A stretch of 64,000 nucleotides of DNA from an uncultured Cytophagales bacterium. Lineage in GTDB: Bacteria; Bacteroidota; Bacteroidia; Cytophagales; Cyclobacteriaceae. The stretch lies in NCBI GenBank assembly GCA_913057175.1, contig CAJXNP010000016.1, forward strand, positions 124,001 through 188,000, in the 5' to 3' direction. Position 1 is the stretch's first letter. Each line of letters opens with the position of its first letter. Of the stretch, positions 1 through 64,000 are shown piece by piece. The notes under the pieces are model-generated. The model saw nothing but the letters and a program-made list of their open reading frames with translations, did not search any database and was not told the origin of the DNA. Both the position numbers and the translations under genes were made by a program.

Positions 1-1205
1 CCATCAAGGCCCTGAAATTCACCCTTCGCATTTTCAGGGATCAACGATCTAAGACCAAAGCAAAAATCCAGGAATGGCTGAGGGAAAGAGACAAAAGAAA
101 TCAAAAAGATTATAGCACACATGTGTACAGCGAATCAGTAGACTCGGCATTGAAAGTTCCTGAAATAAAAGCGATTTACAGTAAAAACAGCAAAATGGTA
201 GACGGGAGAGAGGTTCTACAGGCTTGTTTCGATGCCAATTTGGCTCGCGATCCAAGAATCATTGCGTTTGGAGAGGATGTTGGTGTGATTGGGGATGTCA
301 ACCAGGGGTTCGCGGGTTTGCAAAAGAAATATGGAGAATTACGTGTTACGGACACAGGTATCAGAGAGACTACTATCATTGGTCAGGGAATAGGAAGCGC
401 ACTTCGTGGATTGCGACCTATCGCGGAGATCCAATATGTAGATTACCTCATCTATGCCATTCAAACACTTTCCGATGATCTGGCCTGCTTGCAATATCGG
501 ACTGTCGGACGTCAAAAGGCGCCAATGATCATTCGAACTCGCGGGCATAGATTAGAAGGAGTCTGGCATTCGGGTTCACCTCTGGGGATGATCCTGGGCA
601 GTATGAGAGGAATTTTTGTTATTGTTCCGAGAAACATGACCCAGGCTGCAGGTTTTTATAATACGATTTTGCGTTCCGATGACCCGGCAATCATCATAGA
701 AACCCTTAAAGGGTACAGGTTGAAAGAAAAAATCCCTGATAATCTGGTAGAATTTACCGTCCCCCTTGGTGTTCCTGAGGTATTGAAAGAAGGAACAGAT
801 ATAACTGTTGTAACCTACGGTGCGATGGTAAATGTGGCTTTAACAGCTGCCGAACAGTTGGAAGAATATGGCGTTTCGTTGGAAGTAATCGATGTTCAGA
901 CGTTGGTTCCTTTTGATTTGCCAAAGATCATTTTAAAATCAATACAGAAAACCAATAGAGTAATATTTGCTGATGAGGATGTGCCTGGAGGAGGGTCAGC
1001 CTACATGATGCATTTAGTACTTGACAAGCACAACGGATATAGGTATCTGGACTCAAAACCCATTACGGTATCTTCCAAAGAGCACAGACCAGCATATGGT
1101 AGTGATGGGGATTACTTCTCAAAACCCAACGAGGAAGATATATTCGATTTTTCTTATCAGATCATGCATGAGTTTAACCCGATAAAATATCCTGCTATTT
1201 ATTAG
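1..1205 (+). CDS. 2-oxoacid (branched-chain/2-oxoisovalerate-type) dehydrogenase E1, C-terminal (beta) part; 5' end outside the window
   Basis: Frame open from position 3 through the listed ORF start (123) with no stop, so the gene enters from upstream. Protein has E1-beta transketolase motifs ([63 protein letters not shown]). Confidence 0.88.
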
Positions 1206-1208
1206 ATA

Positions 1209-1895
1209 TTATACTTCAAAGTAGTACTCAACCGTCTCAATGACATTGCTTTTGTGTAAGGCTCTATCCTGGATCTGAATTCTTAGTTTTATTGTCTTAT
1301 TTGGAAACAGATACTGAAATCCCGATTGTACACCATATCTCAAAATACCCTCCAAGGGCCTTGTCTTGTTAGTGGTATTAAGAGGGAAAAACCGGCCATA
1401 AAAGTTTGACGTACAAAGTGAATCTACAAAGTCGAATACAACAAATTCACCTTGTTCATTTTTATATAAAATATCCAAATAATAGTTGTAATGGTCTGGA
1501 TTTCTTTCGACCCAAAAAGTGTCAATATCCATCGTGCCATTGTTATTATAAAGTATATCTTCGTAATCTCTACAGTTGTATGGAGGCATGATGGAAGGAT
1601 CATCACCAAACCTGTAGTAGTTGCCATCATCATCTACATAAAAATAGAGCTCGTTATAAGGAGGTAGTGTATCAAATGATGTTAATCCGAGATCGCCATC
1701 GCCATCCTCAAATTTTAATTCAACAATGAGGGAGTCCAATCCTTCTTCAGGCGCATCTTTAAAATAAAAATTTTCCAGGGAAATATTAGGCTCAATTGGT
1801 AGCTCGGGAGCATCAAAACACGAGCCCAGTAAAATGCCTGAAATTAATATCGTGAAAAGTATCCATCCCTTCATTATTGTTCTATTTTTGATCAT
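1209..1895 (-). CDS. Hypothetical lipoprotein, 228 aa
   Basis: ORF with signal sequence and lipobox-like ILLGSC; acidic beta-rich protein typical of Bacteroidetes lipoproteins. Confidence 0.75.
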   Translation of the reverse strand: MIKNRTIMKGWILFTILISGILLGSCFDAPELPIEPNISLENFYFKDAPEEGLDSLIVELKFEDGDGDLGLTSFDTLPPYNELYFYVDDDGNYYRFGDDPSIMPPYNCRDYEDILYNNNGTMDIDTFWVERNPDHYNYYLDILYKNEQGEFVVFDFVDSLCTSNFYGRFFPLNTTNKTRPLEGILRYGVQSGFQYLFPNKTIKLRIQIQDRALHKSNVIETVEYYFEV

Positions 1896-1910
1896 TTAAT
1901 ATACAAACCA

Positions 1911-2900
1911 GTGTATTCAGCAGAAAGATTTAAAAAAGAATTATTCAATGTTAATAACGATAATTTTAATGATTTTGCATTAGAATTGTTCTTTTTTCAA
2001 TCACAAAATAATGAAATATATAAGACATATCTTAAACTTTTAAATGTTGACTCATTAAATGTCAGGAAGATAGAACAAATTCCATTCCTTCCCATTGAGT
2101 TTTTCAAACATTTTCCCGTTAAAACCGGAAACTGGGTTCCGGAGCAAACATTTGAAAGCTCGGGAACCACAGGCCTTGCTCCAAGCCAACATTTTATTAA
2201 AGACACAGATCTCTATCAAAAGGTTTGCTGGAATATTTTTAATGATCATTACGGTGATTTACGGGATTATGCAGTACTGGCGCTATTGCCCTCTTATCTG
2301 GAAAGAAATAATTCTTCGCTGGTAAATATGGTCGATTATTTTATCCGACAATCAGGATCGGAATTTTCCGGTTTTTATCTCGACGAATTTGACGAATTAC
2401 ACGCACGGCTAATCAGGTTAAGAGATCAAAAAGTTAAAACTATATTATTTGGGGTGACGTTTGCGTTATTGGATTTTTGCCGTGAATTTCCACTGGAATT
2501 TGAGGATTTGATCATTATTGAGACCGGTGGAATGAAAGGAAGGAAGAAAGAAATGACAAGAATTGAAGTTCACGAAGTTATAAAAGCCGGTTTTTCGGTA
2601 GAAATGGTACATTCCGAATATGGCATGACTGAATTGATTTCACAAGCTTACTCATTGGGAAATGGAAAATTCTCAGAGCCATTTTCAATGAAAGTGCTGA
2701 TAAGGGAAATAAATGATCCATTTTCCGTTATATATAATGAAAAAAGTGGCGCTATAAACGTTATAGATCTGGCGAACATCGATTCTTGTTCCTTTATTGA
2801 AACAAAGGATCTTGGAAAAAAAGACAGTTTTGGAAGATTTGAAATATTAGGAAGAATGGATAATTCGGATATTCGTGGATGTAATTTGCTGATAATTTGA
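1911..2900 (+). CDS. LuxE-like acyl-protein synthetase/acyltransferase family protein
   Basis: 329 aa ORF (GTG start) with adenylate-forming LuxE-type motif FESSGTTGLAPSQH and C-terminal MVHSEYGMTELISQAY. Confidence 0.75.
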   Translation: MYSAERFKKELFNVNNDNFNDFALELFFFQSQNNEIYKTYLKLLNVDSLNVRKIEQIPFLPIEFFKHFPVKTGNWVPEQTFESSGTTGLAPSQHFIKDTDLYQKVCWNIFNDHYGDLRDYAVLALLPSYLERNNSSLVNMVDYFIRQSGSEFSGFYLDEFDELHARLIRLRDQKVKTILFGVTFALLDFCREFPLEFEDLIIIETGGMKGRKKEMTRIEVHEVIKAGFSVEMVHSEYGMTELISQAYSLGNGKFSEPFSMKVLIREINDPFSVIYNEKSGAINVIDLANIDSCSFIETKDLGKKDSFGRFEILGRMDNSDIRGCNLLII

Positions 2901-2993
2901 ATGATATTTAAATAATATTACATTGTATTTTATTTATATTTTAAAAAAACTTAATTTTTTTATTTTTGTTGTGTGTGAATAAATTATTTGATC

Positions 2994-3119
2994 ATGAAAC
3001 TTAAAATTGTAGCTTTTTTAATTCTTATTGCATCGTTAGGAGCTTGTACGCAAAGAACATGTCCAACCTATACAAAGGATAGTGTGGAAAAAATAGAAAA
3101 GCCAACGAAAAGCGTTTAA
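2994..3119 (+). CDS. Small putative lipoprotein (41 aa)
   Basis: ATG ORF read directly: MKLKIVAFLILIASLGACTQRTCPTYTKDSVEKIEKPTKSV*, hydrophobic signal plus lipobox (SLGAC). Confidence 0.6.
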   Translation: MKLKIVAFLILIASLGACTQRTCPTYTKDSVEKIEKPTKSV

Positions 3120-3194
3120 CTTTTCGTTAGGCGCTTATTGGCGCTTTATCAAACTTACCAATGGCGCGGCCACGCTTTTGGCATAAGATGTTAA

Positions 3195-3226
3195 GTTGGC
3201 AGTTGGCAAAAAGGCAGTTGGCAAAA
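3195..3226. repeat. Left copy of TTGGCAGTTGGCAA-type repeat flanking the four-helix-bundle gene
   Basis: gttggcagttggcaaaaaggcagttggcaaaa; reverse-complement-like copy at 3698-3732. Confidence 0.75.
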
Positions 3227-3257
3227 ATTTCAATAGATAAACTTGCACCTACATTAA

Positions 3258-3632
3258 CTAACTTCTGGGCATATACTTTTCAGGGTTTTCAATCATGTGG
3301 TTCAACATTCGTCCCACTTCTTCTGATTTTTCAAGAATACCCTTGTATTCTTCCTTAGTGATATATTTACATTCCAATGCGAAATCCAGCGATACTTGTG
3401 TTTCTGTATTCTCCATATCAGAGTCACTTATTTTACTGGAAAAATGCTTTGGATATTGTCTTTTCCGATAACCCTCTCCAATAGCCCGGCAAGCAGCACG
3501 AGACGATCTTCTAATTTGATCCGTTAATTCATATCTTTCATCTTTGGGAAAGCTTTTTGTTATTTCAAAAATTTGCATTGCCAGGTCAAATGCTTTTTGA
3601 TAAACCGTTAAATTCCTAAAACTCCCTGTCAT
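3258..3632 (-). CDS. Four helix bundle protein (23S rRNA intervening-sequence protein family)
   Basis: 124 aa, FRNLTVYQKAFDLAMQIFEITKSFPKDERYELTDQIRRSSRAACRAIGEGYRKR is characteristic of the family. Confidence 0.9.
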   Translation of the reverse strand: MTGSFRNLTVYQKAFDLAMQIFEITKSFPKDERYELTDQIRRSSRAACRAIGEGYRKRQYPKHFSSKISDSDMENTETQVSLDFALECKYITKEEYKGILEKSEEVGRMLNHMIENPEKYMPRS

Positions 3633-3697
3633 AGTGTTACATTTATTCTGATATTAATATGTGTAGTGATAAATTGATGATTTTAATTAATTTGTCA

Positions 3698-3732
3698 TTT
3701 TGCCAACTGTCAATTGCTCTTTGCCAACTCTC
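3698..3732. repeat. Right (inverted) copy of the TTGGCAGTTGGCAA-type repeat
   Basis: ttttgccaactgtcaattgctctttgccaactctc, inverted relative to 3195-3226. Confidence 0.7.
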
Positions 3733-3852
3733 TCGCAAGACGTTTTCACCTGGAAGAATCTGGTTCCTTTTCAGTTGTTTTCACATTCTACCTAAAGAAA
3801 TGCATTGTTCTAATATACAGTCACCCTGTGTGGAGGCTTTTACCAGTCAAAA

Positions 3853-5004
3853 TCAGGCATATTGCTGTACATCTGTTTTTGAAATTTTTTGACCGCTCAT
3901 TATTACGAGCCTTTCAGCTACATTTCTCAACTCACGGATATTCCCTGTCCATTCCATTTTCTTTAATTCATCTATGGCGGACTTATCAATATCCTTTTTT
4001 TTGTTGCCATATTCTGTAGCAATTTCCTCTAGAAATTTATCAACCAAAAGAGGTATGTCGTCTGTTCGTTCTCGAAGTGGGGGTACGTGGATGAGAATGA
4101 CACCTATCCGATGGTATAGGTCTTCCCTGAATTTTTCATTCTCTATTTCTTTCTTAAGGTCTTTATTTGTAGCAGCAATTACACGAACATTGACTTTGAT
4201 ATCCTTATCGCCACCAACTCGTGTTATTTTATTTTCCTGAAGAGCTCGTAAAACCTTTGCCTGTGCGGAGAGGCTCATATCACCTACTTCATCCAGAAAC
4301 AAAGTTCCTTCATTAGCCTGTTCGAACTTTCCGATTCGCTGTTTGATTGCTGAAGTAAACGATCCTTTTTCATGCCCAAATAGTTCACTTTCTATCAATT
4401 CCGAAGGGATGGCGGCACAATTAACTTCCACCAGTGGACTGCCATTTCTATTGCTAAGTTGATGGATCCATCTGGCCACCAGCTCTTTACCAGTTCCGTT
4501 TTCGCCTGTTATTAATACACGAGCATCAGTGGGGGCTACTTTTTCAATGGTTTCTTTTACTTTTTGAATACCATCAGATTCGCCTACGATATCAAAAGTT
4601 TTAGAAATTTTCTTCTTCAACGATTTGGTTTCTGTGACGAGATGGGACCTTTCCTGTGCGTTCCTGATCGTGATAAGTAACCTGTTGAGATCCGGTGGTT
4701 TTGGTATAAAATCATAAGCTCCTTTCTTAACAGCATCAACTGCTGTTTCAATTGATCCATGAGCAGAGATCATCACAAAAGGCGTATCAATGCCTTCGGA
4801 TTGTGCTTTTTCTAATACCTCGATGCCATTTAACTTAGGCATTTTAACATCGCAAAGGATAAGGTCATAATTTCCTGAGCTTAATTTTTTGAATCCTTCT
4901 TCGCCATCTTTCGCTTCCTCTATTTCATACTTTTCGTATTCGAGTATTTCTCTTAACGTGGAGCGGATGCTCTGCTCATCATCAATAATTAGAATTTTTG
5001 CCAT
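3853..5004 (-). CDS. Sigma-54-dependent response regulator (NtrC/AtoC type), receiver + AAA+ domain
   Basis: REC domain (ILIIDDEQSIRSTLREIL), GENGTGKELVARWIH Walker A, ELFGHEKGSFTSA (GAFTGA-like loop), FLDEVGDMS Walker B; ends shortly after the AAA+ C-subdomain. Confidence 0.92.
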   Translation of the reverse strand: MAKILIIDDEQSIRSTLREILEYEKYEIEEAKDGEEGFKKLSSGNYDLILCDVKMPKLNGIEVLEKAQSEGIDTPFVMISAHGSIETAVDAVKKGAYDFIPKPPDLNRLLITIRNAQERSHLVTETKSLKKKISKTFDIVGESDGIQKVKETIEKVAPTDARVLITGENGTGKELVARWIHQLSNRNGSPLVEVNCAAIPSELIESELFGHEKGSFTSAIKQRIGKFEQANEGTLFLDEVGDMSLSAQAKVLRALQENKITRVGGDKDIKVNVRVIAATNKDLKKEIENEKFREDLYHRIGVILIHVPPLRERTDDIPLLVDKFLEEIATEYGNKKKDIDKSAIDELKKMEWTGNIRELRNVAERLVIMSGQKISKTDVQQYA

Positions 5005-5048
5005 AGTTTTAATATAAAAAAAATGCAGACCATAAGCCGGATTCTGTA

Positions 5049-5064
5049 TCCGCCAGCTGGCGGA
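5049..5064. repeat. Palindrome TCCGCCAGCTGGCGGA (copy 1, inside rnpB)
   Basis: Perfect 16-bp palindrome, identical to 5269-5284. Confidence 0.95.
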
Positions 5065-5268
5065 CTCTTATCATTTATCTAGCCCTGATGTCACCACCAG
5101 GATCGATCGGTCTACCCATTCTACTCTAAAAATTGAGCGGGCAACTCTTTTTTCCCAATAAGAATCGGGAAAAAGCAGAACCTATTTGACCTTTCAACCC
5201 GCAAGGTTTGCCAAGCATCCCGGTTCACACCGGGACCGGTGAGCTCTTACCTCACCATTTCACCCTTA

Positions 5269-5284
5269 TCCGCCAGCTGGCGGA
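5269..5284. repeat. Palindrome TCCGCCAGCTGGCGGA (copy 2, inside rnpB)
   Basis: Perfect 16-bp palindrome, identical to 5049-5064. Confidence 0.95.
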
Positions 5285-5491
5285 CGGTATATTTTCTGTT
5301 GCACTTTCTGTTCCCTACCAGTTGGCAGAGACCTTCCTGTTAAGAAGTACGGTGCCCTGTGTTGTCCGGACTTTCCTCTCTTATCCTGCTTTTAAACAAA
5401 ATAAGAGCGATAAGAAAGTCTGCATTTATTTTTGAATAATTGTAAATCCAATTAACGTTGTTGAGACGATTCTGTTTCTATAGATAAAAGG

Positions 5492-5905
5492 CTAATTAAT
5501 GTCCTTGCCTGTTAATTTATACTCCCATTCATCAGCAACATTTGCGACCTCCTGAATTATTTCTTTCAACCCTTGATCTACCATTGCATCAGTAAAAGTG
5601 GACCCTTCCACTTTAATGTAGTCATCTACAACAACAATTTTTGCGTAGCAGGTTTTTGCATTTTCTTCAAGCATACTTTTCAAGTCGAAGTCTTCACTGA
5701 AAGGACAAACCTTTGAGGAAAATTCGATCCCAATTTTATTATACTTTTCGTTTAGTTTTACAATTCCCAAAACCGCCTGAAACCTGTTATCACCAAGAGG
5801 AACTATTATGACAGATTTGTTTTTGTCATACTCAGAAAATTGTCCTCCAATTTCCCGGGCATAATTTTCCATAAATTTGTTGAAGTTAAAATCCATGTCT
5901 GCCAA
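5492..5905 (-). CDS. Hypothetical protein, 137 aa
   Basis: Intact ORF with coherent codon usage; no family recognised with certainty. Confidence 0.7.
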   Translation of the reverse strand: MADMDFNFNKFMENYAREIGGQFSEYDKNKSVIIVPLGDNRFQAVLGIVKLNEKYNKIGIEFSSKVCPFSEDFDLKSMLEENAKTCYAKIVVVDDYIKVEGSTFTDAMVDQGLKEIIQEVANVADEWEYKLTGKDIN

Positions 5906-6010
5906 TTAAAAATTTCACAAGTTATTGGTTAGTATTTCAAATTTTTCCGTGCCAAGTTAATTTTAACAAGGTCAATTTCAAAGAAAATTTAATTTTGGTT
6001 TAAAATTGAA

Positions 6011-6982
6011 TTATAGGTGAACCATCGTAGCTGAAAATCCAAATCTTCCTTTATCTGCGTCTTCAAAATATTTTATATGTTCGGACTTGCTCAATGCCTT
6101 ATGGATTATCAGTCGAAGGGTTCCGTTGCCAATCCCATGTATAAACTTTATGTTATCATATCCTGAAATAAGCGCTGAATCCAATTCATATTCGAACTTT
6201 TTTAATTGCATGGATAGGATATCCTCTTTTGAGAGATTTTGGTAATTATCAGTTAATTCTTCAATATGGAGATCTACGACCTTGGTCTTTCCACTTTTCC
6301 CAATTGTTTGATCTTTAAATTTGAAGGTTGGATCATCTTTTTGACGGTGAAAACTTTCTTTCAGAGCTTCGGGATTGATATTCATTTTGTTATCAACAGA
6401 TATCATATAGCCTTCTTTTTCAATCCCTGGAATTATCGTTTTTGACTTAAAAAATGAGGATGCTTTTAATTTAATATTGGTTTCCTGCAATGGTTGATAT
6501 GTATCAAATTGATCATTGATCTTTATGGTTTGCAATAGGAAAGCCGGCCATTTCTCAAAATCGGTAAGTTTCAATTCTGTAATTTTTGTTGTGTGATTAG
6601 GAGAAACTGATCCATGAGCCAAGCTTTTATGATTCAAGCCATTCATTTCGCAGAAGTTGTAAAGCAGACTTTTCTCCGTCAGGTTCATCAGATTAAGCGT
6701 ATGATCATTATCGTTCAATGGAACAAATGAAATAAACAGCCCTTTCAAAGAAGTTTTCGAAGACTTTTGTTCAGGTTTTGTTTCTTGTGGTTTTGATTCG
6801 GTTTCTCTTCCTCTGTTAAAAAACTCTCCTTCAGATTGTGAAACAACAACAACTTCAGTTTTTAAAGCAGGAATCGTAAATCCATCTTCTATTTCTATTT
6901 CTACAATATCCTTTCCTTTGAAACTGACAATTCTTCCTTCTTCAGTCCCGCGAAGAAGTCGTACCCTATCACCGATATTCAT
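6011..6982 (-). CDS. DUF2027/Smr (MutS2 C-terminal-like) domain protein
   Basis: N-terminal MNIGDRVRLLRGTEEGRIVSFKGKDIVEIEIEDGF; C-terminal Smr motif VVDLHIEELTDNY...FIHGIGNGTLR. Confidence 0.88.
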   Translation of the reverse strand: MNIGDRVRLLRGTEEGRIVSFKGKDIVEIEIEDGFTIPALKTEVVVVSQSEGEFFNRGRETESKPQETKPEQKSSKTSLKGLFISFVPLNDNDHTLNLMNLTEKSLLYNFCEMNGLNHKSLAHGSVSPNHTTKITELKLTDFEKWPAFLLQTIKINDQFDTYQPLQETNIKLKASSFFKSKTIIPGIEKEGYMISVDNKMNINPEALKESFHRQKDDPTFKFKDQTIGKSGKTKVVDLHIEELTDNYQNLSKEDILSMQLKKFEYELDSALISGYDNIKFIHGIGNGTLRLIIHKALSKSEHIKYFEDADKGRFGFSATMVHL

Positions 6983-6983
6983 T

Positions 6984-8291
6984 TTATTGTTGTAAAGCTT
7001 TTTTAAAAGTTTCTATTGCTCTGTTTCTTGCAAATTTATGATCAATTATGGGATTTGGATAATCAAATGAATTTAATTCGGGCACCCATTTTTTGATATA
7101 CTTTTGTCTAGGGTCAAACTTTTTGGTTTGTTCGGTTGGATTAAAAATGCGGAAATAGGGTTGAGCATCTGTTCCACAGCCTGCAGCCCATTGCCATCCA
7201 CCATTGTTGGATGCCAGTTCGTAATCAAGCAATTTTTCACTAAAATATGCCTCTCCCCATCGCCAGTCGATCAATAAGTGCTTGGTTAAGAAGCTTGCGG
7301 TAATCATGCGAACTCTGTTGTGCATATATCCGGTTTCGTTGAGTTGTCGCATTCCAGCGTCCACAATCGGATATCCCGTTTTACCACTACACCATTTCTC
7401 AAAATTTTTTTCATCATATTTCCATGGAAAATTCTTGTATTTGGGATTAAACTCCATATACACAACTTTTGGGAAATTATCGAGGATCATCATATAGAAT
7501 TCTCGCCAGATCAATTCCTGTAACCAGACCTTGTTGATATGAAGAGCATTTTTGACAGCTTTCCGGATGCTGACTGTTCCATGTCTCAGGTGAATACCCA
7601 GTCGTGAGGTGCCTCTCTCTGCAGGATATTCCCTTTTTTTATCATATTCAGTAATCAAATCTTTATCAAATTCAGCATTTGGGATTTTTATGTCTGATGG
7701 TTTAAATCCTATTTCTTCCAATGTGGGGAAATCATCACCATCTGATAGGAAAAAATTTCCCGATAGGTCTTCCGAGGGATAGGCTTGATAATCATTCTCC
7801 CTAAGGGTTTCAAGCCATTTATTTTTATAAGGTGTGTAGACTTTATAAGGCTCATCATTTTCTTTGACAATCTCCAATGATTCAAAAATCACATGATCTT
7901 TGAATGTTTGGAAATCAATGGATTGCTCACTAAGGAATTCTTTAATTTCCTTGTCTCTCATTTTAGCAGATGGTTCATAATCGTGATTGATAAAAACTTT
8001 ATCAATCGAATAATCATTGATCAGTGCTTTAAAAGCATCGATTGGCTTGCTATGAAATGCCTTTAAATATGAGCCATGTTTTCTTAGTTTTTCGTTTATC
8101 TCTTTTGTCCTTTGATGGATAAATTGCACCCTGGCGTCACTTTTATTATTTAGTTTGTCAAGGATGTCCGTATCAAAAACGAAAATTGCAAGAACCGGAT
8201 TTTTTTCTTTTAATGCGTGATAAAGGCCACAATTGTCGTCTACCCTCAGGTCTCGTCTAAACCAAAAAACATTAATCCTTTTTGTATCCAT
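6984..8291 (-). CDS. Deoxyribodipyrimidine photolyase/cryptochrome family
   Basis: INVFWFRRDLRVDDNCGL, LIWREFYMMIL, GYPIVDAGMRQLNETGYMHNRVRMITASFLTKHLLIDWRWGEAYF, NNGGWQWAAGCGTDAQPYFRIFNP. Confidence 0.96.
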   Translation of the reverse strand: MDTKRINVFWFRRDLRVDDNCGLYHALKEKNPVLAIFVFDTDILDKLNNKSDARVQFIHQRTKEINEKLRKHGSYLKAFHSKPIDAFKALINDYSIDKVFINHDYEPSAKMRDKEIKEFLSEQSIDFQTFKDHVIFESLEIVKENDEPYKVYTPYKNKWLETLRENDYQAYPSEDLSGNFFLSDGDDFPTLEEIGFKPSDIKIPNAEFDKDLITEYDKKREYPAERGTSRLGIHLRHGTVSIRKAVKNALHINKVWLQELIWREFYMMILDNFPKVVYMEFNPKYKNFPWKYDEKNFEKWCSGKTGYPIVDAGMRQLNETGYMHNRVRMITASFLTKHLLIDWRWGEAYFSEKLLDYELASNNGGWQWAAGCGTDAQPYFRIFNPTEQTKKFDPRQKYIKKWVPELNSFDYPNPIIDHKFARNRAIETFKKALQQ

Positions 8292-8393
8292 AATAGAATA
8301 AACAATGAGGATTGAAATTGTTTAAACCCAGATTAAGTTATTGCTAAATATGCCCTATGGGTTGACCGCTTTAATACAGAATTTGGGCTTAAA

Positions 8394-11300
8394 CTATTTA
8401 GGGATCGGGTTGTTGATTGACTTTTTGGTGATGGCATCTTCTTCCGGTTCAGAAGTATCTTCATCATCTTTTTCCTTTAGCTTTTCTTTTCTTTTTTCCC
8501 GAACTCTTTCAAAAAATGCATCAAAGCTTTGGGTATGCATCAGGCTAAACCCGGTAGACGTTGTTGACCTTCTGTTGATCTGATAGTTGTAGTAATTGGT
8601 TTCATTGTAGACTTTTGCCCTGAATTTCCCATCCTCGGTCAACAGGTATTCAACTGTCCAGTCACCAATCAGGCTCATAGGATTGTCATTAATTTGCTGA
8701 GAGTAGAAATTACCGTCTCTGGTAACTTTCAATCTGCCGTCAAGAAATGAATAGGATAATCTTAACTGAAATGTATTGAATTGTTCATCCGACATCGATC
8801 CCAGATCCATATCAAAGTCGATGACCAAATTTTCATCAAATTGAGTAATCCAATAGCTCAACTGGTTGGAGACCAATTCGCTTACGCTATTTTCCAATGT
8901 ATTACTGACATTGAAGGAATTATCAGGAGAGAAGTTTTTTAACACAAGAAGTGAAAAAACCTGCCTTTTCAGCTCCTGTTCGTCATTTTGTAATTTGTTG
9001 TAAAAAGCCTGTACATATGTACTTAGTGAAACACCCGCAGCAACCGCATTCTCAGGATATTCTTCGATTTCAATTTCAAAATCAATTTCAGGAGACAGCA
9101 TATCGCCCTCAATAAACAAATAAACGAAAGTTGGGTATTTCCTGGATAGTTCCAATGGTGGTTCTTCCAATTCTATGTCAATGATAGGATACAAGGAAGT
9201 TAACTGTCGGTAAGATGCCTTGATATCCAGGTTTGCATGATAAGGATCTCCTGTCCAGGTAATCCTGCTATCTGGATGGATTTGGAATTCTTTATTAATG
9301 ATATTGTACAAGGTAAAGTTGTAGCCTCCTTCTGATATGTCGTAATTTCCGTAGATCTCAAAATCACCATCTGTATTAGCTAGTAATTTTAATTCGCCAT
9401 TGCCTCTTCCTCTGATTATATCTCCGGATGTAATATCAAATATAATCTCGCAGTACGCATCAGGAGTCATTTCAATGTCAAAATCAAAATTGAGCGTGGT
9501 TATATCCAGGACATTGAAAGGATCCTCCATATCTGCATTAAGATCCGTTGAATCTCTCGGCTTTACAAATGAAATGAACTCTTCCTGGACAGCTTCTGAT
9601 CCACCATTCAGCGGTATGAAGATCTTGGTGTCCTTATTGGTGACGGCATTTGCTTTGAAATTAACGTTCTTTCCTTCCCCGATGATAGTGAGGTCTCCGG
9701 TGGCATAGGCAGTACCGTAAAAAAGATTGTTATCTTCGTTGCTTGTATTCAGAACCTGAAAATTTGAGAAACTACAACTGAAATCAAATTGAGGCTCTTT
9801 GAAAAAGTTGTGTTGAATTACTCCAGCCATTTCACCTTTGCTTCCATTTTCGTCGGTTAACTGGATATTATCAAATCTCATGGCCTTATTATCAAACTCA
9901 ACCTCACCGGTTATATCATATCTCACATTTTGATAGTCCAGGGTTAAGGCACCATTATCCACTGTTCCCTGACCTTGAATGATGGGTTTCAATATTCTGC
10001 CGGCAATCGAAAAACTACCAAATAAGTTTCCTTCTATGTCAGATACAATTTGATTATAAAAAGGCTCGAGAATGTAAAGTTTTGTATTGGTAAATTCAGC
10101 GTTTAGTCGTAGTTGCTCTTCAGCCTGAGGATAAATGTACCCATCAACATCCAGTGTTTTTTCATCTTTGTAAGTAAGTGAGATTGAAGTTTCGAATCTC
10201 TTCTCATCATTTTCATAAATGTATGCAGATGAAATATCGCCAATATCAAAATTATCAATTTCAAATTGCCTGACATTTATCCTGGAGTTAAGGTGCTTTT
10301 CCTTATAAAAATCCCTTAAATCTATAAAGCCATTCAGCCTGCCATGTAATTCTTTGCTGATCAATGGATTGATATTGGAAACATCCAAATTTTTTATTGA
10401 AACAAAAAGATTGTCATCACTGTTTTCGGAAATTTTTCCATTGATGGAAATACTTTCGTTTTCGGAGAACAGTTCAATATTGGAAAACTCATAATCACGG
10501 TTTTTAAGCACAATATAGTTATCGTCCTTAAATGTCCAGGTTTTTTCTAGCGCCTTTAGTTCTGATGGTTCAATTTTAAAAATGGTTTTATTAGAGAATA
10601 AATCCATTGATCCATTAAACCTGACATAGTTTCCTGTTTGGTATTGATCGATATTTGCTTCAAGTTCCACATGATCATTGTGCCATCCTAAATCAACAAT
10701 TAATTCTTCGAATTCAAGTTCTCTGCTATTGTAAATCCGGTCTGTGTGTATGTAGACTTCTGCATCAATTTGCGCTGTGTCAGCAAAATTTGATGTCATG
10801 ATGTTAATGTCATTCGAGCGAAATACGGACCTCTTGTATGCAATTGTATCGATGTGGGTCTGAAACTCGAGGATATTGGTGTAGCCTCCTGTAAAACTTC
10901 CGACTAATTCTGAATTACCTGAAAATTTCAAATCAGGTAGGGCCAGGTTGACAATGGGATTAATGTCTTTGATCAAGACCTCCAAATCAAGGTAATAATA
11001 TTCTTTTGGGTCAATCGCTTTGGTGCGATAATACTTGTCGAGCTTTTCCTCATTATTCAGAATGTTGAGCCAATATTCATAAGCGATGGTACTGAAGTCT
11101 TCAAGAAATGTCACAATCTGAAAATCTCCTATGATTTTCGTATCAAACAATGAGCTGTTGATGTTAATAGTTCTCCCAAGAGAGTCCTTTTCAGATAGTA
11201 TTTCCATATTGCTGACTGACAATTGTCGGTTGTCGTATTCAACAAATAAATCATTAAAATTGGCTTCTCCTATCAGATCCTGGTTTTGGAGTCCTTCCAG

Positions 11301-12971
11301 GTTTACATCTAGTCCGGAACGTACAAATGCCTTTTTATCAGTAAGCTTTAGCACATCAAGATTTGCTGTGTCCAGAAGGGCATTTATGACAAGGTGATCA
11401 CTTTCTCCACGATAATCGATACTCATGGAGCCATTAAACTGAAGATTTGGGTCTTCAATTTTTAGTTCTCCATTAAAAAAGTCCTTATTTAACCGGGCAT
11501 TGGTAACGATGTTTTGATATTCATACCCCTTATATCCCAGCCTTTTAATGGAAGCATCTAATCGTAAATCCGCGCTATTTCGGGTAAAACCCGTTCCTGA
11601 CAATTTTCCCTCAAAAGCGAGGTTTTGATAAGTAGCAGTATCTTCAAACAGTTTCCCAAGGTTGATGTATTCGGTCTTTAAGTTTCCCGAGTATACTGAT
11701 GCATCCTTGTTTTCCCGGTTGATCTTTACATTTATGTCCGTATCGAAATCACCAATTCCTGTGTTAAAATAACCGTCACTTACAAAGTCATTTGGAAACC
11801 CGGAGAAGCGACCCTTGAAATTAACTTTTCCAAATTTGGCAATGTTCTGTATTTCCTCATTTCTTAGGTAAGGAGCCAGATCGTAAACATTGATGGAGGC
11901 ACTTGTGACGTTAGCATTGATGAAAGTTTCGAAAAAGTTTGGCAGCCCATACATATTAAAATAGCCTTCCACACGGCTACTTCTTCCAAATTCCACAATA
12001 AGATTGTTGGTGTTGAACCGGTTAACCTGTCCTTCATAATATCCTCTCAGTCTGAAGTACTGATCATACGGTTTTAAAACAGGGACAAAATTACCAAGGT
12101 CGTTAAGGTTGATAAGTGACTTTTTAATGTTTGTTGTGATCTTGACATTCTGTACGAAATCCTTCATAGCCTGTGGGGAGTCGTACTCAAAGACCATGGA
12201 GTTTTCAATGTTTGATTCGGAGATATAAAGATTCAGATTCTGAAAAACCATCCGTGTCCTTGTAAAGTGATAATTAACTGCCAGTTGGCGAATGTTTAGG
12301 TTTGTGGCAGAATCGTAGGTAGTCAGGTTATCTGTTTGAAATAATACCTCACCGGGTTTTAGCGTAAAATTTTCCAGCTTTCCATTAATTCCTTTTAAAA
12401 TAAAATGGTTGAAATCGAACCGGTTTGTCAGGCTGTCTCTTCCTGTATTATCAAGTGAAAACTCAGAGTTGATCAATCGAAGATCACTTACAATAAATGG
12501 TCGGGAATTTTTCTTTTTCTTATCGCGGGATAATCCCTCCTTAACCTTATCGACAAAATAAGTAAAATTAAATTGTTCATCAGGAGCATTTCTGGTCATG
12601 TTGACACGGGCATGCTCTAATATCCCTTTGTCAATATTGATGCTTTGATCTGCCAATAGATTGAAAAGATGGAAATCCAGGTCAACAGAATTTGCGGTAA
12701 TCATGGCTTTTTCTTTCGTATCATAGATGGTTAAGCCATGCAATTCTATGGTGTCAAACCAGCTTACGGAAACTGCTTCCAGCGTGGCGCGATGGCCTGC
12801 CTTTTCCATAATAAAATCTGCAACTTTTCTAACGAGCAATTCCTGAACAGATGGGAGGTTTATGGCAAAAAAGAGGAAGAAAAAGGTAATAGTAATCCCC
12901 ATCAGCATTCTGAAGAGTGTCTTGAGAATTACTTTTTTTATAACTTGCGCCGTTTTCTTTAGATCAGCCAA
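8394..12971 (-). CDS. tamB: Translocation/assembly module TamB (AsmA-like) domain protein
   Basis: 1525 aa, N-terminal membrane anchor, repetitive beta-rich body, C-terminal DUF490/TamB-type region. ORF start is TTG at 12971; internal ATG at 12908 is an alternative. Confidence 0.9.
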   Translation of the reverse strand: MADLKKTAQVIKKVILKTLFRMLMGITITFFFLFFAINLPSVQELLVRKVADFIMEKAGHRATLEAVSVSWFDTIELHGLTIYDTKEKAMITANSVDLDFHLFNLLADQSINIDKGILEHARVNMTRNAPDEQFNFTYFVDKVKEGLSRDKKKKNSRPFIVSDLRLINSEFSLDNTGRDSLTNRFDFNHFILKGINGKLENFTLKPGEVLFQTDNLTTYDSATNLNIRQLAVNYHFTRTRMVFQNLNLYISESNIENSMVFEYDSPQAMKDFVQNVKITTNIKKSLINLNDLGNFVPVLKPYDQYFRLRGYYEGQVNRFNTNNLIVEFGRSSRVEGYFNMYGLPNFFETFINANVTSASINVYDLAPYLRNEEIQNIAKFGKVNFKGRFSGFPNDFVSDGYFNTGIGDFDTDINVKINRENKDASVYSGNLKTEYINLGKLFEDTATYQNLAFEGKLSGTGFTRNSADLRLDASIKRLGYKGYEYQNIVTNARLNKDFFNGELKIEDPNLQFNGSMSIDYRGESDHLVINALLDTANLDVLKLTDKKAFVRSGLDVNLEGLQNQDLIGEANFNDLFVEYDNRQLSVSNMEILSEKDSLGRTININSSLFDTKIIGDFQIVTFLEDFSTIAYEYWLNILNNEEKLDKYYRTKAIDPKEYYYLDLEVLIKDINPIVNLALPDLKFSGNSELVGSFTGGYTNILEFQTHIDTIAYKRSVFRSNDINIMTSNFADTAQIDAEVYIHTDRIYNSRELEFEELIVDLGWHNDHVELEANIDQYQTGNYVRFNGSMDLFSNKTIFKIEPSELKALEKTWTFKDDNYIVLKNRDYEFSNIELFSENESISINGKISENSDDNLFVSIKNLDVSNINPLISKELHGRLNGFIDLRDFYKEKHLNSRINVRQFEIDNFDIGDISSAYIYENDEKRFETSISLTYKDEKTLDVDGYIYPQAEEQLRLNAEFTNTKLYILEPFYNQIVSDIEGNLFGSFSIAGRILKPIIQGQGTVDNGALTLDYQNVRYDITGEVEFDNKAMRFDNIQLTDENGSKGEMAGVIQHNFFKEPQFDFSCSFSNFQVLNTSNEDNNLFYGTAYATGDLTIIGEGKNVNFKANAVTNKDTKIFIPLNGGSEAVQEEFISFVKPRDSTDLNADMEDPFNVLDITTLNFDFDIEMTPDAYCEIIFDITSGDIIRGRGNGELKLLANTDGDFEIYGNYDISEGGYNFTLYNIINKEFQIHPDSRITWTGDPYHANLDIKASYRQLTSLYPIIDIELEEPPLELSRKYPTFVYLFIEGDMLSPEIDFEIEIEEYPENAVAAGVSLSTYVQAFYNKLQNDEQELKRQVFSLLVLKNFSPDNSFNVSNTLENSVSELVSNQLSYWITQFDENLVIDFDMDLGSMSDEQFNTFQLRLSYSFLDGRLKVTRDGNFYSQQINDNPMSLIGDWTVEYLLTEDGKFRAKVYNETNYYNYQINRRSTTSTGFSLMHTQSFDAFFERVREKRKEKLKEKDDEDTSEPEEDAITKKSINNPIPK

Positions 12972-12977
12972 TTATTG

Positions 12978-13982
12978 ATGGATAATTATATACTTGCGAT
13001 TGAGTCCTCTTGCGATGATACCTCTGCCTCTATTATACGTAACGGAAAAATAGTGAATAATATAGTAGCATCTCAAGATGTCCATAAAATTTATGGGGGA
13101 GTAGTCCCCGAGTTAGCCTCCAGAGCACATCAATCAAATATCGTTCCGGTTGTTGAATTGGCAATTTCCGATGCAAAGATAGACAAAAGTATGCTTAGTT
13201 CTATTGCTTTTACGAAGGGCCCCGGGCTATTGGGATCACTTCTGGTAGGTGTTTCTTTCGCAAAAGGAATGGCTATGGCGCTCGATATTCCCCTCATTTC
13301 TGTCAATCACATGCAGGCACATATATTGGCACATTTCATCAATGATCCAAAGCCTTCTTTTCCATTTTTATGTCTGACGGTTAGCGGAGGTCATACACAG
13401 ATTGTGAGGGTAGATGATTACCTGAAAATGGAAATAATTGGCGAGACGTTGGATGATGCAGTTGGGGAAGCTTTTGATAAGGCGGCCAAACTTCTGGGGT
13501 TGCCGTATCCCGGTGGGCCACTGATCGATCAATATGCCCAGGAAGGTGATCCAAACAGATTTGAATTTCCGGACACAAGTGTTCCGGGCTTTAATTATTC
13601 ATTTAGTGGAATCAAAACGGCGATCCTTTATTTTCTGAGGGAAGAAAAATCAAAAAACAAAAACTTCATTGAAGAAAACCTTCATGATATTTGTGCGAGC
13701 ATTCAGAAAAAGCTGATCGATATGTTGCTACAAAAGCTAAAAAAAGCTGCGAAGAAAACCGGTATCAGTCAAATAGCCATAGCAGGAGGGGTTTCGGCAA
13801 ATTCTGAGTTGAGAAGGAGATTAACGCATGACGCAAAACAACATCATTGGACGACCTATATTCCTGAATTTCAGTACTGTACGGACAATGCCGGGATGAT
13901 CGCGATGGCCGCACACTTCAAATTTCTGGCAAGGGATTTTGAAGATTTATCCGTTACTCCCGAACCACGGATGAAATTTTAA
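12978..13982 (+). CDS. tsaD: tRNA N6-adenosine threonylcarbamoyltransferase TsaD
   Basis: ILAIESSCDDTSASI, VPELASRAHQ, VNHMQAHILAHF, VSGGHTQIV, AGGVSANSELRRRL, CTDNAGMIA. Confidence 0.97.
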   Translation: MDNYILAIESSCDDTSASIIRNGKIVNNIVASQDVHKIYGGVVPELASRAHQSNIVPVVELAISDAKIDKSMLSSIAFTKGPGLLGSLLVGVSFAKGMAMALDIPLISVNHMQAHILAHFINDPKPSFPFLCLTVSGGHTQIVRVDDYLKMEIIGETLDDAVGEAFDKAAKLLGLPYPGGPLIDQYAQEGDPNRFEFPDTSVPGFNYSFSGIKTAILYFLREEKSKNKNFIEENLHDICASIQKKLIDMLLQKLKKAAKKTGISQIAIAGGVSANSELRRRLTHDAKQHHWTTYIPEFQYCTDNAGMIAMAAHFKFLARDFEDLSVTPEPRMKF

Positions 13983-14070
13983 TAGAAACTTAATATAAGG
14001 TTGATTGGGTATACTGTTCAAATTTTGAATTGAATAATATCATTATTCTCCTCTTGAGAGTAGATTCAAT

Positions 14071-14150
14071 GCTATTAAGTTAAGACAATACTATGTCCCT
14101 CTCTCGGAGAGGGTTAGGGAGAGGTCGTAAAACCCCCTTAACTTAATAGC
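14071..14150. repeat. Intergenic inverted-repeat element with internal CCCTCTCTCGGAGAGGGTTAGGGAGAGG
   Basis: Outer perfect 14-bp arms gctattaagttaag (14071-14084) / cttaacttaatagc (14137-14150); inner ccctctctcggagaggg hairpin. Confidence 0.8.
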
Positions 14151-14313
14151 AATGAGAGGAGATTCAGAGGTGTGTTAATTAAAAACTACATAACTCAAGT
14201 CAAAATCTCGTCATTTTACACAAAACTTAGATTTATATCTTAGTCAATTGCTACAGCTCTTTTTACTAAATAGGTGAAAACTTCTATTTTTACATTTAAA
14301 CTGCGCACACCAA

Positions 14314-15267
14314 ATGAAGCTTTCGATAGTCGTCACACTTTATAACGAGGAAGACAATATCAAACCCCTTTTATCTCAGATCGATGAGGCTTTGACCGGT
14401 ATTGATTATGAAGTGATTTTGGTAGACGATGGTTCCAGGGATCGCACAGTTCAGCGGATCAAGCAATATGCGTCACACCGCGTAAGGCTGATCAGGCTCC
14501 ATAAGAATTATGGTCAAACAGCGGCTATGTCCGCAGGAATTGAAGAGGCCGAGGGGGATTATATTGTGACAATGGATGGCGATCTCCAGAATGACCCTTC
14601 CGATATTCCGATGCTTCTTAAAAAAATAGAATCTGAAAACTGGGGAGTTGTGGCAGGAAAGAGAAAGAACCGAAAAGATGGATTGGTTTTGAGGAAATTT
14701 CCTTCCAAAATTGCAAACCTGATTATCAGGAGTTTGACAAAAGTGGAGGTCTCGGATTATGGATGCACGCTGCGGATCATGGAGAGGGATGTAGCCAAAA
14801 ACCTGGGGCTGTACGGAGAGTTGCATCGATTCATTCCTGTTCTCGCACAATTGCAAGGTGCAACCATCACGAATATGGATGTCAAACACCATCCGCGTAT
14901 CCACGGCAGATCCAATTATGGCATGGATCGTACCTCTCGTGTGATAAGTGACCTCTTATTGATGGTTTTCTTCCAGCGATATGCCAAAAGGCCTATGCAT
15001 CTTTTTGGCGGTATAGGGTTTTTCACTTTCGCCATTGGTTCGATTATCAGCTTGTATTTACTAGTAGTGAAGATCATGGGTGAGGATATTTGGGGTCGTC
15101 CGCTACTTTTGTTATCCATCACCATGATAATCGGGGGCATCCAACTCGTTACTTTTGGGATCATGAGCGAGATATTAATGAGGACATATTTTGAATCACA
15201 AAACAAAAAAATATATAGAATCAAAGAAATCTACCACAAGGAGAGAGAAGCAGAAAAAGCTATTTAA
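14314..15267 (+). CDS. Glycosyltransferase family 2 (DPM1/GtrB-like) with C-terminal TM helices
   Basis: LSIVVTLYNEEDNIKPLL, EVILVDDGSRDRT, GDYIVTMDGDLQNDPSDIP. Confidence 0.93.
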   Translation: MKLSIVVTLYNEEDNIKPLLSQIDEALTGIDYEVILVDDGSRDRTVQRIKQYASHRVRLIRLHKNYGQTAAMSAGIEEAEGDYIVTMDGDLQNDPSDIPMLLKKIESENWGVVAGKRKNRKDGLVLRKFPSKIANLIIRSLTKVEVSDYGCTLRIMERDVAKNLGLYGELHRFIPVLAQLQGATITNMDVKHHPRIHGRSNYGMDRTSRVISDLLLMVFFQRYAKRPMHLFGGIGFFTFAIGSIISLYLLVVKIMGEDIWGRPLLLLSITMIIGGIQLVTFGIMSEILMRTYFESQNKKIYRIKEIYHKEREAEKAI

Positions 15268-16120
15268 GTTAGCCCTGAAAATAACTCTGACCGCATTGGC
15301 GGTTTACCTGGTCCTACGAAAAATAGATCTGAACGAAACCCTGAAAGTATTTACCCGGCTTCATCCAGGGTGGCTGTTGCTTGGCTGTATTTTTTTTAAT
15401 CTTTCAAAATTAATAAGTGCTTTCCGCCTTCAACATTTTCTAAGGTCGATCGGTATTTTCCTGACAAACAAAACGAGCATAAAGCTATGCTACGTTGGCA
15501 TGTTCTACAATTTGTTTCTTCCGGGTGGGATAGGAGGGGACGGCTACAAGGTCTATTATTTAAAAAAGACCCATGAGGATGGGTCGCTTAAGAATATTTT
15601 TTTAGCGGCGCTACTTGATCGCATCAACGGTGTACTGGCCCTGCTATTTTTTGCCATTTTATTTTTTAAGTTCACCTCACTGAATGATTTAATGAAGGAC
15701 CAATGGATGAATGTTATGTATGTCCCGGCGCTTTTGTTATTCTACCCGGTCTTATTCCTGATCTACAAGCTCATCTTGAAAAGATTTTTATCGACTTTTT
15801 TTGCCACAAACGCAATGTCGCTGGGAGTTCAACTTTTTCAATTGGTTTGTTCGTATTTCCTTTTGCTTTCACTTGGGATTACAACCCATCACATTGATTA
15901 CCTTGAGTTGTTCCTGATCTCTTCAGTAGTGGCGGTTTTGCCCATCACAATTGGAGGTATCGGCGTGCGCGAGCTGGTCTTTATCTATGGTTTTAATTTC
16001 CTTCCGATAGAAAAGAACCCAGCCGTTGCGTTTAGTCTGCTGTTTTTTATTGTTACGGCTATCAGTTCGCTGCTGGGTTCGTTTGTGAGGATGGATGAGG
16101 TAAAAAATAAAACCCGTTGA
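15191..16120 (+). CDS. Lysylphosphatidylglycerol synthase/UPF0104 (flippase-like) membrane protein
   Basis: Multi-TM ORF with LFLPGGIGGDGYKVYYLKK and LPITIGGIGVRELVF motifs; overlaps the preceding GT2 gene. Confidence 0.85.
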   Translation: MNHKTKKYIESKKSTTRREKQKKLFKLALKITLTALAVYLVLRKIDLNETLKVFTRLHPGWLLLGCIFFNLSKLISAFRLQHFLRSIGIFLTNKTSIKLCYVGMFYNLFLPGGIGGDGYKVYYLKKTHEDGSLKNIFLAALLDRINGVLALLFFAILFFKFTSLNDLMKDQWMNVMYVPALLLFYPVLFLIYKLILKRFLSTFFATNAMSLGVQLFQLVCSYFLLLSLGITTHHIDYLELFLISSVVAVLPITIGGIGVRELVFIYGFNFLPIEKNPAVAFSLLFFIVTAISSLLGSFVRMDEVKNKTR

Positions 16121-16154
16121 ACTGAAAATTATCGAAAATCGTTACTTTTATACT

Positions 16155-16379
16155 ATGAATGATATACTAACAAAATACAACACCTTGTCACCCGACATTC
16201 AAAGAGAAGTGGATGACTTCCTGGATTTTTTGTTGTCTAAACACAAAGGAAAGAAGATTTTTGATATGAAAAGCTGGAAAAAGAAAATCAAGAATGTTTC
16301 CACCTGGACGGAGGAAGATATTATAACCTTTGATGAAAACAGACAACAGTTTAATCAATGGAAAACAGAAGAATGGTAG
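16155..16379 (+). CDS. Putative antitoxin (DUF2281-like) of a VapBC-type module
   Basis: MNDILTKYNTLSPDIQREVDDFLDFLLSKHKGKK is a typical short antitoxin; immediately upstream of and overlapping a PIN-domain start. Confidence 0.65.
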   Translation: MNDILTKYNTLSPDIQREVDDFLDFLLSKHKGKKIFDMKSWKKKIKNVSTWTEEDIITFDENRQQFNQWKTEEW

Positions 16380-16590
16380 TAGATACAGGAATCTTTATTG
16401 ATTTTTTGAGATCAAAAGACAAAACAAAAACCATTCTACAGAGGCTACCGGGTAACATCGATCTTTACGTCAGTTCAATAACCTTATATGAACTCTATAT
16501 GGGGGCAACAAGTCCACAAAAATGGGTTGATGTGAAAACACTTACCGAGGATATACCAGTATTAAACTTCACAAAAAACCATCCCCACAA
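16358..16590 (+). pseudogene. Truncated PIN-domain toxin (VapC-like) relic
   Basis: VVDTGIFIDFLR...YVSSITLYELYMGA...DIPVLNFT is a PIN N-terminal half; the frame then runs antisense into the neighbouring protease gene, so the C-terminal catalytic half is missing. Confidence 0.75.
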
Positions 16591-19179
16591 TCAATCCACC
16601 TCCAAAGCATTATCAATCAGCGTTTTCAGATATTGCCGGTGGGCCCGGGTTTGGGTATCGCCGGTCTGCAAGGCCAGTGTCCTTTCTATTCCTTTCAGAT
16701 TATAAAGCGACATGGATTTAGCCTGAGTGCAGTAATTACTTTGTTCATCATAAATTTTGATCAACCTTTTTGTGTAATCCAACTGAAGATTCTGGCGGAT
16801 GGTATTGACATTTCCGGAGGCATCTGCCTTGAAAATGGCATCATTAAGATCAGTCATCATTTGAGACAAAACATAAGAGTTTCCATACAATTCCGTGTCT
16901 ACAATTCTCTGAAGGACGACCGGATGCAGGAGTTGATCCAATATATTTTTTTGAATATTTAAAATTCTCTCATGGACCTTTGGGTCTTCCGTTGAAGAGA
17001 AAAAATTGAACCCTCTTCTTTGTGTCTGCAGGTAATGATAGATATCGCCGGAAGATTGAAATGCATTTGGAGCGAAAGCGAATTTCGTTATTGCATTCAT
17101 GGCCTTTTTCTGCTTTTCCGATTCAACCGGAATATAAGGCATGGTAGCGCCTTCCTGTCCTGAAAAAGCCCGGTCAACATAAACTCCACCGACAAACCTG
17201 GAAATGGTTGTCAGAGCCACCCAATATTGTCCGGTCACGTAGAAATAAGCATCTCTTAGCTCCTGGTAGCTTTGATCTTTTATTGAATATTTTGGAATGA
17301 TCTCATCCAAAACCATATCGCAAAGTTCCATTCGTTGAATGCTGTACTCAATTGGGTCACTGGTCATGTCGTTTACATTTACCCGAGGGTCAATCGCTTT
17401 CCCGGGAGCTCGCATATCATCCGCATCATTTCCAAAAAATAGTTCCGGCTCGGTCGATCTGCTCAATATCTTTTCCAATTCCTTCTCATCAGAGACGGGC
17501 TTATATCCATATTCTATTGCCCACAGATCGTATGGTCCGGGTCTTGTCGTCCAATACTGTCCCTGATGATCCCTGTCGTATGAGAAATTTATCGCCGGAT
17601 AGTCCATCACGGAACCCATCAAACCGGTAGCTGAGGTAATGGAATCATTATCTATTTCATCAAGTGAATGGAGATTGCTTGATTTCATATTGTGATTTAA
17701 ACCCAGTGTGTGACCGATTTCATGCAGAATAAGAAAATGAAGAAATTCATTCAGCATTTTGCTTTCTTCCTCATCAGATTCCTCAAAAACATTGTTTGCG
17801 AGATTTCCGAATGACTGATGAAAAGCGGCATATTTCCCGGCAGAGCAGAAGTTTTCATTGAATTCAAACAATTCTTCTTCAGCTTCAAAGTTTGGAAATC
17901 CGGCTTTCGCAAATACACCTTCTATAAACAACATCCCCCTCAGTGTATTAAATTCCAGCATTATATCTGCGCCAAGAATTTGACCAGTTCTTGGATTACA
18001 AAAGCTTGGACCGTATCCACCAAAGACAGGGCGTGGGGAAGAAGTCCAACGCAAAACATTATATCGGATATCGCCGGCGTCCCATGTAGCTGTGTCAGGT
18101 TGAATTTTTATTTGCATCGCATTTTTAAAGCCGGCCTTTTCAAAGGCAATATTCCATGCTTCTCCTGCGCTTTTGATCGTTTCCCGGATTTCAAGCGGTG
18201 TAGTATTTTCTATCCAGAATACAATGGGCTCGACCGGTTCGGATAGTTCTGCATTAGGATCTTTTTTCACGAGATTCCACCGATGAATTAAATCCCGGTA
18301 GGGCGTAGAACTATAGGAAGTCAGGTCATTGACCTGGGTCATAAAATATCCCACTCGTGGATCGTCAAACCTAGGTTTGTAATCGCTTTCCGGGACCTCT
18401 ATGATACTGTGCTGTACTTTCAGGCTAATGTTCCTCGGATCGGTAATTGCCCATGAGCCAAAATTTTTAGGTTCCTTGTTTTCAAAAACATATTCCACGA
18501 TTACATCAGAATTTTCAGGATAATTATTAAGCTGGTCATATCTGGTTTTTTCCTTGCTTAATGAGCCCAGGTTAAATGCCCTTGGGTTTGGTTTTTCGCT
18601 TAAATCCGGGAACTTGATAAATCCCCAGCTATCCGTTTTAAACAGATCGTCAACCTCGATCAGGTATTCAGTTTTAAGAGAATCAATGCCAACTATTTTT
18701 GTACTGAAGAGTATTCCGGGGCTTATATTTGCTCCATCAGAATTAGCTATTGGACTTTCGGGATCGATATAATAATTGGTGTTTTGAAGGATAAAATCAA
18801 TTCGATCAAAATATTTTTCGATTTTGAAAATTTTAGACCCTTCGTACATACCTCTGAAATTAGAAGCTTCAACAACGCCATTTTCAAAGTAATAGAAATG
18901 AATATACTCTTTGTCAAGTTGTTCCCTTTTAATCAGCATTTTCAAGGATCCCGATGCTGAGTCCTGGTAAAAGGTAAAAAGACCCTTAATTAAATCATGC
19001 GACTTGGTGGCTTTTTCAATAGATTTTATCTCATCCTTTTTCGAATTATCAGATTGAGAAGATTCTGTCTTATTTTTCTTTGATTTTTTTTCTTTTTTCT
19101 GGGCAATTGCCGGAGCTTGCAAAATGATTGTTAAACAAAACAAGGTCAGGATGAGGGACTGGAGACATTTTTTATTCAT
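16591..19179 (-). CDS. Secreted zinc-dependent metalloprotease (DUF5117/DUF4953-type)
   Basis: Signal peptide and zincin motif HEIGHTLGLNHN; 862 aa. Confidence 0.92.
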   Translation of the reverse strand: MNKKCLQSLILTLFCLTIILQAPAIAQKKEKKSKKNKTESSQSDNSKKDEIKSIEKATKSHDLIKGLFTFYQDSASGSLKMLIKREQLDKEYIHFYYFENGVVEASNFRGMYEGSKIFKIEKYFDRIDFILQNTNYYIDPESPIANSDGANISPGILFSTKIVGIDSLKTEYLIEVDDLFKTDSWGFIKFPDLSEKPNPRAFNLGSLSKEKTRYDQLNNYPENSDVIVEYVFENKEPKNFGSWAITDPRNISLKVQHSIIEVPESDYKPRFDDPRVGYFMTQVNDLTSYSSTPYRDLIHRWNLVKKDPNAELSEPVEPIVFWIENTTPLEIRETIKSAGEAWNIAFEKAGFKNAMQIKIQPDTATWDAGDIRYNVLRWTSSPRPVFGGYGPSFCNPRTGQILGADIMLEFNTLRGMLFIEGVFAKAGFPNFEAEEELFEFNENFCSAGKYAAFHQSFGNLANNVFEESDEEESKMLNEFLHFLILHEIGHTLGLNHNMKSSNLHSLDEIDNDSITSATGLMGSVMDYPAINFSYDRDHQGQYWTTRPGPYDLWAIEYGYKPVSDEKELEKILSRSTEPELFFGNDADDMRAPGKAIDPRVNVNDMTSDPIEYSIQRMELCDMVLDEIIPKYSIKDQSYQELRDAYFYVTGQYWVALTTISRFVGGVYVDRAFSGQEGATMPYIPVESEKQKKAMNAITKFAFAPNAFQSSGDIYHYLQTQRRGFNFFSSTEDPKVHERILNIQKNILDQLLHPVVLQRIVDTELYGNSYVLSQMMTDLNDAIFKADASGNVNTIRQNLQLDYTKRLIKIYDEQSNYCTQAKSMSLYNLKGIERTLALQTGDTQTRAHRQYLKTLIDNALEVD

Positions 19180-19282
19180 AATACTTATAGTTGATCCGTT
19201 ATTTACCGGTATAATTTAATGGTTTTACTTAAGTCAATATCCAATTTTCATTAATATTTGACTTGAAGTCAATGAAATTTAT

Positions 19283-20155
19283 TTAGCTGGCCTGAAGTTT
19301 TTCATTGGCTAATGAGGCCCCTAAATATTCCGGATGTTCTTTTTCAAGTATTTCAACAATATCATCATCAAACTTAGCCAGGTATAGTGTTTTTACTTGT
19401 AATAGTTGCTCGATGCTTATCCCTTTTGTATTTCTCAGGTCGGCTTTGTACAGGTTGGCATTCGTAAAATCAGCTCCGGTAAGATAGCAGCCACTCAGGT
19501 CGGCTTCCATCAAAAAGGCATTTCGGAAATTAGCTTTGATTAAAAAGGCATTTTTAAATTTTGATTTGATGAGGTTTGCGTCGTTAAAATTTGCTCCGTT
19601 TGCGTAAGATTCTGAAAAATTGGCCCGGTTTAAATTGCAATTTTCAAACCGGGTCTGGTTGAGTCTTGCATTTTCAAGATTGGCATCGATCAGGTTCGTG
19701 TTCATCAGGTTCGCATAGTTGAGATTGGAACTGGTCAAAACAACATAATTCAGATTGGCTTTTGCCAGATAACAGTTCACGAGATTCAGGTCATAAATTT
19801 TATGCCTGTTGAGCCTTTTAATATTTCCAGCCGTACGAAAAGCTGCTTCTTCCGATTCCCAAAGCCTGAAGTCATCGATTTCATCTTTGTAGGTTTTGAT
19901 CCGCTGTCGGGTTTCCCCCCTTTGATTCAACCAATAAATGAGAATACCGATAATGGCGATGTCGAAGATCATCCCATGAGCTTCAGCCAAAACTTCCCTG
20001 AGAAAATTATCGTAATCTTTCAGGTAAAAATTAAGGCTTGCAGTTATTACGATAATTGTAATAAAAATAAGAACCAACGAGTTGGTTAAAATGGGTTTTT
20101 CAGAAAATCCCTGTAAATTTTTACGCAGCCTTTCGAAGGCTTCCTTAAGCTTCAT
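19283..20155 (-). CDS. Pentapeptide-repeat membrane protein
   Basis: Two N-terminal TM segments then A(N/D)LxxAxLxxxxF repeats (ANLNYVVLTSSNLNYANLMNTNLIDANLENARLNQTRFENCNLNRANF). Confidence 0.92.
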   Translation of the reverse strand: MKLKEAFERLRKNLQGFSEKPILTNSLVLIFITIIVITASLNFYLKDYDNFLREVLAEAHGMIFDIAIIGILIYWLNQRGETRQRIKTYKDEIDDFRLWESEEAAFRTAGNIKRLNRHKIYDLNLVNCYLAKANLNYVVLTSSNLNYANLMNTNLIDANLENARLNQTRFENCNLNRANFSESYANGANFNDANLIKSKFKNAFLIKANFRNAFLMEADLSGCYLTGADFTNANLYKADLRNTKGISIEQLLQVKTLYLAKFDDDIVEILEKEHPEYLGASLANEKLQAS

Positions 20156-20178
20156 ACCCCCGCCATTAAACTATAGAG

Positions 20179-21117
20179 TCAAGCTAATTTAAGGAGTTTA
20201 ATTTTTTTTGCAAGAGTTTGATTTATCTTAATGTAAGATTCCTCTGACCATCCTGCTACATGAGGAGTGAAAATAACGTTGTCCAGCTTAAATAATTCAT
20301 TCAGAATTAAATTTTGTTCATCGCTTAGATTCTGAAATTTTTCAACCTCCAGAACATCCAAAGCGGCACCTCTTATTTTTCCTGATAATAATTGATTCAA
20401 CAGGGTTTTTAGTGGAATAATCTCACCTCTGGCAGTGTTAATAAGATAAATGTTTTGATTAAAATTCCTGAAATATTCTTCGTTGGCCAGATGCCTTGTT
20501 TCGGAATTGAGGGGTATATGAAAGCTCAATATCTGTGTCTTTTCATAAAGTTCCCCCAATGTGACTTCCCTTGCAAAATTGTCAGAGAATCCCTTTTTGT
20601 ATTTGTCGTAAGCAATGACCTCGCAGTCAAAACCGGACAAGCGTTTGGCAAATGCCTGCCCCATATTTCCATAACCTACCAGGCCAACTGTCTTACCATG
20701 GAGCTCAATACCGCGATTTTGTTCGCGTTGCCAGTTTTTTACTCGTACCTGTCGATCTGCCCTGACCATGTGATTGAAAAGTGCAAGAAGCATTCCTATA
20801 GCATGCTCTCCTACGGCATCTTTATTCCCTTCGGGAGCATTAATGATTTCAATTGCTTTTTTAGTGGTATAATCAATATCAATTTGATCCAGGCCCGCTC
20901 CAGCCCGGGCGATAAATTTCAGATTCCTGCCACAATCAATTAATTCCCGATCAATCACTGTTTTGCTTCTGATGATCAGACCATAATAATGGTGAAGGGA
21001 ATCCAGGATTTTTTCCCGGGTAATCTCCGGAAAGTAATCCACTTCGAAATTTAGTTCTGAAAGTGTTGGAATAATGCTTGGATGCATCGCATCCGAAATC
21101 AAAACTTTATTCTTCAT
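20179..21117 (-). CDS. D-isomer 2-hydroxyacid dehydrogenase (phosphoglycerate dehydrogenase-like)
   Basis: FIARAGAGLDQID, TVGLVGYGNMGQAFAKRL, LINTARGEIIP, FTPHVAGWSEES. Confidence 0.92.
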   Translation of the reverse strand: MKNKVLISDAMHPSIIPTLSELNFEVDYFPEITREKILDSLHHYYGLIIRSKTVIDRELIDCGRNLKFIARAGAGLDQIDIDYTTKKAIEIINAPEGNKDAVGEHAIGMLLALFNHMVRADRQVRVKNWQREQNRGIELHGKTVGLVGYGNMGQAFAKRLSGFDCEVIAYDKYKKGFSDNFAREVTLGELYEKTQILSFHIPLNSETRHLANEEYFRNFNQNIYLINTARGEIIPLKTLLNQLLSGKIRGAALDVLEVEKFQNLSDEQNLILNELFKLDNVIFTPHVAGWSEESYIKINQTLAKKIKLLKLA

Positions 21118-21119
21118 TC

Positions 21120-22484
21120 TTAAACTACTTTATAAAGGGAATGTGCAACAAAAAAGTATACAGCCAGTCCGATCAAATCAATCGTGGTGGTGATAAAAGG
21201 TCCGGAAGCTAATGCGGGGTTGAAGCCAAGTTTTTCTAAAAGAAGAGGGATAAGTGTGCCAAGCAAAGAGGCTAATATTACGACACTAAAAAGGGCCGCT
21301 GAAACGACCAGGGCAAGATTGTGATCAGTGGTTATAAGAATAAAAGTATAAACTATAACGGACAAAACAACGCCATTAATGATAGCTACCATAAATACCT
21401 TAACAACCCTTTGCAACAGGCTGTCTTTGAACGCCATCTGACTAGCAAGACTTTGAACAACGAGGGCAGAAGATTGTATTCCGACATTTCCCCCTGTGGC
21501 CATAATGAGTGGAATGAAAAAAGCAATGGCGGTGACCTGAGCCAGTACATTTTCAAATACTCCGATGAGTTTGGCGCCGATCATCCCCCCCATCAACCCG
21601 ATGATCAGCCAGGGAAGGCGTGCCCGTGATAGAAGCCAGATATTATCATCTTCCTCAACGTCTTCAGAAATACCCGCCATTATTTGACGCTCTTCTTCAG
21701 CCAATTCTTTGATGACATCGATGATATCGTCCACGGTAATCCTGCCCACCAGCTTTCCCTGGACATTTACAACCGGTATCACTTCCAGGTCATACTTTTG
21801 CATGATATCAGCAATTTCTTCCTCTTCCATATAGGTTTGTACAGATACAATATCAGGGTCGTAAATATTTTTGACTTTTGCCCGTGTATTTGCCAGTAAT
21901 AAGTTTTTCAGCGAAACCCGACCTAACAACTTATCTGTTTCATCGACAACATATACGGAATATATTTTTTCAACATTTTCCGCCTGTCTTCTGATTTCAT
22001 CAATGCATTCAATGACAGTCCATTCCAGATTTGCCTTCACCAGCTCTTTAGCCATCAACCCACCAGCACAATCTTCATCGTAGCGAAGCAATTCCAGGAT
22101 ATAATTGGCTTTTTCCTCATTTTTCAGGAACCCGATTACCTCTTCTCTCCTTTTTACCGGAAGCTCGTTCAGGATATCGGCACCATCATCTGTTGCTAAC
22201 TCTTCGATATATGCAGCTATTTCATTTGCTTCAAAAACAGCTAGAAATTCTTTACGGGTGTCAACATCAAGATCGCGGATAATGGATGCGCTTGTTTCAT
22301 TAGGGAGAAGTTTCAGGACGTACCTGGAATCCTCTGCATCGAACTCTTCCAGTATGAGGGAAATATCTGCATTGTGGAGGTCCTGAAGTGAAGATTTGAT
22401 ATGATGGTCATTTCGCTCATCAACGGCCTGTTTGAAAGCATCAAAAAATTCCTTCGTTATCTCAAATTGCTTAAGATCTTCCAA
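21120..22484 (-). CDS. mgtE: Magnesium transporter MgtE
   Basis: MgtE N domain, CBS pair (VIPVVNVQGKLVGRITVDDIIDVI), C-terminal TM domain (GGNVGIQSSALVVQSLA). Confidence 0.95.
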   Translation of the reverse strand: MEDLKQFEITKEFFDAFKQAVDERNDHHIKSSLQDLHNADISLILEEFDAEDSRYVLKLLPNETSASIIRDLDVDTRKEFLAVFEANEIAAYIEELATDDGADILNELPVKRREEVIGFLKNEEKANYILELLRYDEDCAGGLMAKELVKANLEWTVIECIDEIRRQAENVEKIYSVYVVDETDKLLGRVSLKNLLLANTRAKVKNIYDPDIVSVQTYMEEEEIADIMQKYDLEVIPVVNVQGKLVGRITVDDIIDVIKELAEEERQIMAGISEDVEEDDNIWLLSRARLPWLIIGLMGGMIGAKLIGVFENVLAQVTAIAFFIPLIMATGGNVGIQSSALVVQSLASQMAFKDSLLQRVVKVFMVAIINGVVLSVIVYTFILITTDHNLALVVSAALFSVVILASLLGTLIPLLLEKLGFNPALASGPFITTTIDLIGLAVYFFVAHSLYKVV

Positions 22485-23256
22485 ATGCGTCTATTTTGTT
22501 GGTTAGTTCGATAAATTGAGAGATGGAAAGCTGCTCTGCACGCAATCCAAAAATATCCTGTCCTCGTAAATCAGCTGGCAAATTTATTGGTTTTAATGCA
22601 TTTCGCAATGTTTTACGCCGGTTTTGAAAACCCTGTTTAACGATTCGAAAAAACAACTTTTCATCACAATCCAGGTGATAATTTTCTTTTCTTTTCAACC
22701 TTATAACCGCAGATTCTACTTTGGGTGGAGGCCTGAAAACATGGTTGGGAACGGTAAACAGTAATTCCCTTTTATAATAAGCGCCGATCAATACGCTTAA
22801 TATGCCGTATGTTTTCGATCCTTCATTCGTACAGATGCGTTCAGCCACTTCTTTCTGGACCATACCAACTAATTCCGGAATCATTGTTTTGTACTCCAGA
22901 AGTTTAAAGAAGATCTGACTGGAAATATTATAAGGAAAGTTGCCTATGATTCCGAAGGGTGAAGAAACGTAATCATTTAATTTCACCTTCAGAAAATCCT
23001 TATTTAAAATTTTCAGACCTGATATGTTGGTATAATGTTTTTCGAGGTAATGAACTGACTCCTGGTCAATTTCCATTAAAACTAAATCCATCAATTTTTC
23101 CTCAATCAGGTATTGGGTCAGAACGCCTGTTCCGGGTCCGATTTCAATCAACGAGGTGTAATTTTCATGAAAGGATAGCGATTGGACAATCTTTCGTGCA
23201 ATATTTTGATCGGTGAGAAAATGTTGCCCTAAATGCTTCTTTGCTCTGACTTCCAA
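22471..23256 (-). CDS. rsmA: 16S rRNA (adenine1518/1519-N6)-dimethyltransferase RsmA
   Basis: KKHLGQHFLTDQNIARKIV, IEIGPGTGVLTQYL, IIGNFPYNISSQIFFKLL. Confidence 0.96.
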   Translation of the reverse strand: MEVRAKKHLGQHFLTDQNIARKIVQSLSFHENYTSLIEIGPGTGVLTQYLIEEKLMDLVLMEIDQESVHYLEKHYTNISGLKILNKDFLKVKLNDYVSSPFGIIGNFPYNISSQIFFKLLEYKTMIPELVGMVQKEVAERICTNEGSKTYGILSVLIGAYYKRELLFTVPNHVFRPPPKVESAVIRLKRKENYHLDCDEKLFFRIVKQGFQNRRKTLRNALKPINLPADLRGQDIFGLRAEQLSISQFIELTNKIDAFGRS

Positions 23257-23372
23257 TGTGCTTCGGTTTAAAAAAAATCAATTAAATTGCGGTTCATTTA
23301 CCAACTTGCAATTTTGGTAAAAATACCACAAATAAGAATCTAATTACATAATCAAAAGATTAAGTTTCGTAT

Positions 23373-24410
23373 ATGTCTCATCCTGAAAAGATTAAAAATA
23401 AAAAACCAATCATAGGAATTACCATCGGAGATGTGAATAGCATAAGCCCGGAAGTAATCATAAAAGCGCTTAATGATTCACGGATATTAAATATTCTCAC
23501 CCCTGTTATATATGGATCGACCAAAGTTCTTTCGTATTACCGCAAGGCCCTCGACGTTAATGATTTTAACTACGGTCAGATTAAGGATTTCGATCAGCTG
23601 AACTTCAAGCGCGTGAATGTTATCAATTGCTGGAATGATATGATTGAGATCAACTCTGGCCTGGGAACTGAGGAAACCGGAAAATATGCCTTTATGGCTA
23701 TAAAAGAAGCAGTCAAAGATCTGAAGGAGGATAAGCTGGATGCTCTGGTTACGGGTCCGATCAACAAGAAGAATATTCAAAGTGAGGAATTTAACTTCCC
23801 GGGCCATACAGAATACATTGCCTCAGAGCTTGGCGGAGAAAGTCTGATGATGATGGTTTCGGATATTATGCGAATTGGGGTAGTGACGGGTCATATTCCA
23901 TTAAAAGAAGTTAACAAGTTGCTAACAAAACAACTTGTCGAGAAGAAACTGAAAATTCTTGAGAAAAGTTTGAAAAACGATTTTCAGATAGCCAAACCGA
24001 AAATCGCTGTATTGGGCCTGAACCCTCATGCAGGTGAAGAAGGACTCTTAGGGAACGAGGAGGAAAAAATTATCGAACCTGCCATTGCAGAATTAAAGAA
24101 CAAAGGTAAGCTGATATATGGTCCATACTCTGCTGATGGATTTTTCGGTGATGGGTCCTATTCTCGCTTTGATGGCATATTAGCCATGTACCACGACCAG
24201 GGATTAATTCCATTTAAGGCATTATCTTTTGAAAATGGCGTTAACTATACAGCCGGCCTTTCCAAAATCCGGACATCTCCGGATCACGGCACAGGATTTT
24301 CGATAGCAGGAAAGCTGGTCGCAAACGAAACATCTATGCGTGAAGCGATCTTTCTGGCAGCAGAAATTGCGAAAAAGAGAATGGAGAATATGGTTGAGGT
24401 CGAAGCTTAA
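23373..24410 (+). CDS. pdxA: 4-hydroxythreonine-4-phosphate dehydrogenase PdxA
   Basis: IGITIGDVNSISPEVI, ALVTGPINKKNI, GHTEYIA, LGLNPHAGEEGLLGNEE, MYHDQGLIPFK, TSPDHGTGF. Confidence 0.96.
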   Translation: MSHPEKIKNKKPIIGITIGDVNSISPEVIIKALNDSRILNILTPVIYGSTKVLSYYRKALDVNDFNYGQIKDFDQLNFKRVNVINCWNDMIEINSGLGTEETGKYAFMAIKEAVKDLKEDKLDALVTGPINKKNIQSEEFNFPGHTEYIASELGGESLMMMVSDIMRIGVVTGHIPLKEVNKLLTKQLVEKKLKILEKSLKNDFQIAKPKIAVLGLNPHAGEEGLLGNEEEKIIEPAIAELKNKGKLIYGPYSADGFFGDGSYSRFDGILAMYHDQGLIPFKALSFENGVNYTAGLSKIRTSPDHGTGFSIAGKLVANETSMREAIFLAAEIAKKRMENMVEVEA

Positions 24411-24474
24411 ATGGTAGAATACTTTTCTATTTAAAAATATATATTTAATTTTGCGGACTTTATTTGAAAGGGGC

Positions 24475-25017
24475 GTGAGAAAGCTCAGAGAATTTGATAT
24501 TGAAATAGTAAAACTGCAGCCCGGGAAGAATCAATTCGAGTTTGTAATTGACGATAAATTCTTCCAATTCTTCGAATACGGGTTGATCGAAAGAGGTGGT
24601 TTAAAAGCAAATGTCGAAATCGACAAAAGCATTCATCTTTTGAATATTCATTTCAGTATCGATGGAGAAGTTGAGTTGACATGCGACAGAAGTCTGGAAA
24701 AATTTAATCATCCTCTTTTTCTTGAGCAGGATCTGATTGTAAAGTATGGAGAGGAGGAAGATTTTTTGTCAGACGAGGTCATGATCATAAAAAGAGACGA
24801 GCAGGTGTTGAATCTTGCTAATCTCATTTATGAATACATCACGGTTGCGGTCCCGATCAAAAAGGTTCATCCGAAGTTTCTGAGTGAAAATATTGGAGAT
24901 GAAGAAGAAGATCAGCTGATTTATTCGTCAGGAAATAAAGATGACGAAGAAGATAAAAATGATGAATCGATTGATCCGAGATGGAAAGAATTATTGAAAT
25001 TAAAGAATAATAAATAA
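24475..25017 (+). CDS. DUF177 (YceD-like) protein
   Basis: Position directly upstream of rpmF; DUF177 fold features ([11 protein letters not shown]...). GTG at 24475 preferred over TTG at 24451. Confidence 0.85.
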
Positions 25018-25024
25018 GAATAAG

Positions 25025-25216
25025 ATGGCACATCCAAAGCGTAAGATATCAAAGACCAGAAGAGATAAAAGAAGGACCCATTATAAACTGCATGAAAAGC
25101 AGCTGGCGGTTTGTCCGACCACTGGTGAGCATCATTTACCTCACAGGGCATACTGGTACGAAGGTAAACTTTACTACAAAGGTAAAGTGGTGATGGAAAA
25201 AGAAGTACTGGTTTAA
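25025..25216 (+). CDS. rpmF: 50S ribosomal protein L32
   Basis: [22 protein letters not shown]...[15 protein letters not shown]. Confidence 0.98.
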
Positions 25217-25241
25217 ATTTTTCTGAAAATATTATATGGTT

Positions 25242-25264
25242 AAGGGAGTTTGACTCCCTTTTTT
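25242..25264 (+). terminator. Rho-independent terminator after rpmF
   Basis: aagggagtttgactccctttttt stem-loop plus T-run. Confidence 0.85.
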
Positions 25265-25437
25265 CATTTGCCGTGAATAATTTTTTGGTATTGAATAGAT
25301 AAGAAAAGGCTTCATAACTATTTAATCCTGACTTTTTAACTCAAGAGATTAAATATTTTTGATTAAGCGAATACAAATATTCACTACCATTTTTATTTCG
25401 AATTTAGATTTATAATTTTAGGACGATTTTACACAAA

Positions 25438-26001
25438 ATGGCAACTACTGCAGATTTTAGAAACGGTCTTTGCATAGAATTTAACAATGATCTCTATACA
25501 ATTGTTGAATTCCAGCATGTGAAACCAGGAAAAGGCGGAGCTTTTGTTCGGACAAAGCTAAAAAGCCTGAAGACGGGAAAAGTAATTGACAATACATTTA
25601 ACTCTGGCGTAAAGGTTACCACAGCCAGGATCGAAAGAAGGCCTCACCAGTTCTTATATAAAGATGATTTAGGGTTCCATTTAATGGATAGCAGTTCATT
25701 TGAACAAATTTCCCTTCAGGGAGAGATGATTTCTCAAAATGAATTTTTAAAGGAAGGTCAGGAAGTGGATGTGATTTATCATGCAGAAACTGAAACTCCT
25801 TTGAATGTCGAGCTGCCACCATTTGTAGTACTGCAAATCACCTACACAGAACCAGGAATTAAAGGTGATACCGCGACTAATACCACAAAACCAGCAACGT
25901 TGGAAACTGGAGCTGTTATCCAGGTGCCACTTTTTATTGACCAGGACGAGGTAATAAAAGTTGATACACGTACTGGAGTTTATTATGAAAGAGTAAAATA
26001 A
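25438..26001 (+). CDS. efp: Translation elongation factor P
   Basis: [44 protein letters not shown]-terminal [29 protein letters not shown]. Confidence 0.98.
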
Positions 26002-26005
26002 TTCT

Positions 26006-26491
26006 ATGAAGGCTAAAGAAATTCAGGATTTAATTGATTTTATTGCTCAATCAGGTTTAGATGAGGTAAACATCGAAACACAGGAGTTTAAAATTGAAGT
26101 TAAGAAAAACAGTTCCACAACTGTGAAAGAAATTCAGCAGGTGGTTCAGGCTCCGGTGGCTGCCGCAGCGCCTGCTCCAGCTACGACAACTGCAGTCGAA
26201 AGCAGTGCTCCGGCGCCAGCTCCTATATCATCAGGATCCGAAAAGGGTAAATTTGTTGAAATCAAATCACCCATGATCGGTACATTTTATCAGTCACCAA
26301 ATCCGGAGTCTCCACCTTTTCTCCAGGAAGGCGATACGGTTAAGGTTGGGCAAACCGTCTGCATTGTGGAAGCGATGAAGCTGTTCAATGAAATAGAATC
26401 GGAAGTTTCCGGAAAGGTTGTTAAGGTTCTCGTAGAAAATGCCTCTCCGGTCGAATTTGACCAACCGTTGTTTTTAGTCGAGCCGGCATAA
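26006..26491 (+). CDS. accB: Acetyl-CoA carboxylase biotin carboxyl carrier protein
   Basis: Ala/Pro linker and biotinyl motif VEAMKLFNEIE. Confidence 0.97.
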   Translation: MKAKEIQDLIDFIAQSGLDEVNIETQEFKIEVKKNSSTTVKEIQQVVQAPVAAAAPAPATTTAVESSAPAPAPISSGSEKGKFVEIKSPMIGTFYQSPNPESPPFLQEGDTVKVGQTVCIVEAMKLFNEIESEVSGKVVKVLVENASPVEFDQPLFLVEPA

Positions 26492-26529
26492 ATTGACTGA
26501 TCGAAATTTTAAATTCTAATAAGCATTCC

Positions 26530-27876
26530 GTGTTTAAAAAGATATTAATAGCCAATAGAGGAGAAATTGCATTGAGGGTTATCAGGACCTGTCGGGAGAT
26601 GGGCATCAAAACAGTTGCAGTTTACTCTAAAGCTGACAAAGAAAGTTTGCATGTCCGATTTGCTGACGAAGCCGTTTGTATCGGCCCGCCATCCAGTAGT
26701 TTGTCATACCTCAACATGCCAAATATTATTGCGGCCGCAGAAATAACAAATGCTGATGCCATCCACCCCGGATATGGTTTCCTTTCGGAAAATGCAGAGT
26801 TTTCCAGGATTTGTGAAGAATATAATATCAAATTCATCGGTGCATCCCCTGACATGATCAATAAAATGGGGGACAAAGCGACTGCCAAGGAAACCATGAA
26901 AAAGGCTGGTGTGCCAACCATACCTGGTTCAGAAGGGTTGCTTTCTTCGGTCGATGAAGGATTGAAAATAGCCAAGAAAATTGGGTATCCGGTAATTCTG
27001 AAAGCGACAGCAGGTGGAGGAGGTCGTGGAATGCGTATCGTGAAGGAACAATCGGGGTTTAAAAAAGCCTGGGATGATGCTAGGATGGAAGCAGGAGCGG
27101 CATTTGGAAATGACGGATTGTACCTGGAAAAATTTGTAGAGGAACCCCGCCACGTAGAGATACAGGTTGTGGGTGATAAAAATGGTAAAGCCTGCCATCT
27201 GTCGGAAAGGGATTGCAGTATTCAAAGAAGGCATCAGAAGCTGGTAGAAGAAACCCCTTCACCGGTTGTAGATAAAAAATTAAGAGATAAAATGGGTGCG
27301 GCGGCTATCAAAGGCGCTAAAGCCATCAAATATGAAGGAGCAGGAACCATTGAATTCCTCGTGGATAAACATGGGAATTTCTACTTCATGGAAATGAATA
27401 CCCGAATCCAGGTAGAACACCCTGTAACAGAACAGGTTACAAATTTTGACCTCATCAAGGAACAAATAAAGGTTGCTGCCGGCATTCCTATATCGGGTAA
27501 AAATTATTATCCCCAGCTTTGTTCAATGGAATGCAGGATCAATGCGGAAGATCCTTCCAAAGATTTCAGGCCATGTCCTGGTAAGATCCAGTCATTGCAT
27601 ATTCCAGGTGGGCAGGGAGTAAGAGTGGATAGCCATGTTTATGCAGGCTATACCATTCCGCCGAACTATGACAGCATGATTGCCAAGTTGATTGTGACTG
27701 CACAGTCGAGGGAGGAGTGTATTGTGAGAATGAAGAGAGCGCTGGGCGAGTTTATCATTGAGGGAATCAAAACCACCATTCCATTTCATTTGAAGCTTAT
27801 GGATGATGAGAAGTTCAAGAAAGGCGATTTCACGACTAAGTTCCTGGAAACCTTTGATTTTTCGGATTTAAAGTAA
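26530..27876 (+). CDS. accC: Acetyl-CoA carboxylase biotin carboxylase
   Basis: [66 protein letters not shown]. Confidence 0.98.
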
Positions 27877-27910
27877 AATCCTGTCAAAAAATTAATGTTA
27901 AGAATTTAAA

Positions 27911-27953
27911 TAAACTTTAATTTGGGAGATCTAAATGCCCAAATTAAAGTTTA
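27911..27953. terminator. Perfect 16-bp inverted repeat between convergent genes (probable bidirectional terminator)
   Basis: taaactttaatttggg-agatctaaatg-cccaaattaaagttta, between accC (+) and the SIS gene (-). Confidence 0.8.
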
Positions 27954-27978
27954 CATCCAGCTTCCATCCAATACACTT

Positions 27979-28911
27979 TTAACTATCCCGTTTAGGCTTT
28001 TTCCCTTCCGTAACCTTTTCTCCGACTTCAAAGGCTTTCTTGACATGTAAATTTTCCGCTAGGTAATAGGACATGAAGAACAAGGGTACCGCTGAGGTGA
28101 TAGGAGATAAGTATTCAGGAACATCATCGGCTTCCAGGTACACCACTTCAGCGCCTGCTTTATCAACCAATTTAAACAACTGACTGGTCCTTCTGTATGA
28201 CGGTCCATCCGATTTGATAACGATAATGGCACTTCCTTTTGCTGATTCTTTTGGTCCGTGATCGTAAGACGAGACGGACATGCCGTGGGTTGGATACTTG
28301 GTCATTTCTGTCATTGTGAGGGCTGCTTTGTATGCAGTTGCAAGGTTGGGGCCATTTCCTATAACATAAAAACCCTTATATCGGCCATCGGTGATGAGTT
28401 TGAATAATACTTCTGCGGCCTCTTTTCCCCATCTTTCGTAATCCTTCATATTTGTCATCAGCTTATCGACTGCCGGGCTGGGGTCAATTTTATGTCCGTT
28501 ATACAAGGCTATTAAAGTGTTGATATAGGTTTTTGTCGAAGAGAATGCCTCAGATCCTGCTTTCAGTTCAACAATCCGTTTGACAGAATCAAAGCTTGCC
28601 AATTCACTTTTTGCAAAGTTAGTAATGGCAATGTATTCGTGGAAAAGTTTTGCGCACCATAGCACCTCACTTGACTTACCCGATTGAGAGATCAACACTC
28701 CGAGCTCGTTGCTCATGTTTTTTCTCAGATAATTGTAATATGTGCTGGCAGTTTCAGGTTTGATATCAATGCCTTGGTAATAGAGCGCCAGGGTTGTAAA
28801 ATAAGACGATCCCATTCCCAGATAGGGAACACCAGTCGGAAGCACTAGCTTTTGTGTGGATTTTAAAACTTTTAATGCTTTTTCAGGTATTTCCTTTATT
28901 TCCTTAATCAT
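27979..28911 (-). CDS. SIS-domain sugar isomerase/deaminase-like protein (GlmS/AgaS-like)
   Basis: LGMGSSYFTTLALYYQG, GVLISQSGKSSEVLW, FYVIGNGPNLATAYKAALTMTEMTKYPTHGMSVSSYDHGPKES. Confidence 0.85.
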   Translation of the reverse strand: MIKEIKEIPEKALKVLKSTQKLVLPTGVPYLGMGSSYFTTLALYYQGIDIKPETASTYYNYLRKNMSNELGVLISQSGKSSEVLWCAKLFHEYIAITNFAKSELASFDSVKRIVELKAGSEAFSSTKTYINTLIALYNGHKIDPSPAVDKLMTNMKDYERWGKEAAEVLFKLITDGRYKGFYVIGNGPNLATAYKAALTMTEMTKYPTHGMSVSSYDHGPKESAKGSAIIVIKSDGPSYRRTSQLFKLVDKAGAEVVYLEADDVPEYLSPITSAVPLFFMSYYLAENLHVKKAFEVGEKVTEGKKPKRDS

Positions 28912-29007
28912 CTTGACTTATTTTAAGAGGTTGAAGAATGTTGAAATACATTTTTTGATTAATAATCAGGAAAAAATAGTTATTAAAATCATTATAACAA
29001 AGAAAAG

Positions 29008-29625
29008 ATGCAATATCCATGGCTCGATGTTTCCCGCGAATTACAGTCCATTGCACAGGCGGGTTTGACGTTTTGTGAAAATAAATACGATGTAGAACGG
29101 TATGAACAAATTATGAAGTTAAGTCAGAAAATAATCGCTGATTTTACTGACATAGAATACGAAAAAGTGGAAAAGGTTTTTAAGATGGAAGAAGGATATC
29201 TCACTCCAAAGGTGGATGTGAGAGGAGTAGTCATCCGAGATGATAAGATCCTGCTCGTCAGGGAAACGATAGATGGCAGATGGGCAATGCCAGGGGGTTG
29301 GGCTGATGTAGGATACACACCTAAGGAAACAGCCGAAAAAGAAGTCATGGAAGAATCTGGCCTCATCGTTAAAGCTGGGAGACTTTTAGCAGTTCTGGAC
29401 AAAAAATGCCACCAACATCCGCCAGATATCAACTATGTCTATAAAATATTTATTCATTGTGAGGAAAAAGACGGAGAGCTGAAAGCCGGAATGGAGACAA
29501 GTGAAGTTGGATTTTTTGACCTTGACAATTTACCGGAACTATCCACACCCAGGAATACCAGGGAACAAATTGAAATGGTTTTCAATAAGGTTAAAAGCAA
29601 AGATGCGACTGCGGAAATAGATTGA
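29008..29625 (+). CDS. NUDIX hydrolase
   Basis: Nudix box GWADVGYTPKETAEKEVMEESGL preceded by an N-terminal extension. Confidence 0.93.
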   Translation: MQYPWLDVSRELQSIAQAGLTFCENKYDVERYEQIMKLSQKIIADFTDIEYEKVEKVFKMEEGYLTPKVDVRGVVIRDDKILLVRETIDGRWAMPGGWADVGYTPKETAEKEVMEESGLIVKAGRLLAVLDKKCHQHPPDINYVYKIFIHCEEKDGELKAGMETSEVGFFDLDNLPELSTPRNTREQIEMVFNKVKSKDATAEID

Positions 29626-29700
29626 TCATTCGGCAAACTTTTTTGACTTAAAATGGTAGAACATTAAAAGTCTAATTTTTGTCAATGCTAATTTTTCTTA

Positions 29701-30768
29701 ATGCGATTATTTAAAAAGTTCATGATCTGGATAGCTGTTTCCCTTCTTTCAATTATTCTTATTTCAAATATCGTTGGTTTTGTCATTTCAGCACCGGGAT
29801 ATAACGGTGAAAAGACTGATCACTTCGACGGTAAGACGTTTAAAAATCTTGGTGGCATAAAGGCTAAAGGATTTAAAGACGTATTGACCTGGTCTTTCAA
29901 TCGCGATCAGGGGGAATGGAAAAAAATTGAAAGCCTTGCAGTCTATCCTGAAATTCAAAATAGATTGAATGATGGCGAATGGAAAGTAACTTTTGTCAAT
30001 CACTCTACTTTCCTCTTGCAAATTGGTGAAATGAATATTCTTACCGACCCGATTTGGAGCGAAAGGACCAGTCCGGTTCAGTTTGCCGGGCCCCAGCGGT
30101 TTGTCCCTCCTGGAATCAAATTTGAAGGTCTTCCGCCAATTGATGTTGTGATCATCAGTCACAATCATTATGATCATCTGGATGTCAGTACGGTTAAGAG
30201 ATTAGAAAAAGAACATTCTCCTCAATTTTATACGCCCCTGGGGGTTTCACAATTTCTTATTGATTTAGGGATTAAAATATCACATGACATGGATTGGTGG
30301 GAAGAAACCGGAATAAGTGATTCAATCGGCCTGGTATGTGTACCAGCCCAACATTTTTCAGGAAGAGGAACCTTTGACAGGGATAAAACTCTCTGGGCGG
30401 GATTTGTTATAAAAACCAATTCCGGAAAGATTTACTTTGCTGGAGATACAGGATATGGTGAATTCTTCAAAACGATTGGCGATCGACTAGGGCCATTCGA
30501 GCTTTCCATGATCCCGATTGGCGCCTATAAGCCGTCGTGGTTTATGTCGCCGATTCACATATCTCCACAGGAAGCAGTAAAAGTCCATCAGGATGTCAGA
30601 TCAAAAAAGTCTATCAGTATGCATTTTGGAACTTTTCCATTAGCAGATGACGGAATCGATGATCCGACCAATGATCTTAAAAAAGGACTGAAGATGTACG
30701 GTGTCAGTGAAGAGGATTTTTTAGTTTTAGGAAATGGTGAGCAATATGCTGTAACTTTTTCCAACTAA
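29701..30768 (+). CDS. MBL-fold metallo-hydrolase (NAPE-PLD/UlaG-like)
   Basis: FVNHSTFLLQIGEMNILTDPIWSERTSPVQFAGPQRF, ISHNHYDHLD, YFAGDTGYGEFF, HFGTFPLADD. Confidence 0.93.
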   Translation: MRLFKKFMIWIAVSLLSIILISNIVGFVISAPGYNGEKTDHFDGKTFKNLGGIKAKGFKDVLTWSFNRDQGEWKKIESLAVYPEIQNRLNDGEWKVTFVNHSTFLLQIGEMNILTDPIWSERTSPVQFAGPQRFVPPGIKFEGLPPIDVVIISHNHYDHLDVSTVKRLEKEHSPQFYTPLGVSQFLIDLGIKISHDMDWWEETGISDSIGLVCVPAQHFSGRGTFDRDKTLWAGFVIKTNSGKIYFAGDTGYGEFFKTIGDRLGPFELSMIPIGAYKPSWFMSPIHISPQEAVKVHQDVRSKKSISMHFGTFPLADDGIDDPTNDLKKGLKMYGVSEEDFLVLGNGEQYAVTFSN

Positions 30769-30775
30769 AAAGTGA

Positions 30776-32287
30776 ATGGTGTCTCAATTAAGAAACTGGG
30801 TTTTCTGGCCGGTCATTACGCTCCTTATCATTACCATTTCTCTCAACCTTATTGATGAGCAGTGGTTTTCGATGGTCATTAACCAAGCCAATACCTGGAT
30901 CATTGAGCACTTCAATTGGCTGTTTTCCATTTCTACAGTCTTTATGTTGTTTTCGTGCATATTTATTTACTTTTCAAAGTTGGGAAGAGTAAGAATTGGT
31001 GGCGATGACGCAACTCCTCTTTTAAATAAATGGCAGTGGTTTTCCATTACTCTTTGTACAACCATTGCAACAGGAATCCTATTTTGGGGAACAGCTGAGC
31101 CGGTTTACCATCTTCAAAATCCTACTCATTCTTTGGGAATAGAGCCAAAATCCGGTGAAGCCGGCGTGTTTGCTCTTTCCACACTTTATTTTCACTGGAG
31201 TTTTATTCCATATGCTATTTATTCCATTCCGATTATTGCTTTTGCTATTGGCTTTTATAACCTCAAAAGGCCATATTCACTGATTTCGGCAATATCGGTT
31301 GGGATGAAAGAAGACTTGCATTTCAAATACAAGGACTGGATAGATGTCGTTTCACTATTTGCCCTTGTGATGGGAATGGCTGCTTCACTAGGTGGCGGGA
31401 TTTTGACCATTTCCGGTGGATTTGTAGACTTGATTGGATGGACAGATAAGGAGATTAATCGGATTTTGGTAGCATTAGCGATCATTATAGCATTTTCCAT
31501 TTCTGCCAGCACAGGCATTTTGAAGGGAATTCGCATATTGTCCGTTTTGAATATTTATCTATTTGTTTTCATGTCTGCCATATTTATTTTCTTATTTGCG
31601 GATGTGGATCTTTTCAAATTAATCGCCCAATCCCTTGGGCAATTCTTCACAAGTTTTTTTCAAAAAAGTTTTTTTACCATCACATATCCGGATGACAATT
31701 GGGGGGATCAATGGACTGTGTTTAATTGGGCAAACTGGCTGGCATGGGCCCCTGTAACAGCCATGTTTTTGGGCAGAATATCGGTAGGTTATACTGTGAG
31801 GCAGGTTCTGCTTTTTAATTGTCTTTTGCCTTCCCTTTTTTCCATTGGTTGGATGAGTGTATTTGGAGGAGCTGCCATCGATCTTCAATTGAACTCTCAT
31901 CTGGATCTGACGGGTATTTTGGATCAAAGCGGTCCGGAGTCAATCATTTATTTCATGATGAACCAGTTTACATTTTCGACAGTATTGATCACAATATTTA
32001 TTGTGACGATCTTCATTTCTTTTGTCACAGCTGCAGACAGCAATACAGAAGCAATGAGTGCTTTGAGCACAAAAGGGTTTGGGTTTCACAATACCAAGTC
32101 TCCTATTTGGATAAAACTAGCCTGGGGTATTCTCATTGGTGTTACTGCTTACATTATGATAAAGTTTGCGGGAGTGCAGGGCATCAAAATTTTATCAACC
32201 ATCGGAGGATTTCCGGTTTTGTTCATCGTGATTACGATTAATATAAGTCTATTGCGTTACACATTGAGGTTGTATCGCAGAAATTGA
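30776..32287 (+). CDS. BCCT-family transporter (glycine betaine/carnitine/choline type)
   Basis: WGTAEPVYHLQNP, YFHWSFIPYAIYSI, WTVFNWANWLAWAPVTAMFLGRIS, FVTAADSNTEAMSAL. Confidence 0.93.
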   Translation: MVSQLRNWVFWPVITLLIITISLNLIDEQWFSMVINQANTWIIEHFNWLFSISTVFMLFSCIFIYFSKLGRVRIGGDDATPLLNKWQWFSITLCTTIATGILFWGTAEPVYHLQNPTHSLGIEPKSGEAGVFALSTLYFHWSFIPYAIYSIPIIAFAIGFYNLKRPYSLISAISVGMKEDLHFKYKDWIDVVSLFALVMGMAASLGGGILTISGGFVDLIGWTDKEINRILVALAIIIAFSISASTGILKGIRILSVLNIYLFVFMSAIFIFLFADVDLFKLIAQSLGQFFTSFFQKSFFTITYPDDNWGDQWTVFNWANWLAWAPVTAMFLGRISVGYTVRQVLLFNCLLPSLFSIGWMSVFGGAAIDLQLNSHLDLTGILDQSGPESIIYFMMNQFTFSTVLITIFIVTIFISFVTAADSNTEAMSALSTKGFGFHNTKSPIWIKLAWGILIGVTAYIMIKFAGVQGIKILSTIGGFPVLFIVITINISLLRYTLRLYRRN

Positions 32288-32350
32288 AATTATTCTGTTT
32301 ATTTTTACCCGATAAGCTACAAACCCTGGTTGAACAGGAAATGAACACGA

Positions 32351-35278
32351 ATGAATTACAGACTCATTGTTTGCATTTTTTATTTATTAGGGATCCCTAC
32401 CTTACTTTTTGGTCAGAACCGTTTTAATCAGTTTTATGAGCTGGAAAATATTCAGTCAAAGGAACTGATCAAAGGAATAGCCAAGGATCAGCATGGGTTC
32501 GTTTGGGTTGCTACAGATGAAGGTGTGTTGCGTTATGATGGAAATGAAACCTTACTTTTCTTCAAGGAATTACCAAGTCCCTATACCAAGGATTTCCTTC
32601 TTACACAAGACAATCGCTTTCTTGTCACACATGATGCTGGTCTTACCGAGATTATCAATCAAAACGACAGCGTTTACCTCAAACCCTATAATAATAACGA
32701 ACGGACGATCGATCAATCATTTAATTACCCTAAATCCATCTATGAAGATAAAGATGGAAATATCTGGCTGGGAGAGGTCAATTCGGTGGTACGGATGAAC
32801 CAGGATGGTTTAAAAAGGTTTAATCTGGGTGCTGATTTTCAGTCTATCAGCTACCATCATAACTTTTCTTTTGCTGAGGATGCGTTTGGGAATCTGTGGA
32901 TTGCCCCCTTCAAAGGCAAACTCCTGTCATACAATAAATCCGAAGAAATTTTAGAAGAAGTCAATGTGGATCATCCTATAACGGAGGTGAGCAAGATTAT
33001 CAATGTTCGGGGTGATTACTTGATCATTTCAGGTAAAGAGGGTTATGCTCAGCTGAAAATTGACAGTGACAAAAATATTCTTGAAACAAAGATCAACAGA
33101 CAGGTAAATAATATTTCCGATGCGGTGGTTATTGGAGAAGAACTCTATATCGGAACGTGGGAGGACGGGTTGTATTATGGAGAATTTAATTCACAGGGAA
33201 TGCAATTTGAAAAGCTCCCAAATGTTGAGATCATCGATATTATTGCCTTGTATTTTGATCGCTCCAGTCAGGAGCTTTGGATTGCTGGAAGTGAAAATAT
33301 AGGCTTGCTGAAAAACACTCCAGTGAAAACCATATTTGCTGCCGGCAATCACCGGATTGAGTCGATCACCAAAAATAATGAAGCCATTTATTTTTCTATC
33401 GGTCAGGAGGTTTTCAGCCTGAACCCTTCATTTAATATACCTGCCGTTTCTATTCTCCATCTGGATGATTCTTATTTTTCGGAAATTTTCCTGGAAGAGA
33501 ATCTTTTGTGGGTAGGAGATTCTTTTGGTAGGGTTTTTTATATCAATCTGGAAAATAATACAAGATCAGACCTGATATCCAAACCCAGCCTGCCTTCCAA
33601 TCAAATATCCATCAATCAGATATTCAAAGATACTGATGGGAATAAATGGTTTACCGGAAATGCCAACGGTTTGATCAAAGTGCAAGCGGATAAGAGCTAC
33701 AAGTTTTACACCGAACTGGATACAACGCAAAGTATGATCCAAAATAATAACGGATTATTGCTTTGTGGAAGTAACTCAAGAGATTCACTTCTGCATGTGT
33801 ATGATGAGGTTGCTGATGTTTTTCAGCTCATAGAAGTTGATTTTCAATTCGAATTCACCGATCGTTTCTTACTTAATGATTTAAAGGTAGATCAGCAAAA
33901 TGATTTATGGGCGGCCACAAGTATAGGTTTGCTGAAAATTCCTTTTGAAAATGGAGGTTATGAAAAGGTAGAAAGGGTTGAAGTGCCTGGGTTTAATATT
34001 AGTGAACCTATTCGAGCCATTGCCATCAAAAATGACAGGATGTTCCTCGCGAATAATTATGGGCTGGTCCTTATTGAAAAGGAGAACTCCGTTTTATTCA
34101 ACAAAGACAGTGGTCTTCCTTCCAAAATAATAAAAGACGCAGGGCTGGAGTTTATGAGGGAGGACAAATTATTAATTTCCACCTCTCGCGGAATGGCATT
34201 TCTTGATCTGGATAAAATTAGCATTACAAAGTCTAATCCTCCCATTTTTAAATCGGTAACTGTTAATTCAGAATTTATTCATCAAGACAGTACCCTGATC
34301 AGGAATTTCAGGTACAAATCTAATATCGAAGCTGATTTTATTTCACTTTCCTTTCCCGGAAAGACATTGGAATATCAAACACGGATTTTAGGGTTGGATG
34401 ATTCGTGGTCTAAACCAACCACTAATACCAAACTATCTGTGTTGGGATTTTCAGAAGGTAGTTATACTGTTCAGGTAAGGGCAAGTGAGAGCGGCCATTT
34501 CTGGAGTGATCCCATCTCATTCTCATTCACGATCAGTCAGCCCTGGTATCGCTCATGGTGGGCAATACTGGGATTTATCCTGTTATCCGCCATGGTGATT
34601 TTTATTTCTATGAAAATCCATAACCGGAACCTCATCGTCCAGAAGAAGAACCTGCAGAAGATCATCGAACAGCGAACGGAGGAGATCAACAGGCAAAAGA
34701 ATGAGATCATTGAACAACAGGAAAAGATCATCAAGCAAAAAGAAGAGTTGCTTGAAAAAAACCAGACTGTTTACAAATCCCAACAAGCATTGAATGAGGC
34801 AGATATGAATTTTCTTCATTTAAAGGAAAAGCAACTACAGGAACAAATTGAATACAAAAACAAGCAAATTACCACCCATACGCTTAACATTATCCAAAAG
34901 AATGAGAGTCTGAAAGACTTGCAGGAAAAGTTGGAAAGCCTGATAAAGAAAAGTGATAGTAAGACTGTTGCAGAATTGAGAAAGACCATTAAAATTATTG
35001 ATGAAAGCTTTAAGCTGGATAAGGATTGGGAGGATTTTAAGTTGTACTTCGAACAGATCTATACCGGGTTTTATGCCAAGCTGCAAGCAACCTATCATGA
35101 TATCACCCCATTGGAGATGCGTCACTGCGCTTTGGTACGTTTAAACCTTACAATCCAGGAATGCGCATCGATACTGGGGATCTCTCCGGACAGTGTGAAA
35201 GTTTCACGAACCCGGCTTCGCAAAAAGCTCAATTTACCCCACGAACAGAGCTTATCGGATTTTATAATGGGAATTTAG
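32351..35278 (+). CDS. Membrane-spanning regulator: periplasmic Reg_prop propeller + Y_Y_Y + TM + coiled coil + LuxR-type HTH
   Basis: Repeated D.xGNxWL.. propeller motifs, TM WWAILGFILLSAMVIFISM, coiled coil, HTH ITPLEMRHCALVRLNLTIQECASILGISPDSVKVSRTRLRKKL; directly upstream of susC/susD. Confidence 0.88.
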   Translation: MNYRLIVCIFYLLGIPTLLFGQNRFNQFYELENIQSKELIKGIAKDQHGFVWVATDEGVLRYDGNETLLFFKELPSPYTKDFLLTQDNRFLVTHDAGLTEIINQNDSVYLKPYNNNERTIDQSFNYPKSIYEDKDGNIWLGEVNSVVRMNQDGLKRFNLGADFQSISYHHNFSFAEDAFGNLWIAPFKGKLLSYNKSEEILEEVNVDHPITEVSKIINVRGDYLIISGKEGYAQLKIDSDKNILETKINRQVNNISDAVVIGEELYIGTWEDGLYYGEFNSQGMQFEKLPNVEIIDIIALYFDRSSQELWIAGSENIGLLKNTPVKTIFAAGNHRIESITKNNEAIYFSIGQEVFSLNPSFNIPAVSILHLDDSYFSEIFLEENLLWVGDSFGRVFYINLENNTRSDLISKPSLPSNQISINQIFKDTDGNKWFTGNANGLIKVQADKSYKFYTELDTTQSMIQNNNGLLLCGSNSRDSLLHVYDEVADVFQLIEVDFQFEFTDRFLLNDLKVDQQNDLWAATSIGLLKIPFENGGYEKVERVEVPGFNISEPIRAIAIKNDRMFLANNYGLVLIEKENSVLFNKDSGLPSKIIKDAGLEFMREDKLLISTSRGMAFLDLDKISITKSNPPIFKSVTVNSEFIHQDSTLIRNFRYKSNIEADFISLSFPGKTLEYQTRILGLDDSWSKPTTNTKLSVLGFSEGSYTVQVRASESGHFWSDPISFSFTISQPWYRSWWAILGFILLSAMVIFISMKIHNRNLIVQKKNLQKIIEQRTEEINRQKNEIIEQQEKIIKQKEELLEKNQTVYKSQQALNEADMNFLHLKEKQLQEQIEYKNKQITTHTLNIIQKNESLKDLQEKLESLIKKSDSKTVAELRKTIKIIDESFKLDKDWEDFKLYFEQIYTGFYAKLQATYHDITPLEMRHCALVRLNLTIQECASILGISPDSVKVSRTRLRKKLNLPHEQSLSDFIMGI

Positions 35279-35445
35279 TTATAGATAGTGTACTTTCTAC
35301 ATATTTTTTTTCAGGTTAACGTCTGGTAAACATTCCCACTTTTCACCACCTAAACTGATCAAAATTTTCATTTTGAGAGGTCTTTTTTTAAACCTGATGT
35401 TAACCATTTGTTTACCCCATCAATGAATTAAAAACAGGCATATTG

Positions 35446-35460
35446 ATGCTTTAAAAGCAT
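35446..35460. promoter_or_regulatory. Palindrome ATGCTTT-A-AAAGCAT in the regulator-susC intergenic region (candidate operator)
   Basis: 15-nt perfect inverted repeat read directly; location in a 380-bp intergenic region upstream of susC. Confidence 0.4.
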
Positions 35461-35661
35461 TTTGTTTCATTTCAAGTATACCCAAACCCGCCATTTTTCT
35501 CTCTCGAATGATACCCAAATGTATGATGAAATATTTTGTTGCTGACCGGCAAAAAGTTCAAATTCATCAAACATTCTTATTTAAGAGATTGTTAATTTTT
35601 ATGTTAAATACATGGGTAATATTATTAAAAATGTAAAAATCACCTTTAATTATTAAACAAT

Positions 35662-38600
35662 ATGGAAAACTTTTACAAGCTACTTTTGGTCTTACCGGCG
35701 TTTTTCCTATGCAATGTTTACATGGCATTTTCACAGGAAATGACGGTAACCGGAAAAGTAACAGACACGGAGGATGGTTCAGCACTGCCTGGTGTAAACA
35801 TCCTTGAGAAAGGAACTTTTAACGGTTCACTAACCGACATTGATGGCGCCTTTTCAATTAATGTAAGTTCGGGTGCTGTCCTGCAGTTCTCTTATGTTGG
35901 CTATCTTACGGAAGAAGTCGAAGTCACAGGTCAAAGTGTGGTGAACGTTGCGCTTACACCCGACATCACCCAGCTTTCTGAGATCGTGGTCATCGGTTAT
36001 GGTGTTCAGAAGAAAGAAGATTTAACCGGGTCAGTTTCAGTTATTGACAACAAGGAGTTCAACAAAGGAGCGATTGTTGCACCGCAGGAATTGTTAATGG
36101 GTAGAACAGCCGGTGTGCAGGTAGCAACACAAGGAGGGTCACCGGGGGCTGGCGCCAAGATCAGAATTCGTGGTGGATCCTCTCTTAGGGCTTCAAATGA
36201 TCCGTTAATCGTGATTGATGGAGTTCCGATTGATAACACTTCTACTGCTGGTATTAGCAATCCTTTTGCTATCGTTAACCCGAATGACATCGAGAGCATG
36301 ACGGTCCTAAAGGACGCCTCAGCTACAGCGATTTATGGAGCCAGAGCATCCAATGGAGTAATCATTATCACTACAAAAAGAGGGAGAGAAGGAGATAAAT
36401 TAAAATTGTCATACAATGGGAACATTGGTATTCAGACCGTTCCTAAATACGTCGATGTGTTGAGTGGCGAAGAATATCGTCAATTTGTCAATGATGCTGT
36501 TGAGGAGGGGCGTGTTTCAGCACCAGCGCTTGATCTGTTAGGAACAGAAAACACAGATTGGCAGGATGAAATATTTCAAAACGCCATAACTACCGATCAC
36601 CTGGTAACTGCTACCGGAGCAGTTGGGAATGTTCCTTACCGGGCATCTGTTGGTTATACCAATCAGGATGGTATTTTAGAGACATCCAATTTTGAAAGAA
36701 CTTCCATCTCATTGGGGGTAGATCCGAGTTTTTTCCAGGATCACCTGAAAATCAAGGCTAATGTTAAAGGAATGTTCGCGAATAGCACCTACGCAAACGA
36801 GGGTGCAATTGGTGCAGCAGTGACATTTGATCCAACCAAGCCGGTATATGTTCCGGAATCACCCTGGGGAGGTTATTATTTTTGGGAGCAACAAAATAAC
36901 CCCGGAGATCCTATTACCAATGCGCCTTCCAATCCAGTGGCTTATCTCGGGTTGACAGATAATAATGCTAACGTAAACCGGGTTTTGGCCAATGCCAATA
37001 TCGATTACAAATTTCATTTTCTTCCTGACATGAGTGTCAATCTCAATATAGCTACCGACCGATCATTTACAGACGGGCTGGAGCTAGTTGATGAAGGCGC
37101 TACATGGGAAAGAACTTCATATAACGGTCCCGGAAAATACAATGAATATGACGAAGAAAAAATCAACAACCTCTTTGAATCGTATTTGAAGTATAACAAA
37201 GAACTTTCTGGAATTTCAAGTAACATTGAAGTGACGGCTGGTTATTCCTGGCAGAAATTCTGGACCTCGAAACGAGATTCGCTAAATAATTCTGAAGGGA
37301 CTTTTGCCGATCCTGCGAATATTTTTAAAACAGAAAATTACCTGGTTTCATTTTATGGTAGGTTGATCTATTCTTTAATGGATCGGTATATTCTTACTGC
37401 CACAGTAAGAAGGGATGGGTCGTCCAGGTTCGCCGAAGGAAACAGGTGGGGAACATTTCCATCTGCTGCCTTTGCATGGAAAATTAAGGAGGAGTCTTTC
37501 CTGCGTGATGTTGAGTCGATTTCCCAGTTGAAATTAAGATTGGGATATGGAATTACAGGTCAGCAGGACATTGTCAGTGGAAATAACAGGGACTATCCGG
37601 CATTGGCAAGTGTTACTTTAGGTTTGAACTCTGCCCGCTATCAATTTGGAAATGATTTCATCAATACCCTCAGATACGAGGCTTACGATGCCAACCTTAA
37701 GTGGGAAGAAACAACCACCATTAATGCCGGACTTGACCTTGGGCTTTTTGAAGATCGTTTTACTGCGAGCTTTGATTACTACCAACGAGAGACCGAAGAC
37801 CTGATCAATGAAATTCCAGTGCCAATGGGGACGAACTTTTCCAACCGGATCATTACCAATGTTGGCTCACTGGAAAATAAAGGATATGAAATAGGTTTGA
37901 ATGCGTGGTTAGTAGAGAATGATACGTGGCAGTGGAATTTTGGATTGAATTTTACGCATAACCAAAATGAAATTACCAAGCTGACAGCAGTTGACGATCC
38001 TGATTATCTCGGAGTTCTGGTTGGTGGAATCGGTGGAGGTGTCGGAAATACCGTTCAGGTTCATACGGTAGGTCATCCGGCTTATTCATTCTTTATGCTG
38101 GAACAGGTTTATGATGAGGAAGGTAATCCGATCGAAAACCTATACATCGATCAAAATGAGGACGGCATCATCAATGATTTCGACCGTGTAAGACAGGAAG
38201 ATCCTGCGCCAGACGTCTACATGGGATTCTCGTCAAGAATCAACTATAGAAATTTTGATTTTTCATTTAATGCCAGGGCCAATATCGGCAACTATGTTTA
38301 CAATAATGTTAGCTCACAGTATGCTAATTACTCGAATGTCTGGAGTCCTGAAGGATATTTAGGAAACGTCACTTCTGATATTTATGATACCCATTTTGAG
38401 AACCCAAGATATCTGTCAAACTTTTATCTGTGGAACGCCTCATTCTTCAAGCTTGACAACGTTTCGCTTGGTTACCGATTTAATCGATTCTTTTCTGATG
38501 AAATGGATGCTTATCTAAGCTTTACAGTTCAAAATGCCTTGATAATAACAGATTATCCTGGTATAGATCCTGAAGCAGAGCAAGCAGGAATCGGTGATGC

Positions 38601-38679
38601 ACCTGATAACTCAGGAATTGACAACAATCTATACCCAAGACCAAGAACCTTCCTGTTAGGGGTTAACATTAATTTCTAA
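35662..38679 (+). CDS. SusC/RagA-family TonB-linked outer membrane protein
   Basis: Carboxypeptidase-D-like repeat (VTGKVTDTEDGSALPGVNILEKGT), TonB box/plug (VVIGYGVQKKEDLTGSVSVI), ATAIYGARASNGVIIITTKRG. Confidence 0.97.
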   Translation: MENFYKLLLVLPAFFLCNVYMAFSQEMTVTGKVTDTEDGSALPGVNILEKGTFNGSLTDIDGAFSINVSSGAVLQFSYVGYLTEEVEVTGQSVVNVALTPDITQLSEIVVIGYGVQKKEDLTGSVSVIDNKEFNKGAIVAPQELLMGRTAGVQVATQGGSPGAGAKIRIRGGSSLRASNDPLIVIDGVPIDNTSTAGISNPFAIVNPNDIESMTVLKDASATAIYGARASNGVIIITTKRGREGDKLKLSYNGNIGIQTVPKYVDVLSGEEYRQFVNDAVEEGRVSAPALDLLGTENTDWQDEIFQNAITTDHLVTATGAVGNVPYRASVGYTNQDGILETSNFERTSISLGVDPSFFQDHLKIKANVKGMFANSTYANEGAIGAAVTFDPTKPVYVPESPWGGYYFWEQQNNPGDPITNAPSNPVAYLGLTDNNANVNRVLANANIDYKFHFLPDMSVNLNIATDRSFTDGLELVDEGATWERTSYNGPGKYNEYDEEKINNLFESYLKYNKELSGISSNIEVTAGYSWQKFWTSKRDSLNNSEGTFADPANIFKTENYLVSFYGRLIYSLMDRYILTATVRRDGSSRFAEGNRWGTFPSAAFAWKIKEESFLRDVESISQLKLRLGYGITGQQDIVSGNNRDYPALASVTLGLNSARYQFGNDFINTLRYEAYDANLKWEETTTINAGLDLGLFEDRFTASFDYYQRETEDLINEIPVPMGTNFSNRIITNVGSLENKGYEIGLNAWLVENDTWQWNFGLNFTHNQNEITKLTAVDDPDYLGVLVGGIGGGVGNTVQVHTVGHPAYSFFMLEQVYDEEGNPIENLYIDQNEDGIINDFDRVRQEDPAPDVYMGFSSRINYRNFDFSFNARANIGNYVYNNVSSQYANYSNVWSPEGYLGNVTSDIYDTHFENPRYLSNFYLWNASFFKLDNVSLGYRFNRFFSDEMDAYLSFTVQNALIITDYPGIDPEAEQAGIGDAPDNSGIDNNLYPRPRTFLLGVNINF

Positions 38680-38697
38680 TCTGAAAAGAATACTAAA

Positions 38698-40284
38698 ATG
38701 AAGAATATAATTTATAAAATATTAGTTTTTGGATTGCTGGTCGCATTTACCTCATGTGTAAATGATCTGGATGTTGTTCCAATTGACCCGGATTCACAAA
38801 CATCTGCAACTGTTTACGATGATCCGAATGCATATAGACAGATCTTAGCGAAAATATACGCCGGTTTTGTTGTGACCGGACAGCAAGGTCCTTCAGGAAT
38901 GCCAGATATCGCCGGTATTGATGAAGGGTTTTCAGAATATTTCAGGATGTTCTTTTATCACCAGGAGTTATCAACTGATGAAGCCGTAATTGGATGGAAT
39001 GACCAGACAATCAAGGACTTCCACAACCAAAGCTGGGGATCTGGCGATGTGTTTATCCAGGGGATGTATTCAAGGATCTATTATCAAATTACTTTGATCA
39101 ATGAATACCTGAGAGAAACTTCAGAAGATAAATTGAATGAAAGAGGTGTAAGTGATGCCCTCAAACAGGAAATCGCCAATTTCAGAGCAGAGGCAAGATT
39201 GATCAGAGCTTTAAGCTACTGGCATGCAATGGACCTTTTTGGAAGTGTCCCATTTGTAACGGAAGAAAATGCTATTGGAGCTTTCTTACCAGAACAAATT
39301 TCACGAGCAGGTTTGTTTGATTACATCGAAAGCGAACTATTGGATATCGAGGATGACCTTTTAGCACCGAGGCAAAATGAATATGGACGAGTTGATCGTG
39401 CATCGGCGTGGATGGTGTTGGCAAAGATTTACCTGAATGCAGAAGTTTACAATGGCACAGAACGATACACCGATGCCATTACTCAATTGAAAAAAGTGAT
39501 CGAAGGGGGATTTGAACTGGAAGATGATTATCTGGCAAATTTCCGTGCAGACAATCATTTATCAAATGAGATCATTTTTGGAGTGGCCGTTGATGGTATC
39601 AGTACCCAATCATGGGGGGGGACGACCTTTATTACTCATGCAGCAGTCGGTGGTAACATGGATCCGGCCGCTTTTGGCCTGGACGGAGGCTGGGGAGGTA
39701 TTCGAACTACCAGCGCTTTTGTTGAGAAATTTGATGATCTAAGTGGTGATACGGATTCACGTGCCCAGTTTCATACAGATGGTCAAACACTTGAGATCAA
39801 TGATATCGCTGTATTTACAGATGGCTATGCCCTTACAAAATGGAGGAATGTTGATTCACAAGGAAATCCAGGTAAAAACCTGACTCATGTAGATGTTGAC
39901 TTTCCAGTATTCAGACTGGCAGATGCTTACTTAATGTATGCTGAGGCTGTTCTGAGGGGTGGCCAGGGCGGAACTGCCGCTGATGCTTTAGGATACGTCA
40001 ATGACCTAAGAGAGAGGGCATACGGCGACCAGTCAGGGAATATTTCTCAAAGTGATCTGACCCTTGACTTTATACTCGATGAGCGAGCAAGGGAATTGTA
40101 TTGGGAAGGTCATCGCAGAACGGACCTGATCAGATATGACAGATTCAGCAACACGGATTATGTATGGCCATGGAAAGGTGGTGTGAAGGAAGGAAGATCA
40201 GTAGAGAGCTTTTATAACGTGTTCCCGATTCCATCTTCAGATATTTCAGCCAATCCGAATCTGGAGCAAAATACAGGTTATTAA
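38698..40284 (+). CDS. SusD/RagB-family nutrient-binding outer membrane lipoprotein
   Basis: Lipobox FTSC; EARLIRALSYWHAMDLFGSVPFV; LDERARELYWEGHRRTDLIRYDRF. Confidence 0.97.
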   Translation: MKNIIYKILVFGLLVAFTSCVNDLDVVPIDPDSQTSATVYDDPNAYRQILAKIYAGFVVTGQQGPSGMPDIAGIDEGFSEYFRMFFYHQELSTDEAVIGWNDQTIKDFHNQSWGSGDVFIQGMYSRIYYQITLINEYLRETSEDKLNERGVSDALKQEIANFRAEARLIRALSYWHAMDLFGSVPFVTEENAIGAFLPEQISRAGLFDYIESELLDIEDDLLAPRQNEYGRVDRASAWMVLAKIYLNAEVYNGTERYTDAITQLKKVIEGGFELEDDYLANFRADNHLSNEIIFGVAVDGISTQSWGGTTFITHAAVGGNMDPAAFGLDGGWGGIRTTSAFVEKFDDLSGDTDSRAQFHTDGQTLEINDIAVFTDGYALTKWRNVDSQGNPGKNLTHVDVDFPVFRLADAYLMYAEAVLRGGQGGTAADALGYVNDLRERAYGDQSGNISQSDLTLDFILDERARELYWEGHRRTDLIRYDRFSNTDYVWPWKGGVKEGRSVESFYNVFPIPSSDISANPNLEQNTGY

Positions 40285-40308
40285 TTATTTGATCTAAAGA
40301 GAATAGAA

Positions 40309-41691
40309 ATGAAAAATATAAAAATATATCAATTTTTAGCTGCTCTTGTGATGATGGCGTTGGTTGTCACTTCGTGTGAAGATGATAAAGTATTGCCAAC
40401 ACTATCAAGTGATAGCAGCACATATGGGGCTCCGGTAATGGAAAACCCGGCTACTAAGGATCCGATAGAGCTTCTTCCTGAAAATGCAGGAGATCTTTTT
40501 GAATCGTTCAAGTGGTCAAAGGCCGATTACGGAATTCAGGTACCGGTAGGATATATACTGGAAATGGATTCATCAAATTCTTTTTCCGCTCCTGTTGAGC
40601 TGTCTAAAACTAACACACTATCAGCTGACATCACGGTTGAAGATTTTAACGATGCGGTATTGTCATTAGGCTTACAGGCTTTTTCAGAATCGACAGTTGT
40701 GTTGAGAACATTGGCTGTAGTAAATGGTGGTGAAGTGGATACTATTTCATCTCCGGTCATTACGCGAACCATAACTTCCTATCAATTAAGCGAATGTGGT
40801 GATTTCTGTACAATTGGATTGATCGGAAGCGCAACTGCGGGTGGATGGGATGTAGATACCGACATGAGGCTCAACGACCCCGAAAAGATTGACAAGAGTA
40901 CATGGGCGCTCACCACATATCTTATCGGAGGTTCTCAGGTAAAATTCAGGGCCGGTGATAACTGGGATGCAAACTGGGGATCATCTGATTTTCCTGCCGG
41001 TACGGGTACACAAAATGGACCAGATATTACTGTTCCGACAAGTGGATATTACAGTATTGTTTTCAACGATCAGTCCGGCGAATATACTTTCACGGCCTTA
41101 GCTGGCACAGAATATGGCACAATCGGTGTTATTGGAGATGCCACGCCGGGTGGTTGGGATTCGGATACTGATCTGACACAAGATCCAGGCGATCCTCATA
41201 TCTGGACCGGTGAGGTTACTTTTGCAGATGGTGAAGCTAAATTCAGAGCAAATGATGCCTGGGATGCTAACTGGGGAGCTGCTACTTATCCTTCCGGTTA
41301 TGGAATTGGCAATGGTCCGAATATTCCTGTAAAGGCCGGAACTTATTTTGTTTGGTTTCATGACGTTACTGGTGAATATGCAATTATCAATACACCTGAT
41401 AGTGATCCTTTCGCAACAATTGGTGTGATCGGAACGGCCACCGCGGGAGGTTGGGATGCGGATACGGATTTGGTTCAAAACCCTGCTAACCCTTACAAAT
41501 GGTCTGCTGTCATGACATTGAATGATGGTGAAGCAAAATTCCGTGCTGATGATGACTGGACGGACAACTGGGGTGGCTCTACCTTTCCTGGAGGAGTTGG
41601 CGCCAAAAATGGTCCGAATGTGGTAGTATCCAGTGACAGATACATCATACAATTCCATAGTGGGACAGGCGAATACTACTTCCTGAAATAA
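40309..41691 (+). CDS. SusE/SusF-like outer membrane lipoprotein with three tandem starch-binding-type repeats
   Basis: Lipobox VTSC; three copies of TIGxIGxATxGGWDxDTD...KFRAxDxWxxNWG beginning near 40810, 41119 and 41416. Confidence 0.9.
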   Translation: MKNIKIYQFLAALVMMALVVTSCEDDKVLPTLSSDSSTYGAPVMENPATKDPIELLPENAGDLFESFKWSKADYGIQVPVGYILEMDSSNSFSAPVELSKTNTLSADITVEDFNDAVLSLGLQAFSESTVVLRTLAVVNGGEVDTISSPVITRTITSYQLSECGDFCTIGLIGSATAGGWDVDTDMRLNDPEKIDKSTWALTTYLIGGSQVKFRAGDNWDANWGSSDFPAGTGTQNGPDITVPTSGYYSIVFNDQSGEYTFTALAGTEYGTIGVIGDATPGGWDSDTDLTQDPGDPHIWTGEVTFADGEAKFRANDAWDANWGAATYPSGYGIGNGPNIPVKAGTYFVWFHDVTGEYAIINTPDSDPFATIGVIGTATAGGWDADTDLVQNPANPYKWSAVMTLNDGEAKFRADDDWTDNWGGSTFPGGVGAKNGPNVVVSSDRYIIQFHSGTGEYYFLK

Positions 41692-41781
41692 ATCGATTGT
41701 TACACAACAGTTTTAATATAGGTTAGAAAAAATTGAGGGTCATTTGGCCCTCAATTTCTCTCCAAACCTGACTTGTCTTGT

Positions 41782-44643
41782 ATGAAACAACTCTACTCAA
41801 TACTTTTTATCTTAACAATTGGCATCCCATTCAGCGGGTATGGAAGGGAATCGATTGATCCTGAAATCACACCGGCATTGTTTCAGTATGATGATGAAAT
41901 TACCGTCACATACAATGTCACGGATACTCATTTGGCAGATTTTGAAAATGCCTGGATCTGGGTGTGGATCCCTGGAGAAAACATCGATGCCAAATACAAT
42001 GTGAATCCCGCCAATTCCGATCCCACAACTTCGGATAATGCCAAATTCACTAAAACAGAAGATAACGGACAAACATTCTTTTCCATAACTTTTGTCCCGG
42101 CTGACTTTTTCGAACAGGATATTTCCAATGAAACCCAGCTGGGAATGCTTCTCAAAGGAAATGACTGGAACAATGGAAATGACCAGACATCTGATTTTGT
42201 AACGGACTTTTGGGATGGAAGCTTCCAGGTGAAGCTGACGTCCCCGACTCAACAACCATTGTTTGTCGAAAGTGGAGAGGAAATCACTATTTCGGCAGAA
42301 ACCCCGGTTGAGGCAGATTTCGAATTGTTCATCAATGATATTTCCGTCAACTCTCAAAATGCCATTACGCAATTTAGCTACAACCACATTGTAACTGAAA
42401 CTAGTGGTTTTGCTACGGTAAGAATTGAGGCTACTTTTGACGGAAATACCGAAGAGACAGGTTTTCAGTACATAATTTCAGGTGAAAGTATTGAAGAGCC
42501 AAGGCCTTCTGGAATTATCCCTGGAATCAACTACGATCCTACTGATGATACCAAGGTGACCCTGTGTCTATTAGCGCCGGGAAAAAACTCTGTTTATGCT
42601 TTAGGTGATTTCAGCGACTGGGATGTCCTTCCTGAAAATATCATGAAAAAGGACGGTGGCTATTTCTGGTTGGAAATTGATGGATTAACGGCCGGACAAG
42701 AGTACACTTTTCAGTACCTGGTCGATGAAGAATTGTTCATCGCCGATCCATTTGCCGAAAAAATACTCGATCCGGATGATCAATACATACCGTCCTCTAT
42801 CTACCCCAACCTAAAACAATTGCCTTCCAAAGCATTCAAAACAGATTGGTGGCATAACCGGTTTTCTGTTTTTCAAACTGCCCAGGAAGAATTCAACTGG
42901 CAAAACAGCGATTCCCAATTACCTGATAAAGAAGATTTTGTAATCTATGAATTGCTCATTCGCGACTTTTTTGCTGAAAATGACCGCAATTACCTCAACC
43001 TGATCGATACACTTTCCTATTTAAAAAGCCTTGGTGTCAATGCCATTGAATTAATGCCGATCCAGGAATTCGCAGGGAACAATAGCTGGGGATACAACCC
43101 GACTTTTATGTTCGCTCCCGACAAGGCTTATGGCACGGAAGAGGCGCTAAAGCAGTTCATCGATGCGGCCCATGGAGAAGGGATGGCGGTTATCCTGGAT
43201 ATTGTTTTCAATCATCAGGATGTTCCCAACCCGTATGTGGGAATGTGGTTTGATTATTCAACATTCCAGGTCACACCTGATAATCCCATGTTTAATGTGA
43301 CTGCTACGCACCCTTTCAGTGTTTTCTTTGATTTCAATCATGAAAGTCCGCTTACCCAATATTACATGGATACGACTCTTGTGTACTGGGTGGATGAATA
43401 TAAAATTGACGGCTACCGTTTTGATCTTTCTAAAGGTTTCACACAAACCGTAAATACAGATGTTGGTTTGTGGAGCCAGCGTGATGACAGCAGGATTGCC
43501 ATCCTGAAAAGAATGGCGGATGAGCTCTGGGCAGAACATCCCCAAACCTATGTTATCCTTGAACATTTTGCCGATAATTCTGAAGAAAAAGAGCTGTCGG
43601 ATTATGGAATGATACTTTGGGGCAATTCTCACTGGGATTATAAAGATCTTGGCATCGGGACGGAAAAGGATATCTCCTGGACCTATTACGGTAATCGTGA
43701 TTGGGAAGATCCCAACCTGGTTTCCTACATGGAAAGCCATGACGAAGAACGGGTTATGTTGGAATTGATGGAAAACGGGAAGTCAAGCGGGAATTATACG
43801 GTGAAAAACAAGGAAAATGCGCTTAACAGAATCAAAGCTTTATCAGCCTTTTTCTACACTGTTCCCGGGCCAAAAATGCTTTGGCAATTTGGTGAATTGG
43901 CGTACGATAAATCCATCAATCAATGCGAAGATGGATCGGTTAATGACGGGTGCCGCACCTCTCCAAAACCCGTTCTCTGGGAATATTATTCTGAAGATGA
44001 CCGGTACAAATTGTACCAGACAATCGCTGAATTGACCAAATTGAAGACAACCTACGATGTTTTCCAAACCGGACAATTCTCGATGACCTCTGGTGCGGGT
44101 TTGAGAAAGGAAATCACCCTGGCGAATTCAGAAAACATTTCATCTCCATCCAACGAGCAGGAAATGAGCGTCTATCTGATCGGTAATTTTGATGTTCAGT
44201 CCATTAATGCCAATACCAATTTTCCATTTACCGGGACCTGGTACAGCTTTTTTGACGGTGGAGAGGAGTGGAACGTAGAAAATGTTAATGCCAATATTTC
44301 CCTAAAGCCGGGAGAGTTTAAACTGTTTGTCAATTATCCGATTGACTTTCCTGACGCAGAAATTGTTAACCCTATCACTTCATTAAATGACAAATTCGAT
44401 TCAGGATTTGTCGTTTACCCCAATCCTTCAAGTGGCACATTCACCATTCGCCTGGAAGAAAAAAACGAAGGATTTGTCAAAGCTGAAATATTTGATTTGA
44501 CCGGTAAAAAGATTCAAAGTGGAAACAAAGAAATTGTCCGGAATGAAATTGAATTGAATACACAAAGTCTTTTGCCGGGCACCTATTTATTGGTTCTTTC
44601 CAATAACCGCATTCATTATACTTCACAACTAATCAAGAAATAA
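41782..44643 (+). CDS. Secreted GH13 alpha-amylase family enzyme with T9SS type A C-terminal sorting domain
   Basis: GH13 motifs VILDIVFNHQDV, DGYRFDLSKGF, VILEHFAD, MESHDEERV; C-terminus VVYPNPSSGTFTIRLEEK...LLPGTYLLVLSNNRIHYTSQLIKK. Confidence 0.94.
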   Translation: MKQLYSILFILTIGIPFSGYGRESIDPEITPALFQYDDEITVTYNVTDTHLADFENAWIWVWIPGENIDAKYNVNPANSDPTTSDNAKFTKTEDNGQTFFSITFVPADFFEQDISNETQLGMLLKGNDWNNGNDQTSDFVTDFWDGSFQVKLTSPTQQPLFVESGEEITISAETPVEADFELFINDISVNSQNAITQFSYNHIVTETSGFATVRIEATFDGNTEETGFQYIISGESIEEPRPSGIIPGINYDPTDDTKVTLCLLAPGKNSVYALGDFSDWDVLPENIMKKDGGYFWLEIDGLTAGQEYTFQYLVDEELFIADPFAEKILDPDDQYIPSSIYPNLKQLPSKAFKTDWWHNRFSVFQTAQEEFNWQNSDSQLPDKEDFVIYELLIRDFFAENDRNYLNLIDTLSYLKSLGVNAIELMPIQEFAGNNSWGYNPTFMFAPDKAYGTEEALKQFIDAAHGEGMAVILDIVFNHQDVPNPYVGMWFDYSTFQVTPDNPMFNVTATHPFSVFFDFNHESPLTQYYMDTTLVYWVDEYKIDGYRFDLSKGFTQTVNTDVGLWSQRDDSRIAILKRMADELWAEHPQTYVILEHFADNSEEKELSDYGMILWGNSHWDYKDLGIGTEKDISWTYYGNRDWEDPNLVSYMESHDEERVMLELMENGKSSGNYTVKNKENALNRIKALSAFFYTVPGPKMLWQFGELAYDKSINQCEDGSVNDGCRTSPKPVLWEYYSEDDRYKLYQTIAELTKLKTTYDVFQTGQFSMTSGAGLRKEITLANSENISSPSNEQEMSVYLIGNFDVQSINANTNFPFTGTWYSFFDGGEEWNVENVNANISLKPGEFKLFVNYPIDFPDAEIVNPITSLNDKFDSGFVVYPNPSSGTFTIRLEEKNEGFVKAEIFDLTGKKIQSGNKEIVRNEIELNTQSLLPGTYLLVLSNNRIHYTSQLIKK

Positions 44644-44645
44644 TT

Positions 44646-46535
44646 ATGAAAAAGAATATAATTAAATCATCGTACTTCTATTTCCTGACTTTTGCCCTGT
44701 TAGTTTTATTTCAGCATGATAATTTTGCTCAAAAAGCTGAAGTAGAGCGGGTTGAGCCTCCCTTTTGGTGGGCTGACATGCAGCATGAAAATGTGAAGCT
44801 TCTGGTTCAGGGAGACAATATTTCTGAAGCAACCGTTGCAATTGACTATCCTGGAATCCAACTAGATGAGGTCCACAAGGCAGACAATCCGAGGTTTTTG
44901 TTTTTGGATCTGACTATAAGCTCAGCCGCACAACCAGGAACAGTAGAAATAAAATTTACAAATGGTAAGAAGAAGCCTGTCGTCTATGCTTATGAATTGA
45001 AAGCTCGAGAAGAGGGCAGAAAGGCATTCCAGGGGTTGGACCAAAGTGATGTGATGTACCTCATTACGCCAGACCGGTTTGCGAATGGCGACCCGTCGAA
45101 CGATGAAGTTGAATCCCTCACCGAAGGAAAAAACATGGATTTTCACAGTGGTCGTCATGGTGGTGATCTGGCTGGTATTTCTTCCAAAACCGACTATATC
45201 AAAAACCTGGGAATGACCGCAGTCTGGCTGAACCCGGTACTGGAAAACAACATGAAGGAATATTCCTATCACGGTTATGCAACTACTGACTATTACAAAG
45301 TGGATGCACGATTTGGCAGCAATGAGGATTACAAGTTATTGACAGAAAAATTCCATGAAAATGACATTAAAATGGTCATGGACATGGTGTTTAATCATTG
45401 CGGCTTGGAGCACTGGTGGATGAAAGACATGCCTTACAAAGACTGGATCCATCACTACCCAGATGTCGTCATTACCAATCATGCCAAAAGCGCCATTTCT
45501 GACCCACACGCGGCACAGGCTGATATTGACCAGAATGAAACAGGTTGGTTCGTATCTGCCATGCCTGACTTAAACCAGGACAATCCCTACATGGCAAATT
45601 ATCTCATCCAGAACAGTATCTGGTGGATTGAATACCTGGGACTTGATGGAATCAGGATGGACACCCACCCCTATAACAAGCCCGAATTCATGAAAGAATG
45701 GGCTGGCCGGGTTTTCAAGGAATATCCTGATTTTTATTTGGTAGGAGAAACCTGGGTAAATGATGAAGCGACAGAAGCCTACTGGGCTTACAAGTCTCCT
45801 GAAAATGAGCATTCTTTTAATTCAGGATTGAACTCCATCACAGATTTCCCGCTGTGCTTTGCCATTCACAATGCCTTCAAACCGGAAGGTGATGTATTGG
45901 AACTCTACAAAGTCATTAGCAAAGATTTTCTTTACGATGATCCCTCAATGAATAAAATATTTGCCGACAACCATGACATGGACCGTTATTATCACATTAT
46001 AGGTGAGGACCTGGATAAATTCAAAATGGCCATGACATTTCTGTTGACAACAAGGGGTATTCCCCAGGTCTATTACGGAACGGAAATGCTGATGCGGAAA
46101 TACGGGGAACATGGCACATTGCGTGAGGATTTTCCGGGAGGCAATTTTGTGACCGGTGAACGGGACGCATTTACTGAAAAGGGAAGAACGGATGAGGAAA
46201 ATGAGGCCTTTCGTCACATAAAGACCTTGCTGAATTGGCGGAAAGAAAGCCAGGCCATTGCCGATGGTCATTTGAAGCATTACGTCCCTTATGACAATGT
46301 TTATGTTTACAGCCAGACTTCTCAAAATGAATCTTTTGTAGTTCTGATCAACAACAACCCTGAGGCAAAAGATCTTGATATGACACGTTACCGGGAAATA
46401 TTGGATGGATATGAAAGTGGTCGTGATATTTTGACAAATCAGAATTATAACGACCTGACAAATATTAGCATTGGAGCAAATGAGTCACTTGTGTTGATCC
46501 TGAAATCTCCATTCAAAACTGAAATGAACGATTAA
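44646..46535 (+). CDS. GH13 neopullulanase/cyclomaltodextrinase-like (SusA-like)
   Basis: Signal peptide, N-terminal cyclomaltodextrinase-type domain; MVMDMVFNHCGLEHWW, DGIRMDTHPYNK, YLVGETWVND, FADNHDMDRYY. Confidence 0.93.
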   Translation: MKKNIIKSSYFYFLTFALLVLFQHDNFAQKAEVERVEPPFWWADMQHENVKLLVQGDNISEATVAIDYPGIQLDEVHKADNPRFLFLDLTISSAAQPGTVEIKFTNGKKKPVVYAYELKAREEGRKAFQGLDQSDVMYLITPDRFANGDPSNDEVESLTEGKNMDFHSGRHGGDLAGISSKTDYIKNLGMTAVWLNPVLENNMKEYSYHGYATTDYYKVDARFGSNEDYKLLTEKFHENDIKMVMDMVFNHCGLEHWWMKDMPYKDWIHHYPDVVITNHAKSAISDPHAAQADIDQNETGWFVSAMPDLNQDNPYMANYLIQNSIWWIEYLGLDGIRMDTHPYNKPEFMKEWAGRVFKEYPDFYLVGETWVNDEATEAYWAYKSPENEHSFNSGLNSITDFPLCFAIHNAFKPEGDVLELYKVISKDFLYDDPSMNKIFADNHDMDRYYHIIGEDLDKFKMAMTFLLTTRGIPQVYYGTEMLMRKYGEHGTLREDFPGGNFVTGERDAFTEKGRTDEENEAFRHIKTLLNWRKESQAIADGHLKHYVPYDNVYVYSQTSQNESFVVLINNNPEAKDLDMTRYREILDGYESGRDILTNQNYNDLTNISIGANESLVLILKSPFKTEMND

Positions 46536-46537
46536 TA

Positions 46538-48562
46538 ATGAAAAGCATGAATTACCGGGTTATATTCCTTGTTGGAGCGATTTTTTTGACTTTATCATTT
46601 TGTACGACAAAAAAGAAAGATAAAAACGGACTATCCCTTACTTCGCCTGAGGATATCGTGAACATTCATTTTTACCTTGATCAAAACGGACAGCCGGGTT
46701 ACAAGACGACATTTAAAAAAAATGTGATGATCGACAGTTCTTCCCTTGGATTGGTGTTGTCAGGTGAATATTCTTTGGATAAGGGATTTGAAGTATTGAA
46801 TTCAACAGAAACAAGTTTTGATGAGACATGGGAGCAACCATGGGGTGAAGAGAGATTCATTCGAAATAATTATAAAGAGCTGACTGTCAACCTGGAAAAT
46901 GAAGCTGGCTTAAAGCTCGATATTGTTTTGCGTGCGTATGATAATGGAGTGGCTTTCAGGTATGTCTTCCCGGAACAGGAACAATTGAAGGAATTCGAAG
47001 TCATGGATGAATTGACGGAGTTCCGGATGGCTGATGATCACCTGGCCTGGTGGATTCCCGCCTATTCCGGCAATCGTTATGAGCAACTTTATACAAAAAG
47101 CGGTTTGAGTGAGATGGAAAAAGTCCATACACCCTTGACCATTGAAACCAAGAGGGGGTTTTATATTAGCATCCATGAAGCTGCTTTGACGGATTTTTCG
47201 AGTATGGTGATCGAAAATAGAGGAGATAATGTCCTTAAATGTGATCTGGTTCCTTTTAGTACAACAGATCCGGTAAAGTCATATGTCACTGCGCCCTTTC
47301 ATACTCCCTGGAGAACGATCATAGTCGGCGAAAAGCCTGGAGAGTTGATCACCAATTACGTGAATCTCAATCTGAACGAACCGAATAAGCTGGATGATAT
47401 CTCATGGATTAAACCAGGAAAGTACATCGGCGTTTGGTGGGAAATGTTCATCAATGTCGGTACCTGGGCACAAGGCCCTAAACATGCAGCTAATACCGGG
47501 AATGTAAAGAAATATATCGATTTTGCTGCTGAAAATGGCTTTGACGGTGTGCTGGTTGAAGGATGGAATTACGGTTGGGACGGCGACTGGATGGGAGGGG
47601 GTACAACCTTTGACTTTACGAAACCTTATCCCGATTACGATGTTGAAGAGCTGAGTCGCTATGCAAAAGAAAAGGGAGTTTACATTATTGGCCATCACGA
47701 AACAGGCGCAGATATTGTTAACTATGAAAATCAATTGGAAGATGCCTATCAGTTTTTAGAAGATCACGGTATGAGAGCTGTCAAAACCGGATATGTGGAG
47801 CATGGTGATACCTTGCCAAACGGCTACTATCACCATGGTCAGTATTTTGTTCGTCATTTTGAAAAAGTGATTGAGACAGCTGCCACACACAAAGTAATGA
47901 TTGTTGCACATGAACCGATCAAAGATACCGGCAAGCGAAGGACATTCCCGAACATGGTTTCCAGGGAAGGGGCAAAGGGACAGGAATACAATGCCATGGG
48001 AGGCAATTCGGCTGATCATGTGACGATTATTCCGTTTACAAGATCATTGTCGGGCCCGTTTGATTATACACCGGGGGTTTTTGATGTGAAACTTAAAACG
48101 ATGCCAAATGACCAGGTGAAAACCACGTTGGTTCGGGAATTGGCTCTTTATGTTGTCATTTACGCTCCCATGCAAATGGCATGTGATCTGCCGGAAAATT
48201 ACGAAGGCCATCCGGCATTTGAATTTATCAGGCAGGTGCCAACAGATTGGGAGACAACCCGTGTATTGGAAGGGGAAATAGGAGAATATGTGACCATTGC
48301 CCGACAGGAAAGGGACACAGACAATTGGTTTATTGGAGCAATAACCAATGAAAACCCAAGAACAGCCAGTATCTCGTTTAATTTTCTAGAACCGGAAAAA
48401 ACCTATAAAGCAACTATTTACAAAAATTCCCCGGATACAGATATGATCAATAATCCCACAGGATATGAAATTGATGAAATGGAAATAACTACCGACTCCA
48501 GGATAGAATTACAATTGGCTTCCGCAGGTGGCGCAGCCATCGCTGTTTACCCGGTTGAGTGA
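46538..48562 (+). CDS. GH97 glycoside hydrolase (SusB-like alpha-glucosidase), probable lipoprotein
   Basis: IGVWWEMFINVGTWAQGPKHAANT, VLVEGWNYGWDGDW, IVAHEPIKDTGKRRTFPNMVSREGAKGQEYN; lipobox-like TLSFC. Confidence 0.95.
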   Translation: MKSMNYRVIFLVGAIFLTLSFCTTKKKDKNGLSLTSPEDIVNIHFYLDQNGQPGYKTTFKKNVMIDSSSLGLVLSGEYSLDKGFEVLNSTETSFDETWEQPWGEERFIRNNYKELTVNLENEAGLKLDIVLRAYDNGVAFRYVFPEQEQLKEFEVMDELTEFRMADDHLAWWIPAYSGNRYEQLYTKSGLSEMEKVHTPLTIETKRGFYISIHEAALTDFSSMVIENRGDNVLKCDLVPFSTTDPVKSYVTAPFHTPWRTIIVGEKPGELITNYVNLNLNEPNKLDDISWIKPGKYIGVWWEMFINVGTWAQGPKHAANTGNVKKYIDFAAENGFDGVLVEGWNYGWDGDWMGGGTTFDFTKPYPDYDVEELSRYAKEKGVYIIGHHETGADIVNYENQLEDAYQFLEDHGMRAVKTGYVEHGDTLPNGYYHHGQYFVRHFEKVIETAATHKVMIVAHEPIKDTGKRRTFPNMVSREGAKGQEYNAMGGNSADHVTIIPFTRSLSGPFDYTPGVFDVKLKTMPNDQVKTTLVRELALYVVIYAPMQMACDLPENYEGHPAFEFIRQVPTDWETTRVLEGEIGEYVTIARQERDTDNWFIGAITNENPRTASISFNFLEPEKTYKATIYKNSPDTDMINNPTGYEIDEMEITTDSRIELQLASAGGAAIAVYPVE

Positions 48563-48590
48563 AGAGGGAAATGAATTAGTGAAGCAATGT

Positions 48591-48622
48591 AAAGCGGGAT
48601 CATTTGGTTCCGCTTTTTTTAT
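48591..48622 (+). terminator. Terminator after the Sus-like operon
   Basis: aaagcgggatcatttggttccgctttttttatt. Confidence 0.75.
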
Positions 48623-48793
48623 TACTTTAGGATGTCGTACGGGCACCATGGTTTGTGCGCCGTGGTTTGTACCCCCACAAACCAATTGAAAAATGGTTAA
48701 ACGGTTGGTGACCCATCAATAAATAGGGTTTTAAATTAATCACAAAAATCTGCGTTATCAGCAGTCTTTCGATGCTGGTACGCTACTACAATT

Positions 48794-49624
48794 ATGAAAA
48801 TAGACTCGCATCAACATTTCTGGAAGTATGATCCAATGGAATACGAATGGATCGATGAATCCATGAAGAGGATCCGTCTGGATTTTCTGCCAAATGACCT
48901 TCAAAAAGAACTTAAATACAATGGTTTTGATGGCGCTGTTGCGGTTCAGGCGAGGCAATCACTGGAGGAGACCGAATGGTTATTAAACCTTGCGGAAGGG
49001 AACGATTTCATCAAGGGAGTGGTCGGATGGGTGGATTTATGCAGTGACGATGTGGGACGTCAATTACGGAAATATACATCCAACCCAAAATTGGTAGGTA
49101 TTCGCCACATTGTTCAGGGAGAGCCGGATGACCGGTTTATGCTCAGGAAGGATTTTATGAAAGGCGTCGGGCAATTGAAAGAATTCAATCTCACCTATGA
49201 TATCCTGATCTATCCCAAGCATTTACCCGTTGCGAATGAATTCATTAAAAACTTTCCCGAACAGCCGTTTGTGGTCGATCATCTCGCTAAACCATTTATT
49301 AAAAAAAGTGAACTGGAACCCTGGCGATCCGAAATAAAAAGAATTGCGGCTTTCCCGGATGTGTGCTGTAAAATCTCAGGCATGGTCACGGAAGCTGATT
49401 GGAAAAACTGGAAGGAAGATGATTTTCTTCCATACATGGATACAATTTATCAGGCATTTGGGGAAGACAGGATCATGTTTGGTAGTGATTGGCCCGTTTG
49501 TTTGGTAGCTGCTGATTATCAACAGGTTATCAATATTGTTCAGTTATATTTTAAAAATAAAGTCTCATCAACTGGCATGGATAAATTTTTTGGATTGAAT
49601 TGCAAAAACTTTTATAATCTCTGA
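48794..49624 (+). CDS. Amidohydrolase family protein (L-fuconolactonase/lactonase-like)
   Basis: MKIDSHQHFWKYDPMEYEWIDE, FVVDHLAKP, CKISGMVTEADW, MFGSDWPVCLVAADY. Confidence 0.93.
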   Translation: MKIDSHQHFWKYDPMEYEWIDESMKRIRLDFLPNDLQKELKYNGFDGAVAVQARQSLEETEWLLNLAEGNDFIKGVVGWVDLCSDDVGRQLRKYTSNPKLVGIRHIVQGEPDDRFMLRKDFMKGVGQLKEFNLTYDILIYPKHLPVANEFIKNFPEQPFVVDHLAKPFIKKSELEPWRSEIKRIAAFPDVCCKISGMVTEADWKNWKEDDFLPYMDTIYQAFGEDRIMFGSDWPVCLVAADYQQVINIVQLYFKNKVSSTGMDKFFGLNCKNFYNL

Positions 49625-49643
49625 CCACATTTCCTCGGCCCTA

Positions 49644-49667
49644 GCGGGGTCTGTGTAACGACCCCGC
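49644..49667 (+). terminator. GC-rich stem-loop after the amidohydrolase gene
   Basis: gcggggtc-tgtgtaac-gaccccgc perfect 8-bp stem. Confidence 0.55.
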
Positions 49668-49866
49668 GAAAATTGCCTGGCGGATCCTAAAAATCTCATA
49701 GGATCTTATACGAAGTTCCTACTCAAGCGAAAATTGTGATCTTTCGGGATTTTATCTGATAATTTTAATAATGTTATAGGTTTTTTGAAAAATAATTGTT
49801 CTCGTTTCAATAATTTTCGAAAATTATTATTAAGTTCATACATGACCAATAAAACCAGTATGAGTT

Positions 49867-50040
49867 ATGAAATCATTAGACATCCGAACTGACTTTAAAA
49901 AGCACTACAGCTTTGAAAGTGAATCGCAAATTATGGCTTTGAGAAAAAAGAAAGAAGCTGGATCAGAAGAAGCAATGAAGAAAAAATATTCTTCACCTAA
50001 ATTGAATCCCTCAGGTTCAGAAAAAGAAGCAAAGGCTTAA
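49867..50040 (+). CDS. Small basic/charged protein (57 aa)
   Basis: ATG ORF MKSLDIRTDFKKHYSFESESQIMALRKKKEAGSEEAMKKKYSSPKLNPSGSEKEAKA*, followed by a terminator. Confidence 0.55.
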   Translation: MKSLDIRTDFKKHYSFESESQIMALRKKKEAGSEEAMKKKYSSPKLNPSGSEKEAKA

Positions 50041-50066
50041 TCGCTGTTTTCCCAATTCTATTATTC

Positions 50067-50097
50067 AAAGGGACTCTATAACGGAGTCCTTTATTTT
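50067..50097 (+). terminator. Rho-independent terminator after the 57-aa ORF
   Basis: aaagggactctataacggagtcctttatttttc. Confidence 0.8.
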
Positions 50098-50448
50098 TCA
50101 TTCTACCTAAATGATTGATGACGCCCAATTAATATTGAGCTTCAAAGGCAGGAAAATTCAATATTCAAATTTGGGATGTGTTTCATTAACTTTTCCTTCA
50201 AATTCCTGATAGATAGCTATCCATCTTGTACTATTTTTTTCCCTAACGCACAATTACGTGGGTTGATCCATGAAATAGACTGTTTAAAGTGGGTTTGGTC
50301 TGGAAAACAAGGTGAAAGGGTATTACAGAAATCACACATAAAAATTAGAATTATTATATAAAATCAACTAAAACTACATTTTCTTGGGGATTTGTGATAA
50401 TCCCTCCAACTTTGGCATGTTATGTAATCAATCAAAAATTTAAATATC

Positions 50449-50646
50449 ATGAAAAAAGTATTTTTTGTTTTAGCGATGGCTTGTGCGGTTTCATTTTTTG
50501 GGTGTAAGGATGATGAAAAAAACTGTATTGATTGTCTTGGTCAAGAGATCTGTGAAGGCGATGAATATGAAGGAGAAACAGTTACTGCAGAAGACTTGGA
50601 AACCATTAAAGCTGCTTGTGACTTATTTGGTTCTTTTGGCCAATAA
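50449..50646 (+). CDS. Small Cys-containing lipoprotein (65 aa)
   Basis: MKKVFFVLAMACAVSFFGCKDDEKNCIDCLGQEICEGDE...; signal + lipobox, followed by a strong terminator. Confidence 0.75.
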   Translation: MKKVFFVLAMACAVSFFGCKDDEKNCIDCLGQEICEGDEYEGETVTAEDLETIKAACDLFGSFGQ

Positions 50647-50660
50647 GAATTGCTTAAATT

Positions 50661-50700
50661 AAAAGCGGCTCAGTAATTTCTGAGCCGCTTTTTTTATTTC
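50661..50700 (+). terminator. Rho-independent terminator
   Basis: aaaagcggctcagtaatttctgagccgctttttttatttc. Confidence 0.9.
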
Positions 50701-50722
50701 TCTTTTGGTATATTTTTTAACC

Positions 50723-52633
50723 TTACTTCAACGACCTGATCCATTCTGCAATTTTTATTGCTTCTTCCTTTGGAACTTGTGGCATAGGAGCCATTGGTGT
50801 TGCATAGTCCGGCCAGTTTTGTGGCTGGGGATTATATATCAAATCGACTATTTTCTCCACACTGTAATTTCGCTTAGCAATTTCCGAGTAGGCTGGCCCC
50901 ACAACTCTTCTGTCCGGCTGATGGCAGGCTATACAGGTATTTTTCGTCAGCAAAGGCTGAATTTCTTCAAAATCCGGAGCGTTTGTTGAAAGCTTTGGTT
51001 GCGGTTTGGGCTTTGGCCTAACAACTTTTTTAGTGACAGCAGAAGATCGCTTTGTGCTTAGCTCATTTACCGGTACATTTTCTCCTTTTGCTATGTTGTT
51101 GAGTGTATAAAATGCCTGGGGATGAAGGATGGGGTCTCCATTCTGTGAGCGAATGCCCGGAACGTTGATCTCATGGATATAATATTGCCTGAGGTTGTCA
51201 ATAACGATCCGGACACTCATGTTGTCTTCAGAGACTTTCACTCCTTTAATTTTCAGGAACTCGTTGTTGATCGTTGGACTGCCATAGACGGGGTGATATT
51301 TGTAGGTAAAGCTTTGTCCCTGGTAGGAATCAAGGTCTTCAGCAGTTTTTCTATCAATCGGCTTGGTAAATTGGATTTCAAATCCATCAGGTTTAGACTT
51401 TATGGTTTTCATCTCAAAGGGCACGACTCCAGTCCAGACCACTCTTTGTAGGCCGGAAGTTTTGTCTCCCGCGGAACCCCATCCCCGATTGGTTTCACCC
51501 ACATACAAAGAACCGTCATGACCCCAGCACATTCTCAAAACTCCGCTTTGAAATCCCTGAACAAAGTCAAATGAAACTCCCTGGAATTCTCCTTCCACCT
51601 CTTCCAATGCCACACGCATGATTTTGCTCTGGCCCTGGTCACCAACGAAAATTTGTCCCTCAAATGGTCCGAAAACCCCTCCCGTTTTATCTGCAAGAGC
51701 CTCGGAGTTTGAAATGCCCTGAATGGCATGAGGTAGAATGACTGCAGGCAGCTTTAGCTCATCTATCGTTTTACTTGCTTCAAAGAAGGTGTTTGGGTCT
51801 GATTCATCAGGAATATTTTCCGGTTTAATGGCACGTCCTTCTTTTCTTTCCTGTCGGGGATCGATTAATTGATTAAATTCTTCTGTAGTCAAATGAACGG
51901 GCGATCCGGGTAAGTTTGTCCATTTCAATCCCGCAGGATGTCCCGTAAAGCTTCCTTTTTTCACATGCCACATGGCGCCAGAGCCTACATAATCTCCCTG
52001 ATTTTCCGTATAGAAGAACTCGCCATCAATCATGCCTATTCCGCAGGGTGACCGCATTCCCGTTGCCCACGGCTCCATGGTGCCATCCTGACTGATTCTC
52101 ATGGTCCACCCTCTCCATGGTACACGGCTTTCCCCCCTCCACCATTCTTCATCACCAAAGGCAACATTCGTTGTCACAAACATGCTGCTGTCAGGAGCTA
52201 TTTTGGGTCCATATGAGTATTCATGATAATGTCCGGACAAAGGCCAGGCATAAACTGTTTCATAGAGATCAGCCCGATCATCGCCATTTTTATCAGAAAG
52301 TTTCGTCAATTCTCCCCGTTGGGTAACGTAAAGAGAGTTGTTTAAATAAGCCATCCCAAGCGGTTCATGCAGTCCTGAAGCATATTGAATAAAAGAGGGT
52401 TGATCTCCATCTGCCATTTGAGGGTTTTCTACCAGCCAAACATCTCCCCGACGGGTACTCAGGGCTAATCTGCCATCAGGTAGTGTGGTAATTCCACCTA
52501 CTTCGAGAAGCATTTCCTCAGGTACGGGAAGTGTAATAATCTTATAATAGTCACTTTCACCAGGTCCGTTTTGACCAAATAAATTTGCGCTGATAGCAAC
52601 TGTGATAATTAATAGGATATATAGCTTTTTCAT
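50723..52633 (-). CDS. Secreted sorbosone-dehydrogenase-like beta-propeller protein with C-terminal cytochrome c domain
   Basis: ITTLPDGRLALSTRRGDVWLVEN, C-terminal heme motif CIACHQPDRRVVGPAY; start taken at MKKLYILL (52633). Confidence 0.88.
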   Translation of the reverse strand: MKKLYILLIITVAISANLFGQNGPGESDYYKIITLPVPEEMLLEVGGITTLPDGRLALSTRRGDVWLVENPQMADGDQPSFIQYASGLHEPLGMAYLNNSLYVTQRGELTKLSDKNGDDRADLYETVYAWPLSGHYHEYSYGPKIAPDSSMFVTTNVAFGDEEWWRGESRVPWRGWTMRISQDGTMEPWATGMRSPCGIGMIDGEFFYTENQGDYVGSGAMWHVKKGSFTGHPAGLKWTNLPGSPVHLTTEEFNQLIDPRQERKEGRAIKPENIPDESDPNTFFEASKTIDELKLPAVILPHAIQGISNSEALADKTGGVFGPFEGQIFVGDQGQSKIMRVALEEVEGEFQGVSFDFVQGFQSGVLRMCWGHDGSLYVGETNRGWGSAGDKTSGLQRVVWTGVVPFEMKTIKSKPDGFEIQFTKPIDRKTAEDLDSYQGQSFTYKYHPVYGSPTINNEFLKIKGVKVSEDNMSVRIVIDNLRQYYIHEINVPGIRSQNGDPILHPQAFYTLNNIAKGENVPVNELSTKRSSAVTKKVVRPKPKPQPKLSTNAPDFEEIQPLLTKNTCIACHQPDRRVVGPAYSEIAKRNYSVEKIVDLIYNPQPQNWPDYATPMAPMPQVPKEEAIKIAEWIRSLK

Positions 52634-52644
52634 TGAATATCTTT

Positions 52645-54558
52645 TTACCAAATGATAGAATATTTGATTTCTTTACTTCCAACTGGTATGATCAATTCTT
52701 GACGATCATCCACTTTTCGCATCGCAGATAAATTGTTGCCGTGAATTTTGATATAAAAGTTCTTATCAATCACATAGGTATTGTCGTTCATTTTAATGAT
52801 CTCGCTCCCTTCAGCAATTTTGCAGTGCAAGTTATTCAGGGAATTATTTTCCGTCTGAATTACTCTTGTGATAATTTTTCCATTTTCATTCGGGTAGATT
52901 TTGTCACTTATCTGCACACCCTTGTAGGAATATAAAAAAACAGGTCTACCGGAAGATTCTTCAATTTCGTACCCTTTGGCCTTGAATAGTTCCTTGTCAC
53001 TTTTCTCAGGAAAAGCGGCGAGCGAATCTTCGAGTTCAGCTATCTGCTGATTGTTTGTTAAATACAAAACTGCTCCCATCGGTTTGAATGAGCCATCACC
53101 CCGATCGTGCCACATGGGGGTAGCATTGACGAAATCTCCCTTCCACACACAGGCAAGATTTCCGTTTTGCAGATCGTATGCATAGTGAAGTCCGGATGGA
53201 TCGCCCACTCCGATGCTATGGGTGATCCTCTTGGATCGATCTCCTTCATAATCAAGAAATGCGCGCAGCATGCGCGGTTCATTACCCGCCTCAACAAAGA
53301 TCTGTGATACATTATTTCCATCGGGAGGATAGGAATCAAACGTATGGAGGGCTTTCGGATGACTATTTGGTGATTCAACAAATAATCCCAATCGCGGCTT
53401 TATCCATGAGATACTGTTAAAGTATTTTAATTGAAAATCATGCTTTCCTGCAGCCAGATGGATTTTCGGGGTGCTATTTTTGGATCGACCATCCTGTGGT
53501 GATGGGAAGTACGCTTTTCCGTCTATGGAGAAAGTGGTTCCCCCCCAGCTGTCAAGCGTAAATGTATAATCACCTTCCTGCATGACCTCGAGATTGCCTT
53601 TGAAAATTATGGCGAAGTTATTGTCAACACCTGCCACACTGCAACTCAAATTTGATGTGCCGGTTTGAGTGGGGGGCTGATCCTCAAAGTCTTTTATTGA
53701 TTTAAATTCGCCCAGAAAGACCTGGTAATCCAGTTCTTCGAGACTCACTTTTGTCTCTTCCAATAAACGGTACCGAATGTTTCGAATGGCTACCGGCCCA
53801 TGGTCACCCTGGATCATGATCGGACCTTTTACTACCTCATTTTTAGAAACGGGACCTCCAGTGGCGTGAGGAATCTCTATGTGGTCGTGGATCCTCACTC
53901 CATTCAGGTCGACATAGATCAGTTTGGCGTTTTCTGTTTTTTGCCCGGTTTCATCAAAACGGGGAGCTTTGAATTTTATCTCTAATTTTTGCCAAAGTCC
54001 CGGGGCCTTAGCGGCGTTTTTCAGTGGGGCCTTGCCCATGTAGATCTGTCCCGGTTCAGTTTCCCAATTGCGGTAAATGCCTCCGATATCTGAATATTTA
54101 GGAGTTTTAACCCCCCAGCTATCCAATAGCTGGACCTCATACCTTCCCTGCAAATAAATTCCTGAGTTGGAACCTTTCGGAACCATTACCTCGAGGGATA
54201 ATTCGATGTCTCCGTGTTCCATTACCGTAATGAGATTATCCTTTTTTACATCATCATTCATATTCAGGAGAATGCCGCTTCCATCCGAAAAGGTCACAGC
54301 TTTTGGTGCCGTAACTTCCGCATCTTTCTGCTTTTTCTTTTTTCTTTTTTTCGTTTGAAGCACTTCCTGGGGTGCTTCATGATGGATATCCACATTAGGG
54401 TCGATTAAAACATCACCGACAATCGTCCAGTTGCCGGTTTGCTCCCTGAACCCGGAAAGATTCTGTAATGAAAGGGTTTCAAACGACGGATCCTGCGAGT
54501 AGATTGGAGGAATGAAGATAAATTGTAAAGCGATGAATTGAAGGAGGATTTTTTTCAT
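52645..54558 (-). CDS. DUF1080 (3-keto-disaccharide hydrolase family) protein with PA14-like and additional C-terminal domain
   Basis: Signal peptide; NLITVMEHGDIELSLEVMVPKGSNSGIYLQGRYEVQLLDSWGVK; AGVDNNFAIIFKGNLEVMQEGDYTFTLDSWGGTTFSIDGK (PA14-like). Confidence 0.85.
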   Translation of the reverse strand: MKKILLQFIALQFIFIPPIYSQDPSFETLSLQNLSGFREQTGNWTIVGDVLIDPNVDIHHEAPQEVLQTKKRKKKKQKDAEVTAPKAVTFSDGSGILLNMNDDVKKDNLITVMEHGDIELSLEVMVPKGSNSGIYLQGRYEVQLLDSWGVKTPKYSDIGGIYRNWETEPGQIYMGKAPLKNAAKAPGLWQKLEIKFKAPRFDETGQKTENAKLIYVDLNGVRIHDHIEIPHATGGPVSKNEVVKGPIMIQGDHGPVAIRNIRYRLLEETKVSLEELDYQVFLGEFKSIKDFEDQPPTQTGTSNLSCSVAGVDNNFAIIFKGNLEVMQEGDYTFTLDSWGGTTFSIDGKAYFPSPQDGRSKNSTPKIHLAAGKHDFQLKYFNSISWIKPRLGLFVESPNSHPKALHTFDSYPPDGNNVSQIFVEAGNEPRMLRAFLDYEGDRSKRITHSIGVGDPSGLHYAYDLQNGNLACVWKGDFVNATPMWHDRGDGSFKPMGAVLYLTNNQQIAELEDSLAAFPEKSDKELFKAKGYEIEESSGRPVFLYSYKGVQISDKIYPNENGKIITRVIQTENNSLNNLHCKIAEGSEIIKMNDNTYVIDKNFYIKIHGNNLSAMRKVDDRQELIIPVGSKEIKYSIIW

Positions 54559-54758
54559 TGTGCACAAATAATTTCTTGCCAAAATAAGAGCAATAAAATT
54601 AGATTAAAAGGATTAAATGTTGCAATCTGATCTTTACTTTTCTTTCTGTCATTAATGAATGATTTAAAGCGTGGAAAATGAAAAATCAATTCATTAAATG
54701 TAAATGTTTTGGAAAATGCTGAGTAACTTTATTGGACACTCACCAAAACCAAAAAACA

Positions 54759-55625
54759 ATGCGTTGGCAAGGAAGAAGAAAAAGCTCAAACGTAGAAGAC
54801 CGCCGTGGTCAATCTCCAAGAAGAGGTCTCTCCGGAGGAATGTTATCGAAAGGAGGGATCGGATTTATCATCATTATTGTCATTATTAGCCTGATATCAG
54901 GAGAAAATCCTCTCAACTTACTGATGCAAATGCAGGGATCCGGTCAGGGTCCTATGTTAACCCAAACAACGGAATATACTCCTAGTGCTGAGGAAGAAGC
55001 ATTGGCAGATTTTTCAAAGGTTGTTTTGGCAGATACCGAAGATGTTTGGAACCAGCTTCTTGACGGTTACCGTGAACCTACTTTGGTCTTATTTACAGGT
55101 GGTGTACAATCTGCTTGCGGAATGGCAAGCTCGGCTACTGGTCCATTCTATTGTGGTGGCGATGAGAAACTTTACCTCGATCTGAGTTTTTACCAGGAAT
55201 TAAAAAATAAGCTTGGTGCTCCGGGAGATTTTGCGCAGGCATATGTCATCGCTCATGAAGTAGGTCACCATGTGCAAAATCTGATGGGAATTACGGACCA
55301 GGTTCACAGTATGAGAGAACAACTTAATGATGCCGATTACAATAAAATGTCAGTCAGGCTGGAGCTTCAGGCGGATTTTCTGGCGGGTGTCTGGGCACAT
55401 CATGCTCAGGAAATGAAAAACATTTTAGAAGAAGGGGATATCTCAGAAGCCTTGAATGCAGCCAGTGCTATCGGTGACGATCGGCTACAGAAACAATCCC
55501 GTGGATTTGCTGTTCCGGATTCGTTTACGCATGGCACTTCCGCACAAAGAATGAAATGGTTCAAGCTTGGCTACGAGACGGGAGATGTGTCCCAGGGGGA
55601 TACTTTCAATTCGGAGAATTTGTAG
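54759..55625 (+). CDS. Neutral zinc metallopeptidase (YpfJ/KPN_02809 family)
   Basis: MRWQGRRKSSNVEDRRG start, CGMASSATGPFYCGGDEKLYLDLSFY, VIAHEVGHHVQNLMGI, ELQADFLAGVWAH. Confidence 0.96.
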   Translation: MRWQGRRKSSNVEDRRGQSPRRGLSGGMLSKGGIGFIIIIVIISLISGENPLNLLMQMQGSGQGPMLTQTTEYTPSAEEEALADFSKVVLADTEDVWNQLLDGYREPTLVLFTGGVQSACGMASSATGPFYCGGDEKLYLDLSFYQELKNKLGAPGDFAQAYVIAHEVGHHVQNLMGITDQVHSMREQLNDADYNKMSVRLELQADFLAGVWAHHAQEMKNILEEGDISEALNAASAIGDDRLQKQSRGFAVPDSFTHGTSAQRMKWFKLGYETGDVSQGDTFNSENL

Positions 55626-55679
55626 ACTTTCACGGATAATATCCTGTTAAACAACACTTTATATTTATTAGCTGTCCGT

Positions 55680-56093
55680 TTATTTTAGACTTTTAAGGAA
55701 TTCTTCCGGCGAATAAATCTTGAGATTAGAGTTGCTATAGTCATCAACATTTCTTGTTATAATGCAATCAATATCATTAAATTCAGCCGCTGATATCTGA
55801 ATAGCATCTTCAAAATCTTTAATATCGAATTTCAGAGCTTTAACTACAACATCTCTATCAACTCCAATAACTTCGACAACTTCAATCAAATTAGATATAA
55901 ATTCTATGGATAATTTATGTCCTTTTTCCTTTTTTGATATATAGTATATATCGGTTATTGTTGATGCTGTTATATGCCCTAATATTTTCTTCTCGTCTAT
56001 TAGCGCAAATAATTTAGAGGCATTTTCGAAATGTGGGTTTCTTTTTAATAAAATATCGAGTAGTACATTGGTGTCAAAAAGCACCTTCTCCAT
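55680..56093 (-). CDS. PIN-domain toxin
   Basis: VLFDTNVLLDILLKRNPH, DFEDAIQISAAEFNDIDCIITRNVDDY: complete PIN core. Confidence 0.88.
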   Translation of the reverse strand: MEKVLFDTNVLLDILLKRNPHFENASKLFALIDEKKILGHITASTITDIYYISKKEKGHKLSIEFISNLIEVVEVIGVDRDVVVKALKFDIKDFEDAIQISAAEFNDIDCIITRNVDDYSNSNLKIYSPEEFLKSLK

Positions 56094-56320
56094 TATTTAT
56101 ATTTGTTTGATAAATAATTAAATTTTGATTTATCTGTATCTTCATCTGTTAAAAATCCAGCCCATTTTTCAACAAAGGCTGTAGCTTTCATTTTTCTCTT
56201 CACAGGATTACGTTTTGGCAAGATGATGATTTCTACCTCTGTATCGAATAGAGATGGATTGTAGGGTAGTTGTATCGTACCTGAATCTGATATTTTGGTT
56301 ATGTATCTAAATGCTTTCAT
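56093..56320 (-). CDS. Antitoxin-like protein paired with the PIN toxin
   Basis: 75 aa ORF, 1-nt overlap with toxin start; MKAFRYITKISDSGTIQLPYNPSLFDTEVEIIILPKR. Confidence 0.75.
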   Translation of the reverse strand: MKAFRYITKISDSGTIQLPYNPSLFDTEVEIIILPKRNPVKRKMKATAFVEKWAGFLTDEDTDKSKFNYLSNKYK

Positions 56321-56433
56321 GATTTCTTAAGTTGTATGAAAGTACTAATTCTATCATAAACTTCTTTTAATAATGCTAAGTTTTGTTAAAACCTTGTAAC
56401 GTTGCTAAGTCTAAAAATTAAAAAATTATTCAA

Positions 56434-58071
56434 TCAATTCATTACATTTTCTTCGGTTGGTGCTGGTTCCTCGCTCAGCTCCGGAAAAGTAGCTAATATC
56501 TGAAGCGCAACACCATTTGTCCAGCCAAAGCCATCCTGAAGGGGGTATTCGCCTCCCCCTGCTGTAAGTGTGGTGTCAGCTACATTGTATTTCTCCATCA
56601 TTTTACCGGTGTTTTGGTAAACTTTTCGGTTGAGTCTTGTCCATCTGGAAGCGATATCAAAAGCTAATTCATTTTGTTTATAATTCAGCAACCCTTTGAT
56701 AGCAATCCACTGTAGAGGCGCCCAGCCATTTGGATAATCCCATTGCTGGCCGGTTTCAATCATGGTCGTTACCATTCCACCATCCAGCAACAGATCTTCT
56801 TTGATTACCTCAGCGATTTTTTGAGCTTTTTCATCATCGGCAATATTAAAAAATAATGGTGTCACCACGGCCGCAGTGATATTGCTGGTTGTATTTCCAT
56901 TAATAAAATTATAATCTGAATAGATCCCTCTATTCTCATTCCAGAAATATTCATTTATAGCTTTTTTTCTGATCTCGGCCAGGCCATGGTAATGGGTCCA
57001 TTTTTGATGATCTTGCTTCAACTCGTAGAGTTCAGCTATGGTTCTTTCCAGATTGTAAAGCAGGCAGTTCAGATCGACGGGTAACAGGCTGACAATGTCA
57101 ATTGTTTTGAGGCTTTTCAGATCCTTAAACCACCTGCTGCTAAAATCCCAACCCGATTCAGCACCCGCTTTGAGATTGCGAAGCAAGACTATTCGCTCGC
57201 CGCTCGGCATTGTTTCTGCCAGTTGAAAATCTTCTTTGTGAGATTCGGGCCTTGGAATGGGCAGGTTGTCCCAATACCGGTTCAGGATGATATCATTGAG
57301 TAGAACAACCCTTTTAGTCGCACGATTTTTTTCGGTGAGTTTTTGGGCATCCTCCATCCAGAATTTATATTCTTTTTCCAGGGCAGGCAGGTATTTCAAC
57401 ACATCATTTTGAGAGCTTTGTTCAGCAAGGAGGTTCACCATCAGGGAGAAATAAGGAGGCTGTGACCGCGAAAGATAATATGTACGATTGCCATTGGGAA
57501 TGTGGCCATGTTTATCAATGAGGTAGGCGAAATTGTCCACCATGTTTTTGATCAATGTTAATTTGTCAGATTGTGCGAGACCAAGCATTGTGAAATAAGA
57601 ATCCCAATAGTAAATTTCTCTGAACCGGCCTCCTGGCACAACATATGAATGAGGCAAAGGCAGCAGACTTCCTTCATAAATGCTGGTATCTCCTGGTCGG
57701 GTGAGGTTATCCCATTGTTGTTTGAGGTGAGATTCCATAGACAGATTACCATTGTCCGTTTCCTTAACCTCAGGTTCGGTATATTCATAAAAATATTCAA
57801 AAACGAACTGACCCAGATCAAAATCCGGAGATGAGTTTTCAGATTTATATACACTGGCAATATAGGATGGATCACATCTCGGTACATAATCAACAAAGGT
57901 TTTGCTGTCTTCAAAAATTCCACTCATCTGAACGTCGTGAAATAACCCTCCTAAGGCTTCGGATGGAAAATAAGGAGACTGGTCTGGTGGATCGCATTGC
58001 TGTTCAAGAGAGCAGCTGAGAGATAAAAATAAAATCCCGGTTAACCAGATGAGGATTGTTTTGTTTAGCAT
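56434..58071 (-). CDS. Alpha,alpha-trehalase (GH37), probable lipoprotein
   Basis: PGGRFREIYYWDSYFTMLGL and QWDYPNGWAPLQWIAIKGL trehalase signatures; lipobox LSLSC. Confidence 0.95.
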   Translation of the reverse strand: MLNKTILIWLTGILFLSLSCSLEQQCDPPDQSPYFPSEALGGLFHDVQMSGIFEDSKTFVDYVPRCDPSYIASVYKSENSSPDFDLGQFVFEYFYEYTEPEVKETDNGNLSMESHLKQQWDNLTRPGDTSIYEGSLLPLPHSYVVPGGRFREIYYWDSYFTMLGLAQSDKLTLIKNMVDNFAYLIDKHGHIPNGNRTYYLSRSQPPYFSLMVNLLAEQSSQNDVLKYLPALEKEYKFWMEDAQKLTEKNRATKRVVLLNDIILNRYWDNLPIPRPESHKEDFQLAETMPSGERIVLLRNLKAGAESGWDFSSRWFKDLKSLKTIDIVSLLPVDLNCLLYNLERTIAELYELKQDHQKWTHYHGLAEIRKKAINEYFWNENRGIYSDYNFINGNTTSNITAAVVTPLFFNIADDEKAQKIAEVIKEDLLLDGGMVTTMIETGQQWDYPNGWAPLQWIAIKGLLNYKQNELAFDIASRWTRLNRKVYQNTGKMMEKYNVADTTLTAGGGEYPLQDGFGWTNGVALQILATFPELSEEPAPTEENVMN

Positions 58072-58087
58072 GGATGATTCTTTTTAG

Positions 58088-59449
58088 CTAATATTTAAAT
58101 GTATTTTCTCCTGCAAGTACTACACCTGCTTCCTCATTAAAGGTGACTTTCTTTCCAGTTCGGAGCGCTGCTGTCACCATGATGTTTGCCACCGAATGAT
58201 AATAGCCAGCACGGATAGGAGCATTTGTTTCTTTATTTCGATCGCGCACGCATTCCATCCAGTTTCGCATGTGCTTACTGGTCATGGTATCTGCACCAGT
58301 GTTTGCATCGGTTGAGGCCTGTACATTTTCAGCAACAAGGGAAAATTCCTGAAGTAAATTGGGCTCCATTCCCATGGAAGATGCGTACTTTTCTGTTAGG
58401 CCTCCTGTTGGAGTTACCTGGTTGGTATCCAGGTTAAGCTCGCCACCATTTGAATAGTAGATTTCCTTAACCCCGCCCGCGGAGTTGTGCATTCTCGATG
58501 AATAGACGACCTGGAAGCCGGTGTTTAAATCATCTGATGGTCCGTAGTCAAAAACAGCAGTCATGGTATCGAAATTTGTTCTTCCGTCATGCCACGCATA
58601 GATCCCTCCATTCGCTGAGACTGACCGTGGGTAGCTAAAACCACTAAACCAATGTACGGTATCGATTTGGTGGGACATCCATTGACCGGGAATCCCGGAA
58701 GAATAAGGCCAGAATAAGCGGTATTCAATGTATTTTCTCGGATCGAAACTCTCGTAAGGCCTGTTTAAAATATATCTTTTCCAATCGACATCTGACTCTC
58801 TTAGATCAGCCACTAACTCCGGTCTTCGCCATCTGCCAGGTTGATTGACATTCCAACTCATTTCGACCATGGTGATGGGGCCGAATTTTCCGGATTGGAT
58901 GAAATCATATGCTGCATGATAATTACTGCCACTTCTTCTTTGAGAACCGATTTGAATAATCCTTCCCGACCGTTCGACAATTTTTTTTACTTCCCTGTTG
59001 TCCTCCATGGTTTCCGCCAGCGGCTTTTCCACGTAGGCATCACAACCTGCATCAACCGCTTCGATGGTATGAAGTGCATGCTGAAAATCGGCCGTACTGA
59101 TCATTACAGCATCTACATTTTTACTGTCGTATAGGGCTTCATTATTTTCGAATGCTTTTACTTTATATCCGGTCAATTCCTTCAAATAGTCAGCGCCTTC
59201 ATTCCTACGCCTTTTCCAAATGTCTGAAACGCCGGTGAATTCAAAATTTAATTCCTCGCTATGTTGCAAAAATGCTGGAATTAGGGTATTTCTTGCCCTG
59301 TCTGAAAATCCGACTATTCCTACTCTGACCAGGTTGTTGGAACCAAGAATTCTGGAATAGCTTTTAGCAGAAATATTCAAGGATGCCATGCCCAGCGCTG
59401 CTGTTCCCAAAGAGGCATTTTTGATAAATTTTCTTCTTGAGTTACTCAT
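58088..59449 (-). CDS. Gfo/Idh/MocA-family oxidoreductase with Tat-like signal
   Basis: MSNSRRKFIKNASLGTAALGMASLN, VRVGIVGFSDRARNTLIPAF, DAYVEKPLAETMEDNREVKKIVERSGRIIQIGSQRRSGSNY. Confidence 0.93.
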   Translation of the reverse strand: MSNSRRKFIKNASLGTAALGMASLNISAKSYSRILGSNNLVRVGIVGFSDRARNTLIPAFLQHSEELNFEFTGVSDIWKRRRNEGADYLKELTGYKVKAFENNEALYDSKNVDAVMISTADFQHALHTIEAVDAGCDAYVEKPLAETMEDNREVKKIVERSGRIIQIGSQRRSGSNYHAAYDFIQSGKFGPITMVEMSWNVNQPGRWRRPELVADLRESDVDWKRYILNRPYESFDPRKYIEYRLFWPYSSGIPGQWMSHQIDTVHWFSGFSYPRSVSANGGIYAWHDGRTNFDTMTAVFDYGPSDDLNTGFQVVYSSRMHNSAGGVKEIYYSNGGELNLDTNQVTPTGGLTEKYASSMGMEPNLLQEFSLVAENVQASTDANTGADTMTSKHMRNWMECVRDRNKETNAPIRAGYYHSVANIMVTAALRTGKKVTFNEEAGVVLAGENTFKY

Positions 59450-59709
59450 ATGATTGATAGGGTTTTCTATTCTTGCTATATCATGTTTGTTTTTACATCT
59501 ACTGCAAGGCTTGTGTCCCGCCCGCATAAACGCTTGTGAGGACACAAGTCTTGGGTTGATACAAAGAGCGTAAAGTAAACATTCAAAGCATGATTAAATA
59601 TAATGGATTTATTTCAGGATGGTGAATTAATTCAAGTGGAGTTGGCAACCTTTTCTTTTCGCATGTGTCTTTGGGTCATTACAAACACTGAAAATAAAAT
59701 TTTATAGAG

Positions 59710-60411
59710 ATGAAATCGATCAAAACAATCACTTTTATTGTTGTCTTATTTTTACTCTCAGCATGTGAGGATGAGAGGTTGTCAACCGTTATTACCACAG
59801 AAACCAGGGAACTATCAGATTTTAGCAAGATCCATCTGGATGGGGTAGGAGATGTGGAATACATTGTGTCATCAGAAAAGAAAATTGAAATTACCACTCA
59901 TGTGGATCTGCTACATGATGTCTCAACGTTTGTTAAAAATGATGAACTGCACATCGATCTGAGAAAGAACAATAATAAGATCAAAACACTCGAGTACAAG
60001 GTATATGCTCCTGAGATTGTTGAGTTCAAAATCAATGGAGTGGGTGATATGGAGTCATATGATCCGATTGAGGTAGATCACCTTACTTTACTTCAGGATG
60101 GAGTTGGAAAGATCCGGCTGAATAACATTCTGGCTGAATCAATCTTTGCGAGGTTGAGTGATGTGGGTGATATTATAATCGCCGGGCACGCCAATGAAGT
60201 GAGCTATCGTTTGGATGGGGTTGGCAGCATACGGGCTATTGACCTGGTTGCCAATATCGGAGATGCAGATCTGGAAGGTGTAGGAGATATTGAGCTTTAT
60301 GTACTGGAAGACCTGACCATTCATCACGATGGGATGGGCAAGGTTTATTATAAGGGCAACCCAACATTGCATCTTTCCGGAGATGGTGGAAATATCGTTG
60401 GGGTAAACTAG
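59710..60411 (+). CDS. GIN/DUF2807 domain lipoprotein
   Basis: Lipobox LLSAC; repeated GVGD(V/M/I) rungs (HLDGVGDVEYIV, INGVGDMESY, DGVGKIRL, SDVGDIII, DGVGSIRA, EGVGDIEL). Confidence 0.9.
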   Translation: MKSIKTITFIVVLFLLSACEDERLSTVITTETRELSDFSKIHLDGVGDVEYIVSSEKKIEITTHVDLLHDVSTFVKNDELHIDLRKNNNKIKTLEYKVYAPEIVEFKINGVGDMESYDPIEVDHLTLLQDGVGKIRLNNILAESIFARLSDVGDIIIAGHANEVSYRLDGVGSIRAIDLVANIGDADLEGVGDIELYVLEDLTIHHDGMGKVYYKGNPTLHLSGDGGNIVGVN

Positions 60412-60494
60412 CATTTTAGGAAGCCTGATCATGAAACGTGATATTGTTTCAAAAATAATTTTTACAATAAAAAGAGCATAGGACAGTAAGGTAA

Positions 60495-60551
60495 CGGTCT
60501 GACCGTTTTTTCTGCCAGGAATTGTTTTCTTTCAGGAAGCCGGTCTGACCG
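60495..60551. repeat. Two identical CGGTCTGACCG palindromes, start-to-start spacing 46 bp
   Basis: 60495-60505 (within aCGGTCTGACCGt) and 60541-60551. Confidence 0.9.
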
Positions 60552-60717
60552 ATAAAACCTCAACTGAAGATAATTGGTCGATCCATTTTAGCCATTTTCT
60601 TAAACAGGTTTTTAACCAATCTGTTTCAACCGTGGAAATAAACCAGGAAAAGGAATTATTGGAAAAGCTTGTATCCAAGGTTTTTCGATAGTTGATTTGC
60701 AGCTAATTTTATTAAAG

Positions 60718-61761
60718 ATGCAGGAAATCCCGAACAGGAACAAAATTATCATTTCATGGTTGTTTGCAGGTTGTTTTCTGGTAGCAGCAATGGTGATAAT
60801 CGGGGGAATCACACGACTGACACACTCCGGGTTATCCATGGTCAACTGGCGACCGATAATGGGAACCTTGCCTCCGTTGAATGTGCAACAATGGCAGGAA
60901 ACCTTTGAGCTATATAAACAGTCCCCCGAGTACCAAAAGGTAAATGCTCACTTCAACCTGGAGGAGTTTAAGTCGATTTTTTGGTGGGAGTATATTCATC
61001 GTCTGCTGGGTAGGTTGATCGGTCTTGTCTTTCTCCTTCCCTTTGCTTTCTTTTTGATAAAAGGATGGGTGAAAGGTCCATTGCTTAAAAAGCTGGTATT
61101 CATTTTTCTATTGGGAGGTTTACAAGGATTGCTGGGCTGGTTTATGGTCAAATCCGGTCTGGTGGACAGGCCAAGCGTCAGTCATTACCGTTTGGCGGCA
61201 CACCTGGTGACTGCATTGTTTTTATATGTTTATATTTTCTGGGTTGCACTTGATTTGATTTTTCCTTTGAAAGAAAAACAGGAAAAATTTCTTTCACAGT
61301 TAAGAAAAAATACGGGCGGTTTACTGGCGCTATTGACCATTCAAATTGTTTACGGCGCATTTGTTGCCGGATTAAAAGCTGGCTTCATTATGAATACCTA
61401 TCCACTTATGGCGGGGTATGTCATTCATCCAAGCATAAGTAATGCATTTTCTGAAATGGGCCTTTCTGCTTTAACGGAACACATTGTTACGGTACAATTC
61501 ATTCACAGGACGGTAGGATTGATCTTACTCGTCTTTGGAATTTATGTTTGGTGGATTTTCAGGAATCGGGTTGATTCCAAAAAGCTAAAACTGTCATTAA
61601 ACCTGATCGTTTATTCGTTTTTATTTCAGTTTCTCTTAGGGGTATTGACACTTATTTATGTGGTGCCGGTTTGGCTGGGCGTATTGCATCAGTTTGGAGC
61701 GATTGTGCTTCTGACTGTGTTGATCTTTCAGCTGCATGAGACAAGGAAAGTACTAAATTAA
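60718..61761 (+). CDS. ctaA: Heme A synthase (COX15/CtaA family)
   Basis: GGITRLTHSGLSMVNWRPIMGTLPPL, YIHRLLGRLIGL, GGLQGLLGWFMVKSGL, HRTVGLILLVF; ATG at 60718 preferred over TTG 60697. Confidence 0.95.
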   Translation: MQEIPNRNKIIISWLFAGCFLVAAMVIIGGITRLTHSGLSMVNWRPIMGTLPPLNVQQWQETFELYKQSPEYQKVNAHFNLEEFKSIFWWEYIHRLLGRLIGLVFLLPFAFFLIKGWVKGPLLKKLVFIFLLGGLQGLLGWFMVKSGLVDRPSVSHYRLAAHLVTALFLYVYIFWVALDLIFPLKEKQEKFLSQLRKNTGGLLALLTIQIVYGAFVAGLKAGFIMNTYPLMAGYVIHPSISNAFSEMGLSALTEHIVTVQFIHRTVGLILLVFGIYVWWIFRNRVDSKKLKLSLNLIVYSFLFQFLLGVLTLIYVVPVWLGVLHQFGAIVLLTVLIFQLHETRKVLN

Positions 61762-61795
61762 CATTAAAGTCCTTATTTATTAATCTGGTAGAAGC

Positions 61796-61872
61796 ATTGG
61801 CAGTTGGCAATACCGACACATATTTGCCAACTGCTCTTCGCCAATGGCATAGCCATGCCTTCGGCATTGCCA
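61796..61872. repeat. Dispersed TTGGCAGTTGGCAA / TTGCCAACTGC repeat related to that at 3.16-3.73 kb
   Basis: attggcagttggcaa...tttgccaactgctcttcgccaatggcatagccatgccttcggcattgcc; the right part resembles ccaatggcgcggccacgcttttggcat at about 3160-3185. Confidence 0.75.
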
Positions 61873-61976
61873 ATTTATCGATAGTTTCTTAGTAAATTTA
61901 TCTGGGTAAGCCCCAAAAGAAAATCATCATGCAACCTTTACTGCAAACATATCATCTGTAAATAAAAACATTCAGT

Positions 61977-62720
61977 ATGAAGAAGCTATTCACTGTTTTA
62001 TCCTTATTCATTCTTGTCAGTTCTAACAGTTTTGCACAGAAAATTGAGAAAGATCTGGAGCCATTTAATAAGATTTTGATCGGTCCCGGAGTAAATCTGG
62101 AATTGATCAGAAGCGATCATGAAAAAATCCACATTGTTTCAGAATCAGAATTGGTCCATGATTTAACAATTGCTGTGGACCGGGGTGAACTAAAGGTCTA
62201 CTTTGATTACAAAAACTTTGACTTCACGGATGATAATAATTTTGCCAACGGAAAATATACCCTGGAAAACACACCATATGAAGGTATCAGGATCTATGCG
62301 AAATTATATTTTAGAGATCTGGAAGAGTTGGATTTTAGAGGAGATCAGAAGCTGTTTTGTAAAGACGAAATAAGAAATGAAGAATTTGAGATGAAAATTT
62401 ATGGGGAGTGTGAAGTGAAATTGTCAGCCATTAATGTTATAAATGGCGCTATTAAATCGTATGGTGAAAATGAAATAGAGGTGTTGGGAGGAAATTCGGA
62501 AAACCTGAAAATAATTTCCTACGGAGAAAGTGAGATAAAAGTACAGGGAGTGAGATGCGAGGATATCAAGCTCACTTCATTTGGGGAAAGCGAAATTGAG
62601 GTGTTTGCTGAAAACATACTGAAGGTGAAGGTAATTGGCGAGGGAGAAATCCGGTACAAGGGCGACCCGGAGGTAAAAGAATTCAACCTTGGCGAAGCAC
62701 ATGTTTATAGGATTGATTGA
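61977..62720 (+). CDS. GIN/DUF2807 domain secreted protein
   Basis: Signal peptide; YGECEVKL, YGENEIEV, YGESEIKV, FGESEIEV, GEGEIRYKGDPEV repeated rungs. Confidence 0.9.
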   Translation: MKKLFTVLSLFILVSSNSFAQKIEKDLEPFNKILIGPGVNLELIRSDHEKIHIVSESELVHDLTIAVDRGELKVYFDYKNFDFTDDNNFANGKYTLENTPYEGIRIYAKLYFRDLEELDFRGDQKLFCKDEIRNEEFEMKIYGECEVKLSAINVINGAIKSYGENEIEVLGGNSENLKIISYGESEIKVQGVRCEDIKLTSFGESEIEVFAENILKVKVIGEGEIRYKGDPEVKEFNLGEAHVYRID

Positions 62721-62960
62721 TGAGATCAGAACATATCCCGGGACCATCGTTAAGGCAGCTCTTTGGATAAAAATTCCTTTATTTTATCTCTACAAATCAA
62801 CATTAATAGTCTATTATTTCATCACTGTGGAAGTGTTTTATCAGTCCTATTTCTTTATTTATAATTGTTCTCTAAATTATTTCTCTTATGATAATAGTCA
62901 TTGTTTTACACTAGGCGCGGGTGTATATTCATCCGATTAAATACCCGCACAGGGAAAGCA

Positions 62961-63422
62961 ATGAAATCTTTTATCAAATCTGTTATCTTATTAACTTTAT
63001 TAGTCACAACAATTGTTGGATACTCACAAAAGGGAACTGGTGAAAACAAAGGTGTCAGCCGTCAAGAATTGAACTCAGAACTTCTTGAACTGGAAGGTAC
63101 AATAGAGACAATAGAATCAGGCCCGTGCAAGTACACTACAGGAAAGTCTGTCTCTGGAACTCACTTGATTATAAAGTTACAAATGGAGACCTTAAACATT
63201 CATCTTGGCCCCACAGCCGAGGTGTCCAGATACTTCAACGGAACAGAAGGTGAATATATAGCAATGATAGTTTTTCGAACCAATAAACTTCCGGAAGACC
63301 ATTACATAGCTAAGGAAATAATTTTGAATGGGCAAAGTATAGTATTAAGAGATGAAGACCTTAGACCCGTGTGGGCAGGTAATACGGGTAAAAAGAAGTC
63401 TGGAAGAGGAAGGAATAATTAA
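62961..63422 (+). CDS. Hypothetical secreted protein
   Basis: ATG start MKSFIKSVILLTLLVTTIVGYSQKGTGENKGVSRQELNSELLELEGTIETIESGPCKYTTGK; signal peptide. Confidence 0.7.
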   Translation: MKSFIKSVILLTLLVTTIVGYSQKGTGENKGVSRQELNSELLELEGTIETIESGPCKYTTGKSVSGTHLIIKLQMETLNIHLGPTAEVSRYFNGTEGEYIAMIVFRTNKLPEDHYIAKEIILNGQSIVLRDEDLRPVWAGNTGKKKSGRGRNN

Positions 63423-63703
63423 TTAGCCACAGAAACCGAATTATAAAAGTATCGGATTGTCATGATGGGACATAACATATCGGTACTTTTTACCAACATG
63501 CGAATCCACAGCACAAAAACGCTCCACAGATCTCTCTATGTTTACAGAAGAGGACAATGGAGTCACAATTAGAACTTACTTATCAAATTATTGTTCATTT
63601 CGTATCAATTGATTTTCGCATTCGGGAACTAAATCGAATTAGAATACTGTTTTTAAGGTGTGAGTAGACAGTGGTTGGTTTGTTAAGCATAAAGACTACA
63701 AAG

Positions 63704-64000
63704 ATGAGATTACACCCTGACGAACTCCTGATTTATTACGACAATAAATCCAGTTTACACAAGAAAACGCGTGCTCTGGCTTACAGCATTACCAATCATG
63801 TTCACGAAGTAGATTTTGACCATTATAAACTCACGAAATTAATGTGGGGTGAAATATTGATATTACTTGGGCTACAGGCCAAACAGTTACTCAATAAATC
63901 GGATCCAAAGTATCAGACCCTTATTGCCAGGCATGATTTTGAGGAGGACGCCTGGCTGGAAATACTGGTGAAAAATCCTGACTTAATCAAAGCTCCTGTG
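63704..64000 (+). CDS. ArsC/Spx-like thioredoxin-fold family protein, 3' end outside the window
   Basis: ATG ORF open to the window end: MRLHPDELLIYYDNKSSLHKKTRALAYSITNHVHEVDFDHYKLTKLMWGEILILLGLQAKQLLNKSDPKYQTLIARHDFEEDAWLEILVKNPDLIKAPV; pattern ...NPDLIKAPV typical of ArsC-like proteins. Confidence 0.65.
   Translation, partial: MRLHPDELLIYYDNKSSLHKKTRALAYSITNHVHEVDFDHYKLTKLMWGEILILLGLQAKQLLNKSDPKYQTLIARHDFEEDAWLEILVKNPDLIKAPV

Follow-up and report, generated by a model that had tools for sequence, protein, structure and literature searches.

Genes of the 23S rRNA intervening-sequence protein family and mirrored heptamer repeats look like one class of small mobile elements

Genes of the 23S rRNA intervening-sequence protein (IVP) family and intergenic heptamer repeats look like parts of one overlooked class of small mobile elements. 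We consider it reasonably probable that an IVP gene and the mirrored heptamer arrays on its two sides (the arms) constitute a small mobile unit, in which the protein recognises its own arms and the catalysis is borrowed. To our knowledge, free-standing IVP genes (also annotated as "four helix bundle" or "S23") have no assigned function, and we know of no established origin of intergenic heptamer repeats. The two are joined here in one architecture across several phyla, which makes both testable.

An IVP gene bracketed by inverted heptamer arrays

The window, that is, the whole 64,000-nt stretch of DNA that was analysed, carries an IVP gene of 124 aa (3258..3632, minus strand), which is the sole gene between two arms on the minus strand. 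The 5′ arm, upstream in the direction of the gene, is a GTTGGCA-type heptamer array (3698..3732), and the 3′ arm downstream of the gene is the inverted GTTGGCA array (3195..3226). The sequence at 3195-3226 is GTTGGCAGTTGGCAAAAAGGCAGTTGGCAAAA and consists, on the plus strand, of two GTTGGCA heptamers followed by AAAA, GGCA and a further GTTGGCA; the sequence at 3698-3732 is TTTTGCCAACTGTCAATTGCTCTTTGCCAACTCTC, which reads GAGAGTTGGCAAAGAGCAATTGACAGTTGGCAAAA on the minus strand. Of the inverted pairs in the region, the one formed by the segments 3196-3216 and 3693-3713 ranked first, with 86% complementarity over 21 nt. The arms also paired in the predicted RNA fold (z = -2.35), with a stem that brackets the gene.

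The original prediction that GTTGGCAGTTGGCAAAAAGGCAGTTGGCAAAA and an inverted counterpart at 3698-3732 bracket one small IVP-family gene was confirmed by the sequence and by Pfam. The protein matched the Pfam family 23S_rRNA_IVP (PF05635; E value, 4.5e-31; 107.6 bits with a cut-off of 33.8), bAvd (PF22296; E value, 4.1e-12, above the cut-off), and the NCBIfam model TIGR02436, "four helix bundle protein" (92.7 bits with a cut-off of 24). The Avd equivalog model NF033474 gave 41.8 bits, below its cut-off of 80. The AlphaFold2 model was a confident four-helix bundle (pLDDT 95.2), and its nearest folds in the PDB were 2GSC (TM 0.85) and 2RLD, followed by Avd (4DWL). The structures 2GSC and 2RLD, which are also sequence matches of the protein, each contain five chains.

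The upstream neighbour of the unit is a co-directional sigma-54 response regulator gene (3853..5004, minus strand). The 5′ arm starts approximately 120 nt past the stop codon of this gene, which is farther than usual for IVP units. The unit sits between protein-coding genes and outside any 23S rRNA gene; a search of the window against Rfam returned a single match, to RNase P RNA, and no 23S rRNA around the unit. This RNase P RNA (RF00010, 260 bits) lies at 5017-5427 on the minus strand, upstream of the response regulator. No Y1/HUH transposase gene was found inside the unit, the IVP gene being its one gene.

The CCAATGGCGCGGCCACGCTTTTGGCAT sequence that had been pointed out to the left of the unit is present at 3158-3184, but it looks like an element separate from the unit. 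It belongs to a palindromic element, CCAATGGCRYRGCCAYGCYTTYGGCAT, that adjoins both GTTGGCA sites of the window (3158-3184 and 61841-61873). In 864 kb of the genome, this palindrome had one close relative, from 61841 onward, and two further matches that were weak.

Mirrored arms as a common feature of IVP loci

The genome of the window contains 14 IVP genes, most of which carry mirrored short tandem arrays on both flanks, with a motif that varies by locus. The arm motifs were GGCAGTA (L026), GTTGGCA (L027, which is the window unit, and L032), a GGGAAGC-like motif (L028), GTTGCCA/GTTACCA (L034 and L036) and TTTCTTG/TACTGG (L031). The original prediction described a TTGGCAGTTGGCA repeat; the arms are not one fixed repeat of this kind but degenerate heptamer arrays whose motif is locus- or clade-specific. 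A further IVP unit of this genome (L038, C7:278737-279030) is flanked on both sides by tRNA-like sequence.

To score arms, the upstream flank was aligned locally with the downstream flank in reverse complement. Lenient scoring was uninformative, with mismatched pairs also scoring high, and the results given here come from stricter scoring with shifted controls. Inverted arms were called at 63% of 144 non-redundant IVP loci with a score threshold of at least 11, on which these calls depend, compared to 1–2% when the flanks were shifted by 250–750 nt; some of the 37% of loci below the threshold were visibly degenerate. In direct orientation, a score of at least 11 was reached at 15% of the same 144 loci. 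Among the loci of the window's genome and its relatives, 27 of 43 reached p ≤ 0.05 against mismatched pairs, compared to 0–2 of 42 with outward-shifted flanks. The mean score of matched arms at 80 loci from Bacteroidota and other groups was 14.6, versus 7.5–7.7 in shifted flanks.

The arms have a period of seven. Their self-identity reached 0.595 at a lag of 7 and 0.56 at a lag of 14 but stayed at 0.26–0.29 for the remaining lags between 3 and 13. They are thus degenerate tandem heptamers with period 7 and no other up to 13, as in repeats of the STRR type. The 5′ arm was low in C (8%). There was weak support for the idea that the heptamers supply stop codons in all three frames (p = 0.03 for stop density; p = 0.11 for frames stopped).

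A co-directional gene was located upstream of the IVP gene at 132 of 145 loci. Among the 84 co-directional cases that were scored, 79 had a 5′ arm that began no more than 30 nt from the upstream stop codon, in many cases overlapping it. At the other end, the distance from the 3′ arm to the next co-directional start codon was at most 30 nt in 65 of 79. Therefore, the unit fills the junction of co-transcribed genes.

This near-exclusive placement at operon junctions, together with the ability of the arms to pair in RNA, would also be expected of a passive cassette, in which replication slippage gives rise to the heptamer arrays, the arrays serve as insulators or RNA stems separating co-transcribed genes, the IVP gene merely travels along, and horizontal transfer with homologous recombination exchanges the junctions. 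According to one report, heptamers of Xanthomonas and Nostoc vary strongly in copy number and are located near the upstream ORF (PMC4692102), which fits the same explanation. However, slippage alone would not give both arms one locus-specific motif in inverted orientation, and we regard the passive cassette as unlikely, also in view of the junction and multicopy evidence given below.

Heptamer copies and other repeats in the genome of the window

In the window alone, the GTTGGCA 13-mer had 4 matches versus 1.7 expected, which was not significant. Across the whole genome, the double heptamer GTTGGCAGTTGGCA with at most one mismatch had 25 matches versus 0 for the reversed pattern, and part of these one-mismatch matches resemble chance matches in coding sequence. 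A general co-occurrence of the repeat with IVP genes, one of the points raised by the original prediction, was not borne out, as most genuine GTTGGCA copies stood without an IVP gene. The copies L004, L006, L022 and L024 were compact hairpins, and others were single arms. One gene-less GTTGGCA hairpin lies in the window itself (61796..61844), with arms at 61796-61809 and 61823-61844, and is probably a non-autonomous relative of the window unit.

A de novo hairpin census of 864 kb of this genome detected 75 inverted pairs, compared to 21 in shuffled sequences. Array hairpins are not dense in this genome, because most of the 75 pairs had no heptamer arrays. Other repeats were seen as well. Another palindrome of approximately 90 nt (TCAATGCTATTAAGTTAAG...) occurred at 14066-14155 of the window and at L147:3848-3937, and a repeated hairpin type, AAATTTTGACTTGAATT, was present at L147:5748, L164:10776 and L166:15444.

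Phylogenetic breadth and CRISPR-associated copies

A scan of genome contigs identified armed IVP loci in Flavobacterium, Chryseobacterium, Pedobacter, Sphingobacterium, Pontibacter, Adhaeribacter and others. Armed loci were also found in metagenome-assembled genomes (MAGs) labelled Desulfobacteraceae, Syntrophobacterales, Betaproteobacteria and Pontiellaceae, labels behind which contamination is possible. IVP genes of cyanobacterial plasmids had arms of the classic heptamer-repeat type, with the motifs GGGAGTA in Nostoc edaphicum, GGGAACA in Nostoc C052, TTAGCTT in Pseudanabaena, GGTGACA in Anabaena 90 and GGTGTAG in Calothrix. The matched arm scores of the cyanobacterial loci were 31, 8, 22, 15, 24, 24, 26, 9, 29 and 12, versus a mean of 8.9 for mismatched pairs. 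In G074, near-identical (91–97%) TTGACA-type arrays and longer repeated blocks were observed in successive small-gene gaps (L310 and L311).

On cyanobacterial plasmids, IVP units lie between cas6 and cas4 of CRISPR loci (L264 and L266), and in Anabaena 90, cas1d is annotated next to cas4 at the IVP-bearing CRISPR locus. Caution is needed where function is assigned by association, as IVP genes in operons, for example at the cas6-cas4 position of cyanobacterial plasmids, seem to be passengers and not parts of the pathway. A survey of CRISPR-linked genes lists a 23S rRNA IVP (PMC10910872), perhaps due to insertions of this cas6-cas4 type.

Turnover at orthologous junctions

Orthologous junctions were compared at 30 thiolase loci (species) in one genus of the window's family, the gene searched being found in 61 of 63 genomes; the classes given below were assigned by reading the printed sequences. 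Two junctions of a fatty-acid operon were considered. The junction between FadB and thiolase contained an IVP unit at 18 of the 30 loci, a gene-less hairpin at 8 and a short remnant at 3, and one locus was without that side. At the junction between thiolase and acyl-CoA dehydrogenase, the counts were 11 IVP units, 13 gene-less hairpins, 3 unclear remnants and 3 loci with no array, where the junction measured 36 nt (L124), 49 nt (L132) and 87 nt (L133). At L120 and L131, a right arm left over from another family lay beyond the unit.

The same site can hold different contents in close relatives. The flanks of L106–L109 and L111 were 90–97% identical up to the stop codon, yet different IVP units or hairpins occupied the site, and the IVP units of species with flanks of this identity did not align. 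Between L107 and L108, the unit was identical at 523 of 524 positions compared to 92% identity of the thiolase ends, and thus the tract of recent common source is approximately the size of the unit. Some of the junction replacements could have come from homologous recombination with imported alleles, and recombination through conserved flanking genes would swap junction alleles under the passive-cassette explanation as well. The L107/L108 tract argues against it, being unit-sized, with the nearest flank mismatches only 16 nt away on the left and 66 nt away on the right.

Empty and filled sites were also compared on Nostoc plasmids, at the junction between TraM and a hypothetical protein. The junction is filled in C052 (496 nt) and N. 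edaphicum (489 nt). Two plasmids from strain C057, with flanks approximately 94% identical to those of C052, have an empty junction of 52 nt, as does UHCC 0926 with 51 nt, and ATCC 53789 has a gene-less relic (260 nt). The insertion replaced a spacer of approximately 28–40 nt, with its left boundary inside the stop codon (TAA to TAG), and no target-site duplication was detected in this comparison of empty and filled sites. The cas6-cas4 junction of Pseudanabaena CCNP1313 is filled, and that of Pseudanabaena ABRG5-3 consists of 36 nt with a mini-array of another motif. Separately, the TraM junction of one Nostoc plasmid locus (L304) carried a different gene-less insert of approximately 290 nt, which has arrays of the TTCAAAA type and may show a 4-bp duplication, GTCA; a shorter insert related to it was present at L306, also from a Nostoc plasmid.

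Unit-free orthologous sites, the sign of mobility that had been proposed for the window locus, were therefore found at other loci, namely, the Nostoc TraM and the thiolase–acyl-CoA dehydrogenase junctions. The original view of repeats and gene as one mobilisable unit is likewise supported mostly by loci outside the window, through presence, absence and replacement at junctions, through unit-sized identity (523/524) beside 92% identical flanks, and through gene-less derivatives.

A multicopy family in a Desulfobacteraceae MAG

The MAG G103, labelled Desulfobacteraceae, contained 25 IVP matches, several of them broken. Related copies have sharp common ends (GGATCATCTCC... / ...GGGAGAAGAACC) in differing, unrelated AT-rich flanks. 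These ends, GGATCATCTCC...ATTAGTTGG and, inverted, GGTTCTTCTCCCAATTAGTTGG, lie outside GGGTCAA-type heptamer arrays. One copy of 87 nt kept both ends without the gene, and its halves had 40 matches genome-wide. That the copies of this family end sharply within unrelated flanks is a further point against the passive cassette.

One copy (L317) had an 8-bp direct repeat, TTCATTTA, at both ends (8/8, read by eye). The direct repeats of four other copies matched at 7, 7, 6 and 4 of 8 positions, and 17% of mismatched pairs also reached 7, so target-site duplication in G103 is merely suggestive. GG...CC ends with 8-bp AT-rich duplications are reminiscent of IS1595-type elements. At the IVP units outside G103, no target-site duplication was seen, and no constant terminal sequence was found beyond the heptamer arms, which are inverted but motif-specific.

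Covariation of arm motif and protein clade

Protein identity and arm similarity were correlated across 56 elements (Mantel rho = 0.28, p = 0.0005). The correlation held for pairs below 60% protein identity (rho = 0.17, p = 0.001) and faded for pairs below 50% (p = 0.085), indicating that common descent accounts for part of it. In the clade of the window protein, which includes members from its own genome and from the other genus, the arm consensus was GRCARTW throughout.

The motif of a unit was also reflected in the repeats of its genome. Genomes with GACAGTT-type units at the FadB-thiolase junction were richer in GACAGTT repeats (excess of 30, 21, 16 and 16; p = 0.0015), and genomes with GGCAGTA-type IVP were likewise enriched in GGCAGTA repeats (p = 0.0019); in both tests, the IVP types were taken from one junction only and phylogeny was ignored. 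Every IVP protein gains a predicted target motif adjoining its gene.

Proposed mechanism

We infer from these patterns a mechanism of arm recognition, action in trans, borrowed catalysis and read-through expression. The element would be approximately 0.45–0.55 kb long, lie between co-directional genes and start at or just past the stop codon of the upstream gene, from which it is probably expressed by read-through. The four-helix-bundle protein, which has the fold of the 23S rRNA IVS protein and of Avd, would recognise the heptamer arms of its own family, either as DNA ends or as the RNA stem formed by them. Through such recognition, the protein may help its own unit to spread and, acting in trans, also gene-less hairpins that share the motif. 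Another enzyme would have to cut and join the strands, because the IVP protein matches no catalytic family.

One candidate for the partner is a host reverse transcriptase that copies the unit RNA, with the IVP protein acting as an Avd-like partner as in diversity-generating retroelements. The bAvd match of the window protein, the rank of Avd 4DWL directly after the IVP structures among its nearest folds, the co-direction of units with the upstream gene and the arms that bracket the unit RNA are all consistent with such retromobility. However, no more than 22 of the 63 genomes from the studied genus had an RVT_1 domain, and several with 8–10 IVP genes had none (G063, G056, G039, G017 and G049). 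Reverse transcriptase as an obligatory partner is rejected for this genus by its absence from 41 of the 63 genomes, and we consider retromobility improbable.

Another candidate is a RAYT-like or IS200/IS605-like Y1/HUH transposase that moves the hairpins in a REPIN-like manner, with the IVP protein as an accessory. The REPIN-RAYT arrangement similarly combines hairpins, a gene linked to them and derivatives without the gene, and Y1_Tnp was present in 54 of the 63 genomes. As an obligatory partner, this enzyme is weakened by IVP-rich genomes in which Y1_Tnp was not found, namely G056 (9 IVP genes), G045 (5) and G053 (3). Moreover, the arms are heptamer arrays in which no REP-type tag was seen, and the G103 ends are terminal inverted repeats accompanied by direct repeats that suggest a DDE-type enzyme. 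This explanation appears highly improbable. From the absences of RVT_1 and Y1_Tnp, neither enzyme is required in the studied genus, and recognition of the arms by the IVP protein with catalysis from another enzyme remains our preferred reading. An anti-phage defence system was also considered and was rejected, as no PADLOC family matched at an E value of 0.01.

A more far-reaching version of the preferred reading is possible, and we put it forward tentatively. The units may form a separate, transposase-less mobile class, in which a pentameric Avd-like protein recognises the heptamer arms and protein and arms co-diversify. The heptamer repeats of cyanobacteria, Xanthomonas and Bacteroidota would then be largely arms, hairpin derivatives and relics, and the rRNA IVS would be a special case that landed in 23S rRNA.

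Comparison with known systems

Cyanobacterial heptamers (STRR) have been known for decades. Two reports describe TAACTGA repeats of Beggiatoaceae, cyanobacteria and Bacteroidetes, for which no mechanism of spread was found (PMC4679880), and GGGNATC repeats of Xanthomonas and Nostoc located near the upstream ORF (PMC4692102). Like the STRR heptamers, the arms are degenerate intergenic heptamer arrays near the upstream stop codon, and the arms at cyanobacterial IVP loci (GGGAGTA, GGGAACA, TTAGCTT and GGTGACA) are of STRR type. Unlike the arms, STRR heptamers are described as of unknown origin, and the passages searched connect them neither with an IVP gene nor with paired inverted arrays around one (PMC4679880; PMC4692102). 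A search of the literature other than preprints and most subscription papers returned no published link between IVP genes and STRR-type heptamer repeats.

The 23S rRNA IVS of Coxiella burnetii with its IVP/S23p gene was proposed to be a selfish or mobile element (PMC4990558). The rRNA IVS and the present units each carry one IVP-family gene between complementary termini, and the long RNA stem that such termini can form is predicted for the units as well. The units, by contrast, lie between protein-coding genes, have arms of period 7 with a family-specific motif and commonly occur as gene-less copies.

REPIN/RAYT systems are comparable in that they consist of small palindromic elements, a single-copy gene thought to spread them and many gene-less copies, but RAYTs are Y1/HUH transposases, a domain missing from the IVP protein, and the arms do not consist of REP sequences. 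With Avd of diversity-generating retroelements, the units share a related four-helix-bundle protein, although the window protein falls under the NCBI Avd cut-off (41.8 versus 80) and reverse transcriptase is missing from many host genomes. The G103 family resembles MITEs and other non-autonomous transposons in its terminal inverted repeats, its gene-less deletion copies and its insertion at AT-rich targets, with suggestive target duplications of 8 bp. Outside G103, the units showed no constant ends beyond the heptamer arms, and no target duplication was seen.
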